Shown here piece after piece: positions 1-64,000 of a stretch of DNA of 64,000 nucleotides. Made by a program: the position numbers and the translations under genes. The notes below the pieces were generated by a model. The model made no database searches, had not been told where the DNA came from, and was given only the letters and a program-made list of their open reading frames with translations. Position 1 is the first letter of the stretch. Every line of letters begins with the position of its first letter. Source of the stretch: Cynocephalus volans (Eukaryota > Chordata > Mammalia > Dermoptera > Cynocephalidae); the NCBI RefSeq assembly GCF_027409185.1, contig NC_084462.1, positions 22,233,577-22,297,576 of the forward strand, given 5' to 3'.

Positions 1-1305
1 AGTCTCCTAAAAATATATATATTTGCATACAGTGTATTAGCCCCTGTGCTGAATACTTTCCATACATTATCTTGTTTACGTGATGTCATTTCTTCTCGTA
101 AGATGGGACAATCACAATATCTCTCTACCAGGCTTTTGGTGGAGTGATCATGAGATAATGCTCTACAGCTGCTCCTGGCCTCAGGCAATTTACAGTCCAG
201 CTGGGCAGATAAGATGCTCACAAGAACAGGTGATTACTCAGTGGTCTTCAGTGCAAGGTGAGGAACTTATTATGTCCTGGACACCACCAGAGGATTAGCT
301 GACAGGGCCCCCCACAGGAGTCTGGAGGAAGAGGAAGGATGTCCTTTGGTGGGAGGGGTCGGGGAAAGCTTCTGGGAAGAGGTAGCAGTGGAACCGGGCG
401 AGACAAGGTTCCCTCACCTGAGTATTATCCTGCAGAAGCCTTTTCTCTCTTCCACGTGAGAGCTCTGCAAGGCTGACCCTCATTCCCCACATCTCAGGCA
501 TAGCCTCGTGAACGTGGCTGCCAGGCAGGGGTCAACCTTATCCATCTCTGTTTTCCTAGCATGGCGCTAAGTATTTACAGAGTGAGTGCCATATTTTTTC
601 ATTCCTTGAAGGGACCACAAGAAGGGTCTTCATAAATGCAGGAGTATTCAGTTGTTCTCTGAAGCTTTTTTTCTGATTTGTCCCCATGGGGCCAGCTACC
701 CAACTCAAAGCCAGACCCAAGTGAACTAATGGCCCCTGGGTCACTCAAACACCACTCCTTAGGAGAGCCTCTCATCCTGCTAAGTCCTCCGTCCTGGGAA
801 GGTTCTCCCTGAAACCTCTCGTTATACAAAACTCCCCAGAGCATTATCCAGGCTGACTGGGGAGTGGCCCAGGGTGCAGTGGAGTTTGGATTCAATTCCA
901 CCTCTGGTTCACGCTCTCATAAGTAATTGGCCTAGAAGGATTGCAAGCCCAATGACATCTCGTATAATGGAGAACTCCGGAAATAATTATATGATTGGGT
1001 GAACGAATGAATAATGGAGATACTTGTCTATATTGTTGTCTGTTCCCTTGCTTTAAAGGGCTGCAAAGTTGGAACCCAAACATTGGGCAGACCCAGTCTG
1101 CCAAAACATTGGGAGCTTTGGGAGCTTTGTGAGCAGAGTGTTGCATTGTGACCTGAGTCATTATGGACATTGCTGTATAATAAAGTTTATCTGGTCTTTG
1201 TCCCTGGTTCCTGGAAAGGAACTTCTAAAACCCTTCTGGGATTTCCCAAGAAATAAGAGTATCTTTGTAATTCATGAGCCCCTTGAATCTTACCTGAGTT
1301 TATGC
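1..1305. other. Intergenic, nothing recognised
   Basis: I see no gene, RNA or clear repeat here. The short open frames are scattered on both strands and resemble no protein I know. Composition is ordinary for mammalian intergenic DNA. Confidence 0.5.
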
Positions 1306-1910
1306 TAACAGGATGGCTCAGGATAGGGGCTGGTCACACCAGTAAGACCAGCCAAGTGATTAGAGGGTCGGGGCTTTGAGCCATGTGATATCAGCCCTAC
1401 TTCCAAGGAGGGGAGAGGGCTGGAGATTGAGTTCAATCACGTGACCAATGATTCGATCCATCATGCCTACGTAATAAAACCCCAATAAAAACTCTGCACA
1501 CCAGTGCTCGGGTGAGATCGTGGTTGGTGAAGACAGCCATGTGCTGGGAGGGTGACATTCCCTGAGTCCATGGCGACAGGCACAGAAACTGTGTATTCAG
1601 ACCCTATCAGACCTTGTGCTATGGGTCTCTTCTTTTGGCTGGTCTTGATCTGTATCCTTTATAATAAAAAATTAAGTATAGCATTTCCCTGAGTTCTGTG
1701 AGTCATTGTAGTGAAATCTCGAACCGAAGGGGGTTGTGGAAACCCTGACTTTTTAGTCAGTTCGTCAGAAGTGTGGCTGATGTCTGAAGTGGGCCAGTCT
1801 TAGGGAGCCCTTAACTTGTGGGGTCTGCAGTAACTCCAGGTGGTTTGTGCCCAAACTGAATTGCTGTACACTGTTGGTTCTCTCTATCCAATGGGAAAAT
1901 ATTCCCACAC
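1306..1910 (+). mobile_element. Solo LTR of an old endogenous retrovirus (ERVL-like, tentative)
   Basis: The segment has LTR-like order: a CCAATGATT stretch, then AATAAA signals near 1473 and 1483, a second AT-rich ATAATAAA block near 1660, and a tail with the gtggaaaccctgactt and tctgaagtgggccagtctt phrases that I associate with class III (ERVL-type) LTRs. The same family appears reversed at about 45164-46183. No gag, pol or env sequence adjoins it, so it is probably a solo LTR. The exact subfamily is not assigned and the edges are approximate. Confidence 0.5.
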
Positions 1911-2519
1911 CCATTCCTAAAAGGATTCAGGAGCTCCTGGATCCTTCTCTCTGCCATTGGAGGCTGGTGTGGCTATAAGGTTTTCTTTTGTACAAGTAAC
2001 CCCCATCCGGGGACAAGTAGCCTTTAGTGGGAACCTTTCTTTACAGCCAGAAAAGACCAATCACCCACTTCTTATGACCATATAGACACTCCAAAGCCAC
2101 AGAGCCAACCAGGAACCAAAGGCATCATTGAATACAAAGATTGCAGTTCCAGGCACATGCACCAAAATTATCTTTCCCCAGTGACAGAGGAACTCTGGGG
2201 GGGTCTCCTGGGTTCTCCATTGTGTCTTGGGTGACTATGTGATGTACCCCTCATGCATAGCCTGTAGGGAAGTGAAAGTCCCACCCTTGCAACCAAAGTC
2301 TTTATGCAGCCTGCTGATGGGTGGAGTTCCTGGCAGTGATATATTTGTAGAGTCTCTACTTTACCCAGTGATCTGCCTTGGCAGCCACTGAGATCTCAGA
2401 TCTCACAGAGATTTGAGACTTTGTCACCTGCAGTACCAACAAAGTCCTGCTCTCTTTATGTGGCTAAAAATATACAACGTCCAGACTCGGCTCAGTCGTG
2501 CTCTGTCTACATGGCATTT
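1911..2519. other. Intergenic, nothing recognised
   Basis: No coding exon, RNA gene or confident repeat is visible between the LTR and the U6-derived insertion. Confidence 0.45.
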
Positions 2520-2574
2520 AAAACACCTCTGCCTGTGCTCGCTTCGGCAGCACATATACTAAAACACCTCTGCC
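2520..2574 (+). pseudogene. U6 snRNA 5'-fragment retropseudogene with target-site duplication
   Basis: Positions 2535-2560 match the first ~26 nt of U6 spliceosomal RNA (GTGCTCGCTTCGGCAG followed by CACATATACT). This piece is flanked by a perfect 14-bp direct repeat, AAAACACCTCTGCC, at 2520-2533 and 2561-2574. The site reads TT|AAAA on the + strand, the usual L1 endonuclease target. U6 itself continues with AAAA at this point, so the truncation falls where its internal A-run meets the A-run of the target. It has no poly(A) tail and no promoter and is not a functional U6 gene. It is best explained as a very short L1-mediated insertion primed inside U6 RNA. The U6 identity is from memory but is highly specific. 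Confidence 0.88.
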
Positions 2575-3074
2575 CATGTGGGGTGTTACATGGGCCAGGG
2601 TTCCTGTTAGGAATGTGATCTTCAAAAAAAATCAAAACCAAATCCCGCCACGACAACAAAAAGGTTCATGGAAAAAGTTCAAACTTTGTTCGGGCCGTCC
2701 ACGAATTTCATTTGAAGAGGAAGTGAAATTCTTGATTCCTTTCATCAGTGAGGCCCAGAATTGGGGGAGGGGAGACGCAGGAGAGGAGAGGGTGAGGTTG
2801 TGTAAATGGACTTGAAGAGCTACGTGCACATTTCTGGAGTGTTCCGTACTCCCAGGGCTTACTCATACTCTGAAGGGAACTGCATGGTTTAAGTCAGGGA
2901 TCTAAATCCGTTTGGATGTCTTATTCCCACTCTGTTTTCACAGTTGGCTGAAACAAAACCCACGTCTCCCTCTGCCTGCTGCCTGCAGGGCCCCTCGGTT
3001 GGCTCCTGGCTCCCTCCCTCCTTTCCTCTTCACTTTCTTTCTTCCTGACGCATTACAACGTCTGTTTGCCTGAT
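2575..3074. other. Intergenic, nothing recognised
   Basis: No gene or clear repeat is visible. A purine-rich stretch (gggaggggagacgcaggagagg) lies near 2764. Confidence 0.45.
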
Positions 3075-3185
3075 TGCCATCCTAGAATAGAAGTAGGCAG
3101 GGATCTGGTCTGTCTTTCCTCCGTTGCACCTCCAGACCTGGTGTGTTGCCAGCACATGGTAGGAGCCTAATACATATTTGCTTAC
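3075..3185 (+). mobile_element. LINE-2 3' end fragment
   Basis: The pattern of ggcagggatctggtctgtc, then cacctccagacc, then gccagcacatggtaggagcctaatacatatttg follows the 3' end of L2 in sense orientation, where the consensus reads roughly GGCAGGGACTGTGTC, then GCCTGGCACATAGTAGG. It is diverged and partial. Confidence 0.55.
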
Positions 3186-3519
3186 TGTACAAGGGAATTT
3201 CCTAACTGGCCAGGCCCTCTTTTACCTGCCTTGGCATGAATCTTTGAGGTGTCCTGGGCCTGGCATGCCCACACCCTCTTCCTTGACTTGCAGATGTCCT
3301 TCCTTGTGCGTCTCCCACCCAGCTCGGCCTCCGTAGTGCCACGCTCAAAGAGGAGATCAGTGACTATTGGAAAAACATCAGCCACCCCAGGCCCACCAAG
3401 TGGGTCTCATGGCAAGCTCGCCTTTCTCTGTTAAAGACTTAGCATGTATCGAACGTGCTGTGATAAGTTCTTTTTGTTATTACTTGAATGTGAATGAAGC
3501 TGCTGCCAGTTGAAGACCC
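3186..3519. other. Intergenic sequence upstream of a poly(A) run
   Basis: No gene is recognised. The stretch ends directly in a 25-nt poly(A), so a retroposed origin is possible, but no AATAAA lies just upstream and I found no target-site duplication. Confidence 0.3.
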
Positions 3520-3544
3520 AAAAAAAAAAAAAAAAAAAAAAAAA
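3520..3544 (+). repeat. Poly(A) run of 25 nt
   Basis: An uninterrupted run of 25 A, preceded by gttgaagaccc and followed by tctgtgcttc. It could be the tail of an unrecognised retrocopy or a simple A-tract. Confidence 0.9.
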
Positions 3545-6500
3545 TCTGTGCTTCATTTAGTGGAAAAAAGAATCCAATAACAGGGAACTGAGCCATTTGC
3601 ACATCCAGATCCTTTTACCACAAATGGCTTAAGTGCCCAGACATGCCACTGTTCCCCTGCTAAATGGACTTGGTTCCGGAGCCAAATGGAATTCCAGGCG
3701 GCAGGGGACAGAGCTCTCTCTGGCTTCTTGGAAGCATGGTCATTGATGAGACTTGATGTTTGGCCGCGACTGCAACTGACTAGGGACCTTGTAATTGCTC
3801 ATCAGAGTCTGTGGCAGGGGGCCAGCGGCCAGAGCTCGGAGGCGCAAGCTCCCTGCAGAGGCAGGCGCAGGTGCTGGCAGGCGCAGGCTGGGCAGGCCAC
3901 TGGCAGAGGAGAACACTGCTGTCGGGTTGAGGACGTGTTCTGAAACACACCTCCCCACTCTGTCTTCGGATCTTCCTTTTTTTGGTGGGTGGGTAGGGGT
4001 GGCGAGAGGGCAAATAACCTTTGTGACTGAAAAGCCCTGCTGTGATTTCCTGCCTCCAGCAGAGGGGGGATGAATCCCTGCTTGTGGTAAGGTAGGCAAG
4101 ATCTCACCTCTTGGAGCCTGTCCGGTTGTCTATAAACTTGGAGGAGAGTAGTCTCTCTCTTTCTAGGTGTCTGTGTCCAGGCGACTGGTCGTCTGCAGGT
4201 TGGGCATGCATGGCCGGCTTTCCCTGGGCCTCGCTAGCCCAAAGCATTGATTCATCCGCGATTCCAGCCATCTGCACCTATTTTGCACAAAATACAACTT
4301 TTCATTAAATTAGCAAGAATGGCATGATAATAACTGGGGGCTAATATCTGCACAATACATCAAAAGGTTGGAAAGTTTAGAGAAGGGCAAATTTGGAGGC
4401 ACGACTGGGACGTCTTAAACCAAACCGCTGTCACTTGCTGCTGTCCCCAGCATTCCTTGCGCTCTCCCACCCGTGTCTCAGGGAATGTGCCGGTGAACTG
4501 CTCACCAAGCTGCCGTCTACAGCTCTCCAAAGCCTTGACTCTTTCAGCTGCTCCGGGTTTCAGAGCCTTGATTATATACCTGGACTCCCCAAGGGCAGCG
4601 GGACCCCCTGACTGACCTTTCCTAGCAGGAGGAGTGCCTGGAGGTTTTACACAAGATTAGCTCGAGATGACATAGGGTTGCTTTAGTTCCCACAGTCTGC
4701 AAACTTCCTGGAAAAGTGCAAAGCCAGCCTCTGACCCAAACGTGCGGACACAGGCCACTTCCCTCTTCTTCTTTAAGGAAACAAAATCATCTTTTCTTTA
4801 GAGCATCATGAATATTTCAGACACAAGAACCCAGCAACTTCTCCTGCACGGTGCCTGGGTTCGCTTATGGTGCTTTCTGGCTGCTAAGAGTCTCCACTGT
4901 GAAATTGCAGCCTCTCATCCAGGAGCCGTTTTCTTTACACTCAGAAGCACCCAGGGCCTGGACCTCTCAAGCTGTACTCTCCACCGTATGATCTAGGGAC
5001 TAGTTCATACTAAGTCACTAAAGGCTGACAGTTGCTGCAGTGCCTTGACCTCCCTAGAAAATATGATTTGAATAGAGATTTTTACTAGAATAGAAGAGTA
5101 GTGACTGGGGTACCACTGTGGGCATTGGGGAGATGTTTTGGATAGAAATTTTGCAACAGTTCATGGTGGCCTGGCTGTCACAGGCCACAGAACAGGGAAG
5201 AAAGTTCATTTATGGAGGTCCTGCTGGGACTTCAGATCTCTCTGTGTCTCAGTCTGCTTTTTATCTCCCTTTCATTCGCTGTTTTCTGCATGCAGCTTGT
5301 ATCTTTGGAGGTAAGAGGCCCATTCCTTGTAGGCAGGGAGGGGCTGTGCAGCCTTTCCAAGCCTCAGGAGAACAGGCACAAGGTGAACACTGGGTGGGGA
5401 AATGGGTCCCATGAGAAGAGGCTCCAGGAAGAAGAGGTGATGTCCCTCATTGAGCCATCTCGTGCCATGCACTGTGTGAGGGAAGGAGTGGGGAACAGAG
5501 AGAGAAAGACAGGCGCATTGTCCTCAAGGCTCGGCATTATCCTGCTAAGTGGGAGGAGGCCGTGTAGAGAGGGCTAAGCAGAACTCCTGCTTTGGGGTTG
5601 CAGTGGATTTGCCCACTTCTGGGGCAGCCGAATCACTCCAACAGGGTCTTTCTAGTGGGCGCTGCCAATCATAGCAACTTAGCTCAGGGAATGGTCCCAG
5701 GGGTGGGCACATGACCTCAGCCAGGCCAACTGGAGTGCTTCCATGGGATTTTAAGTTTGGAGCCAGAGCAGGAGTATTCCTTCCTCCTGGGCTGCTAAGC
5801 TGTGAGAATGTGAGTTCAGAGCTACCCCTGGCTGAGCTTCTTTCTTTTCCCAAGGAAAAAACCATCAGCAATGGGACAGGGAGAAACTGATGTGTGGAGG
5901 AAACAGGAACAAGGAACAGGGAGGGAGGCCCAGCAGTGTTCGAGCCTCCAAAGCCAGCTCCCCATAGCCATGGCGTTTTGGGTGGGGTGGGGAATGTGGA
6001 GGCAGGGGACCAGGAGAGAAGTCTGGCAGAAATTCAGATGTGGTGGTGTGTTAAAAGGTAATTGTGGTTGACAGTAGAGAATGACAATGAAAAATCACCC
6101 AGTGGATTTGTCAGCGAGGATCTCACAATGACCTGGACAGGGCAGCAGAACAGACCACATGACTGTTGACCAACATCTGTCCAGGGGGGCACTTTTTTCT
6201 CATTTGCTGAAGGCAGCATACAGGCTGGCAGTGGCCATGGGGTTCTCCTCAGCCTCTTCCTTCAGTATCACGTACAGAGCAAAGGAGAGATGGAGACTTT
6301 GTCCTCATAGTGTCCAGTCAGGAATTGTGGAATGACCATGTTTACCCTCTCCCCCAACTGCAAGGGTGAGTGACCCCTTTTACTGATAGGGAAACTGATG
6401 CTTGGGAAGACACTGATTTTTGCCTCCTGGTGCAGAGCTCTCACCTCTGCAGGAAACCATTTTCCGGGTTGGACTGAATCTGATAGGACTGTCAGAAAAT

Positions 6501-9500
6501 GAAAACCTGGCTCATCCTGGCTCTGCCACCAAAGGGGATTGACCGGATCATGGATTGAGAAGGTTCAGAGGTAAGCTGGGTTTCAGGGCTGGTTTGATTC
6601 AGCAGCTCAACAATGTTATCAAACACCCTGTTTTCTTTCAGTCTCTGCCTTCCAGGATGGAAGTCTTCCAGCTTTGTCCTTAAGCAACTTCCCTCATGGT
6701 GGCACAAAGGCTGCCAGAGTTCCAACCCTCACAACTGCTACCCTATGTCTTCCTGAAGTTCTTTCAGATAAGCAAGGAAACTTTTTTCTAGGAAGGTTGC
6801 AGCAAATTTTTCTTGCATGTTATTGAACATGTCTTTTCCTGAGGCAACGTCAGGAATACTGTGTGCTGACGGGCTGATTCCTAGGTCACCTGAAACACTA
6901 TGGCATGGGGGATGAGATCACTCTGACTGTCCAGGTGGCCAGAGCTTGCCACATGAGCTTGTGGGCAACTTGCTGAAGCCAGGTGCTTCATGGGAGTCTG
7001 TTGAGTGTTTGAGTGGGGGGTGTTGGTGGGCAGCCAATGGGATGTCCCCCACCCCCAGGGATGTTTGTGGCTTATTTTCTATGTTCACAGGCCTGAAAAA
7101 ACAGGTTTGTGTGTTCGATAAAGCAGCAGAGCCTCTGATTGGATGCACGGATGAGTTTCTGGCTTTTCAGGGAGAGAAGAGGCTCTCAAAGGACTTTGTG
7201 TCCTCGTTGGTTTCTGGAGGATGTTTTTTATAATCCTTGCAGACCTGTGTACAGTCAGGAGATGGAGCCTGCATCAGGGCCTATAATTGCCTAATTAATT
7301 TAGGCACTGGGGGGCCTTGGCAGGTGGGGGGATGGGAAAGTGGGCGGATCTACCTGGGTGCTCTTGGAGCTGGCAGCATCAGGCCCTGGGCAGTCACAGC
7401 TGTAAGACCACCCCCCCAGGTGGGGAGACTCAGACACCCAAAGGCTGAAAATTCAGCCAGAGTGTTTGTCAAGGTGCCCAACTTGGCACCCAACATTCTC
7501 CGACCTGGAGGGCATATCAATACTACTTTTATCAGATGCAGGTGAAGAAAAGGCCATTGGTTAATTCTGACCCTCAGGTGGTTCTGTGCCTTTCTCAGTT
7601 ACTGCCTGGAACTGATTCAAGTTCACTTAGGTCCTGGCTGGGGGAACACCCCCAGCCTCCTCTTGATGGTGGCATTCATTTACCTAACCAGCGTGACTCT
7701 CCAAGCTGTGCTGAGGTGCCAGACCATGTGTGGGGCGCTGTGGGGGCAGAGGTTGGTGATCCCTGCTCATGAGAGTGCAGGGCTGAGTGGGGAAGGGAGA
7801 TGCTACTGAGAGTGAGTCATAGTGCACCTGGTCACCGGCTGTAGGGGACGAGCTCGGGCTTTAGTAGTGCTCATGGTCTGGGCACTGGGCTATGTAAGAG
7901 CGTGGCACATGTGGAAAGTGGAGGTACTGCATGAGGGTACAGGGACAAGTGTTGTGTATGGGGGAAGGGGTGGTGGTAGAAAATGAGGCTATAGGGGTAA
8001 ATTGAGGCTGAACGATAGAGATTTCTTAGTAGAGTAGGAAATGGAGAGCCAAGCCAAGACAGTGGGCGGGTGAGTTTATGGGACCAAATCTGTCTGTCTG
8101 GCTGTAGAGGGTGAGATGCAGCAGGTCAGAAAGGGGGGCGTATAGGTGGCAGGTGAGGAATGGCAGGGAATGAGTCAAGCCTGGGAGGATGGAGCCTGCA
8201 CAGGTCTGATTTCCCATTGAATGTCGTGGTGGCAAGAATCAAGGTTACCTTCAAGGTATTTGTACCTGGTTTGGAGGAAACAGGTGTGAGGAATGGGCTT
8301 GGGTGGGGGAGGTGAAGGTTCAGTGTTGAAGTGCCCATGGGACATCCAGAGAGTGTCCGGAGCAGGGGCTGGAACACAGACACAGCGCAGAGATGGGGAT
8401 GCAGCAGTGGGCACCGCCATCGTTTTTATCACGCACATTCCTTCCAGTCTTTGTTTCCATGAAGGGTGGTTGTAGCTCCCCCAGCACAGGCAGCCTGGGC
8501 TGACGTCCAGCTCCAGCACCCACCAGCTCCATGGCAAGCAACCCAACTCAGACTCCGGCCTGTGACACGGGGTAGTGGGACCTCCCCTACAAGGTTGTCG
8601 AAAACATCAACTGGGAGGGTGATCTCAGCCTCCCACCTGGCATATGCCGTGTGAACAGGACACGTGTACATGCTTAGGGTGGTTATGGTACCATACACAT
8701 CAATTTCTAAACCATGCCACCTTCCAACCCCCCGAGCCAGGATTGATCCTGGTGGGCTGCCTCCATAGAAACCGAGGGAAGCGATGCTTCTGCTGTCCTC
8801 TGAGGGCAGAGTTCTGCTTTGGGGGAATTAATATTTCCCAGGTTGTGATCTCTATGATAGATGCACTGGGCTGCTTCACAAGAGAGCACATAGAGAACAT
8901 AATAAGGTGTCATGGGACTGTCTCCTCCCCTGCTCTTTTTTTGCTCTGAGGGCAGGACACCTGGACACAGGGTCAGGTGGTTTTACATAATGTAATTAAC
9001 TCACACAATGGCTCTGGTTTGCAGAGGATTGTTCTTGAAAGAGGGTTTGGAGGCACCAACCAACACAGTACATGCAGCAATCAGGCACCAACACCCCAAG
9101 CACAATAGTGTTTCAAAGGTAGTGAGCAGCTGCCGGATGCTCATGAACGACAAGCCCCGCTCAGACGTCCAGACACTTCCCTATTTGTCCTGCCTGTGTC
9201 ATATTCTGGTGTTAGACAATGAGATGCATATGTGGGGTCCAGGAGAACAGCTGAGCCAAATCTACTCTGAAGACTTGTTTTCAGTGGAAATAATGAGCAG
9301 AGACAAATAATGAAGATTGTGCCCTTACCACGGGGCTGAGAGGACCCTCAGGACCTGGGGGTCCTACCTCATAGCCTTCGTATGTCCAAAGAGTCAGGAT
9401 CTATTTAGCTGCATCCTCAGTCAGACCTCAAAGGCTGTTCCCAAGAGACCATCCAAAATTCAAGGCATGAACTGGGGATCAGCGGGTAGAATGAGCGGAA

Positions 9501-9769
9501 TTATTCCAATGAAAGATTCAGTTACATCTGGTTTGCTCCTATCAGTTGTATTTCACATAGTTTCTCTGATATCTCATCAGAAGAATACTAAGTAGGGGGG
9601 TTGGCTGAACAACTTTAATAATGCCAACAAAAGAAGAGGAATGCATCTGAGGATCTGTGAGATGCTGGCATGCATTAGGTCACAGAATATTTGGCAGTTT
9701 CTTTGTTTAGCAGCATAATTAACCCCCTGCTGTTTTCTTGGCATTATGCTAATTACTGTGGGGGGCCGC
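3545..9769. other. Long intergenic stretch, nothing firmly recognised
   Basis: About 6.2 kb without a supported exon. GC content is moderate, and frames such as those at 3740-4107 open in several overlapping phases, which is typical of GC-rich noncoding DNA. 9605-9765 is AT-rich with several TAAT cores (see findings). I cannot assign repeats with confidence. Confidence 0.45.
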
Positions 9770-10126
9770 TATGGTTTGAATGTGTTGCCCCAAAAAACAT
9801 GTGTTGGAAATGTAATCCCCAATACAACAGTGTTGGGAGGTGGGGCCTAATGGAAGGTGTTTAGGTCATGAGGACTCTACCCCTCACGAATGGATTAATG
9901 CTGATTATAAAAGGGCTTGAGGCTGTGAGTTCCCTCTTTTGCTCTCTCTCGCCCTCTCTTTGCCCTCCTGACATGGGGTGACACAGCAAGAAGGCCCTCG
10001 TCAAATGACAACCCCTCAGTCTTGGACTTCCCACCCTCCAGAACCGTGAGCCAATAAATTTCTGTTCATTATAAATTAGCCAGTCTTAGGTATTCTGTTA
10101 TAGAAGCAGAGAATGGACTAAGATAG
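9770..10126 (+). mobile_element. MaLR LTR (MST/MLT1-like)
   Basis: The segment starts tatggtttgaatgtgttgcc, continues with the characteristic gtgttgggaggtggggcct and ggtcatgagg and atggattaatg phrases, and ends with the gagccaataaatttc polyadenylation region and agaatggactaagat. This is the sense orientation of the ERVL-MaLR LTR group. No internal region follows, so it is a solo LTR. Confidence 0.75.
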
Positions 10127-10160
10127 AGTCTAAACATAACAGGTGTCCAATAAATGCTCC

Positions 10161-10256
10161 TTGGGTGGATGGGTGGACAGATGGATGGGTGGAAGATTGG
10201 ATGGGCGGATGAGTGGGTGGGTGGATGGTTGGATGGTTGGATGGATGAATGAGTGA
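10161..10256 (+). repeat. (TGGA)n-type tandem repeat
   Basis: An imperfect array of TGGA/TGGG/TGGT units over about 95 bp. It directly follows a short L2-like phrase (gtgtccaataaatgctccttgg), so it probably grew from the 3' end of an L2 copy. Confidence 0.85.
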
Positions 10257-12284
10257 ATGCAGAGTGGGATGTATGTTGTGTCCTCAGTCATCACGGTGGT
10301 TCTTCACGACTTCTTGGTGTGTTGTAATGTATAGAGCATTCTCACTTGCTCGTCTTGTCCGGTCCTCATCGTAAGCCCTTTGGTCGAGTCAACTCTGGTA
10401 TGTGAACATCTGCCTATTCTTCCACAGACACCAGGTGAGGCCTGAGGATTTCCTGGTTCCCCTATGAATAGTATTGCTTTGCTGTGTTTCTGTCCAGTTC
10501 CCTTGGCAGAAGAGTTCAGCCTCAAATACACTTTCTGCCTCAGATAATAGCAGAAGCTTCCATTTTGCTTGGTTTTTTAGATTTAGCCTTCGGTGGAAGA
10601 GTGGGCTGCTTCCCACTTCTGGAGGATTTGTTCCACACTACAGAAAAGCCCAAGATAATACATAGGGAAGGAAGTTCTGGGCAGAGAGACTCAAACTATG
10701 AGTAATTTTTTATGTGAGAAAAGCATGTAACCAGGGACAGCTAATTCCAAGGGTCCTTGCTGAGATATGCCACCAACATCAGAATTGAATTCCAGGTCGA
10801 CTAATTAACCTTGGTTTCCATGACAACCAACAGGGCAAGCCCCATCTGCCCCCAGTCGCAGAAGCATCTCTGCAAGTGGTCTGGGGGAGAGAGAAGAGGC
10901 AGGACTACACTTCTGTGGTCCTGGCCAGGACTGCAGAGGTCCTTTAGGAGGGCAGGGTCCAAAGTGCATTCCTTCCATCCTGATCCTGAACATTGGGAAA
11001 GAGAGCGAGGAAAGTCCCAGAGGAATCCACTAGAGCATGCCAATTCACCTGTGATCCCTGTACGGTCCGGGCGGTTCAGGGCAGGCAGAGGGAACCGAGG
11101 CTGTGGCCAATCCCACCTAAGTATTGTCCACTAATTGTGATGTGCAGGTCACACTGGCTTCATGAATGTCACAGTTCTTGGGTCCTTTGTTCCAGAGGAA
11201 CCCCTAATGGATGGGGTAAGGGAATGGTGTCTTAGCTCTTATTTAAATTTATATATATTTTTAGGTTAGTTCATTTAAGAGATAGCAAAACAAAAGTGTG
11301 CGTGCATTGGGGGGAATCTTTGATCCATAGCAACTGGCCTCAGGCTTGAGACATTGCCAGCTGGCTCAAAATTCCATGCTAATTGACATTTGTCTTTTTC
11401 TCCATGAAGGCTGCCATCTCTGTGTCATTAGGACATTGGATGCTGAGCTACAGTTCCTTTCTGTCAGGGCCAGTCGCTGCAGCAATTATAAAAAACAGTC
11501 AGATAAGGAACTTGCTTTGAAGGCTTAACTAAATTAGTGGGCTAGTCTTGTGACCAGATAGACTCTCCTTTTACTGGCACTGGAAACTTCTCAGGCATCT
11601 TTCTGCACAGAACAAAAGGTGCCTAGGTGTCTTTATTTCTGTCTGATTTCCTTCCCCTCCCCCCAAACACTGGCTTGGTGTTAGGGACGACACACTCGCA
11701 ACAGAAACAAAACGACACCCCTGACAAAGGAAGCTGAGTGTCTCGAAGATGTATCTGAAAGGAGGAGGAGAGGGGCTCATTTTTCCGATTCCATGTTGGC
11801 TGGGGAAGCAATTTAAAAAAAAATGTTCCATCTTCACGCGGCATACGGTTTTGAAGTGTTTGCCCGCAATTACTGCAGTGCTGGGCAGGATGTGGATTAA
11901 CTTGGAAATAGGGAAAAACTTCAGGCAAGGTGGAGGGGACCACTCCTGGCAGGAGGTTAGGGGCACAGTTCCCAGGTAGCAAAGTTAATGGGGATTAATT
12001 AGCTGCCAGAGTGGAATAATCAGCCATGCCCTTGGCAGGCAGCCAGAAGGAAGGCCCGGGGGTCCCTCCCTGCCCTGACAAGTGATTCCTTGGTTCCCAA
12101 GTGTCTGTTATTGTGGCTTTCTCCTTCCAGATAATGGCAGCATTGGTGGGGTGTGTGTGCCTCACAGCATGCAACCCCAAGGGGTCTACTCTATGTGGCT
12201 GGGAGTGGGCCACTGTTTCACAGTCACAGCATCAACCTCCCTCCTGCCGCAGAGGGGACAGTGGAAATGATCCACAGGACAAAA
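10257..12284. other. Intergenic, nothing firmly recognised
   Basis: No coding exon is supported. 11340-11530 and 11990-12140 look compositionally complex and unlike repeats, so they are candidates for conserved noncoding sequence, but conservation cannot be seen from one sequence. Confidence 0.4.
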
Positions 12285-12430
12285 CTAGGTCTCAGCTTCA
12301 CCACTCATTGACTGCTTAGCTTGGGCAGATACTTTAGCCTCAGTGAGCCTCAGTTTTCTCATTCATATAATGGGCACAGTGACGACACCTAAGTAAAGGG
12401 GCAATGAGCATTAAATAAAGTAACAGATGG
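12285..12430 (+). mobile_element. MIR SINE
   Basis: The order gcttgggcagatactttagcctc, then cctcagttttctcattcatataatgggcacag, then gcattaaataaag follows the MIR core: the GGGCAAGTTACTTAACC, CTCAGTTTCCTCATCTGTAAAATGGG and GATTAAATG parts. It is ancient and diverged. Confidence 0.75.
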
Positions 12431-13669
12431 GAACATGAAAGCTGTAATGTGCACTTCACACTTGCGATATTGCTGCTCTTGGCCGCTGGCCACTGTGCAG
12501 TGTCAAGGGTACCTTTGGAAAAGAGAGAGGAATGGGGAGAGTCCAAGAGGAACACAGATTTCTTCTGATATGCCCAGCGCCAGTTCCTCTCCCGTCCCCA
12601 TCACTAGAGGCCCCAGGATGCTCTGCCAGCTGCTCTTGACCTGAATTAGGGTTCTGCTCCCTTTCTAAAAAAGCGAGGCTGAAATGCTCCCTCCGGTCAT
12701 CATCATGCTTACCACCTGGAGGCAGTTAACTGTGTAAATGTCCTGTCCCATCACAGCTACAGACCATGAGCAATCTGGTGGCACGAAACAGGACTCACTG
12801 GTCTCAGCCACCAAAGGCTCCCAAGAAAACAGAAAGTTGTTTCTCATTTCTGTCTGATTGCTAATCATCAGTAAATGCCCCTGACTGCTAGAATGCTGTT
12901 AAAAATGCACCAGCAGGCCCTGGTGGACACCAATTAACCTCAGACACAAGGAAAAGGAACCCAGAGCAGCAGGATGGCTCGCCCCTCCTCCCACTCCTGT
13001 TAGCATGCTGGAGTCGAAGACGGTACCTTTTTCTCACTTGTTGAATGTCTAGCAAAAAATGAATAACAGATGAACAGAACAGTCAGTGGAGATTCAAGAG
13101 TTCGCTTCTGAATTGTTCTCAGGTGACAGGCACAGTGCCTGCTCCTAGGAACAGATCTCTCTGCAAGAACGAACAGAACACAATGGCCTCCTTGTGTGAT
13201 GCGCCAGATCACGGCGACATGCCAAGCCCTGAGCAGGAGTCACGGATGCACACGGGAAGGAGGGGCTCGTCTGAGCAATCACCTGGGGAGGGCAGGGGCT
13301 GGGGGCTGGAATTTGGCCCCCACATAGCCAGAAGGCCAATTCTTTGTTGGTCTCCAAGCAAGTAAAGAGAACAGCACCTTGTCGGCAGATGTGATTCTGG
13401 TCATATCTGTCCAAGAGCCCCCATTAATTCACACTTAGAGCTGCATGACTCATGGCCTTGAATTAGCCATTGTTGGGTCTGAGGGAAGCAAACAGGAAAA
13501 CCAATGGAAAAAGGTATGAGGAAGGGAACGTTCTGTTCTGTCCTCCGATGACAAGTGCCTATTTGGCAGAGTCATGATGGGGACAATGTAGGAATGCCCT
13601 TGAAAATTTTCAGGCTATCAGGCTGAGGGTAAAGAAAAGCCCCCGGCAGCTGGGAAGAGCAGAGTGAGA
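12431..13669. other. Intergenic, nothing recognised
   Basis: No gene, RNA or confident repeat is seen. Confidence 0.45.
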
Positions 13670-13895
13670 ATTCACTCATTCGTCCTCATGGAACTTCTCT
13701 CTGCGACAAGCACTGTTCTAGGCGCTGCAGGTACCCTGCAGGGCGAGACACCATCCCTGTCATGGAGCTCATGCTTAGTGGGGACACAGACAATAAGAAT
13801 TGGTGTTGTCACATCAGTTAACACGAAGCACCTGGACGCCAACATTCAATTTCACGTAAGTGTTGAGATATTTAGAAAAATTCCAAGATGAAAAA
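13670..13895 (-). mobile_element. LINE-2 fragment
   Basis: The phrases caagcactgttctaggcgctgcagg and tccctgtcatggagctcatgcttagtggggacacagacaataa correspond to the reverse complement of the L2 3' end. The copy is partial and diverged. Confidence 0.6.
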
Positions 13896-14262
13896 TGCAC
13901 GGTCCCTTGAGGAATGACCTTCTCATGGAGAAAGGAGCTACTGGGGGCCATAGTGAGGCACCCCGACATAACAGGGAAGTAAGCGAAAGAAGATGCACCT
14001 TGGAGAGCTGAATTTTGGACTTGAGACCTCCTGCGTCAGAACAGAGTAGGCAAAGTCACCTTAGAGAGTCCTCAGTCAGCAGGACTATAATTGGATTTCA
14101 TGTATAACATATAAAAGAGAGATTGTGTTGAGAGGAAAGAAAGTCATTGGAAAGGACCCCCTCCCCCACCCTCCTAGCCCTGCCTGGGAGACCGGGTGCC
14201 CTGGCTCAATCCCAGCTGCAGGGACATTCTCTCGACATAGAGGTTCTTCCCAGACTACCTGT

Positions 14263-14632
14263 GTGTCTTCATCCTTTTGGGGCTGCTATAACAGAACATC
14301 TGAGCCCAGGTAATTTATGAAGAACAGAGATTTATTTCCTACAGTTCTGGAGGCTGGGAAGTCCAAGGTCTAGGGCCCCCCATCTGGCGAGGGTCTTCTT
14401 GCTGCATCACCCCATGGCAGAAGTGGAATGGCGAGAGAGCACGAGTGTGCACACGTGAGGGCAGAAGGGGGCCAAAGTCCTCTTTATATTAGGACCCACT
14501 CCTGCAGTGGCTAACCCACTCCTGCAATAATGTCATTCATCCATTCAAGAGGGCCCCACCTCTCAACACTGTTGCACTGAGGATTAAGTTTCCAGCACAG
14601 GAACTTTGGGGGACACGTTCATACCATAGCAC
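14263..14632 (-). mobile_element. MaLR LTR, reversed
   Basis: The segment begins ttggggctgctataacagaacatc, continues with ggtaatttatgaagaacagagatttatttcctacagttctgg and aggctgggaagtccaaggtc, and ends with the gggccccacctctcaacactgttgcactgagg block and ttcataccatagca. This is the reverse complement of the element at 9770. Confidence 0.8.
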
Positions 14633-14934
14633 TGTGGATGGTAGGTTGGATTGCAGACAACTCTGCCTTCTTCCCAGCCCTTGCCATGCTTCCCAGAGGG
14701 TCAGTGTATTCCCCAGACCTTGTCTTTGGCCTTGGTTTTCCTTAGCCCATGGAATGTTAGGGGATGTGACATGAGCAGGGGCTTTAAACAAGCATGTTCA
14801 AACATGTGAACCACGTCGGCCCCAAGATGGGCTTGCAAAGAGGGGTCCAAGCCTTCAATGATCTCTGCCTGGCTCTACCTGGCCTCTGGATAGCCAAGCT
14901 GCATCCAGAGATGAGTTTGTCTTGAGAAACAAAT
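14633..14934. other. Intergenic, nothing recognised
   Basis: About 300 bp between the MaLR LTR and an L2 fragment, with no recognisable feature. Confidence 0.4.
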
Positions 14935-15055
14935 CTGTTCATTTATCTTGATCACCTCCTCTGGCCAGATGCTGTGCTAGGCCCTGGGGGGATGGGGACG
15001 AACAGGGCAGACCAGGCCCCTGCACCTGGAGCCCTCATTCCAGTGAGGCACATCT
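14935..15055 (-). mobile_element. LINE-2 fragment
   Basis: The phrase ccagatgctgtgctaggccctggggggatggggacgaacagggcagacc, followed by gagccctcattccagtgag, matches the antisense L2 3' end pattern. It is short and diverged. Confidence 0.55.
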
Positions 15056-15815
15056 GGGTCTGCAAGGCAGACCTGCACCAGCAAGAAGGAAGGAGCTCTG
15101 AGGCCCCTCTTGGCCGTGAGTCGGGCAAGAAGCCTGTTTGCCTGTCCTTAGCTGCGGCTGAGGAGAGGCTGGTTCCCATTAAATGATGCGGCTTGGCTTC
15201 TTTTGCAAACGGGACACTCTCTGCATGACTAGGACAGGAGGGGGAAGACATGTGCGGCCACCTCACATCACCCAGGCCTGTCCAGTGGACATCCTGGCTT
15301 GTGTTCCACTCCACTTCCAAAGGTGCTTTCATCCTGCTCTACCCCTTCAAGGCCTCGAAGCCCATTTTAGCCAAATTCCACATACATAAGAGTGACATGA
15401 TACTGTGCACCCAGGGATAAAGGTTGATCCCCTAGTTTGTTAAGCCGCCATCCAGGCAGCCCTGCAAATAGACTGCCCCTCCTGCTAAGGACCCAAGATG
15501 GGCGGTGTGGTAGAGAAACCTGTTACAAATTTTTGCATGGATGACACCTGCAGTGAAGTCACCATTCCTGCTGGGGCAGGAACAAAACGGTGTTCAATAA
15601 ATGTAAGGCAGTGTGCCCCTACACTGTCTTCTTATCGGTCTTATCGGTGGCAGGGACTCTGGTGCATTCTGGCTGAACTGTTCTGTTTTTAGTCCTTTCC
15701 TGTCCAGAATGCCCCAGAGTCTATGCAGGGAGGACTTGGTGTCATTATACCACAGCCCAGCAGTTCTCAACAGTGTGAAGCCCAAGACAAAAGAGAACAG
15801 TGCCTGATTTGTCTG
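15056..15815. other. Intergenic, nothing recognised
   Basis: No coding sequence or confident repeat is visible. Confidence 0.4.
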
Positions 15816-16760
15816 TTTTTCTAATTGAGGCATAATTTACATAGAGTAAAATTTACCCTTTTTATTGTATGGCTCTATGAGTTTTAACAAAGGCCTAGAG
15901 TCATGGAAACACCCCCCCCCCAAAGTCTCACTTTCCCCCACAAAAGTCAACCCTCTGCCCATCTCCTGCCTCTGGCATCCCTGATCTGTTTTCTGCCCCT
16001 ATAATTTTGCCCTTTCCAGAAAATTATATAAATGGAATCATACAGTCTGTAGCCTTCTGAATCTGGCTTCTTTCAGTTAATGATGTGTTTGGGATTTTAC
16101 TCTGTTATGGTGTGTATCAGGAGTTCACTGCTTTTTATTGTGGAGTAGTATTCCACAGTACGTATATCCCTCAGCTGAAGGACATTTGGATGGGTTCCAT
16201 TTTTTGTGTGTGTGATTATAAGTAAAGCAGCCATAAATATTTATATCCAAGTTTTGTGTGAACATAAGTTTTCATTTCTCTTAGGTAAATACCTGGGAGT
16301 GGAATTTGCTGGTCATATGGTAAGTGTATTTAACTTTATAAGAAACTGCCAGACTGTTTTCCAAAGTGGCTGCACCCTGGTACTCCCATCAAAAATGTAT
16401 GAGAGTTCCAGTTCCCATCCTCGCGGGCAGGTGGTGTTGTCAGGTTTTTGTTTGTTTGTTGTGTAATCGGTGTATGAGGATATCTCACTGTGGCTCCAAT
16501 TTGCATTTCTCTAGTGACTAACAATGTTAAGCATCTTTTCCTGTGCTTATTTGCCATGTGTATATTTTCTTTGGTAAAGTGTATGTTCGAATCTTTTGCC
16601 CACTTAAAAAAATTACGTTGTTTAGCTTTTTTCCTTGAGCGTTTTAGAGTTCTTTATTTCTTCTACATAAAAGTCTTTCATCACAATATATTGCAAGTGT
16701 ATTTTGCTTTATACAGTCAATTATGTCTTGGAACGATTTAAAATAAGGAAAAAACTTTAA
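15816..16760 (-). mobile_element. Old L1 fragment (3' end, reversed)
   Basis: Antisense L1 3' UTR and ORF2 C-terminal coding remnants: aattgaggcataatttacatag, then gtagtattccacagta, aaagcagccataaatatttatatcc, ctgggagtggaatttgctggtcat and tgtggctccaatttgcatttctctagtgac. The reading frame is decayed. It is an L1M-class copy and unrelated to the younger L1 at 25528. Confidence 0.75.
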
Positions 16761-16779
16761 AAAACATTTACCTTTTTTT

Positions 16780-18240
16780 AAAATGATTTTTGGAGATCTT
16801 AATTTCTTTGTGTAGATCCAGATTTCTGTTTTGTATCATATTCTTCTGCCTAAAGGATTTTCTTTAACATTTCTTGTATCACAGGTCTGCAGATAATAAA
16901 TTCTCTCTGCTTTTGTTTGTCTGGAAAAGTCTTTATTTCATGTTTATTTTTGAGAGATAGGATTCAGAGGTGACAATACTTTTTCTTTCAATACTTTAAA
17001 GATGTCACTCCGTTATCTTCTAGCTTGCACAGTTTTTCATAAGAAGTCTTCTACTACTGTTTTACAAGGGTACTCCAAAAAGTTTATGGAAAAATAGAGT
17101 GGGAAGATAATACAAATCTTTCCACGAACTTTTGGAAGTACCCTCATATTTGGGCCTCTGTGTGCAATGTGTCAGATTTCCTCTAGCTGCCTGCAAGATA
17201 TTCTCTTTACCTCTGATTTCTAGTAGTTTGAATAGGACGTGTCTGAGTTTTTTGTTCGTTAGTATTTGGGGGATAAGCTATTTATTTTTGTGTGGTCCTC
17301 TGATTTTTTTGAATGTGTAATTTGTTGTTACTTTATTTTTGGAAAATTAGTGGCCATTATCTCTTTGACTATTTATTCTGCCTCATTGTTCTTTCTTTGC
17401 CTTCTGGGATTCTGCACATATGGTGGGCCATTGGTTATTGTCACATACGTGTTGGCGCTCTACCCTTTAAAGCTTTTTTAATTCTTCTTTCTTCGTGTTT
17501 CAGTTTGGGTAATTTCTGTTGACCTCCCTTAAAAATTCACTTATTCTTTTCTCAGCAGTGTCAAGGATTGTGATAAGCCCTTTGGAGGCATTCTTCATTA
17601 CTGTTACTACTGTTTTAGTAAAAAAAATTCTGACATCTACAGGAGACTCTTTCTTATAGTTTCCATCTTTCTGCTAAAATTTCTCATCTGTTCATGAATG
17701 TTGTTTATTTTTTCTACCGGAGCCTGTAACATATCAGTCATAGTTATTTTAAAATCTCTGTCTCATTGTTTTACCATCTGAGCCATTACTGAGTTTAGCT
17801 CTTTTGATTGATTTATCTCTTGAGAATGGGGTGTTTTCACTTGCTTTTTTCATATATTCTGTAAGTTTTGATTGAATGCCAGACATGGTGTGTAGAGCAG
17901 TAGAGACTGAAATGAATATTTATGCCTGGGATTGGCAAGTCTTTTCTTTTGCTTGGCTGCTTGTGTGGGTGTTGAGTCAATCTAGTCAGGAACGAGACTG
18001 GGTTTGGGTTTTGTTGTCTATATTTACCATCAGCGCACTACCGGCTTCAAACTTTTCCAGAGGAGCCTTGTGCTTAGGGTGGAGGCTGGGGTGCTGGAGG
18101 GTTTTTCTCAGTGTTCCTGTGACACACTGAGCTCTTGGCGTTCCTTGGGTGCTTGCACCTTGGAGAGGATTTCTTCTGTTCTTGCTTCTACCACTGTGGT
18201 AGACTCCTATCACTGTCACATGTGCTTGGTGGCCTGGTGG
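16780..18240 (-). mobile_element. HAL1/L1 ORF1-region fragment, reversed
   Basis: The phrases attctctctgcttttgtttgtctggaaaagtctttatttc, ctttcaatactttaaagatgtcactcc and ggaaaattagtggccattatctctttgac resemble the reverse complement of HAL1 or an old L1 ORF1 region. It is interrupted at 17065-17146 by a mariner-type MITE. The right edge is uncertain. Confidence 0.5.
17065..17146. mobile_element. 82-bp mariner-type MITE
   Basis: The two ends are inverted repeats of about 27 bp (left cAAGGGTACTCCAAAAAGTT, right the complement ending GAAGTACCCTCA). TA lies on both sides (17063-17064 and 17147-17148), as expected for a Tc1/mariner target-site duplication. The centre is only ~28 bp and carries no coding capacity. 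It interrupts the old L1/HAL1 sequence. The ends resemble those of mariner elements of the Hsmar2 type as I remember them. Confidence 0.85.
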
Positions 18241-20019
18241 TGATGAGCAAAGATATTCTCCATTTTCCTGGTATAGCTTCCATCTTGGGCATGCCCTTGT
18301 CCCAGGTCTTGGTGATGGGCTTCTCCCTTTTGGGTAGATTTTTATTCTTTTATCCTTCCCCCACCTGCAAGTGGCTCTTCACCTGTGTCCTGAGGTGGTG
18401 ACAGAGTTTTCTGCCCTTTATCCAGCAGCTTAAGGCCTCTTTTCCAAAGGGAACAGGGTCTCAGGGAGCTTTGTGCCTGTTCTACAGTTGCAGCACCTCC
18501 CCTCCTCCAAACCTGTGTGCAAGGGAGGTTTGCTCTAGTTTTCTGTCCTGTGTCTGATCTTTTGTGTGAGCTCACAATCGGGATATATGGAAAAAAGCCT
18601 GCAAGGGAAAATTTGAACACACGTTTTTTATACTCTCCTACTAGCCCTTCCATGGCCTTTAGAAATTTGTTACAAATTTTACCTGAATTCTTCTTACCCA
18701 TTTGTACAGCACCTGAAGCCTTTTCCTCCTGTGCTCTGTAAGAGTTGATGTGGTGCTGGCATCTTGTTTTACCCCAGAAAGGCTGATCTTTCCTCAGCTT
18801 TTGGACTATTTGGATGCCCTGCAACATCAGCTTTCTGATTGGTTCAAGAAACATAGTGATTTTCTTGTTGTTAGAGTAGGAGTAGAATTCTTTCTGGAAT
18901 TTTTTTTTTTTTTTAATATACATCCAAGGCAGAAACAGAACTCTGGCTTGTCCATTTTGAAAAGGAAAAAACAAGGGACATAGAAAAGGAAACACAGTGG
19001 AATCAAACAGGAAGATTTTTCAGAAATGGAGAAACAGGCTGTACCTGAAGTCCCTGTTCCTCAGCAGACCTGGGATATGACATTCCAGGACAAGGATGGG
19101 AGATGTTTGCTAAGGCACAAGAAGCAGAAAAGTTTGAATCACTGGAAGTCAGCAGATGGGCAATCCATCGAGACAAAGGCAGAACAATGCATGGGGCTGA
19201 GGCTGTATCTCAGCCACACGGGCTGAGCCCCCTGGAGGTGAGAGATGGCAGGAGCCTGGTCCCCTGACATGTCTGATGGACAAGAAGGGAGGAGCTGGGC
19301 AAGTGCTGATCTTTGCACAGTGAAAGGCGGCTGGCATACAGGAGTCCAGCAAATGAGCGCCACAATGTCTTCTCTGCAGCAACTCTGAGACCGCTCAGTG
19401 CATGGGGAAATTTCCATCTCCTGATTGCAATCACTTCTGGAGTCCTGCCTATTCTTTTCCCCATATATTTTTCTTTCCACCCTCATTCTGGACTCCTAGT
19501 TGTTTCGCTGCTTACAATCTCTTTTCTCCCCTTCGATCCATCCTGTGTATCAGTATTATAAAACACAGAGCATCCATGTATCCCTTGCAAAGTGTCAACT
19601 GCTCTGCCTTGCCCAGGCTATCATCACTGCCTCACATGACTACAGGGACCAGGCAGGAAACACAACTAAGGAAGCAGATGGCCGTGAGATAACAGGACTG
19701 ACCAGGGACCACATACACACCTGGCCACAGTGAACAGCTGCTTCTCAATTCCAGGTTCCCTTTGTCAAGTGAGAACATGAACCATGGGGACAGGTTTTCC
19801 AATTTTTTCCAGACAAGCTGGAAATCTGGATTTTTGCATGAATTTCCCAATTTGTAATGTTGGAAACTAATTTGAAAATTTGTCAAAACATCATGTGGGC
19901 CAAAGAAAACAATCTGTGAGCTGGATATGCCATGACAGTTTGAAACCCTTGGTGTGAAGGAGCAGCTCTGTTTCCCAGCCTCATATGTAAAGAATCACTC
20001 AACCCCCCACTCAATCTTT
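18241..20019. other. Intergenic, nothing firmly recognised
   Basis: No supported gene. The 217-codon minus-strand open frame at 18342-18995 has no recognisable domain and includes a lysine run encoded by the T-run near 18899-18915, so I treat it as chance. The stretch may include further decayed LINE sequence. Confidence 0.4.
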
Positions 20020-20275
20020 TCTTCAAGGCTTCATGGCCTCAGTCTGTAGACAGACAGCTCTGCGACTGTCCATGGTACACAGTGCTCAGTCTTCATACTT
20101 GGCCAGTTGATGGATCCCTCTGCTTGCAACAACCTGCCCATCACCTCGAATTATTTGGCCCTCCCTGATTTTCAGAGGTGTCTGTTCCTCTACCCCTGCA
20201 GAAGAGCTTCCTTGACAGCTCCACAAACTGCTCACCTTCCCTTCCTCTGTATCTTTGAACTTCCTTAACTAATTT
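20020..20275 (+). mobile_element. LINE-2 fragment
   Basis: The series of ctctgcttgcaacaacctgcccatcacc, ccctccctgattttcagagg and agcttccttgacagctcc is similar in style to diverged L2 3' sequence in sense orientation (CTTCCCTGACC-type phrases). Weak assignment. Confidence 0.35.
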
Positions 20276-20375
20276 GCTCTTTTAAAAAGCTTTGTTGAGA
20301 TATACAGACTATACAATTCACCCATTTAAAGTGTTCAGTTCAGTGGTCTTTAGCATATTCGCATGAACTAATTTG
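20276..20375 (-). mobile_element. Old L1 3'-end fragment
   Basis: aaaaagctttgttgagatatacagactatac, then ttcacccatttaaagtgttcagttcagtgg, is the familiar antisense 3' end of L1M-class elements. The same phrase recurs at 42918, 47095 and 47915. Confidence 0.6.
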
Positions 20376-20805
20376 TTCTTTACATCCTACTGACTTCCAA
20401 GTAGGATTTGAGGTTGCTTGCAATATTAAACACACTATAAACAAGACAACTAATAAAAATAACAGAGCTCCCCCCCCAATAGAAATAGACTTTGTCAGGC
20501 ACCCAGATAAGTTACTCCATTTGAGCATTTATTTTAGCTTAAGTCCCCTGGCAGGGAAGAAAAAAGAGAAATGGTTTGTATAACTCTCAGTGTCTGATAA
20601 AACAATGCAGACGAATTGCTCAGGAGAGATGCTCTTTCTTGGTGCAGAGTACAAGGAGGACATTTGCATAAAGAGCCATTACCTGTGACTTTTATTGATA
20701 CACAAGAGACATTTATTCGGAACAATACTGACATTTCTCCACTTAAATAAATTATTGACTCAATAGATTTGTTGGCAGGAATAAAATGTTCAGTAAAACA
20801 TTGCA
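20376..20805. other. Intergenic, nothing recognised
   Basis: AT-rich sequence with no identifiable gene or repeat. Confidence 0.4.
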
Positions 20806-20970
20806 ATTAAGAACACAAGCTTTGGAGTAAAACAAAAAATGTCAACGATTTCCCATCTTATATGACTTTATGCGAGTTATTTTGTCTCTATAAGCATTAG
20901 TTGCCTCATCTGTAAAACAGGGTTAACGATAGTCTTTCTATCAAAGGACTTTGGTATAAGAATTAAATGG
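20806..20970 (+). mobile_element. MIR SINE
   Basis: The order aagaacacaagctttggagt, atatgactttatgcgagttattttgtctc, gttgcctcatctgtaaaacagggttaacgatagt and aagaattaaatgg follows the MIR consensus in sense orientation. Confidence 0.8.
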
Positions 20971-21239
20971 GGAAGTAATGTTAAGATGGTGCCCACAACT
21001 TTTCTCAGCTATAAAGGTACAATTTCATCCTTTGTAATTAACAAGTATCTTTTAAGGAGATATGCTGAGGTTATGAAAATATCCTGTTACTCCTCAAACT
21101 TTTTTTATCCACTAATTTTAGCATCCATTGATGGGTCTTACCCAAATCAATCATTCCTATTGGGTAACTGCCAGGTGATGATCTGATGATCTTCCAATGT
21201 CATCATTACTTCTGAAATAATTAGTTGACGTTCTACAGT
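20971..21239. other. Intergenic, nothing recognised
   Basis: Short AT-rich gap between MIR and an L1 fragment. Confidence 0.4.
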
Positions 21240-21960
21240 AAGAAAGAGCCTGATAAAATAAAGAAAATCGAACTAAATGAAAAGACATCCATGTTCATGA
21301 ATTGGAAGACTTAATATTGGTAAGATGGTAATATTCTCCAAATTAATCTATAGACTCAATGCAATCTCTATCAGAATCCCATCTGACTTCTTGCAGAAAT
21401 TAATAAACTGACCCAAGATTTGATATGGAAATGGAAGGGACCCAGAGAAGCCAAAACAATCTTGAAAAAGAAGAACAAAGTTGGAAGACTCACACTTTAT
21501 GATTTAAAGCTTCAAAGCTACATTAATCAGGATCGTGTTATACTGGCATAAGGACAAACAAGTAGATTGGAACAGAATTCGAGCCCAGAATTAAACTTCT
21601 AAATTTATCAACACTTAGTTTTTGACAGAGTTGCCAAGACAAATTCACTGGGGGAAAGGATAGTCTTTTCAAAGAAATGGTGCTGGAACAACCAGATATC
21701 CATACGCAAAAAAGTGAAGTTGGACCCCTATGTCACACCATATGCAAAATAATCAAAATGAATCAAAGATCTAAACTTATGAGCTAAAACTATTAAACAA
21801 TTAAAAGAAAACGTGAGAGTAAATCTTTATGATCTTGGGTTATGCATTGGTTTCTTAGCTATAAACCAAAAGCACAAGTAACAAGAGAAAATATGCATAA
21901 TTGGACTTCATCAAAATTAAAAACTTTTGATGCCATTGAGAGAGTGAAAAGACAACCCCT
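21240..21960 (+). mobile_element. L1 ORF2 fragment, sense
   Basis: Sense L1 ORF2 sequence with decayed frame: attaatctatagactcaatgcaatctc, gatatggaaatggaagggaccc, aaagctacattaatcaggatcgtg, ggaaaggatagtcttttcaaagaaatggtgctgg and ttggacttcatcaaaattaaaaactttt encode the remains of the region after the reverse transcriptase. It stops abruptly at a (TTCC)n array. It has no 3' end and is nonfunctional. Confidence 0.85.
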
Positions 21961-22004
21961 TTCCTTCCTTCCTTCCTTCCTTCCTTCCTTCCTTCCTTCC
22001 TTCC
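21961..22004 (+). repeat. (TTCC)11 microsatellite
   Basis: Eleven uninterrupted TTCC units, at the broken end of the sense L1 fragment. Confidence 0.97.
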
Positions 22005-22771
22005 AAGTGAAATATTAACATGGTTCTGAAGTCAGGACTGTACAAAAAGGTATATTCAGGGAACTATCATTTTCTCTCCTGTTCCCTTTATACTTTTTAT
22101 ACTTTTCCCCAATCATTCCCTGTAGGTCACCAATCTCATTAGTCTCCAGTTCATTCTTCCTGTATTTCTCTTTGCTCAAATGAGCAGATAGATGTATATT
22201 TTTAAATTTACCCTCTTCTTGACACAAAACGTAGCATACTATAGATGCTCTTTTACTTTTTTCACTTAATAACATACCCTAGAAATCAGTCCCAATCAAT
22301 TCATAGAGATCTTCATTTTTGTACTGTCGCATAGTGCTCCACTGAGCAGATGCACTGCAGTGTAGTCAATCACTCTGTTGCATATGTGCATTTAGGTTTT
22401 TTTCAATATTTTCTGTTGTTGGAGGTGTATCTTCTGGGAAAATTCCAAGAGGTGGAATTGCTGGGTCCTAAGGTAAAAGCACGTGTAGTTTTGTGAGCTA
22501 GACAAATTTGCTTTCTAAGGGTCATAATAATTTGCACTCATCAATAACCTTCAAGAATGCTTATTCTCTACACTCTTGACAACACGGTGTGTTGCTAGGC
22601 TTCTTAATTTTCGCTAATTTGATAGATGAGAAATGGAATCTCAATGCACTTTTAATTTGCGCTTAATGCATCATGAGTGAGGTTGAACATATTTTTATGC
22701 ATTTAAGGGCTGTTTTTATATGTTCTTCTGTGAATTGTCTGTTCAGGCCTTTTGCCCATTTTTCTTTTGTG

Positions 22772-22939
22772 GCTTTTTTGTCTGTGTGTGTGACCGGTAA
22801 GGGGATCGTAACCCTTGGCTTGGTGTCACCTGCACCGCGCTCAGCCAGTGAGTGCACCAGCCATCCCTATATAGGATCCAAACCCACGGCCTTGGTTGCC
22901 CAGTGCAGCACTCTCCCAAGTGAGCCACAGGGTCAGCCC
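22772..22939 (-). mobile_element. Dimeric tRNA-Ile-derived SINE (CYN-like)
   Basis: Read on the minus strand it has two tRNA-like units in tandem: the first starts agGGCTGACCCTGTGGCTCACTT with a B-box-like GGGTTTGGATCC, and the second has GGCTGGTGCACTCACTGGC and GGGTTACGATCCCC. It ends with CTTACCGGTC and a short CA/A-rich tail. A 9-bp target-site duplication TCTTTTGTG flanks it (22763-22771 and 22940-22948). It is a retroposon and not a tRNA gene: the arms no longer fold as a mature tRNA and it is in dimer form. Confidence 0.85.
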
Positions 22940-23491
22940 TCTTTTGTGTTTTTTAAAAAAATCTTTTCCCTCTCAATTCTAAAAAGTTGTTTCTGTATTA
23001 AGTATATTATCCTGTTACCTGTGATATATGTTGAAAATCACTTTCCAAGTTTGTTCGCTGTCTTTTGATTTTGGGTATATGGAAAAGTCTTTTACCATGT
23101 AGCTGAATTTATAAATTTTTACTTTTATTGCATCTGGGTTTGAGTCATAGTTAAAAGCCTTTCCCTACACTGAGGTTAAGGAGGAATCCACCCATGTTTT
23201 ATTTTAGTACTGTGCTTGTATGGTTTTAGTTTCTACATTTAGATAACTGAGTTTAGAGTTTATTCCTGTATATAATGTGGAGTACAATGAATCTAATTTT
23301 ATTTTTTCCCAAATGACTAACCAGTTTATGACCTGTATCCTCAAGGACACCTGTAACCTGCTTAATCAGTCAGATCCTGCATCTGAGCTCAGCCTTGCAG
23401 CATTCAGCAATGTTGTATTTGGCATCTATAATTTGCGGGTTGGGTTGCAGCTGCTTTCTTCTTTCATTGAAGATCATGCCCCCGATCTCCT

Positions 23492-23511
23492 TTGTTGTTG
23501 TTGTTGTTGTT
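23492..23511 (+). repeat. (TTG)n microsatellite
   Basis: About 20 bp of TTG repeats within old L1 sequence. Confidence 0.9.
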
Positions 23512-23602
23512 ATTCTTGTTTTTGGTGAGCCTTGAGTAACAGGGGTAGAGTAAAAATTGTCTTTAATCTGCCATCTTTAATTGGAAGTCTGTTAAAATAT
23601 TG

Positions 23603-24005
23603 AATTAGTCCATTTGTGTTGCTATAACAGAAATACCTGAGACTGGGTAATTTATAAGGAAAAGAGGTTTATTTGGCTTACGATTCTGGGACAGCTGCAT
23701 CTGGCACAGGCCTCAGGCTGCTTCTACTCATGGAGGAAAGTGGCAGGCAGCTGGCAGGTTCAAGCAGATCACATGGCGAGAGGAAGCAAGAGAGAGAAAA
23801 GGTTCCAGGGTCTTTTAAACAACAAGCTCTCGTGGGAACTAATGGAGCGAGAACTCACTCATTAATCTCCCCTCCCCCAGGGAGAGCATTAATCCATTCA
23901 TGAGGGATCTGCCCCCATGACTCAATCAGTTTCCAACACTGCCACATTGGGGATCAAATTTCCACATGAGTTTTGGAGGGGACAACACATCCAAACTCCA
24001 TCAAA
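23603..24005 (-). mobile_element. MaLR LTR, reversed
   Basis: It begins attagtccatttgtgttgctataacag, continues with gactgggtaatttataagg, gaggtttatttggcttacgattctgg and cacatggcgagaggaagcaag, and ends with ccaacactgccacattggggatcaaatttcc. This is the antisense form of an MST/MLT1-like LTR. Confidence 0.85.
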
Positions 24006-25312
24006 TATATTTTAAATATAATGTTTTAGCTCTATTGCAAATAATTTAAAGTATGCTGTGAGTTTTTTTATGAAAACTGGAGGCCACTTGGCTGGGGTGT
24101 AGGGAAGGATGCCTCCTGGGATCAGCACGGACTAACAATAAGCACAAGTCAGAGTGTCTGGCTGGGGTAAGACAGCTAAATTTGTAGTAAAAGACAAGCT
24201 TCTGGGATTCCAAAGCCTATGAAAATGTGGAAAATTCCAGATTCCTCCTGCAATCTTCCAACTGGTTGGGTTAGATTGTGCTGCTGTTCTTGTATTTGCA
24301 ATAAAACCAGGTAGTGGAAAATAGTAAATAGTTACTGAATAAGGTATTTGCACTTTCCTAAATTATGTTTTGAGTTATGTATCCTCCTTCCAAAGGTAAA
24401 TTATGCTAACATGAGTAATAATACTTACTAATACACGGAACATTTTAATAAATGCTTCTGTTTTTATAGAAATAACACAATTGAGTGGAAAAGCATGCTC
24501 ATTTTTTGGTAAGTTTTTTGCCTGCCAACTTTTGTTTTGGCCCCACTACAGAAAGTCTGGTGATTTGGACCAAATCTCTAGCTAAAGTGCCATCCCTGGT
24601 CTGCTGGAAGTTACCCAAATTTCAGGCATGACACTGAGAAAAAAAAGAAGTAAAATCTGTGTATAGACTTTGTCAAACCCAACCTAGAGTGTGGCCAGTG
24701 TTTAGTCACTAGGTCTTGATCTCCAAGACCTTACTGAGGACTATTTTGTCAGAGCAGGTGTGCTGCAGGACATCCAGGCACCTTGGAACAGTTGGCACCT
24801 TTGGGAGTAGGAAGGAGACTGAAAACAAGCAAATTCTTCTTTACAATTTTGCCCTTCCCCTGATATCCAAAGTGGTCATTATTTATAACTCCAGTGGTAC
24901 CAAAGAACTGGCTAGGCAACTTCTTCATTTAAGAGGGTTGCCATGAACGCAGCAGGGCAGGAAGTTCAGGTGACACTGACTTGTCTTTCTGCCTCACTCC
25001 AGCAAAGGGAGGAAATGGGTCAGGGAAGGCTATGTGGGGGAAAAGATCAAGTGTTGTCATTTTTATTTTTTATTTTCATGTTTAAGCTGTTTTAGGGTCA
25101 TCAGCCAACCTTTTCAGAGCCTTCCCATAAAGTACTTGGTAACTGGTTCCATTTTCCAGCCCACTGCTCAACCTCATAGACCCAAAGTACCTTGAGTTCT
25201 CTCTTCATCACTCATTTGGCAAGTGCCTATTGTCTACTCTGTGAGCTTACAATTGTATTAAGTGCCATCACCCTGCACAAACAGTGTATGAGACATTTGC
25301 TAGGTCTCTGTA
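24006..25312. other. Intergenic, nothing recognised
   Basis: About 1.3 kb of moderately AT-rich sequence with no coding exon or confident repeat. Confidence 0.45.
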
Positions 25313-25527
25313 TTAGTCTGTTCAGGCTGCCATAACAAAGTACCACACACTGGGGGCCTTCAACAACAGACATTTATTTTTCACAGTTCTAAAGGCTGGA
25401 AGTCCAAGATCAAGATGCCAGCAGACTCGCTCCTGGCAAGACCTTTCTTTCTGGCTTGCAGGCAGCTGCCTTCTCTGTGTGTGGGTGGAGAGACAGAGAG
25501 AAAGCTCTGCTCTCTCTTTATCTTCTT
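25313..25527 (-). mobile_element. MaLR LTR, first half (split by the L1)
   Basis: gtattagtctgttcaggctgccataacaaagtacc, then gcccttcaacaacagacatttatttttcacagttc and aaaggctggaagtccaagatcaagatgccagcag, is the antisense start of an MLT1/MST-like LTR. It stops at the 15-bp target-site duplication TCTCTTTATCTTCTT (25513-25527). The rest of the same LTR resumes at 32811. Confidence 0.85.
25513..25527. repeat. Left target-site duplication of the L1
   Basis: TCTCTTTATCTTCTT, identical to 32796-32810. On the minus strand the site reads AAGAAGATAAAGAGA, which is A-rich as expected for an L1 target. Confidence 0.95.
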
Positions 25528-25535
25528 TTTTTTTT

Positions 25536-26058
25536 GCACTCTTTAGCAACAAAATCCACTTTATTCTGTAAAGTTGTAAATAAAAAGTGTTATGGCATTA
25601 ACGTTCTTCTCAAGTTAGACTGAAATGCATGTATTTCCTATATTCTTGTTTATTTGTTTTAATAAGAGAAACTTTAATTTTGAATTGTAATATTAATAAT
25701 GAGTATTACAGGATCTCTCTGAGTTCTGTCATAATTGACCAGGGAGGATTCGATATTTGTTGAATTCAAGTAAGAGATAACTCATGTTAGCATGATTAAT
25801 TTCAAAACTATCCAGCAGTTGAAATTTTGCATGTAAACATAAACACAGCATGAGTGATATATGGAAGTGATAAAAATATGTAGAACACATGATAAAAACA
25901 AATGTTTCCTTATGGATCCTAAACTGACCTAATTTCTTTCTAAAGTTTCAAAAATTATTGTATTTTTAATGTGTGTGGGTTTATTGGAAAACAAGAATGT
26001 ACCTGAAGATGATAATCATAGTTACATCTAACAGAAGTGTTACGGGTAGTTATTACAA
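25536..26058 (-). other. 3'-transduced flanking sequence of the L1
   Basis: Between the L1's A-rich 3' end (26059-26086) and the poly(A) next to the target-site duplication lie 523 bp that do not look like L1. On the minus strand this stretch ends with AATAAA (25565 to 25560) about 24 nt before the poly(A), a proper spacing for a polyadenylation signal. It should derive from the genomic DNA just downstream of the parent L1. It has no long open frame and I cannot identify it. An alternative is an older insertion into the tail, but there is no second target-site duplication to support that. Confidence 0.82.
25560..25565 (-). promoter_or_regulatory. Polyadenylation signal used by the transduced transcript
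   Basis: AATAAA on the minus strand (TTTATT on +), ~24 nt before the poly(A) at 25535. Confidence 0.75.
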
Positions 26059-26086
26059 TTTATTTATTTTTTTATTTTTTTATTTT
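26059..26086 (-). repeat. A-rich 3' end of the L1 body
   Basis: On the minus strand it follows ATATCGACAAAAT as an A-run broken by T every 3-7 bases, consistent with an L1 3' end and its first, bypassed poly(A) site. Confidence 0.75.
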
Positions 26087-26130
26087 GTCGATATACATTG
26101 TGGCTGATTATTGCTCCCCATCACCAAAAC

Positions 26131-26161
26131 TTCCCTCCCTTCTCCCTCCCACCTCCCCCCC
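26131..26161 (-). other. G-rich polypurine tract in the L1 3' UTR
   Basis: The minus strand holds a G run followed by repeated GGG blocks separated by A or AGA/AAG (plus strand ttccctcccttctccctccc onwards). At least four G-triplets are close together, so a G-quadruplex is possible. G-rich polypurine tracts are a known feature of mammalian L1 3' UTRs. Confidence 0.75.
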
Positions 26162-26240
26162 AACAATGTCCTTTCTGTTTGCTTGTCGTATCAACTTCAA
26201 ATAATTGTGGTTGTTATATCTTCTTCCCCCCCCCAAGTTT

Positions 26241-26244
<4 letters not shown>

Positions 26245-26274
<30 letters not shown>
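26245..26274 (+). repeat. (TG)15 microsatellite
   Basis: Thirty bases of perfect TG within the L1 3' UTR, close to the ORF2 stop at 26292. Confidence 0.97.
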
Positions 26275-26277
<3 letters not shown>

Positions 26278-26291
26278 TTATATATTAATTT

Positions 26292-29200
26292 TTAGCTCCC
26301 ACCAATCAGTGAGAACATGTGGTATTTCTCTTTCTGTGCCTGACTTGTTTCACTTAATATAATTCTCTCAAGGTCCATCCATGTTGTTACAAATGGCAGT
26401 ATTTCATTCGTTTTTATAGCTGAGTAGTATTCCATTGTGTAGATGTACCACATTTTCCGTATCCACTCATCTGATGATGGGCATTTGGGCTGGTTCCAAC
26501 TCTTGGCTATTGTAAAGAGTGCTGCGATAAACATTGGGAAAGAGGTATACATTCGACTTGATGATTTCCATTCCTCTGGGTATATTCCCAACAGTGGGAT
26601 AGCTGGGTCGTATGGTAGATCTATCTGCAATTGTTTGAGGAACCTCCATACCATTTTCCATAGAGGCTGCACCATTTTGCAGTCCCACCAACAATGTATG
26701 AGAGTTCCTTTTTCTCCGCAGCCTCACCAGCATTTATCGTTCATAGTCTTTTGGATTTTAGCCATCCTAACTGGGGTTAGATGGTATCTCAATGTGGTTT
26801 TGATTTGCATTTCCCGGATGCTGAGTGATGTTGAGCATTTTTTCATATGTCTGTTGGCCATTTGGATATCTTCCTTAGAGAAATGCCTACTTAGCTCTTT
26901 TGCCCATTTTTTAATTGGGTTGCTTGTTTTCTTCTTGTAAAGTTGTTTGAGTTCCTTATATATTCTGGATATTAATCCTTTGTCAGATATATATTTTGCA
27001 AATATTTTCTCCCATTCTGTTGGTTGTCTTTTAACTCTTTTAATTGTTTCTTTTGCTGTGCAGAAGCTTTTTAGTTTGATATAATCCCACTTGTTTATTT
27101 TTCCTTTGGTTGCCCGTGCTTTTGGGGTCGTATTCATGAAGTCTGTGCCCAGTCCTATTTCCTGAAGTGTTTCTCCTATGTTTTCTTTAAGAAGTTTTAT
27201 TGTTTCAGGGTGTATATTTAAATCCTTAATCCATTTTGAGTTGATTTTAGTATACGGTGAGAGGTATGGATCTAGTTTCATTCTCCTGCATATGGATATC
27301 CAGTTATCCCAGCACCATTTGCTGAAGAGGCAGTCCCTTCCCCAGTGAATAGGCTTGGTGCCTTTGTCAAAGATCAACTGGCAGTAAGTGTGTGGGTTGA
27401 TTTCTGGATTCTCTATTCTATTCCATTGGTCAGTGTGTCTGTTTTTATGCCAGTACCATACTGTTTTGGTTATTATAGCTTTGTAGTATAGCTTAAAGTC
27501 AGGTAATGTTATGCCTCCAGCTTTATTTTTTTTGCTCAGCATTGCTTTGGCTATGCATGGTCTTTTATTGTTCCATATAAATGTCTGGATAGATTTTTCC
27601 ATTTCTGAGAAAAATGTCTTTGGAATTTTGATGGGGATTGCATTGAATTTGTATATCACTTTGGGTAGTATGGACATTTTCACTATGTTGATTCTTCCAA
27701 TCCAAGAGCATGGGATATCTTTCCATCTTCTTGTATACTCTCTAATTTCTCTCAGCAGTGGTTTGTAGTTCTCATTATAGAGATTTTTCACCTCCTTGGT
27801 TAACTCAATTCCTAAGTATTTTATTTTTTTGGTGGCTATTGTAAATGGGCAGGCTTTCTTGATTTCTCTTTCTGCATGTTCACTATTGGAGAAAAGAAAT
27901 GCTACTGATTTTTGTCTGTTGATTTTGTATCCTGCTACTGTGCTGAAATCATTTATCAATTCCAACAGTTTTTTTGTAGAGGTTTTAGGCTGTTCGATAT
28001 ATAGGATCATGTCATCTGCAAACAGGGACAGTTTGACTTCATCTTTTCCAATCTGGATGCCCTTTATTTCCTTCTCTTCTCTGATTGCTCTGGCTAGTAC
28101 TTCCAACACTATGTAGAATAGGAGTGGTGAGAGTGGGCATCCTTGTCTAGTTCCTGTTCTTAAAGGAAAAGCTTTCAGCTTTTCCCCATTCAGGATGATA
28201 TTGGCAGTGGGTTTGGCATATATGGCTTTAATTATGTTGAGATACTTTCCCTCTATACCTAACTTATAGAGGGTCTTTGTCATGAATGAGTGCTGAACTT
28301 TATCAAATGCTTTTTCAGCATCTATAGATATGATCATATGGTCCTTGTGTTTGAGTTTATTAATATGGTGTATCACATTTATTGATTTGCGTATGTTGAA
28401 CCAACCTTGCATCCCTGGGATGAATCCCACTTGATCGTGATGAATAATTTTACGTATGTGTTGCTGTATTCTGTTTGCTAGTATTTTAGTGAGGATTTTT
28501 GCATCTATATTCATCAAGGATATCGGCCTGTAGTTTTCTTTTTTGGTTATATCTTTACCTGGTTTTGGTATCAGGATGATGTTTGCTTCATAGAATGAGT
28601 TTGGGAGATTTGCGTCCGTTTCAATCTTTTGGAATAGTTTGTAAAGAATCGGTGTCAATTCCTCTTTGAATGTTTGGTAAAATTCTGCTGTGAATCCATC
28701 TGATCCTGGGCTTTTCTTTGTTGGGAGCCTTCTGATAACAGCTTCAATCTCCTTTATTGTTATTGGTCTGTTCAAATTTTCTACATCTTCATGGTTCAGT
28801 TTTGGGAGCTTGTGTGTGTCCAGAAATTTATCCATTTCCTCCAGATTTTCAAATTTGTTGGCGTATAGTTGTTTATAGTAGTCTCGAATGATTCCTTGTA
28901 TTTCAGATGAATCAGTTGTAATATCACCTTTTTCATTTCTAATTTTTGTTATTTGAGTCTTCTCTCTTCTTTTTTTTGTTAGCCATGCTAATGGTTTGTC
29001 AATTTTATTTATCTTTTCAAAAAACCAACTTTTTGATTCGTTGATCTTTTGAATTGTTTTTTGGTTTTCAATTTCATTCAGTTCTGCTCTGATCTTAATG
29101 ATTTCTTTCCGTCTGCTAACTTTAGGTTTGGATTGTTCTTGTTTTTCTAGTTCTTTAAGGTGAAGTGTTAGGTTGTTCACTTGCCATCTTTCTATTCTTC

Positions 29201-30116
29201 TGAAGTGAGCGTTTAATGCGATAAATTTTCCCCTCAATACTGCTTTTGCAGTATCCCACAGGTTTTGGTATGATGTATCATTGTTTTCATTAGTTTCAAT
29301 AAATTTTTTGATTTCCTGCTTGATTTCTTCTTGGACCCATATGTCATTAAGTAGAATGCTGTTTAATGTCCATGTGTTTGTATAGTTTCCAGAGTTTTGT
29401 TTGTTATTAATTTCTAGTTTTAATCCATTGTGGTCTGAGAAGATACATGGGATAATTCCAATTTTTTTGAATTTATTGAGACTTGATTTGTGACCTAATA
29501 TGTGATCTATCCTGGAGAATGATCCATGTGCTGCTGAGAAGAATGAATATTCTGAGGTTGTTGGATGGAATGTTCTGTAGATATCTGCCAATTCCAATTG
29601 GTCTAGAGTCTTGTTTAGATCTTGTGTTTCTCTACTGATTCTTTGCCTAGATGATCTGTCTAATATTGACAGTGGGGTGTTCAGGTCCCCTGCTATTATG
29701 TATTAGTGTCTATTTCCTTCTTTAGATCTAATAGAGTTTGTTTTATAAATCTGGCTGCTCCAACATTGGGTGCGTACATATTTATGATTGTTATGTCTTC
29801 TTGATGGATCAGTCCTTTTATCATTAAGTAGTGTCCCTCATTGTCTCTTTTTATGGTTTTTAGTTTAAAGTCTATTTTGTCAGATATAAGAATAGCTACT
29901 CCAGCTCGTTTTTCTTTTCTGTTTGCATGGTAAATCTTTTTCCATCCTTTCACTCTTAGTCTGTGTGAATCTTTATGGGTGAGGTGAGTCTCTTGTAGGC
30001 AGCATATAGTTGGGTCCTGCTTTTTGATCCAGTCAGCCAGTCTGTGTCTTTTAATTGGGGAATTTAAGCCTTTTACATTGAGTTGTTATTGAAAGGTGTT
30101 GATTTATTCCTAGCAT
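26292..30116 (-). pseudogene. L1 ORF2 (endonuclease–reverse transcriptase), inactivated
   Basis: The coding region runs from an ATG at 30116-30114 to a stop at 26292, 3825 bp, close to the ~1275 codons usual for L1 ORF2. The order is the APE-like endonuclease (motif SRIDHILG near 29516-29493), then the reverse transcriptase, with its catalytic FADD at 28022-28011, then the C-terminal Cys-rich region and the MEYYSAIK block. Three lesions break it. Near 30080 the frame shifts just after codon 12 (2 nt missing or 1 extra). At 29698-29697 one base is missing, which creates an immediate TAA. At 26726-26724 a TGA interrupts the frame inside the conserved Trp-Gly-Cys block; CGA is likely ancestral, so this looks like CpG decay. 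The longest intact piece is 957 codons (29597-26724). It cannot encode a complete protein. Confidence 0.95.
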
Positions 30117-30303
30117 TTTATTGGTTGTTTGGTTGTCTTAGGTGTCTTTTGTTCCTTGCTTTCTGATTTACTGTTTGGTTTCTGTGTTTGTTGGTTCCTT
30201 AGGTTGTAGATAGCGTTTTTGTTAGCTTGTTTTCTCTTCATGAATGCCATTTTTATTATACTAGCAGGTTTAGATTTTTCTTGGGTTTTTATGGCAGTGG
30301 TAG

Positions 30304-31302
30304 TTATTTTTCAGGAACCAAACCCAGGACTCCCTTGAGGATTTCTTGTAAGGGTGGTCGTGTGGTAGTGAACTCCCGCAGTTTTTATTTGTCTGAGAAA
30401 TATACTATTTGCCCCTCATTTCGGAAGGATAGCCTTGCAGGGTAGAGTATTCTTGGCTGGCAATCTTTGTCTTTTAGTATTTTGAAAATATCATCCCATT
30501 CCTTTCTAGCTTTTAGGGTTTGTGATGAAAAGTCTGATGTTAGCCTGATTGGGGCACCCTTATAGGTGATTTGACGCTTCTCTCTTGCAGCTTTTAAGAT
30601 TCTCTCTTTGTCTCTGAGTTTTGCCAATTTGACTATGACATGTCTTGGAGAAGGTCTTTTTGGGTTGAATACATTTGGAGATCGTTGAGCTTCCTGGATC
30701 TGAAGATCTGTGATTTTTCCTATACCTGGGAAGTTTTCTGCCACTATTTTGTTGAATATGTTTTCAATGGAATCTCCATTTTCCTCCCCTTCTGAAATAC
30801 CCATGACTTGGATATTTGATCGTTTAAGGTTGTCTGATATCTCTCTCAGATTTTCTTCAATGTCCTTGATACTTTTTTCTTTCTTTTTGTCTGCTTGTGT
30901 TATTTCAAACAGCCCATCTTCAAGTTCAGAGGTTCTCTCTTCAACTTCGACAAGCCTGCTGGTTAAACTCTCCGTTGTGTTTTTTATTTCGTTGAATAAC
31001 TTCTTCAGTTCAGCAAGTTCTGCTACATTTTTTTTCAGGACATTGATTTCCTTGTACATTTCCTCTTTCAGATCCTGTATACTTTTCCTCATTTCATCAT
31101 GATGTCTAGCTGAGTTTTCTTGTATCTCATTCAGTTTCCTTAGAATTATCACTCGAAATTCCTTATCAGTTATTTCAAGGGCTTCTTGTTCTATAGGATC
31201 TAGAGTTTGAGATTTATTAACTTTTGGTGGTGTACTTTCTTGATTTTTTGTATTTCTGGTATCTTTTTTTGGGGGTTTATTCATTGTGGCAGGGGGTTTC
31301 AC
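30304..31302 (-). pseudogene. L1 ORF1 (RNA-binding trimer protein), truncated by a stop
   Basis: ATG at 31302. The frame is open for 305 codons to a TAA at 30387-30385, and the same frame then continues open to another TAA at 30306-30304, giving an expected full length of 332 residues. The stop at 30387 is therefore probably a CAA-to-TAA change that removes ~27 C-terminal residues. The N-terminal ~50 residues are basic and disordered, ~50-158 are rich in Leu, Glu and Lys heptads (coiled coil for trimerisation), ~159-253 contain the RRM-like part (SNIQVMGI), and the rest is the C-terminal domain (RPSPRHVIVKLAKLRDKERI). In intact L1s this protein packages L1 RNA with ORF2. Confidence 0.93.
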
Positions 31303-32795
31303 AGTCCACCGGTTTGAGACTAATGACTAGCTAGGATGTTGCTGTGGTTGCCAATTTCGTATGGCTCCCTCCGTGACTGCTCAGTTGGCCTCTAGTGCCT
31401 TGTGTGTGTGGTTGCCTCGGGTCTTGGGCTTCTCCGGGGAGCCACCTTTCTGGTCAGCTTGGACTCTGCTGGGCTGGTGGATCACATACCCCAGGGTGTG
31501 TGATCTCTGTTGAGCTTTCACTTCCTGTGCAGGACTTCTCCCTGTTCCCTGTGCTCTGGCCCAGGCTGTTGGATCGTGCAGTGGCGACCCCACCGGGTGT
31601 GTCGTTTCTGTCGAGTCTCCGCCTCCTTGGCCGCACGTCTCCCCACTCTGTGCGCACTGTGCTGGGCTGGGGCGTGTCTTCTGCACCCCTCGTCTATCAG
31701 CTGGGCCTTCAAGACCCTGCTCGGCACCGCCTCGCCCAGGAAGTCTACCAGGTTTCTGCTAGGCACAGACGACCGGTCTCTCTGGGTGCCTTTGTAGCAC
31801 TATGTAGATCTTTCTCGGGTCTTGTTCACCTTTGTATCCCCTCAGTATAAACCGAGTCTAGCGCCCACCTGCAGCCGGGTCTCCAGCAGGTTCAAGCGGG
31901 CCTGGGAACTCTCCTACCACACTATTCCCAACCAGAAATTCATTAGGCTTTTTTCCAAACTGGTGGCCGCAGAGATGGTATCTGCCTCCCAGTAACAGGG
32001 AGTTTACCTGGGGCCGGAGTCCAGGGTGTGGTGGAGTGACAGTCGGCCCGCCTGTACTTCCTTGCCCTCCCGACACTGGCCGGGGATGCCCACCGCCACC
32101 AGCCCCACCAGAGAACCGCGGAGGGAGTGGGAGCGGAGGCCGGTCCGCAGGCTCCGGAAAGCCCCGCACCAGGCCTAGCAAGTGGGAGGGCTCAGTGACG
32201 GCCAAGCAGGGCGGAGCTGCCCGCACCTGGGAAAATGGAGGCAGCACCGGGGCGGTGAGTGGCCTAGTGGTGCAGGCGGGAGCCGGGTGGGCGACAGCCC
32301 CCCGAACAGAGCTGTGCCAGGGGTCACTCACAGTGCTGTGCCAGGTCGGGTGCTCGCTCTCTGTCTCTGGTTTGTTGCTTTCCCATTCTTGCCGCTGCCG
32401 CCTCAGGCTTTTCAGTCGCGGCGCGGCTCGGGTGCTCCCAGTAATCTTCTTTAATGCCGGCCTGAAACCTCGAATCCTGAATAGGGCAGCTGGCCGCCTT
32501 CAGCGCGGCCCCGGCCTCCGGGATCCTGGCTGCATCCACAGCAGCCCTGGTGCCGTGTTCCCTGTTTCGTGACTCGCTTTTGCAGCTAAGAAACAGTTCT
32601 TTTCCTGCTCCACACTTCAAAGCTGTTGCCTGTAAATGAGGCAGCCTTTCCTGCCGGGGGTAAAGTGGCGGTCACCCCCCACGACCGGCCAGCAGCAGCG
32701 GTCCTCCCTTAAGAGATGGCAAGAGGAGGGTCCACAAGTTTCCCGGCTGCCTGAGGCCCAGTGGCCGCCTTTTCCACCTCAGCTACTCCGCGCCG
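31303..32795 (-). promoter_or_regulatory. L1 5' UTR / internal promoter region
   Basis: About 1.5 kb of GC- and CpG-rich sequence between the right target-site duplication and ORF1. Its position and composition fit an L1 5' UTR, which carries the internal RNA polymerase II promoter. Two open frames run antisense through it (31395-31850 and 32036-32572). Any promoter activity is inferred, not seen. Confidence 0.8.
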
Positions 32796-32810
32796 TCTCT
32801 TTATCTTCTT
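32796..32810. repeat. Right target-site duplication of the L1
   Basis: TCTCTTTATCTTCTT, the exact partner of 25513-25527. The host LTR continues at once with ataaagacgcctgtcc. Confidence 0.95.
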
Positions 32811-32966
32811 ATAAAGACGCCTGTCCTATTGGATTAGGGACCCACCTTTATGACCTCATTTAACCTTAATCACCTCCCTAAAGGCCCTGTCTCCAAATAC
32901 AGTCACATTGGGGGTTAGGTCTTCAACATGTGAATTTTGGGGGGGATAAAATTTGGTCCTTAACAG
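32811..32966 (-). mobile_element. MaLR LTR, second half
   Basis: ttggattagggacccacctttatgacctcatttaacc, then cctaaaggccctgtctccaaatacagtcacattggggg and aacatgtgaattttgggggg, completes the antisense LTR begun at 25313. Confidence 0.85.
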
Positions 32967-35599
32967 CTTCCTTCTTAAAAAAGAGTTGGAATCACAGATA
33001 TTATCGGTGTAAGTGAGATTTTACCTATTGGCTTATATATCCTCACCTAAAGTCTACGGGACAATTGAGCAAACTGGATTAAAAATCTTTATACTTCCAA
33101 ACACACAAGATCAGTGATCAGGACCCACAGAGTAATCAGGCCTGTAGCACTTGCTCATAAACTCGTGGGGTGGGGAGGCATTTAAACAGCCCTGCCAGAG
33201 ATTACTCATACTCTGAGCATAGCGCCTTGCACATAGTAGGCACTCGATCCAGAATGGCTGAATGAGTGAATGAACCAGTGAATGAGTGAGTAAATGATGA
33301 TGATTTCCAGTGAATATGGTAAATGCCAAAGACATAGGATTTTAATAAAAGGAGCCTTGCTGTCTTCCTTCTGTCATTCACACAACTCTGAGTTTGAACC
33401 TGAACATCTCATTTTTCAGCTCTGGGTTTATTTGATTTCATGCACTTTAGGAAGGGCAGAGCTTCCTCCACGTCTTTGTGAAGTGAGCCTTAGATAAGCC
33501 GCAGAGGCATGAAAAGTACCTGTCTAAGAAGATCTATAAAACGTCTCCTGCGGGTCTCATCGCTTCCTCCAGGGCTTTTGGCATCGGCATTTCACGTGGG
33601 CTCAGATGCAGACAAATGGCAATGGATTTCCTCTTCATGCAGTTGGCTAGACAGGGATTTTCTTTTCTTTCTTTCGTTTTTTCTTTTGCTTTGCACTGTT
33701 CACAAACTTACTTTGAGCTCTAAGGTGGCTGGGACTCCAAAGGATCAGACAAATGTTGTTTGATAATCAAGGAGAAGGTTATTTAAAAAATCTGTTTGAG
33801 GATTCTACCAGCTTAACTTTAAGCTACGCGTGAGTTTCACTAAGTAAGAAAAATGTTCAGCCTAGGTCTATTTCATGGTGACTTACATTAATGACAAAAT
33901 ATTTAATATATCTTCAAGCTATTTGAGATAACTTAAGCAAATTAAGTCTACCCTGCAAAACTCAAACTGGGAAAAAGCTATTAGAGTAGGATTCCTACTC
34001 TAGCAAAACTACATAATTAAATGTAGAAGACTTAATAAATATTTTATAAACTCAATTCAGCTTTCATTCACTGGGTGCCTTCTATGTATGTATGAGGCAT
34101 AATGCTCAACACTATAAGATTTATAAAATAAAGAATAAAACAGCTTACCAAGGAAACTTCACTTCTTAAGTATTTTATGTTATAATAATGTAAAAAAAAA
34201 TTGTGTTTAAAAAAAAAATTAGCTTAGGCATTGTATCTTTAAGGACTGAGCTTCCCCTATACACAATTTTAATCCTACTGTACATCAGAGGAGTTTTGTG
34301 GAAATGAACAATTAAAAAGTTCTGACCTTAAGAATAGTTTGCAAAATGTTGGTAGAGCTTAAATGCTGCTGTTAAAAGCATTAATTTAGACAGGGTGTTC
34401 TAGCTGAGAGCCAAAACAAAGGAACAAAATTCATTTATAGGCTCTTCCACCGAGGCGCACACACACACTGCCAGTTGCTGATCTAATTCTATCTTCAACT
34501 TGAAATGGCTTCCCTAAGCTCACATGAAGAAATCCACCAAGAGAGAGTTCTCTCACCTACAGAACTCAATCTGGGTTTGAGAGCAGGCAGATAACACCAG
34601 TTCCTCTCAGAAAGGCCCTTACTACTGATAGGATTCTCCCCCTCTCTCCCCCACTGCCTGCACTTACCAAAAGTCTCTATAGAAAGTCTTGTGATTTGTT
34701 CCTTTGTATTTCTCATTAGGGCCTGAGAGGAACCCTATTGAGTTTCCCTGACATTATCTCAGTCCACCTGATGCCTGGGTATTTTGAAATGTCATATTGC
34801 TTGAAAGATAATACCAGCTCTGATTATGTTCATCACAGGGCTGGGCATGGAATAAGTCAGTGTAGAGGGACCACAGGAAAGGAAATCCTCCTTTTCACTG
34901 TGCATTGGGCAGTTCAGGGCAAGGCCAGACACGTCTATGATTCCAGGACACCAAGAATGTGCAAGGCCAACAAACCACTCCCTCGGATACTCCACCCTCC
35001 TAGGGTCCCGCATCCCCTTGGTTCAGGGTTTCGGGGGAAAATAAACGCAATTGACATTGGTCTCTAGGATAATTTAATCCCAAATTTGCAATCTCAGAAG
35101 CCTATAGGGGCTAGGAAAATATATAAATGCGTGAATCAGACTTGTTGAAGACAATAAGGAGTCGTGGGATCAAGTGTCTGAGCTGGCCATCTTAAAGGAA
35201 TTCAAATTTAAAACAACTCCCTCCCCCTCCCAAATATACAGTGTAAACAAACCACATCTGTGGGCTTCAACTGGCCCCCAGGCCTTCAACATGCAATTCC
35301 TGATCTGCTCTGATCCCTCATTTTATAGACGGGGAACCTGAGTCCCAGAATGAAAAGTGACTTGTTTCTGTGGCACGCCTACAATCCAGGTTACCTAAAT
35401 TTCCATCCAGGATGTTGACTCCAGAAAGCCTACCTCACTATTTCTTGGGAGCAGGAAATGGATATTGCTAGACTTCTAATTCCCAAACCTTCAGATCTTC
35501 TGAGGCTGAACCCCACCTGACTGGGGCTACCTAGGAAAGGTTGAGTTATCCATCCTTGGAAGGGCTCAAATACAGGTTGGATGGCCTCTGGGGTTCAGT
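32967..35599. other. Intergenic, mostly unassigned
   Basis: No exon is supported. A small MIR-like end with a TGAA-rich run lies at 33205-33300 (cttgcacatagtaggcactcg), and a possible MIR remnant at about 35315-35450. 33990-34400 is AT-rich with A-runs. 34440-34700 is unassigned. Confidence 0.4.
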
Positions 35600-35810
35600 T
35601 TCTACATCTGTAACCTGGAGCTTACCAATTTGTCTACCTTATGTCCTTGACAAGTTACTTAATCTTTCAGCTTCCTGTCTGTAGGGTGGGGAGCTTACAG
35701 ACAAGGCTGTTGTGAGAATGAAACGAGCTGATGATGGAAAGTCCTTAGACCAGTGCCTGTCACAGGCTAAGGTCTTGTTAAGTGTTGGTTATCATTGTGT
35801 TGACATATTG
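35600..35810 (+). mobile_element. MIR SINE
   Basis: ccttgacaagttacttaatctttcagcttcctgtctgtagggtgggg, then gctgttgtgagaatgaaacgagctgatg and accagtgcctgtcacaggc, ending gtgttggttatcattgtg, follows the MIR consensus. Confidence 0.8.
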
Positions 35811-35912
35811 GTATTATCATTTGATGTGGTCTAAAACATCATTGGTAAAATAAAAATGTTACCCAGAAGTTGGACTAAGAGGACATGACTAAAAACAAGC
35901 TTAGTATCTTTC

Positions 35913-36420
35913 ATGGTTAATTTTAGGTGTCAAGTTGACTGGATTAAGAAATACCTAGAGAACTGGTAAAGCATTACTTCTGGGTGTCTGTGGGAGTGTT
36001 TCCAGAGGAGATTGCTATGTGAGTCAGTGGACTGAGTGGGGAAGATCTGCCCTTATGGGCAGCACCATCCAATCAGCTTGGGGCCTCGATAAAACAAAAA
36101 AGGTAGAGAAAAGGCAATTTCTTCTCTTTCTCTCCTGGAGCTGGGACATTCTTTTCCTCCTACCCTTGGACATCAGAACTCCAGGCTTTCTGACTTTTGG
36201 CCTCTGACTGAGAATTACACCATTGGCTTTCCTGGTTCTGAGGTTTTTGGACTTGGACTGAGCTATGCTACTTGTGTTCCAGGGAGTCCAGCTTGCAGAT
36301 GGCCTGTCGTGGGACTTCTCAGCCTTCATAATCACATGAACCAATTTCCCTAATAAATCCCCTCTCATATATCTATATCCCATTGGTTCTGTCTCTGGAG
36401 AACTCTGACCAGTATAATAT
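35913..36420 (+). mobile_element. ERV LTR-like repeat (family not named)
   Basis: atggttaattttaggtgtcaagttgactgg, then gggtgtctgtgggagtgtttccagaggagattgc, agcaccatccaatcagcttggggcc, several ttggacttggactg-like phrases and cttctcagccttcataatcacatgaaccaatt, followed by AATAAA (36352-36357) and ctctcatatatctatatcc, is a common mammalian LTR-type repeat. I recognise the sequence but cannot name the family with certainty. Confidence 0.6.
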
Positions 36421-38211
36421 GTGATTTACACAGTATTCCATGCGAAAGTACAAGGTGAGAAATTACACAGCCCAACCAGAAAAACTGAATCATGAAAATC
36501 TAGCAGCAACACTTCCAAAGGTAAATGTTTTCACCAGCCAGGAAGGTAAGAATTAAGCAAATTTGTTCTCAAGAAAGATATGGTGGGGAGTTTTCTCTGA
36601 AAAAGAAGAATTGAACAATCTGCTTACTAGAACCTCTTAGGAAAGAAAATTCCCTTTAGTAAATACTTCAGATTCAAAATGCTATTGAGCCAAGAAAGGA
36701 GGTGGGGTGCATTTTTTTTCAAGTGAACTGAGATAGGAAGTTTCTTGTAAATTAAAAACTTTCCAAAAAATGAAATAAAAAGTGAAACAAATTAATTCTA
36801 CACTATTAAAGTGAATGTACCTTCTTAGGTATCTTAAAATTTCCTGTCATAGGTTTCTGCCCACTTCTGAGCCTTTGACCCTTTTTTTAAACATCTGCCA
36901 CAATGGTTCTTACATTCCCACTTTAATGTGGGCCACTGCTTTCTCTGAGCATCCAAGAGCCCTTGCCAGGGTGTCCAATGCAGTATATGGACACGGGAGA
37001 GTTCTTAAACAACAAATTCTCCTGCATTCAATCTTATGTCCCCTTCCCTCAGTACAGCATCCCCAGGATCCAGCCCCATACACACTCTCCTCCTGGCTAC
37101 AGCCACTGTTGTTCCTTAGCAGGTCCAGCACTCCCCACCTGGGTGTATTATGATTTGACCTTTTGTACTAATGTGCCAGGAGTGGAGGTGGGGCAAATCC
37201 TGACAGGAGTACATGTCACCTTGAAAAACTGATGCTACTGTATGGTCTTCCAGCAGCCTCTAACAGGGAGGGGTGGGCCACTGCCACAGGGTTCAGGGTG
37301 TTAGAAGGCTCTGGGGCTTTGAGGTTCTCAAGTGCATCAGAGCAGGTGATCCCATGTTGATCCTCAGGGTCCCACCCCTTCCCAGTCAGGCTCTAAGCTA
37401 ACACAGCAGACTTGCTGGGGCTGAGAATTCAATTCATTCTGGAGGATTGGGGAAGGCCTGGCCTGACTTCTCCTGTCTTCTGGCTGCAAGAGATAGGAGC
37501 CTCTTTATATGCGGTGAGGAAGGACCTCTGAATTTCACACTTTGACTTTTATGGTCTTCCATAAGGCATCAATGGTCATTCATTAAAGAGCACCCCATTT
37601 CATTAGAATTGTTCACTTCAATATGGTATTAATTTGCTGCTAACCTCTCAAAAGCTGGAGAAATTGCCCATCGGAACGCCCCCACCCCAGATCCCAGCCC
37701 TCCTCAACTCTTGTTCAGGTTTCACCCTCACGCCACTACAGCACACCAGGTGTACCAGGACTCCACCTGCCACTGACACAGCCTCACCTGCTGGGTCACG
37801 GGGGCCAAAATCCCACTTTTGAGTCAGCTTCCTTGGACCATTCCTGATCTCAACTGTCCTCCATTTCCCCAGAAACAGGCTCTGAATCTGAGATTTGCAT
37901 GCAGGAAGCTTACTGGGGGGCCCTAGAATCCAGCACTAGGTGGGGAATGAAGGATGAAGGAGTTACTATAAGGTGGTCACAACAAAGGCGTCAGCAGATT
38001 TCGCAGGAGCTCTGGAGCTGGGTGGCCCTTCAGCATTGTCTGTCTTGAGACGATGGGGCCTGAGCCTGATACTGTCCCATCAACCAATCATTGGATGGGC
38101 CTCCCTGGGAAGGCAGTGCAACTTTGGGTGAGGACAGTTCCCAGACAAGGACTGAGGATGGTCACCTTCCCAGGCAGCAGATGTTCCCTCAAAACCTGTC
38201 TCCAGCCTGGG
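36421..38211. other. Intergenic, nothing firmly recognised
   Basis: No gene. About 37860-37990 (gagatttgcatgcaggaagcttactgggggg) has the feel of an old DNA-transposon or LINE remnant, but I cannot name it. Confidence 0.4.
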
Positions 38212-38790
38212 TCCCTCCATATTGCAGTCAGCAACCTTTCCAAAATGCAAATCTGGTCACATGACCCATGTCCTGCCTAAAATCCTTTCCTGGTTTCCCA
38301 GTGCCCTCAGAATCAAGTCTCCTGTTGCCATTACACGGCTCATAAGGCTTTGTGTGGTCCGACCTCTGCTGATCTTTGAGGCCTCGTTTTTTGACACTTT
38401 TCTTGAATGTTCTGCTTCTGACCTTAGGAGTCTTTTAATTTCATGGCTGCACCAGGCCTGTGCACGTATGTGTGAAATACTTTTTCCACCCTCACCTTGT
38501 CCTTCCCCATAACTGCTCGCTCGAGCACCTTGAACCTGCTGGCTCTTCCTCATCCTTCACTCTCTACTTCTTGCGTTCTTGGAAGTCTTTCCTGATCCCC
38601 CAGTGTAAGCTGGGTGTTCCTTTTTTGTGCTTCTTACACTTGCTCTACTTCTCCTACAACCCTACTGCTCATCCTGTGTTTAGTTGCTGTTTGGCCTCCC
38701 TGACTCACCTGCAAGCTCTGTGACTGTCCCATTCATCATTGTCTCTCCAACTCCTAGCACGGTGCCTGGCTCAGAGTCTCCTAAAGGAAA
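38212..38790 (+). mobile_element. LINE-2 3' region
   Basis: A long, clear L2 match in sense: ccaaaatgcaaatctggtcacatgacccatgtcctgcctaaaatcc, then ttcccagtgccctcagaatcaagtctcc, cataaggctttgtgtggtccgacc, tcttggaagtctttcctgatcccccagtgtaagc and ctcctagcacggtgcctggctcagag. Confidence 0.85.
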
Positions 38791-39655
38791 GGGTGGATAT
38801 GTGGGAGGCAGCAGAGCATTTAGCAGAAAGAGGCGACAGATAGAAAGTACTGAAAGTAATCCCACTTTTGCCCAAGCAGGCTTAGAGAGAGAATGGGACT
38901 AGTTTCAGTGGAGATTCTCTCCAAGCACAAAGGAGGGTGATTTTGATCAAGCATGTGAGGAAGATGAACTCATCCAGCTGAAATGAGATTCACCACTCAC
39001 CTTCATACAAGTGTTCGATGAAGTTCTGGATGCTGGAACCTGGGTGGGGGGCGGGGAGAGGTCACAGATCTGGAGGGAATCTTTAAAAAGGTCAATGAAA
39101 ATAGTCAGGGAGTTGTGATTCTCACAGAGAAACTGAACAAGTTAGGAAGGTTTGGGCCAAAGGGCACAGTGTGGAAGTGTGCAAAATAATGCAGGTATGA
39201 GCACAGAGGCTGGAAAGGGTGGGATTAGAGGGGTCCCTGCAGCCCAGATGGCACGGATGTAAGTAAACACTTTGCACAGCAGGAAGCAGATATGTCGACT
39301 CTACCTTCAAGAAGTAACAGAGGCAAAAATGGGCACATCCATCACTTTGAGAAGACCTGGAGAATCACATCACTGCCTGCCTCTCCAACAAAGTGGGTGG
39401 ACCACTAAACAGAGGCACATGCCCTGCTCTTACTGTGGTCGCTCCCCATAAAGCCCCGCACAACCTGGGTCACATCCAGAGTGGGCATCTAACTGGTATT
39501 TGCTAAAGGGGACCTTCAGCTGCTGAAAGGAAGTGACTAATTTGGCAAAATACTGTGGCCTCTAGTAGGAAAAGAAAGAAAGTCACGTGGAGTCTTTGAG
39601 GCCACTGAACCCCTTTGGAATGTAACACACCTCTCAGACAGCCACTGTTGTTTTG
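38791..39655. other. Intergenic, nothing recognised
   Basis: No coding exon or confident repeat is visible. Confidence 0.4.
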
Positions 39656-39787
39656 AGGAACAAAAACTTATTCATCTGGGCTCCAATTTCCTTCTCTGTA
39701 AAACTGAATTGTTATAAGAAGGAAATAACTTAATGTATTTAAAATGCTTAGTACCGTACCTGGCACACAGTAAACGCTCAGTAAACA
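39656..39787 (+). mobile_element. MIR SINE, left part (split by a mariner-type element)
   Basis: ctccaatttccttctctgtaaaactgaattg, then aaaatgcttagtaccgtacctggcacacagtaaacgctcagtaaaca, is the 3' half of MIR. The end resumes at 40367 with tatctgctatcactattattttt. Confidence 0.8.
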
Positions 39788-40366
39788 TGAGGGGTCCTTA
39801 AAAAGTTCATGGAAAGATTCATATTATTATTTTTTTAATTATCACTTTATTTATTCATCCTAATGAGGAATTAGTTAATAATAAAGTTTTGCATTTGTGA
39901 TAACAAAATTCATCAATTCCTAAATATTCCCAAGATTCCTCTCTATTTCTTTATTTATTATTTTTTGCATTCTAGGATGTTGTGAAGCAGTTGGGGTGGA
40001 GGCAGAGAGGGGACAGGGGAGAAGGATAGGGTGGGAGGATGAGGAAGGGGGGAGGGGGGCGCGGTTGAAGTCTGTGGCGCTCCCCTCATTCCAGCAGAGG
40101 AGCTCAGGGGGCTTCCTGCAGCAGCTTGATCATGCTGGGTTGGATGGGGACATTAGGGGGTGTGGCTGAACCCCTCAGCCCCCCAACCACCCCAGCTCAG
40201 GAGCCCAGGGCACTTCCGGCGGCAGCCTGGTGGTCATCACTGGGCTGGATGTGGAAATCGGGGGCGTGACTGATCCCAGGGGGCTTGGCATCCCAGGGCG
40301 CTTCTGGCAGCAGCCTGGTCTTATCTTTTAATTCCATTTTTCCGCGAACTTTTTGAATTCCCCTTG
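39788..40366. mobile_element. 579-bp mariner-ended element with GC-rich repeated core
   Basis: The left end TGAGGGGTCCTTAAAAAGTT and right end CAAGGGGAATTCAAAAAGTT (read on the minus strand) are inverted repeats related to those of the MITE at 17065. TA follows the right end (40367-40368); the left flank is CA, probably a mutated TA. The element cleanly interrupts a MIR. The left 180 bp are AT-rich. The core, about 39990-40320, is GC-rich and holds two or three imperfect copies of a ~105-bp unit (ggagctcagggggcttcctgcagcagc, ggagcccagggcacttccggcggcagc, ccagggcgcttctggcagcagc). No transposase is encoded, so it is nonautonomous. Confidence 0.8.
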
Positions 40367-40390
40367 TATCTGCTATCACTATTATTTTTG

Positions 40391-40620
40391 AAGAAGCAGG
40401 GTGGCATTGTGGGAAAGATATGTCATTTCTAATCAAGAAATGTAACTTTAAATGCTGGTTTCAATACTTACTAATTATGCAGTCTGGGCCAGTCGTGTTA
40501 CCTCTCTGGCTACTTCTTCTGTAAGAAAGAAAACGATAGTATGCACCCAGAGTGTGGGGTTGTGATGAGGACTAAATGACCAACAGCTGAGAAAATTCCG
40601 CATGCGTTTTAAAGTGCTGT
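40391..40620 (+). mobile_element. MIR SINE
   Basis: gcagggtggcattgtgggaaag, then aaatgctggtttcaatacttactaattatgcagtctgggccagtcgtgttacctctctgg and gtggggttgtgatgaggactaaatg, follows MIR from its tRNA-related head onwards. It is a second copy, directly behind the split one. Confidence 0.7.
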
Positions 40621-41651
40621 CTGTGAATTAGAAGAGCTGTGTGTGTGTTCCTTTCAGTAGTTTCTGCTGTGTATCTGTGTCCTTTAAGAATAATCACTTG
40701 AGGCTGGGAGTGATGCCTGGTAGTGTTTTCTGAGAGAGGGATGGGTGGGCGGTGGAGATGCCACACTTACCTCAAACAGCCCATGCACAGACCCCAAGAG
40801 ATAGCATCTCTGCTTCCGTCTTTGGAGTAAAGGTGTGGAAATCTGTTAAAAGAGCAGGGATCTCACCACTTGTTCTGTCACTATTCACAGCCTCTCAGGC
40901 CTGATTGACTCCCAGCATCTGAGGACAGCAGCTATGCCCCACTATAATCATCTCAGAATGTGTCTCTGGTCTGGTTCAGGTGGAATCCTTATCTCCTTAT
41001 ACCAGGGTACCAGAGGCTAAGCCAACAGAAAACCAAATGCTCTAATGTGCTAACTCTTATTTGGAGTGTTTCTGCTACCTCTTGACAACAGACCTTTGTA
41101 TTTGAATTGCTTCTACAACATTAACCAGATATTTTGCTTGAGATATTTTCAGTGTTGCTGTGTAGTCAAGGACAAACTCCAAAAGCATGAATTGCTGCCT
41201 CCCTCTCTGCCCCTCTCCTCTAGACCCGTGCTCCCTCTCTGCCCCTCTCTTAATGTATATGCCTGGTGTAGACAAATTACATCTATAAACTGTAAGCTTG
41301 AATGTTTTCCAGATACCCTAAGTGTGACGTTAACAATGAGAAGCAGATAAGAGAGGAGGAGGCGTTCAAACCTGAAGCTGCATTTCAGAAATAGTTACAG
41401 ATAGAGATATAAGCTACTAGGACTTTTCCCAAAAGAAGGTGAACAGAATGAAAAATCTGTCTCAGTGTGGATGAAAGAAATACAAGAAACAGGGATTTTT
41501 TTTGGACAGGGTATTGATGTAATAAAGGGCAAACTGAACTCTGAACATGTACACATCTTTGGCATTTATTAACCACCAAATTTATCATTTACATCACTTT
41601 ATTAGACCTCTTCATTTTTATTGCTACCACTAATAATATTAATAATAATGA
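40621..41651. other. Intergenic, nothing recognised
   Basis: About 1 kb with no supported gene or repeat. Confidence 0.4.
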
Positions 41652-41880
41652 TAAATGAGTGAGTGCTTCTCTGTACCAGATACCATGCCCATCACTTAAC
41701 AAACGGACACTATTTCTTCTAATCCTCACAATGACCCCAGGAGAAGATATTATTAGTTCCATCTCACAGGAGAGGAAATTAAATCTCAGTCTTTAGGTAA
41801 TTAGCCCCAAATTACAAGAGTAGTAGTGATGCAATCCAGATTTGAACATGAGTTTGTTTAATTTCAAGCCCGAATGCTTA
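41652..41880 (-). mobile_element. MIR SINE, reversed
   Basis: gtgagtgcttctctgtaccagataccatgcc, ctaatcctcacaatgaccccaggagaag, ccatctcacaggagaggaaattaaatctcag and gatgcaatccagatttgaac follow the reverse complement of MIR. Confidence 0.8.
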
Positions 41881-41925
41881 AATTCTGTACAATTCCATTC
41901 CTGGCCATGGGCTTTCTTTTAAGGA

Positions 41926-42350
41926 TTGTATTAGCGTATTTTCTGTTATTGTATCTGAAACTGGGTAATTTATAAAGATATGAAATTGATTTCTTACAGT
42001 TCTGGAGGCTGGTAAATCCAAGGTCTAGGGGCACATCTGATGAGGGCCTTCTCCTTGATGGGGACACTCTGAAGAGTCCCTAGATGGTACAGGGCATCAC
42101 ATGGAGAGGGGGCTGAGAGTGTGTTAACATGCTCACTTGTTCTCTTTATAAAACCAACAGTGCCACTCATGAGATAACCCACCCATCCATCAACCCATTA
42201 GCTCATTAATCCATGAATGGATTAATCTATTCATGAGGGCAGAGCCTTCATGATCCAATCACCTCCCAAAGGCCCCACCTCTCAACACTGCCCCATTGAG
42301 GATCAAGCTCCTACGTGAGCTTTGGAGGGGACAGTCAGACCACAGCAAGG
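41926..42350 (-). mobile_element. MaLR LTR, reversed
   Basis: attgtattagcgtattttctgttattg, actgggtaatttataaag, cttacagttctggaggctgg, gatgagggccttctcc, atgaatggattaatctattcatgagggcagagcc and ccccacctctcaacactgccccattgagg mark an antisense MST/MLT1-like LTR. Confidence 0.85.
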
Positions 42351-42917
42351 ATCATGTTCACAATTTAATGTGATCCTAGTTATTTTCATTTGAGGAGGAA
42401 CCACCAGAAAAACAACAGAACTCCCCTGAGAGGTAGGGGAGAGGCCACTGGCTGGGCTCTCGGGCTAGCAGGCTACTAACCACTGCACACCAGCTTCAAC
42501 CTGAACACCATTCATGTTTCTGCCATAACAATGTGAGATACATCTTGTTAAGGACTTTTAGAACAAAGTTTGTGTATTCCTCACTCACTTGGGCATTATC
42601 CAACAGATTTTAGCCATTCTTTAGTCTATCCTTATGCTAGATAGAATTCTAGGCTGCTAATAATTTTTTTCCTTTGAAGGCATTGCTTCACTGCCTCATA
42701 GAGCTAGATGTTACTACTGAGAAGCATGGTGTCATTCTAATCCCTGGTCCTAACTATGTGAATTGCTAATTTTCTTGAAAGTTTGCTTTTGGGGACTTCC
42801 CATTGTCTCCGGTATTCTGAAACTATATGATTATGGGCTTTAGTGTAGGTCTATATTTGCACTGGCATCTTGGTGGCTCCCTCAATCTATGTACTCATCT
42901 CTGGGGACATTTAAAAA
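42351..42917. other. Intergenic, nothing recognised
   Basis: No supported feature. Confidence 0.4.
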
Positions 42918-43690
42918 ATAGCTTTATTGAGATATAATCTACATACCATAAAATTCACTCATTTAAATCATATGATTCAATGGTTCTTAGTATATTTATA
43001 GAGTGTGCAATCATAACCATAATCCAAGTTCAGAACATCTCCATTGCCCCCAAAAGAAACCTCATACCCATTTGCAATCATTCCCTATTCTACCCGTCAG
43101 TGCTAAGCAACCACCGATCTACTTTGGGGATCATTCTTTAGAATTACTATTAAAAATTAGTATCACTTTAATAACCCTCCCTCCATTTTCTTTTTTTAAC
43201 TCTTTTTGGAATAGCTATTATTCAGGTATTGGATCCCCCTGACTAATGTTTTAATTTTATTATCTTTTCTTTCCTATTTCCATCTCTCTCTATTTGTCTG
43301 TTCTGTTTTAAAGATTTTCTCAAGTCAACTTCTAAACCTTTTATTGAAAATTTTATTTCTGTTGCAGTATTTTTAATTTACAGGAGCTGTCTTTTTGTTC
43401 TCTGAATGTTCTTTTTTTGTAAATTTCTGTTTTTTTCGTGACCTCCTGTTCTTTTTTCATGGATTTGATATCTTCTTTTATCTCCCTGAAGATATGTAGC
43501 TTTTTAAAAGTTTTCTTCTGCTGATTGCATTATTTGTTCCTTTCAGTTCTTCCTTACTTCTGCTTGTTTTGGTCTCTGACAGTTGTGGTAAAATTTCTTC
43601 AAATATTTGGTGATTTTTGGTTGTAAACTCATACTTAGAAGTGAAGCACTCAAAACTACTGTGTGCGTGGCTGTGGTCCATTGACTAGTG
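42918..43690 (-). mobile_element. Old L1/HAL1 fragments, reversed
   Basis: agctttattgagatataatctacataccataaaattcactcatttaaa (42921 onward) is the antisense L1M 3' end. 43190-43690 (caggagctgtctttttgttctctgaatgttc, tttggtgatttttggttgtaaactcatac) resembles old L1/HAL1 sequence too, less securely. Confidence 0.5.
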
Positions 43691-43704
43691 ATCCTCGCCG
43701 TAAA

Positions 43705-43875
43705 GGAGCAGTTCTCACTGGCTGTATATTTTCATCACCAAAGGAGCTTTCAAACCAACACAAATGCTAGGGCCCCATCCCTGGACCATCCAATTTAATT
43801 GGTGGGAACCCTGTCGTTCATATTTTTAAAGCTCCCAGGTGATTCTATTGTCCAGGGTGGAGAACCCTGGCTCGG
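43705..43875 (+). mobile_element. MER5-type hAT-Charlie MITE
   Basis: gcagttctcactggctgtatattttcatcacc, tgctagggccccatccctggacc, gctcccaggtgattctattgtccagggtggagaacc match MER5, with both ends present in diverged form. Confidence 0.75.
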
Positions 43876-44154
43876 GGGCTGGCCCTCTTCACTGGAGAGT
43901 CCTCAACTTCCACTGCATAGGATATACTTTTTCCTTTGGGCCTATCAGATACCTTGAAAGAGAACCTTTCAGTCTCCCACCTTAGGGGTAGGCATCTGGC
44001 TGCTAAGGCTCTAGGACTCTACAGCAGGAAGGGGCTAAGAGTCTTCCCAATCAGTATATTGGGTATATAGGTGCTCATAATTCCATTCTCTGCATAGAAG
44101 TTGCACCCTTAATTGTGCCTTGTATGCCCATGTCTAGAATCACAGTTGTAAATC

Positions 44155-44333
44155 TTTAGTCCAGGGAACCAGCATTTGCATCAGCAGCACCTAGAAATTA
44201 GTTAGAAATGTAAATCTCAAGCCCCACCTTGGACCTGCTGCATCAGATGCTCTTGAGGTGCAGTCCAGCACTCTGTGCATGAACAAGCTCTCCAGGGGGT
44301 TCGGTCACCACCCACATTTGAGAACTGCTCCTC
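44155..44333 (-). mobile_element. MER5A-type hAT-Charlie MITE, reversed
   Basis: ctttagtccagggaaccagcatttgcatcagcagcacc, gttagaaatgtaaatctcaagccccaccttgg, gctgcatcagatgctcttgagg and acccacatttgagaactgctc match MER5A in antisense. It lies ~280 bp from the other MER5 copy. Confidence 0.85.
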
Positions 44334-45163
44334 TGGTCTTCTGTTGGGGAGGTGGGAGTACAGTCACCAGTTCAGAGTGGGGAATGGGATTTGAGGATCT
44401 AAGAGCTTCTTATGCAAAGTCTCAGTCAGTCTTTCAGTTCCCAACATCACCTGCGTACCCGCTTTTGGAAGTACCTGGGCCCCCAATTCCTCAGTCTGAG
44501 ATTTTATATTGGAAAGCAGTGGCTTGGGGCCTCTCTCCTGTGTCCAGTTTTCATTTCTCTGGTCTCCTAAGACCATTTCATCTGCTTTCCAATTCTAAGG
44601 TTTTATTGTTCCAAGATTTGATTGTTCTCTTCTCCTTTGCTGTTCTCTTTATCTTTGCAGCTCATGTCCTGTTCAGTCCCTTTGCTGCCATTTGAAGTGA
44701 GGTTGCAGGAGGGTATTTAATCTATCAGGTTTTCCTGAAGTCTCATGATACAGATGAAGTGAATAAAGAACATTGCAGGAAAAAAAGTTACAAAAATATT
44801 ATTTTCTGTATATCACAAAGGAAGAAAGAAAAAAGAACAAAACCATGATATATGAGTTCATATATGGGTATATGCTTGTACATGTATTTTAACATTCAGA
44901 ATGGAAGGATATACTCCCAGCTGTTAACAATACTTATGTCAGGCCTCAGGGGAGTTGTTAGAGGGGGGGTGGGGAGGGGTTTTGGAGTGGGGGCTATTAT
45001 TTTTTAATTTATTTACCTCTGAATTGTTTGAATTATTACAAAGTGCAAGTGTTATTTGTGTAATTAAAAATATTGAAAATATATTTGCTTTGCACAAACT
45101 GACATTTTTAATTTCACGTAATGTTGAAAAAACTGTTTTTCCTCTGTTCTCATACCCCAATCA
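44334..45163. other. Intergenic, nothing recognised
   Basis: No supported gene. A G-rich stretch (gagggggggtggggaggggttttggagtggggg) lies at 44960-44993. Confidence 0.4.
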
Positions 45164-45462
45164 ACACAGAAGACTTCTGCAACCAGATGTGTGGGGGTTT
45201 CTTTGCACACACCAAGCAAGCAATCAGTTCTGCTGTGGATACCATCTTCCTGGAGATAGCATCAGATCCCACAGTGTAAGAGCTTAATCCCCAAGACTGT
45301 CCCCTGCTCTGATGCCAGTTGTAAGTCCAGGCCTTTGGAATTTCCGACCAACCAGCTATGAAGTGGTGGGATTCCCACCACCCCCTACTTGGGTTTGATT
45401 AATTTGCTAGAGCAGCTCACAGATCTTAGGGAATCACTTATGTTTACCAGTTTATTACTGTT
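45164..45462 (-). mobile_element. ERV LTR, part 1 (split)
   Basis: gcaaccagatgtgtgggggtttc, gagatagcatcagatcccacagtgtaagagc, ggaatttccgaccaaccagctatgaagtgg, aatttgctagagcagctcacagatcttagggaatcac and ttatgtttaccagtttatta are the reverse complement of the LTR family at 1306-1910. It breaks off here and resumes at about 45994. Confidence 0.6.
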
Positions 45463-45993
45463 AATAGAAACATTTTAGACAAGTTAAATTTAACAGAGTT
45501 TGATGTCAGCAAAGAAAGATTTGCAAATCGGGTACCCCCAGAACCAGAACAGATTTAGAGCAACTCCACCCGTTGCCATATGGTCGGTTAAGATTTATAA
45601 TAGAAAAAGGGAAGTGACATACAGAAAAGGGAAGTGAGGGGCAGAATAGTTGGCTGCCTGTGATTGGCTGAGAATCTGCTACTTGTTACAAGAGTTGGTT
45701 ACAGTCTGCTTGCACATCAAGTTAGGTTACAAGAGTAGGTTAGTCTGTTTATACATCAAGTTAGGTTACAGTTCACTATGTCTAAAGAAACCTTTAGATC
45801 TTCATTATTTTGTTGGACTTTCCTGTTTTCAGGGGGAAAAATTGGTCTGTTCTGAGTTCTATCTGCTTTCTTAAAGTTTTAGTTTCATTATGTGGTACTT
45901 AACATGAATGACTCTATTTTGGTTTGGTCCAATCTATTGGAGACTGCTATAAGAGCTCAGTCCAAAACAATGGGCTCCCATAATTTTTGTTTA
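45463..45993. mobile_element. ~530-bp insert inside the ERV LTR (family not named)
   Basis: Foreign sequence lies between two pieces of one LTR. It has gggtacccccagaaccagaacagatttagagcaactcc, gattggctgagaatctgctacttgttacaagag and two copies of a ~33-bp unit sharing acatcaagttaggttac (near 45715 and 45752). The form is like another LTR, but I cannot name it and no target-site duplication is certain. Confidence 0.5.
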
Positions 45994-46183
45994 ATATTAC
46001 AAAGGATATTTTAAAGGATGTAAATAAACAGCCAAATGAAGAGATACACAGGGTGAAGTCTGGAAGGGTCCTGAGCACAGGAGCTTCTGTCTCCATGGAG
46101 TTGGGGTGCACTGCTCTTCTGGCCTGTAGCTGTGTAAGCCCACGTGTATTTGCTATCTGGAAACTCCCTGAACCTACTCTTTT
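45994..46183 (-). mobile_element. ERV LTR, part 2
   Basis: acaaaggatattttaaaggatgtaaataaacagcc, gaagagatacacagggtgaagtctggaagggtcctgagcacagg, agcttctgtctccatggagttgggg and aaactccctgaacctac continue the LTR from 45462. Confidence 0.6.
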
Positions 46184-46262
46184 GGGGTTTTTTTTGCTGT
46201 TGTTGTTCTTTTGTTTTGGGTGGCTGGCCAGTTCAGATGGAACCCTGGACCTTGGTGTTATC
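46184..46262 (-). mobile_element. 5'-truncated tRNA-derived SINE
   Basis: On the minus strand, gataacaccaaggtccaggg, then TTCCATCTGAACTGGCCAGCCACCC and an A/CA-rich tail (plus strand tttttgctgttgttgttctttt), is the 3' part of the same tRNA-Ile-derived SINE family. No clear target-site duplication. Confidence 0.65.
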
Positions 46263-47085
46263 AGGAAGTTTCTCTAAGAATCATTTTTACTTAACCTTGA
46301 AAAAAATCAGTCAAGGTCCAAAAGAATTGTTGAGAATTGCTCAACTGTTCTTTCTTGTGGATTTGTACTAACTCAATTCAAGTCCTGGCCTTGGTCTCTT
46401 GCAGAAACTAAAGAATATATGAATATTTTAATTTCCATATTTTTACCCAATGTGCTTCTCTAAGAGGTGCTGTTTTCTTCTTTGCAGTTTTATGGAAAGT
46501 ATTTTGTTTCAGAAAGAAATCCTCTTGGCTTAACCTGAAATGTCACATAACAAATAGTATGCTGTGTGAGCAAGGCCGTGGACTGACAGCCTCTGTGTCT
46601 GACAGCTGTGGAAGGCCTGACTGTTGTGTTTCTCTTACTGAGGTCAAAGTGAGTAAGAAGACAAGGTAGTTCACAGCAGAAAATGGGTTATCATGTCATA
46701 GGGCAGGACTGTGAGTTCAGGAGGGAGATAGGACATTAATGGTTATTGGGTAAAAATTTATTATTGTGTCTTCTCTATTAAAATCATGTTACACTTCCAC
46801 GGTAGGCCGTTACACATATCATCTTATGCGTATATGTTATCTCAAATGCACACTTATGACTTCTCAGGCCTATCTGTTAACCTATATGTACAGTTATATC
46901 ATATGCTTGCATTATTTAGATGTGCATATTCCCATATGCAGAAAAGTATGGTCTCATGTACATGATCTCATGTGTACAATCGTTTCTTCACATTGTATCA
47001 CATGGACACATGCTTATGTATAACTATGTTAACTCACTAGGAGTCCTTAGTACCTTACAGTCTGGCTACTGGTGATGTCGGTGGC
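46263..47085. other. Intergenic, nothing recognised
   Basis: No gene is supported. 46770-47030 has many loose repeats of the motif catatg/catgt, without a regular period. Confidence 0.4.
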
Positions 47086-47890
47086 TTAAAAAAAAAAAAC
47101 CCACTCAGCTTTATTAGTATATAATTTACACACTATAAATATCACCTGTTCTAAGAGTACAATTCAATTACTTTTAGAAAACTTACAGTTGTGCAACCAT
47201 CATCATGATCTAGTTTTAGAACATTCCCGTTAACCACAAAAGATTCCTTGTACTCTTTGGCAGTGCTCTCTACTCCTACCCCTAGCCCCAGACAACTACT
47301 AATCTATTTTCTGTCTCTGTAAATTTGCCTTGTATGAACATTTCATATAAAAGGAATCACACATCGTGTAGGCTTCTCTCAGTTAGTGTAATGTTTTGGG
47401 GGTTCATCCATGTGGTAGCATGTGTCAGTAGTTTGTTCTTTTTTATTGCTGAGTAATATTCCATTGTATGGATACAGTACATTTTGTTTATCCATTTGAT
47501 AGAAATTTGGATTGTTTCCACTTTTGACTGTTATGAATAATGCTTCTGTGAACATCGATGTACAAGTTTTTGTGTGAACAAGTGTTTTCATTTCTCTTGG
47601 GTAGACACCTAGGAGTGGGATTGCTAGGTCATGTGGCGAGTGTACGTTTAACCTGATAAGAAGAAGCCACCAGTTTTTCAAAGTGGCTATGTGATTTTGC
47701 ATTCCTACCAGCAACGTATGAGGGTTCTAGTTGCTCCACATCCTCATCAGCACTTGGTATTTTAAGTATTTTTTATTTTAGTCATTCTAATTGGTGTATA
47801 GTGGTTTCGATTTGTATTTCCCTAATGACTAATAATGTTCAGTATCTTTTTACTTACTCATAAGCCATTTGTATGTCTTCTTTGGTGATA
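47086..47890 (-). mobile_element. Old L1 3' fragment, reversed
   Basis: cagctttattagtatataatttacacac, gaaaacttacagttgtgcaaccatc, gctgagtaatattccattgtatgg, taggagtgggattgctaggtcatg and attctaattggtgtatagtgg are antisense L1M 3' UTR and ORF2 end. Confidence 0.8.
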
Positions 47891-48872
47891 CTGGCTTATT
47901 TATTTTTCTATTTTTATTAAGCTTTATCAAGGTATACTTGACATAAAATAAACTTCACATATTTAAAGTGTACAACTTGGTAAGTTTTAAATATGTATGA
48001 ATATGAAACCATCACCACAAGTGAGATAATGAATATATCTGTCATTCCTAAAAGTTTCCTTTTGGCCATCAGTCATCCCTACCAGCCTCTCTCCAGTCCT
48101 CTATTCCCCGCTGCTGATTTGCTTTCTGTCTTTTGTAGGAATTGACATAAATAGAATCATGAGTGTTATTCTCCTTTTTCTGTCTCCTGTCAGCCATCAT
48201 TATTATTTTAGATTCATTCATATTTTTTCACATATTGATAGTTCATTCCGTCTTGTTGCTGAGTATTTACACAATTTATTTATCCGTACACTTACTGGTG
48301 AACATTTGGGTTGTTTCCACTTTCTGGCTATTACAGATAAAGCTGCTATAAACATTCATGTACAAGTCTTTGTATGAACGTAGCTTTCATTTTTCTTTAG
48401 TAAATAACTTGGACTAGAATGGTTGGATCATATGTTAGGCATATGTTTAACTTTTTCAGAAACTGCCGAACTGTTTTCCACAGTGATTGTACCATTTTAC
48501 ATTCCTACAACAGTGTGTGAGAGTTCGGGTTGTTCCATATCCTTGCTAACATTTGGTGTGGTCAGTTGTTTTCTATTTTAGACAGTCTGGTGGGTGTGTA
48601 GTGGTTTAAATTTGTATTTCCTCAATGACTAATGTTGTTGTACATCTTTTCATGTATTTATTAACCATCTGTATATCCTCTTTGGTAAAGTATCTGTTTA
48701 AATCTCTTATTAATTGAGTTGTCTTTTCTCTTATACTTGAGTTTTGAGAGATTTTTACATATTCTAGATAAAAATATTTGGTCAGATGTGTAATATGAAA
48801 ATATTTTCTCTAAGTTTGTGGCTTATTTGTTTTTCTATTCTTTTAACAGTGTCTTTCAAAGAACAAAATTCT

Positions 48873-48964
48873 TTTTTTTTTTTGCTGGCTGGTACAGGGA
48901 TCAAACCTCTGACCTTGTTGTAATCAGCACTATGCTCCAACCAACTGAGCTAACTGGCCAGCAA
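48873..48964 (-). mobile_element. Monomeric tRNA-Ile-derived SINE (CYN-like)
   Basis: Minus strand: GCTGGCCAGTTAGCTCAGTT, then GGTTGGAGCATAGTGCTGATTA, the B-box-like GGTTTGATCCC and GTACCAGCC, then an A-tail. The head matches a tRNA-Ile D-arm/anticodon-arm layout. Flanked by AAAATTCT (48865-48872 and 48965-48972). Confidence 0.88.
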
Positions 48965-49129
48965 AAAATTCTTAATTTTTTAGAATTTTTTGAGAAATTC
49001 AAATGCATTACTCTTTAAAAAAAAAGGATTTTGTTTTTGGTGTTGTATTTAAGAAATATTTGCCTAACCCATGTTTCTTCTAGAAGTTTTATAGATTTAG
49101 GTTTTATATTTAGATCTCTGATCCATTTT

Positions 49130-49227
49130 TTTTTTTTTTTGTGGTGGTTGGCCAGTATGGGGATCCAAATCCTTGACCTTGGTGTTAACAACACCATGCT
49201 CTAACCAACTGAGCTAACCAGACAGCC
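49130..49227 (-). mobile_element. Monomeric tRNA-Ile-derived SINE (CYN-like)
   Basis: Minus strand: GGGCTGTCTGGTTAGCTCAG, TTGGTTAGAGCATGGTGTTG, AAGGATTTGGATCCCC and TACTGGCCAACCAC followed by an A-tail of about 11. The target-site duplication CTCTGATCCATTTT is perfect (49116-49129 and 49228-49241), which points to a younger insertion than its L1 host. Confidence 0.92.
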
Positions 49228-50100
49228 CTCTGATCCATTTTGAATTACTTATTTAATATAATGTGAGGCATGGATCAAAGTGTTTTTTTGGCATGCATAT
49301 CAAAAAAAATTTTTTTAAGATTTTCCTTTCTCCTCCAAACTTTGCACTTTTGTCAAAAATCAATTGACTATGTGGACTCTACTGTGTTCCATTGATCTAT
49401 TTGCCTATCATTACTCCAATACCGCATTTATCCTCATTACTGTACCTTTAAAATTAGAGCTGATATCAGACAGTGTAAGCCTTCCAATTTTATTCTTCTT
49501 TTTCAAGTGTTTTGGCTATTCTAGATCCTTTGAATTTCCCTTTGAGTGTTAGAAGTGGCTTGTCAATTTCAATAAAATAGCTTATTGGGGTTTCGATTAG
49601 GATCACATTGAATCTGTTGGTCAATTTGGGGAGAATTGACATCTTAACAAATGCTGAATCTTCCAATCTGCAAACATGACATATTTCTCCATTTATGTAG
49701 GTCTTCTTTAATTTTCCTCAGAAATGTTTGTAGTTTTTAGTTGACTAGTCTCACACACCTTTGGATAGATATATTTCTGAATGTTTTATATTTTTGATGC
49801 TATCATAAATTTTCTAATTTCAGTTTCTGATTGCTACTAGTATGTAGAAATATAATTGCCTTGTGTATACCGATCTTGAATTCTGAAATCTTCTTAAACT
49901 CAATTACTGGTTCTGGTAGCTTTTTGGCATATTCCATAGGATTTTCTCCATAGACAATCATGTATTCTACATAGTTATTTCTGGTGGCCATTATTCTTTC
50001 GCATAGATCTATGTTTCCATCTGGTATAATTTTCCTTATGCCTGAAGATATCCTTTGATATTTCTTGTACTGTGAGTCTGCCCATGACAAATTTTTTTTG

Positions 50101-50560
50101 GCTTTTGTGTGTCTGAAAAAGTCCTTACTTTACTTTCATTTTTGAGATATATTTTTATTGGGTTATAGAATTCTAGATTGACAGATTTCCTTGCAGTAAT
50201 TTAAAGATGCTGCTCTTTTTCTTCTGACTTACATTGTTTCTGACAGGAAGTCTGCTATCATTCTTATTTTTATTCCTGTGTACCTAGTGTATCTCTTTTT
50301 TTTTTTTCTACCTGCTTTAAAGATTTTTCTCTTCATCACTAATTTTAAGAAATTTGACTATGATATGCTTTCATGTAGTATTCTTAATGTTTACTGTGCT
50401 TGGGGTTCATTGAGCTCCTTGGACCTATGAGTTTATAGTTTTCATTAATTTGGGGAAATTTTAGGCTGTTATTTCTTTGAACTTTTTTTTTTTTTCTTTT
50501 TTCTGTTCTCCTTTCTCTTTCTTTTCCTTCAGGGACTCCAATTATCTGACTGGCTTATTT
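50101..50560 (-). mobile_element. L1/HAL1 ORF1-region fragment, reversed
   Basis: gcttttgtgtgtctgaaaaagtccttactttac, gacaggaagtctgctatcattc, gaaatttgactatgatatgc, ttggggttcattgagctcc and gaaattttaggctgttatttctttgaac resemble HAL1 or old L1 ORF1 in antisense. Confidence 0.55.
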
Positions 50561-51922
50561 TACATTATGCAAAAATATGAACAAGTATAGCCTGTAGATG
50601 AGACATGGAGAAGGTAAAGCAGTTGGCCTTTTATATGGCCTTGGAAATATATATAGAAGAGCAAGGAAAAAGAAATAATCAAGGTGAGATAGGGAACGTG
50701 ATGGATGAAAAGTCAGAAGTTTCTTGTTCAGGCTGAACCAAAATTAACTACATGGCTTTAAGTCAATCCCTTTATCTTTCTGCATCTCAGTATTCTCACC
50801 TGTGAAATCTGGGAGTTGCTCCAAACAACACCCAAGGTTCCCTGCAGCTTCCACCTTTTTTTTGATTCAGGGTAAATTCTGGAGAGAGGGAAAAAAGAAA
50901 GGACTGCAATCTCATATCCTCACATTCCCCTAACATCCATTTATCTTTTCTCTTCTTGGTGTAACTAGTTTGAATAATTTGAGTTCAATAGAGTTAGGGA
51001 ACTAGGTTATTTGGATCAGTCCTCCCACTGAAAACAAATAAAAGCTAGATTTTAAAAAATTCCTTAAAACAACAAAGAACCCAATGAGACAGTAAGAAAT
51101 TACTAGGGAAATCAGGAATTTAGGGACATAAATGGAATACTTAAGTCACACTGGCCCATCCAAGGTAATTAATTTATCATTGTCCCAAATCCCTAAAGAT
51201 GAGGATATTGCAGTGACTGGAAATTTTATGACATGATTTATCTTCATCCAATGGATGGGATAATGACATAAAAAACAGGTTTCATTTCCACAATAAATTC
51301 CTTATCTAATATTACTTGTGTCCAAGTACTAGGATGTCCTATCTGGAATAAGAACTGTCATAATATAACAATAGAGCTCAAGCCGAGTTTTTAGATCATT
51401 AAAGTACTTGATGTCCAAGATCTTATATAACAGCCAGAAATTCTTAAACCATATTCTGTAGTCTGGGTACTAGAAAATATGTGAAGTTTCGCTGAGTAGG
51501 CCCTCCCCCTCATGATGCCCCTTAGGTTCCTGGTTGCTTTTCATTTCTTCCAAAAGTAAGGCATGTTGTGAAATTGAGTTTCAATATCATTCTTTTTCCA
51601 ATCTGTCAGCTTAGATACTGATCACAGAGCAGGACGATGTGCTAGCTTCTGACAAAGCCATTTCTGTTTTAGATTTGTTAAAATAGTGTTCAAAAGGCAT
51701 GTGCTAATAATGATGATTGATGATCCAGCAAAACTTCAGTGGGATCACTTTTAATTTGGGCTAAGAGAACAAACAAGCCTTTTGTGTCTTCTAGTTATCA
51801 ATATCGGCCCACAAGGGTGGGAAGATCATAGACATACCTCTTGTTAAACCCAGGTCAGCCCAAAGATTCTCCGAGTCTGGTGCTTAAAGCAGATATTATA
51901 GCTCTAGAATTGTGGCCACCAG
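50561..51922. other. Intergenic with one MIR
   Basis: Mostly unassigned AT-rich sequence. A diverged MIR in sense lies at about 50710-50830 (acatggctttaagtcaatccctttatctttctgcatctcag). Confidence 0.45.
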
Positions 51923-52118
51923 GACATAAGCAATGCTAGAGGTAAATAAATGCTCTCACTCCTTTCTTTTATCTTTCCAAGATTCCATTTGCAGTGTTTG
52001 TGTGTGTCTATGTGGCTTGTGACATAAGCAATGCTAGAGGTAAATAAATGCTCTCACTCCTTTCTTTTGTCTTTCCAAGATTCCATTTGCAGTGTCTGTG
52101 TGTGTCTATGTGGCTTGG
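51923..52118 (+). repeat. 98-bp tandem duplication
   Basis: 51923-52020 and 52021-52118 are two adjacent direct copies of a 98-bp unit starting GACATAAGCAATGCTAGAGG. I count two differences (tttAtcttt/tttGtcttt and gtgTttgtg/gtgTctgtg), about 2%. The unit is single-copy-looking sequence and not a known repeat. Confidence 0.95.
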
Positions 52119-54474
52119 GTGGTGTCCGAGGTTCCATAAGGAGTGTTAATTGCCATGAAACAGAGAAATAGCTGAGACTCGCTCCAGTGGAAATGTCTTT
52201 TTAGAGCTATTCTCTGCTTTGGACTCCTTCGTCTCAAAGGATGCCCTTTTAAGGTTTTCATTCTCTGGGGTAAGGCCAATCCCTTATTCTCTAATTCCCC
52301 CAAAGTCAGTCAAAGTTGGGAAGGCTTTTGTTTCTTTTATTTTTCCTGAAAATAAAAATTTCCAATATATACTTAAAATTGCAGTATAGTAGTCTTGCCT
52401 GCAATTTTCAGAAGCAAATTAAGTCATCGAATAGCCTTCTGGACCAAGAAGTTAGGGGCCTTTTACTATAAATTACTATACCACCTACTTGTGGGAATAA
52501 TATTTTATGAAGCATATGGCCTTTGGAAACAACAACACACCTTTTACAACAAATATTCATTGAGCACTTACAATATGCCGGGCACTAGTCTAGTACTGGA
52601 AATATAGAAGTAAGCAAAAACAAAGTTTTTATCCTTTATCATTACCAGTTGAGATAATATTTCCTGGCCAGTTTACTCTATCAGTATAACCTTCAACAAG
52701 ATTTGAAGCATTGTGAATTGCACTTATGTAATAATTTGAGGACTAATGTTGATTTCAATTGCAACAAAAATGGCAATCTCCCCATCTCGCCACCCACCAC
52801 TACCACAGCCCCCAGCAAACACACACATTCTTTATACTTCTGGCTTAGGTGGTTTTTTAAACCAGGACTCACGATACCAGTTATTTGTTTAAAAATAAAG
52901 ATTAAACATCAAAACATCAGCTGCAGTTTCAAGTATCATACTTAATGATTATTTATTTTGTTATGGGGTTTGGAAGTTAAGAAAATTCTTTTTAGTGCCA
53001 AAATGGCAAAGAAAAATATGAAATATAATAAAAAGAATAAAGTCTAAGCTTTGACCTAAAATACCACACATTGACTCAGATTTTTTTTGCTTTCATATGC
53101 CATGAGGATTTTTTTTTTTTTTTTGGCATTAAATTGACCTTATCTGTCAAACCCAAAGACTCAAGGCTGCAATACAGCATTATGCCTTTATTCTCATAAC
53201 ACTTTTACTACCTTATGTAGTTTTCAGGAAGCTAGACTTAAAAACAATCATAATACAGTATCCTTTTCCATAAAATATTTTTCCTTCATTCAAAGGGTTT
53301 TGAAATTTTCCTAGTGAATCCCAACTGGGATTCATTTGAGTTGGGGAGTGAAATAAAGATTGCTTAACTGATTCTTACTGAAGAGGAAAGAAAATCTTAT
53401 TTAGAGAATTGATTTATTTAGGCTGCTTAAATTTGAGGGAAATGTCCTCTACCACCTTCAACCAAGATGGGTCATTCATTAGCTGGACCAAATCACAGAG
53501 AAAAAGAAGAAAGAGTCTGGATGGAATAAGCCGCTATATCTGCAACAAAAGCAGCAATGTACATGAAGGGCTGAATTCACTTCATGTGGTCTAGGTCTGA
53601 GTGGAGATGGCAACGGGACATCTGGAACATAGATGAACATATTTTCCTGATGGAGGCTGGTAATGGTACAATTCCTCTCTAATTAGCAATCTAAAATATG
53701 CAGTCTCTTTGCACCTTTCATTCAGCTAAGAAGAGGCGATCCTAGGTATGAACATCAGGATTCCAGGGGCAATAATGATTCAGATGAGATGAAAGAGCCA
53801 ATAAGAATTTTAGCTCAGAGTTCAAGGCTGCACTGAGCATAATCTGTTGAGAATTAACCTCGTTGGAGAACATGATTTGGCTCTGACCCACTCATTTCAA
53901 TTGCCCTTTGGGCTCAGAACCTCTGACGGTGCAGGGAGAGAGGTCTGTTCTTTCATAATTTCACTGTAACCCCCACGAAGTGGTGTTATAGACTGTGGGG
54001 AAAAAATGCTAACCCTGTCCCCACCATTTCTGTGATACTTCCATTTGGGTATCAGATGGAAGAAATTCAGAAAGTCTGGAATCTTTCAGACACAAATTCC
54101 CACTTTCCTTTGCTCAATTAAAAACTGAGCATTATTACTATTCACTTTGTTCATTCTTGCAAGTAGCTATTCTGGTCACCTGTCCAGAATAATGACCCTA
54201 TCCTTTCTCATGGATGATAGGTGCAGGAAATCTACTAGAAATGAGATCAATTTATATTAAGGTATCCTTGGAAACAGAGAACAGATTTGGAACAGAGGAT
54301 GAAAAGTCAAAAATTACTAACTACATAGCTTGTTTTTCTCCAGTGGCTTTAACCTTCCCTTCTTTGGCCCTCTCTTCCAGATACCCAGCACTTCCTCTCT
54401 ATCATACCATTCATTACCCTTTTCAAGGGCGAATTTAATTCCCAGCATCTCCATGAAAACACCCCCTACCATTT
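52119..54474. other. Intergenic, sparse
   Basis: No gene is supported. An L2 end in antisense lies at about 52545-52620 (atattcattgagcacttacaatatgccgggcactagtctagtactgg). A T-run is at 53109-53124. Nothing else is recognised. Confidence 0.45.
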
Positions 54475-54661
54475 CTTTTTTTTTATATATATATAAAGAT
54501 GACCGGTAAGGGGATCTTAACCCTTGACTTGGTGTTGTCAGCACCACGCTCACCCAGTGAGCCAACCGGCCATCCCTATATAGGGATATAAACACAGGGA
54601 TATAAACCTGTGGCCTTGTTGTTATCAGCACCACACTCTCCCAAGTGAGCCATGGGCCAGC
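54475..54661 (-). mobile_element. Dimeric tRNA-Ile-derived SINE (CYN-like)
   Basis: Minus strand: gctGGCCCATGGCTCACTTGG and a first B-box-like region, then GGATGGCCGGTTGGCTCACTGG, GGTGCTGACAACACCAAG, GGGTTAAGATCCCC and TTACCGGTCATC, and a TA-then-A-rich tail. It has an internal 17-bp duplication (gggatataaacac repeated near 54583 and 54598). An imperfect target-site duplication CCCCCTACCATT / CCCCCACCATT flanks it. Confidence 0.85.
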
Positions 54662-54764
54662 TCCCCCACCATTCTAAAACAGTGACTTTCTTCCTACAAA
54701 ATCACAGAACAGATTATATGTTCAGCAAAACCTTTGTTTCTTTCCCTCAGCACCATTATGGTTG

Positions 54765-56040
54765 TGCACAAAGATATCCAACAGATAATTTATTGAAAGA
54801 AGGAAGTATTTGTTGCCTTTAAGTAGCTCATAGTCCAATAGAAAAGATCATTATAATACAAGGCTGAAGGTAGTAAGAGAAATAGAGAATGTGAAAGAAA
54901 CTACTATCATTGATGGTGTCATTTCAGACTGAGCCAAATTGGGGTAAACTTTGCAGATGAGCTAACATGAAAGCAGAGCCATGAAGGATGAGTGGGTTTT
55001 GTGGTTCTAGAAATAGGGGAAAGGTCATTTTCAATATAGGAAACAACCTAAGCCCTAAATCTGTAGGATGGAAAGTGTGAGTCGTGTGTGAAAAGCATCA
55101 AACAGCTTATTTTGACTGAGTAAAGGGTAAATCAAGGAATGTACGAAAATAGGATTGAATTGGAAGGTGAGGGGTAAAGGATAGAGACTAAAGAGTTTAT
55201 AAATTTGCATAGGGAAATAATGAAGGTTTCTGAGCAGGGGAGTTCATGCTTTAGCGCTGTACTTTGGAAAAACAGACCTGGCAATAGAATGTAAAGTAAA
55301 GTGGAGATAATAGAGTTGGAAAGCTCAGTTAGGAGGTAATTGTAAAATTTAGAACAGAAATAGTGAGGTTTTAGCAGTGAGAATAGAGTTGACATACTGT
55401 ATGAGTAGAATTAGGACTTAAGAAATTGACTAGAATTTGAATGGATTTGGGGATGGAGAAGGAGACAGATGACTCCAAAATTTTGCATTTAAATGACTTG
55501 GAAAGCATGAATAACAACAGAAATAGGGAACACAGGAGGAAGAAAAGAAGGATAAAGAAGAAAACAATGAATTTAGTTGGGGACATATTGAGTTAGAAGT
55601 GCTAGTAGTATATCCTTGAGATGTCCAACTTTCAATCAGTTTATTATATTCTGGAGCTCAACACAGATTGGGAACAGAGTCACTAGCATAACTGAAAAGC
55701 ATGAAACTGTTAAGGTAAAGAGTATTATGAGAGAAAGGAGAGAGCTATGGGCAGCTCAATTTTGGACATTTGTTTTGAGGAGGCAAGTAATGAAAGAAGA
55801 ACCAGAGCAGAAGAAAGAAAGAAAAAATGCTCCCAAAGCAAGAAAGAAAACCAGAAGAATACAATATCATAAAACCAACAATGGAAAGTTTTAATAAAAA
55901 AGGACTTAGCTAACAGTGTTGAATGCTTCAGTGAGCTCCAGAAGAATGATAGGAAAAGGGTCACTAGAATTGATGGCAAATTATTGATTTTTAAGAAAGC
56001 TGTTTCTGGAGAAGAAGCCAAGCATTTTAGTAGGTTAATG
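54765..56040 (-). mobile_element. Long LINE-2 copy, reversed
   Basis: Antisense L2 from its 3' end: tttgttgcctttaagtagctcatagtcc, gagccatgaaggatgagtgg, ctgagcaggggagttcatgc, gttaggaggtaattgtaaaatttag, atggatttggggatggagaagg and ttagttggggacatattgag follow the reverse complement of L2 in order. The left part is secure. The part right of about 55620 is less so. No frame is intact. Confidence 0.65.
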
Positions 56041-56870
56041 AGTAAGTCAGGGAGTGGTACAGGAAAAAAAAGCCCTTCACTGGGAACCAGAGGGCCTAAG
56101 TTCCAGCTTGGTCCTACTGTTAAGTAGCCATACGACCTTTTAACTTTTATTAAACTGTTTCCTAGTCCTCAAAATTCTATAAAATCTCTTCCAACTCTCA
56201 TTTTCAGAGATTCATGCAAGCTACCCATGTGCCTAAACCATACAGACATATTGACCTATAAATCTTTTTCAGATACAGTCCAATTTCATTACTTGTAACT
56301 TGTGTAAAAGTGAGGCACTTTCTTAGTGTTCCCTAATGTAGAGAAAGTCTTAGAAAATTTCCTCAAAGCAAACTAAGTTGATGAGGTCCCTTCCTCCAGC
56401 CTCCTCCCACCCCCAGTCTACTACTATTTATTTTTAAAAACTGAGCTAAGACATTATCCCTGGTTTATCTAGCAACTTGTTTTACTGCTTGAAACCAGAG
56501 CATGAGACCAAAACCCTGTTTTGTTTGTTGAAATCAGTTGAGTAATATTAGCAACCAATTCTTCCAAATCATGGCTCTCCAGCCACTTGTATACTTGTAC
56601 AGGAACACTTCCAGAAACTCAGTGTCTCACATCTCATGTTTCTAAAATTAAACCAGAAATATGTTATTCAAGAAGAACCCAGATGCACTGAAGAAAGAAC
56701 ATTTGCTTTATGTGAGAGCTTCGATCTACTGGGATCCCATAGCAATACAAACTCAGACTCTTTGAAATGTTAAATATTACATATCTTTTAGATAGGTCCA
56801 GGCACACAGTCTAGTGATATACTCTAAATTTGTGTAAATGTGAAATAGTTCACTTTTACTGAATTTTCTG
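56041..56870. other. Intergenic, nothing recognised
   Basis: A short MIR-like piece is possible around 56085-56200 (aaccagagggcctaagttccagc). Otherwise nothing is seen. Confidence 0.4.
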
Positions 56871-56980
56871 TTTCTTTTTCTTGGCAGCTGGCCAACATAG
56901 GGATCTGAACCCTCAACCCCTGGTGTTATCAGTTATTGGCACCACACTTTACCAGGTGAGCTAACTGGCCATCCCTTAGG
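56871..56980 (-). mobile_element. Monomeric tRNA-Ile-derived SINE (CYN-like)
   Basis: Minus strand: GGGATGGCCAGTTAGCTCAC, then CTGGTAAAGTGTGGTGCCAA, GGGTTCAGATCCC and TATGTTGGCCAGCTGCC and an A-rich tail. The 11-bp target-site duplication TGAATTTTCTG is perfect (56860-56870 and 56981-56991). Confidence 0.9.
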
Positions 56981-56991
56981 TGAATTTTCTG

Positions 56992-57360
56992 ATTCAAGTT
57001 CAATAATAACATGCTTTATCGTTTTAAAAAACCCACAGAGTAGGATACCTTTCTCTTGTTGAGATTCCAGTAAGTTTTCCTGAAAGATAAAGTTCTCATC
57101 CTTTATCTTTCCTCCATGGAGGTTGGCCTGTTTTTTCTCAAGAATTCTTGCCTTATTTTATTCTAAAGAATATTGTAAAAAGTAAAGAAAAAATTTAAAC
57201 CTAGTTTTTAAAGGACTTATATAATTTGGCTGAGAAAAGGGGAGAATTCAGTGAATAGGGCAAGAAAAAGACAATTAGAATCTATTGTGCATCTTCTATA
57301 TGCCAAACTTGGTTGCATACATTGTCTCACTTAAGCCTGATAACAATACTTTGTAGTAAA
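56992..57360. other. Intergenic, nothing recognised
   Basis: AT-rich gap between SINE and MIR. Confidence 0.4.
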
Positions 57361-57500
57361 TTTAGCTTTGACTTTAGAGATAAGAAAACTGAGGTTCAGA
57401 GAGGTTAAGCCATTCTCTCAAGGTCAAATGGCAAGTTATAAAACTGGGACTGAAACAAGAGCTGTCTGACTCCAAAGCCCTAGCTCTTTCCACTCTACCT
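57361..57500 (-). mobile_element. MIR SINE, reversed
   Basis: agagataagaaaactgaggttcagagaggttaagccattctctcaaggtc, then aaaactgggactgaaacaagagctgtctgactccaaagccc, is a clear antisense MIR. Confidence 0.88.
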
Positions 57501-58454
57501 TGCAGTTCAGGGTAGTGAAAAATCCACTCTTGAGAGGGTTGTAGCATTTTATGCATAAAAGGATATTAGTCAGGATTCTGTGGAGCCTCCAAATTCTGTT
57601 GTATGTATCTGTACTGAATCCCACACACACCCTTCCCTCCATCCTTATTTCCCCTTCCGATTGAAATTCAGCACCGAGGACAGTTCCTGAGTCAAGTTTG
57701 TGGGAAGCTGGCCTTGGATTCTGTGTTACTGAGCTTGAACCCCCATTCTTGATTTCCCAAGTGGCACTGAGAACTAGAGGAGGAAATATAAGAAAGTATA
57801 AGATGGGATCCTCTGACACCATGGTGGAAATTAGCACATTTCCCAGAAGACCAAGATAAAAATGCATGTGAGAAGAACAAGGGAACCAAACAGATGGAGC
57901 AATAAAATGGAGGCGGAATGAGCTCATCAGGATTCCCAGCACATGGTTTAAGTCCATACTGGGCTCTCAGCTGACCTGGGACCAGCAGACATAGTGAATG
58001 AGTGGGTGGTTACTATGCTGCAGCATCAGTTACACTAAGAGATTAGGTGGAGCTGATTCACTGTTGCGGATATGCACGACTTTTGAAGTGGAGGAAAATC
58101 TGGGTGTCCTGATCTCTGCCACTCACAAGGCCATCCTCATGGGTAGCATGAGTCATACATGCAGGATCTTTCAGGTAGACAGGATTGTTGTGCTGTGAGT
58201 AAATCAAGGATGAGCTTTGATGTTGTCAAGAGCAGGTTTCAAACATAGCAACAGCATCTCCCTCGGGAAGGTTTACCTGCTGATTACACGATCACCCTGC
58301 CTTCTCATACTTACCCCTGGCTACAGGTGGTTCATAACACACACAAAAAAAGCAATGTTCTAAAACATTCATCACATGGAACAGTGATTCATTTTTTCCC
58401 TAAACTACCAACCTCCTGAGCATAGCTGGAAGGGCCTTTGGAGAGTTTAAGTCT
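57501..58454. other. Intergenic, nothing recognised
   Basis: No gene is supported. The 173-codon open frame on the minus strand (57436-57957) overlaps the MIR and has no recognised domain. Confidence 0.45.
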
Positions 58455-58600
58455 AATCCCCGTATGTTAAACACTGTTAAACACAGGGAAACTGAGGTCC
58501 AGAAAGGAGAAATGACTCGGCCAGAAGCCCTTAGCTAGTAGCAGTGTTGGTATTAGGACTCAGACCCCTCATCCCCAAGCCAGCAGACTTTCCTTTGCAC
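58455..58600 (-). mobile_element. MIR SINE, reversed
   Basis: aaacacagggaaactgaggtccagaaaggagaaatgactcggccagaagccc, followed by gtgttggtattaggactcagaccc, is antisense MIR. Confidence 0.8.
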
Positions 58601-59994
58601 CAGGAAGATAAAATAAAACCCTAATAGCATATACCCTGTTAACTAAGCCCTCTAATCATACTGCCTACAAAGAAAATAACATTTTAAATGTCGGGGTCTT
58701 TCCATCTGGGCTTTGGCAATTTCGCTAATCCCTTTTCATATTGGAATCTCTTTTTAAAAATTTAAGAGAAATTATTTGGGGATATAAGCTATTTTTATGT
58801 CTTCCTGTACACTGCTTTGTTTGTTCAGGAGGAAATTAGAATTCTGGAAATACACTTGATTTTATTTAATTATTAAAGGAACAAGCCTCTATTTCAAGTA
58901 GTTGCAAATATGAATGTATCAATCTGTGTCAAGAAAGGCTATATGGAACACTATAGGAACAATAATACTCTATTGTCCCATTCAATTAAGATCCACTTAG
59001 GTCTGTGAGTAAAAGAACATCAAACCTATGAGTGAAAATTGAAAAGTCTCATTTGTATCTGGGTAATTTTGAATACGTCTGGATTTGGTGTTTTATGAGT
59101 CCTCTAAAATGAAACATTTTATAAAGTGCTTTGCAACCTTGTTGCCCTTATTATTGTAATTTGTGTATATGTGGGCTTATTTGAACTTTTGGAGTTTTCA
59201 AGGAGCTGAAGTTAGAAGGATGTAGGAAGAATGAGTCCATTCAAGGTCATCTTCACAAGGTGAAACTGTTACCTCCTGGTGATACAGACCAACAGAGACC
59301 ATTACTCAACCCCATTTCCCACTCCATACTTTCCTACTAATGAATATTCTTACCTGAACCATCATTACTTCCATTGTCCTCTGCTTTGGGTACTGTGTAG
59401 ACCAGGTTTCCTGTCTCTTATTTTTATTCAAGACGAGATTTAAATGAATAGAACTTTTCTTGTAATTTAGCAACATTGTCCTTGAAAAGCCTACAACTAT
59501 TTACATAACAGAAGCTATTGTTTGAAGTGCAAAGCAGGTCAGAATTCGGTTTCTAGAGATTAATCACTGCGGTCTCTTTTACATTATCATAATAATTTCA
59601 TTTATTTTGATACAATTTGTTTTCAGAATCAACCTCAGCTTCGGTGCACAAGTGACAAATCCATTTGTTTCTGGTATAATGGATAATGTGATTAATGACC
59701 TTGCAACAGGATTTCTTAAAAACAGAGAGAGAAAAATAAAGATTTCCATTTACAACGCGCAGTAAACCAGCTCAGTCTGAAATCACTCTGAATTTGTTTG
59801 GAAGCCACAGACAAGATTTGGGGACAAAGTTGCTTCTGCCTTTTGGGGTTTCTGTACATATCTGTTCTCTCCAACAACAGGACAGTGATCGCAAACTGGG
59901 AAAGTGGGCGTCCCATTTACGACGACGGGGCTGCGTAGCACCATCGCGATGACTCCAGTCGGATGAACTACATCAAGCTCAGGTCTCTCTGAGT
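58601..59994. other. NPTX2 upstream flank, no repeat recognised
   Basis: No exon or recognisable repeat. 59540-59760 is AT-rich, repeat-free and complex (gattaatcactgcgg, gataatgtgattaatgacc) and is a plausible distal regulatory element, by composition and position only. Confidence 0.4.
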
Positions 59995-60630
59995 AAGGTC
60001 ACCGCCTAGAGTGCTGTCGCTGGATGCGCACGGGAGAGCTCTGCCAGTGTCCCCGTGACTCCGGCCCCCTCTCCATGTCCCTCCTTCCAGTCAGCACCGG
60101 CGCCCGGCCCCGGTCCCCACGGCCCTGCGAGTTCTTTCGGAGTGTTCCCCGAGTCGGCGCCGGCGCGGGATGGGGGCGGGGACGGGGAGAGCGTCCCGGG
60201 ACTGTCGCCATCGGAGGCGGCCGTCGTGCGGCTCCTTCCCGCCTCAACAGTGAGGTGGCCGGGCCCTGAGGGAGGAAGCCCACGGCCGCGGCGGGGGTGG
60301 CTCACGACAGCGGCCGGGTTCGAGTCCCCTCCTGTGAGGTGGGGTAACGCCTCCCCAGGGCGGCGGCGAACGCACAGCGAAGCCTCGCGCCGCGCCGGAA
60401 GTCCGCAGCCACCCCGGGGTCGCCGGGGCTCCCGGCTTCTCCTCAACCCGTGACGCCTGCGTCCTCGGGTGGGTCTGAGGGGCACCTGGGTACAGCTGGC
60501 CGAGACTCCCGAGGGCACCAAGGTCGTTTTGGATCACAGTCTTCCCTTCCTGGGCGCCTTGGGATCCCGCGCTCTCGCCTCAGGCTCCGGCCCACGCGCC
60601 CGCCTGGCAGGCGAGCGAGCGGGGAGATGC

Positions 60631-60730
60631 GCCCCCGCCCCGCCCCGCGCGTGACGCGCACCCGGCCGGACCAATGAGAGCTCGCGGCGCGCGCCCCACG
60701 CGCCGGCTCGCCCCATCCCAGCTTAAGAAA
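60631..60730 (+). promoter_or_regulatory. NPTX2: NPTX2 core promoter elements
   Basis: Within 100 bp, in order: overlapping GC boxes (gcccccgccccgcccc, 60631-60646), a CRE-like GTGACGCG (60651-60658), a CCAAT box (60671-60675) and a TATA-like TTAAGAAA (60723-60730). The spacing suggests transcription starting around 60750-60760, some 180 bp before the ATG. NPTX2 is an immediate-early, activity-induced gene, so a CRE-like site fits, but binding is inferred. Confidence 0.6.
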
Positions 60731-60905
60731 GGGCGCGCGGGCCAGGCCGGGCCAGAAAGGCAGCGTCGGGCTGAGGGTGCGGTTGGGCGACAGCAGGGGG
60801 CGCAGGCTCCGCGACCCACGCGGTCCCTCGAGTGGCTCATCCGGCTGCGGCCCTCGGCAAAAGCGCCTCCCGCCGCGCGCCCCGACGGCGCCCTCCTGCC
60901 CGCCG

Positions 60906-60917
60906 ATGCTGAGGTGA
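60906..60917 (+). other. Minimal upstream ORF in the NPTX2 5' leader
   Basis: ATG CTG AGG TGA encodes Met-Leu-Arg-stop, ending 19 nt before the main ATG at 60937. If the leader is as inferred, it lies in the mRNA. A short uORF this close would allow leaky scanning or limited reinitiation. The same bases also contain AGGTGAGC, a good match to a splice donor, but no acceptor suggests its use. Confidence 0.6.
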
Positions 60918-60936
60918 GCGCGGCGGCGACGGCGGG

Positions 60937-61362
60937 ATGCTGGCGCTGCTGGCCGCCGGCGTGGCGCTCGCCGTGGCCGCCGGGGCTCAGGACAGCCCGG
61001 CGCCCGGCAGCCGCTTCGTGTGCACGGCGCTGCCCCCGGAGGCGGTGAGCGCCGGCTGCCCGCTGCCCGCGATGCCCATGCAGGGCGGCGCGCTGAGCCC
61101 CGAGGAGGAACTGCGGGCCGCGGTGCTGCAGCTGCGCGAGACCGTCGTGCAGCAGAAGGAGACGCTGGGCGCGCAGCGCGAGGCCATCCGCGAGCTCACG
61201 GGCAAGCTGGCGCGCTGCGAGGGGCTGGCGGGCAGCAAGGAGCGGGGCGCCGCGGCCACGGGCAAGGACACCATGGGCGACCTGCCACGGGACCCCGGCC
61301 ACGTCGTAGAGCAGCTCAGCCGCTCGCTGCAGACCCTCAAGGACCGCCTGGAGAGCCTCGAG
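60937..61362 (+). CDS. NPTX2: Neuronal pentraxin 2, coding exon 1
   Basis: Encodes residues 1-142 of neuronal pentraxin 2, a secreted synaptic organiser that binds AMPA receptors and clusters them at excitatory synapses, notably on interneurons. The start ATG at 60937 has G at -3 and opens a hydrophobic signal peptide (MLALLAAGVALAVAAGA, cleavage near residue 14-17). Cys29, Cys41 and Cys94 are in the N-terminal region, where family members form intersubunit disulfides. Residues ~55-92 and ~120-142 have heptads typical of the coiled coil that multimerises these proteins. The exon ends in GAG (Glu142) with the donor GTAGCG at 61363, phase 0. The sequence is nearly identical to human NPTX2 as I remember it, and differs from NPTX1 and NPTXR. 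Confidence 0.97.
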
Positions 61363-63042
61363 GTAGCGGCGCGCGGGGGAGGGAGGACGCCCTCGGGTCG
61401 TGGGGCAGGAACGGGAGGAGAAAGGGACGGTGCATGGTCCAGGCCAGGCGCGCTCTCCCGCGGAGTGAGCTGGGTGTGGTGGTAAAAGGTTGGGGGTGGT
61501 GGGTCTCGTTCTTGCTCGGGAACTTAATTGGGTCGCAATCCTACCCCCAACCCCCGCGCCCGTTTGCTGAAGGAAAGGGTTAAATCCCCTGAGCACCGGG
61601 ACTGCCCACTGGACCCACCGTGCACTTCCTGAGGTCCCGCCTAGGGACCCCGGATGGCCAAGCCGGGCGCGAAATACTTGGTGACGGGGCAGCTTCCTTC
61701 CTCTTCTGCAAATCTCCGCGAGCCGGGCTGGTCCAGCAGGCCCTTGCGGGATGCTGCGAGGCTCCCGCGGGAGGTCAGCTGCCTTGGGCATCTGGTGTTT
61801 CCTTTTATAAATCCGATCGGGTTTGACCAGAGGGGGTGGAGGCCTGGGGGTGGGGGACTCTGCGGGAGGCGGGCGCGGGGTGGCGCGTCACCCTCGACCC
61901 CAAAAGGCGCATTAGAGGAAATCCCTTGTTAATTTCAAAGACGCTTATGTCTTTGAATTGGACCATTTTAAAGTGCCCTTCCTGATTGCTTTGGGGGAGG
62001 TGACTTTATAACGTTCTCTCTTGGAAGATGTGTGTGGTTTGGAACTTTGAGAGGGAAATCTTCAATTAATTTTCATCTTTACTTTCCACCCTTATTTAAG
62101 AAGTGTGGACATTTCTGTTAATAGCGTTTATTAATATACTTATTAGCAAAATTAGGTTTAAATTACGGGTGGTAGTTATTGCAAAATTATTTGAAGGTTT
62201 CTTTTGGCACGATAGCTAAATACAGTATTTCCAGCATCTGTATATCCCCTGATTCGTTATGATTACTAACAGCTAACATTTCTTGAGTACTAAATATGGG
62301 TCAGGCATATTATTTAACTTTAATCCTTGCAATAATGAATGGCACGAGGCTAGTTTATTATGTCCATTTTACAATTTGGAACACTTAGAGTAGAGAGGGG
62401 TAAATAGCTTGCCAAGGACTCAGGACTAGGCAACGGCAGGCTGTCTCCAGAGCCTGAATAATGGTAGAGGAGTAAAAGAAATAGGAAGTGTGGATTTAGA
62501 AACAGCATTAAAAACAAAATTTCTGGAATTCAGGATAGTAACGTTTTATATCTGTCATTTTCCAGTAACATCTCTGCAAGCATAGTTATTTACCTTTGTG
62601 ACATTCCGGACCTTGGGCGCTGTTTTCCTTTCTAGATGAATGCGCATCAGCTTTGAGTACCATCGATTACCTCTTTAAAAAAAAAAAAATCTTAGCTGTG
62701 TTTTGGTGTTTATCCAACATAGAATTAAAGGTGTTGGTTAAAATGTTGACTTTTTAGTAAGAGGAGATAACAGCTTTTTTGAGAGGGGAAAATGAGATTT
62801 ACAAGTTGCATATATTGCAGCAAAGTTACTCTTGTCTGACTTTGAAATCCTTTCCATCCCTTCCCCTCCCCCCCAAAAAAGCATCAATGAAATGCTCCCC
62901 TTCCTGCCTTTGGCACGGTTTAATGCTTGCGTTTGGGAAGCTTCTCCCTGTGTGGTCAGGCATGGGAAGCTACATTTCACAATTTCTTTTCAACTGGCCT
63001 GAATACTTCTCCCTCTTGTGTCCCCCCCGCCCCTACTGAAAG
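61363..63042 (+). other. NPTX2 intron 1
   Basis: A 1.68-kb intron with donor GTAGCG and acceptor AAAG after a pyrimidine-rich tract (cttctccctcttgtgtcccc). The first 120 bp belong to the CpG island. A reversed MIR lies at about 62270-62460 (cttgagtactaaatatgggtcaggc, attttacaatttggaacacttagag). A T/A-run is at 62676-62688. Confidence 0.9.
62270..62460 (-). mobile_element. MIR SINE, reversed, in NPTX2 intron 1
   Basis: catttcttgagtactaaatatgggtcaggc, cctttgcaa-like ttaatccttgcaataatg, gtccattttacaatttggaacac and aatagcttgccaaggactcaggac follow the reverse complement of MIR. Confidence 0.75.
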
Positions 63043-63259
63043 CATCAGCTCAGAGTGAACGTGTCAAATGCGGGGCTGCCCAGCGACTTTCGTGAGGTGC
63101 TCCAGCGGCGGCTGGGGGAGCTGGAGAGGCAGCTGCTGCGCAAGGTGGCCGAGTTGGAGGAGGAGAAGTCCCTGCTCCACAACGAGACCTCGGCTCACCG
63201 GCAGAAGACGGAGAACGCCCTGAATGCGCTGCTGCAGAGGGTGACTGAGCTGGAGCGAG
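63043..63259 (+). CDS. NPTX2: Neuronal pentraxin 2, coding exon 2
   Basis: Continues the reading frame from exon 1 (phase 0 in) with residues 143-214 plus the first base of codon 215, and ends at the donor GTGCGT (63260). The start follows an AAAG acceptor, and HQLRVNVSNAGLPSDFREVL matches the neuronal pentraxin 2 family. Residues ~158-214 are a second coiled coil (LGELERQLLRKVAELEEEKS and onward). Two N-glycosylation sequons are visible, Asn148 (NVS) and Asn189 (NET), both known in the human protein. The pentraxin domain and the stop codon are outside the window, so the gene is incomplete here. Confidence 0.96.
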
Positions 63260-64000
63260 GTGCGTGTTTTGCTTATTTCTGTGTCTGGGAGTGGCCTGGT
63301 TTTCATCACTGACGGTCAAACCCAGAATTTTGGTTTATGATGGCAGTGATTGTGGCACAACATGGAGGTGGTTGGTGGATGTTTGAGCAAATAATAAAGG
63401 TGACTGACCACGGTCATCTCAGGAATTAGCCTTTAGCCCCCAGCCCCACTGGCATTATCTATGGAAAAGCAAATGCACTCAGGACCAACTGATATCCCAC
63501 CTCCTGCCATGTGGGCATTTCAGTCCCTTCTTAACTAGTCCTCGCAGCAGATTCTGTATATCTTTCTATTCTCTGCTCATACTATAGTGGGTAAGTTTCT
63601 CCCACTGGAGACAGGCAAAGGAGGAATCAAGGGCTGTAGATAAATTCAGATCACATTATCAACCCCCAATCCTCTGGGTGGCCTGGGTGTGAAGTTTTAA
63701 GTTTGCTGGCAGTGGTTATAGGATTATAATCTTCTCAGATGCACTAACCTGAAAAAGCAATTTCAAGTTACTCAGTTTCATGAATTGGTAGGAGAATGTC
63801 CAATGACTCATTTAATGATATTGGCCAAGGAGGGCCTGATGGAGAAAGGGGATGGCTTACTGTTGTTTTACAGCCAGCATCCACAAGCTACAGGTCTCCT
63901 TCATCCTTTCCTATTCTCTTCCTCCAGAAAAGTCTGTCCTTTCTTCCCTGCCCTTCCCAGAAAAGTGTGAGTGTGGCTTACCTGTTAGACTTGGATTCTT
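63260..64000 (+). other. NPTX2 intron 2 (partial)
   Basis: Sequence after the GTGCGT donor to the end of the window. No further exon with neuronal pentraxin sequence is seen, and no confident repeat. Confidence 0.85.

What the first reader, a model, noticed from the sequence alone, without database searches (positions are those of the whole stretch)
2520..2574. A 26-nt U6 snRNA fragment inserted by L1 machinery with a perfect 14-bp target-site duplication
This is one of the shortest retro-insertions that can be recognised. The U6 piece begins at nucleotide 1 and stops exactly before U6's internal AAAA, and the duplicated target begins with AAAA after TT. This suggests that a nicked T-rich target primed reverse transcription from the internal A-run of U6 and not from a poly(A) tail. 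It shows microhomology-primed, tail-less retrotransposition directly.
Basis: partly seen in the sequence, partly recalled or inferred. Interest (0 to 1): 0.75.

Follow-up and report, generated by a model that had tools for sequence, protein, structure and literature searches.

The report
Tiny U6 RNA fragment, LINE-1 pasted
A 26-letter piece of the U6 splicing RNA appears to have been copied into this mammalian genome by LINE-1 machinery; it is a clean example of a known kind of insertion, and many similar ones lie elsewhere in the same genome.

Summary
Window 2535-2560 equals U6 nt 1-26, flanked by perfect 14-nt direct repeats (2520-2533, 2561-2574), with one extra T at 2534. TAAAA is shared by target and U6 (nt 26-30), so the 3' end is only fixed to nt 25-30. 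In the held genome U6 nt 1-26 occurs exactly 365 times. I read the first 100 listed: 88 are 3'-truncated near nt 26-39 with 11-21-nt target repeats (mispaired control 6 of 1,779). Junction overlap averages 2.95 nt (82 loci) against 1.41 with permuted endpoints (0 of 5,000 reach it), so endpoints follow the target, as target-primed internal priming predicts. Eight of 89 other loci tested have a related uninterrupted copy in the window's repeats. The class is published as tailless retropseudogenes (PMC5322556) and 3'-truncated snRNA pseudogenes (PMC4476161), with hundreds of 3'-truncated U6 copies in dog, cat and ferret. Verdict: real, mechanism well supported, known kind, not among the shortest. 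No orthologous empty site could be examined.

The parts
2520..2533 (+). 5' copy of the target-site duplication (AAAACACCTCTGCC); 2519-2533 if the shared T is counted
2534..2534 (+). extra T between duplication and U6 nt 1: untemplated base, or a C/T difference in a 15-nt duplication
   Evidence: 17 of 88 sampled loci (this one included) have one extra base, 8 of them T
2535..2560 (+). U6 snRNA nt 1-26, 26 of 26 identical
   Evidence: U6 letters were recalled and agree 106 of 106 with genome copies L014, L026, L083
2561..2574 (+). 3' copy of the target-site duplication; its AAAA (2561-2564) coincides with U6 nt 27-30, the presumed priming site
2517..2524 (-). L1-endonuclease-like site: top strand TTT/AAAAC, i.e. 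bottom strand GTTTT/AAA, inferred nick between 2519 and 2520
   Evidence: same TT/AAAA trend at the other sampled sites

Best explanation
A tailless (3'-truncated) U6 retropseudogene. Inferred steps: the L1 ORF2 endonuclease nicked the bottom strand at TTTT/AAA. The exposed 3' TTTT end paired with A27-A30 of a U6 RNA held by the L1 machinery. Reverse transcriptase copied U6 from nt 26 to its 5' end. A staggered second nick and repair then duplicated the 14-nt target, with perhaps one extra base at the 5' junction. Shown here: the anatomy, and the statistical dependence of the U6 endpoint on the target sequence across sampled loci. Inferred: the enzyme, from the cleavage motif, the duplications and the published family.
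For: Exact U6 1-26 and perfect repeats. 365 exact U6 1-26 genome-wide, against 56 exact places for U6 nt 31-56 in the list (my count of its rows); with up to 2 mismatches 789 against 280. In the 100 exact copies read, 90 were called truncated and 88 of 90 have duplications, 86 of them 13-19 nt; 6 of 1,779 mispaired controls reach the same score. A score of 5 or 6 against TT/AAAA occurs at 35 of 88 sites and about 4% of background positions. Mean overlap at the 3' junction is 2.95 nt against 1.41 permuted, 0 of 5,000 (82 of 88 loci). The effect holds in 51 loci without AAAA near the junction and in 28 loci ending beyond the A-run. Related copies without the U6 piece were found for 8 of 89 other loci. 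The window carries L1 ORF1 and RT-bearing ORF2 sequence.
Against: No orthologous or paralogous empty site was available for the window locus itself. The predicted fold of free U6 pairs A27-A30 with the 3' UUUU, so the priming site is not single-stranded in that prediction. Two of the 90 loci called truncated lack a duplication (L082, L093; L093 looks like a mutated longer copy). Six of 88 loci have 1-3 bases between U6 and the duplication, 8 have zero overlap and 11 only one base, so pairing is not visible everywhere. No biochemical evidence.
Confidence: 0.92

Rival explanations
1. Self-primed cDNA: the 3' UUUU end of U6 folds back on A27-A30, primes a cDNA of nt 26-1, and the cDNA is then inserted at a nick.
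For: The predicted fold pairs the 3' end with the A-run; self-priming was proposed for U3 pseudogenes (Bernstein, Mount and Weiner 1983, seen only as a reference-list entry in PMC4476161).
Against: It predicts one fixed endpoint. Rightmost endpoints run from nt 26 to 39 and follow the target sequence (0 of 5,000 permutations).
Confidence: 0.03
2. A pre-cut or degraded U6 fragment (nt 1 to about 30) was the template, and its own 3' end annealed to the nick.
For: Endpoints cluster: rightmost end at nt 26-36 in 86 of 88.
Against: Noll et al. found no convincing oligo(A)-tailed truncated 5S or U2 copies and no matching truncated RNAs, and concluded for internal priming (PMC5322556); U6 was not tested there in that way. 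Endpoints depend on target sequence, although selection among a mixed pool of ends could imitate that.
Confidence: 0.04
3. Capture of U6 cDNA or RNA at a double-strand break without the L1 endonuclease.
For: One sampled locus (L082) has only a 5-nt repeat.
Against: 88 of 90 carry duplications of 11-21 nt, and the sites show an L1-like motif.
Confidence: 0.01

Closest known systems
3'-truncated snRNA pseudogenes (Doucet et al. 2015, PMC4476161)
   Same: 3' truncation at a purine-rich segment preceded by T, duplication, TTTT/A-like site, junction pairing, and the T absorbed into the longest duplication (section 8). Table 2 lists 12 3'-truncated U6 copies in human, 236 in cat, 316 in dog, 440 in ferret, 151 in rat.
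   Different: At the lower size limit of that survey (at least 26 nt). The U6 endpoints are in their figure, which is not held, so I could not compare the endpoint distribution.
Tailless retropseudogenes (Noll et al. 2015, PMC5322556; Schmitz et al. 2004, cited there, not read)
   Same: 5' complete, 3' truncated, no tail, duplication, internal priming proposed at A-rich segments, target consensus TT/WAAAAWW.
   Different: Insert of 26-27 nt is below their 30-nt screening minimum, unless the shared AAAA is counted.
U6/L1 chimeras and U6 poly(A) pseudogenes
   Same: Same source RNA; present in the same genome (6 and 1 of the 10 longer copies read).
   Different: They contain full-length or near full-length U6 joined to L1 sequence or an A-run; the window copy has neither.

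Membership tests
Tailless retropseudogene (criteria of PMC5322556) | 5' end (almost) complete and 3' truncated by at least 10 nt | tested here: met
   U6 nt 1-26 of 106
Tailless retropseudogene (criteria of PMC5322556) | duplication of 8-35 nt, at least 70% identical | tested here: met
   14 of 14 nt
Tailless retropseudogene (criteria of PMC5322556) | no oligo(A) tail | tested here: met
   the AAAA after U6 is also at the start of the left target copy
Tailless retropseudogene (criteria of PMC5322556) | minimal length 30 nt (a screening limit) | tested here: inconclusive
   26 nt, or 30 nt if the shared AAAA is counted
Tailless retropseudogene (criteria of PMC5322556) | truncation point complementary to the target | tested here: met
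   TAAAA shared here; dependence across 82 sampled loci
3'-truncated U6 group (criteria of PMC4476161) | at least 26 nt, at least 97.5% identity, duplication of at least 10 nt, no repeat or poly(A) attached | tested here: met
L1-mediated insertion | TTTT/A-type cleavage site | tested here: met
   TTT/AAAAC on the top strand
L1-mediated insertion | empty orthologous site | not testable with these tools
   no related mammal is held (one search says the genome has no relatives here); no paralogous site returned
SINE | A-rich 3' tail | tested here: not met

The most novel reading that the evidence does not exclude
In this lineage the dominant recent fate of U6 in retrotransposition is a very short insert carrying only the 5' stem-loop (about 24-39 nt). 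By extrapolation from 88 of the 100 copies read, roughly 320 of the 365 exact U6 1-26 copies are of this kind. Each insert records the pairing between one nicked target and one RNA, which would make the family a natural assay for the minimum pairing that L1 reverse transcription needs.
Probability: 0.35. Interest if true: 0.45.

Novelty: new member of a known kind. Interest (0 to 1): 0.27.

Why it matters
The single locus is ordinary. As a family, these inserts are short enough to be read whole. Their endpoints depend on the target in a way that favours target priming over self-priming or a single pre-cut template, a question discussed since early work on snRNA pseudogenes.

Tried and rejected
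Rfam at gathering thresholds reported only two tRNA-like matches in the window and not the U6 piece, presumably because it is too short. A search for a paralogous empty site of the window locus found none. A comparison with other small RNAs (5S, U2) was asked for and never answered. Literature searches meant to identify the species from its SINEs did not settle it (listings only). A combined search for tailless, U6 snRNA, LINE-1, microhomology and internal priming found no paper holding 4 of the 5 terms. Rejected: chance match, self-priming, break repair without duplication. Limits: the 100 loci are the first listed of 365, all exact matches on contigs C1, C2 and part of C3, so older copies are not represented. 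Six of 88 loci with bases between U6 and the duplication were left out of the permutation test. The loci in that test were chosen for a detectable duplication, and junctions were parsed to the longest repeat. My gap-free rule counted L093, probably a mutated longer copy, as truncated.

Full report
Observation. The stretch 2519-2575 reads T AAAACACCTCTGCC T [U6 nt 1-26] AAAACACCTCTGCC C. The U6 piece matches 26 of 26, and 0 of 100 shuffles of the window have a match even at 3 mismatches. The 14-nt repeat is perfect and occurs only at these two places in the window. Its longest form is 15 nt because U6 T26 equals the target base in front of AAAA. The U6 endpoint can therefore lie anywhere from nt 25 to nt 30. 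The extra T at 2534 is either an untemplated base or a C/T difference at the end of a 15-nt duplication.

Uniqueness. A search of the whole assembly (2.81 Gb, 130 contigs) with 2100-2760 returned the site itself and 39 other matches, all of which cover the U6 piece; 40 of 268 candidates were scored, and the tool skips very common words. Within that limit the target appears single copy, and no paralogous empty site was found for it.

Other insertions. U6 nt 1-26 occurs 365 times exactly (182 and 183 per strand) and 789 times with up to 2 mismatches; the reversed control pattern gives 0. U6 nt 31-56 occurs 280 times with up to 2 mismatches, of which 56 listed places are exact by my count. I read all 100 places listed, out of 365 exact ones: 8 loci came and 92 (alignment). 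The window's own copy is one of them (L091). Ninety were called truncated by a gap-free rule and ten longer. Of the 90, 88 carry duplications with a score of 9 or more; loci paired wrongly on purpose reach that score in 6 of 1,779 cases. Duplication lengths are 11-21 nt, 82 of 88 at least 14 nt; 76 of 88 are perfect and at least 13 nt. Of the other two, L082 has only a 5-nt repeat and L093 looks like a mutated longer copy. No extra base lies between duplication and U6 nt 1 in 62 of 88, one in 17, two or three in 9. Nine loci besides the window's have the same junction type. At the 5' junction the 62 loci without extra bases show overlaps of 0, 1, 2 and 3 nt in 39, 17, 5 and 1 cases, against 46.5, 11.6, 2.9 and 0.7 expected from equal base use, a small excess that I did not test further.

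Mechanism. Target sites show TT followed by A-rich sequence. Junction overlap alone could follow from an endonuclease that prefers TT/AAAA together with an A-run in U6. I therefore kept the targets and the U6 endpoints and permuted which endpoint goes with which target, in the 82 of 88 loci without intervening bases (6 dropped). Observed mean overlap is 2.95 nt, permuted 1.41, and 0 of 5,000 permutations reach the observed value. The excess remains in 51 loci without AAAA near the junction (2.41 against 1.08), in 28 loci ending beyond nt 30 (3.14 against 1.24) and in 54 ending at nt 26-30 (2.85 against 2.10), each 0 of 5,000. Pairing between target and RNA therefore probably helps to set the endpoint. 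This argues against self-priming from the U6 3' end, which the predicted fold of free U6 would allow, and against a single pre-cut template. It does not exclude selection from a mixed pool of fragment ends. Against a universal need for pairing: 8 of 88 loci have zero overlap, 11 have one base and 6 have intervening bases.

Uninterrupted sites. I joined the flanks of 90 loci without the insert and compared them with the window. The window locus matched only itself. Of the other 89, eight (L016, L019, L056, L062, L082, L089, L098, L100) align across the junction to window sequence that lacks the U6 piece; seven of the eight fall in the L1 region 26292-31107, L019 at 17071-17152. Identity is 66-79%. 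The alignment near the junction is ungapped at L019, L062 and L089; L082 has a one-base gap (and only a 5-nt repeat); L016 has an 11-nt gap beyond the junction; L056, L098 and L100 are weaker.

Longer copies. Of the ten, six continue into sequence like that of the L1 region of the window (L014, L026, L054, L072, L073, L083). One has an A-run and a 17-nt duplication (L021), and one is truncated near nt 70 with a 15-nt duplication (L027). L002 and L060 were not classified.

Known kinds. Doucet et al. (PMC4476161; outline, sections 5, 8, 9, 12 and passages read) describe 3'-truncated snRNA pseudogenes with junction pairing, TTTT/A-like sites and the absorbed T, and list hundreds of 3'-truncated U6 copies in dog, cat and ferret. 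Noll et al. (PMC5322556; outline, sections 3 and 14, first part of section 4) describe tailless retropseudogenes and argue for internal priming. The Cell Genomics 2026 paper (PMC13174262, passages only) treats U6/L1 chimeras. Schmitz 2004 and Denison and Weiner 1982 were seen only as citations. The finding is a new member of this kind. In what I read I saw no text giving U6 endpoints near nt 26-30, but the figure that shows them is not held, so I make no claim of priority.

Host. The tRNA-like SINEs without a further body remind me of those of flying lemurs; this is recall and was not confirmed.

Noticed in passing
window 26058-31302 (-): LINE-1 copy with ORF1 (305 aa, L1 RNA-binding domains) and a 957-aa ORF2 piece with a reverse transcriptase domain; sequence at its 3' side matches the L1-like parts of U6 chimeras elsewhere in the genome.
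   Followed up: partly
window 60937-61485 (+): GC-rich ORF whose start resembles neuronal pentraxin 2 (NPTX2) exon 1; label recalled, PDB and Pfam searches did not name it. Useful as a synteny anchor.
   Followed up: partly
window 49149-49223 (-) and 54500-54670 (-): tRNA-derived SINE-like copies that end in an A-rich stretch soon after the tRNA-like part, one of them apparently dimeric.
   Followed up: partly
window 51923-52117: Two tandem copies of a 98-bp unit, 97% matching.
   Followed up: no
L014, L026, L054, L072, L073, L083: U6 joined to L1-like sequence; in L083 the first 41 nt and the following stretch match separate segments of the window's L1 region in opposite orientation.
   Followed up: partly
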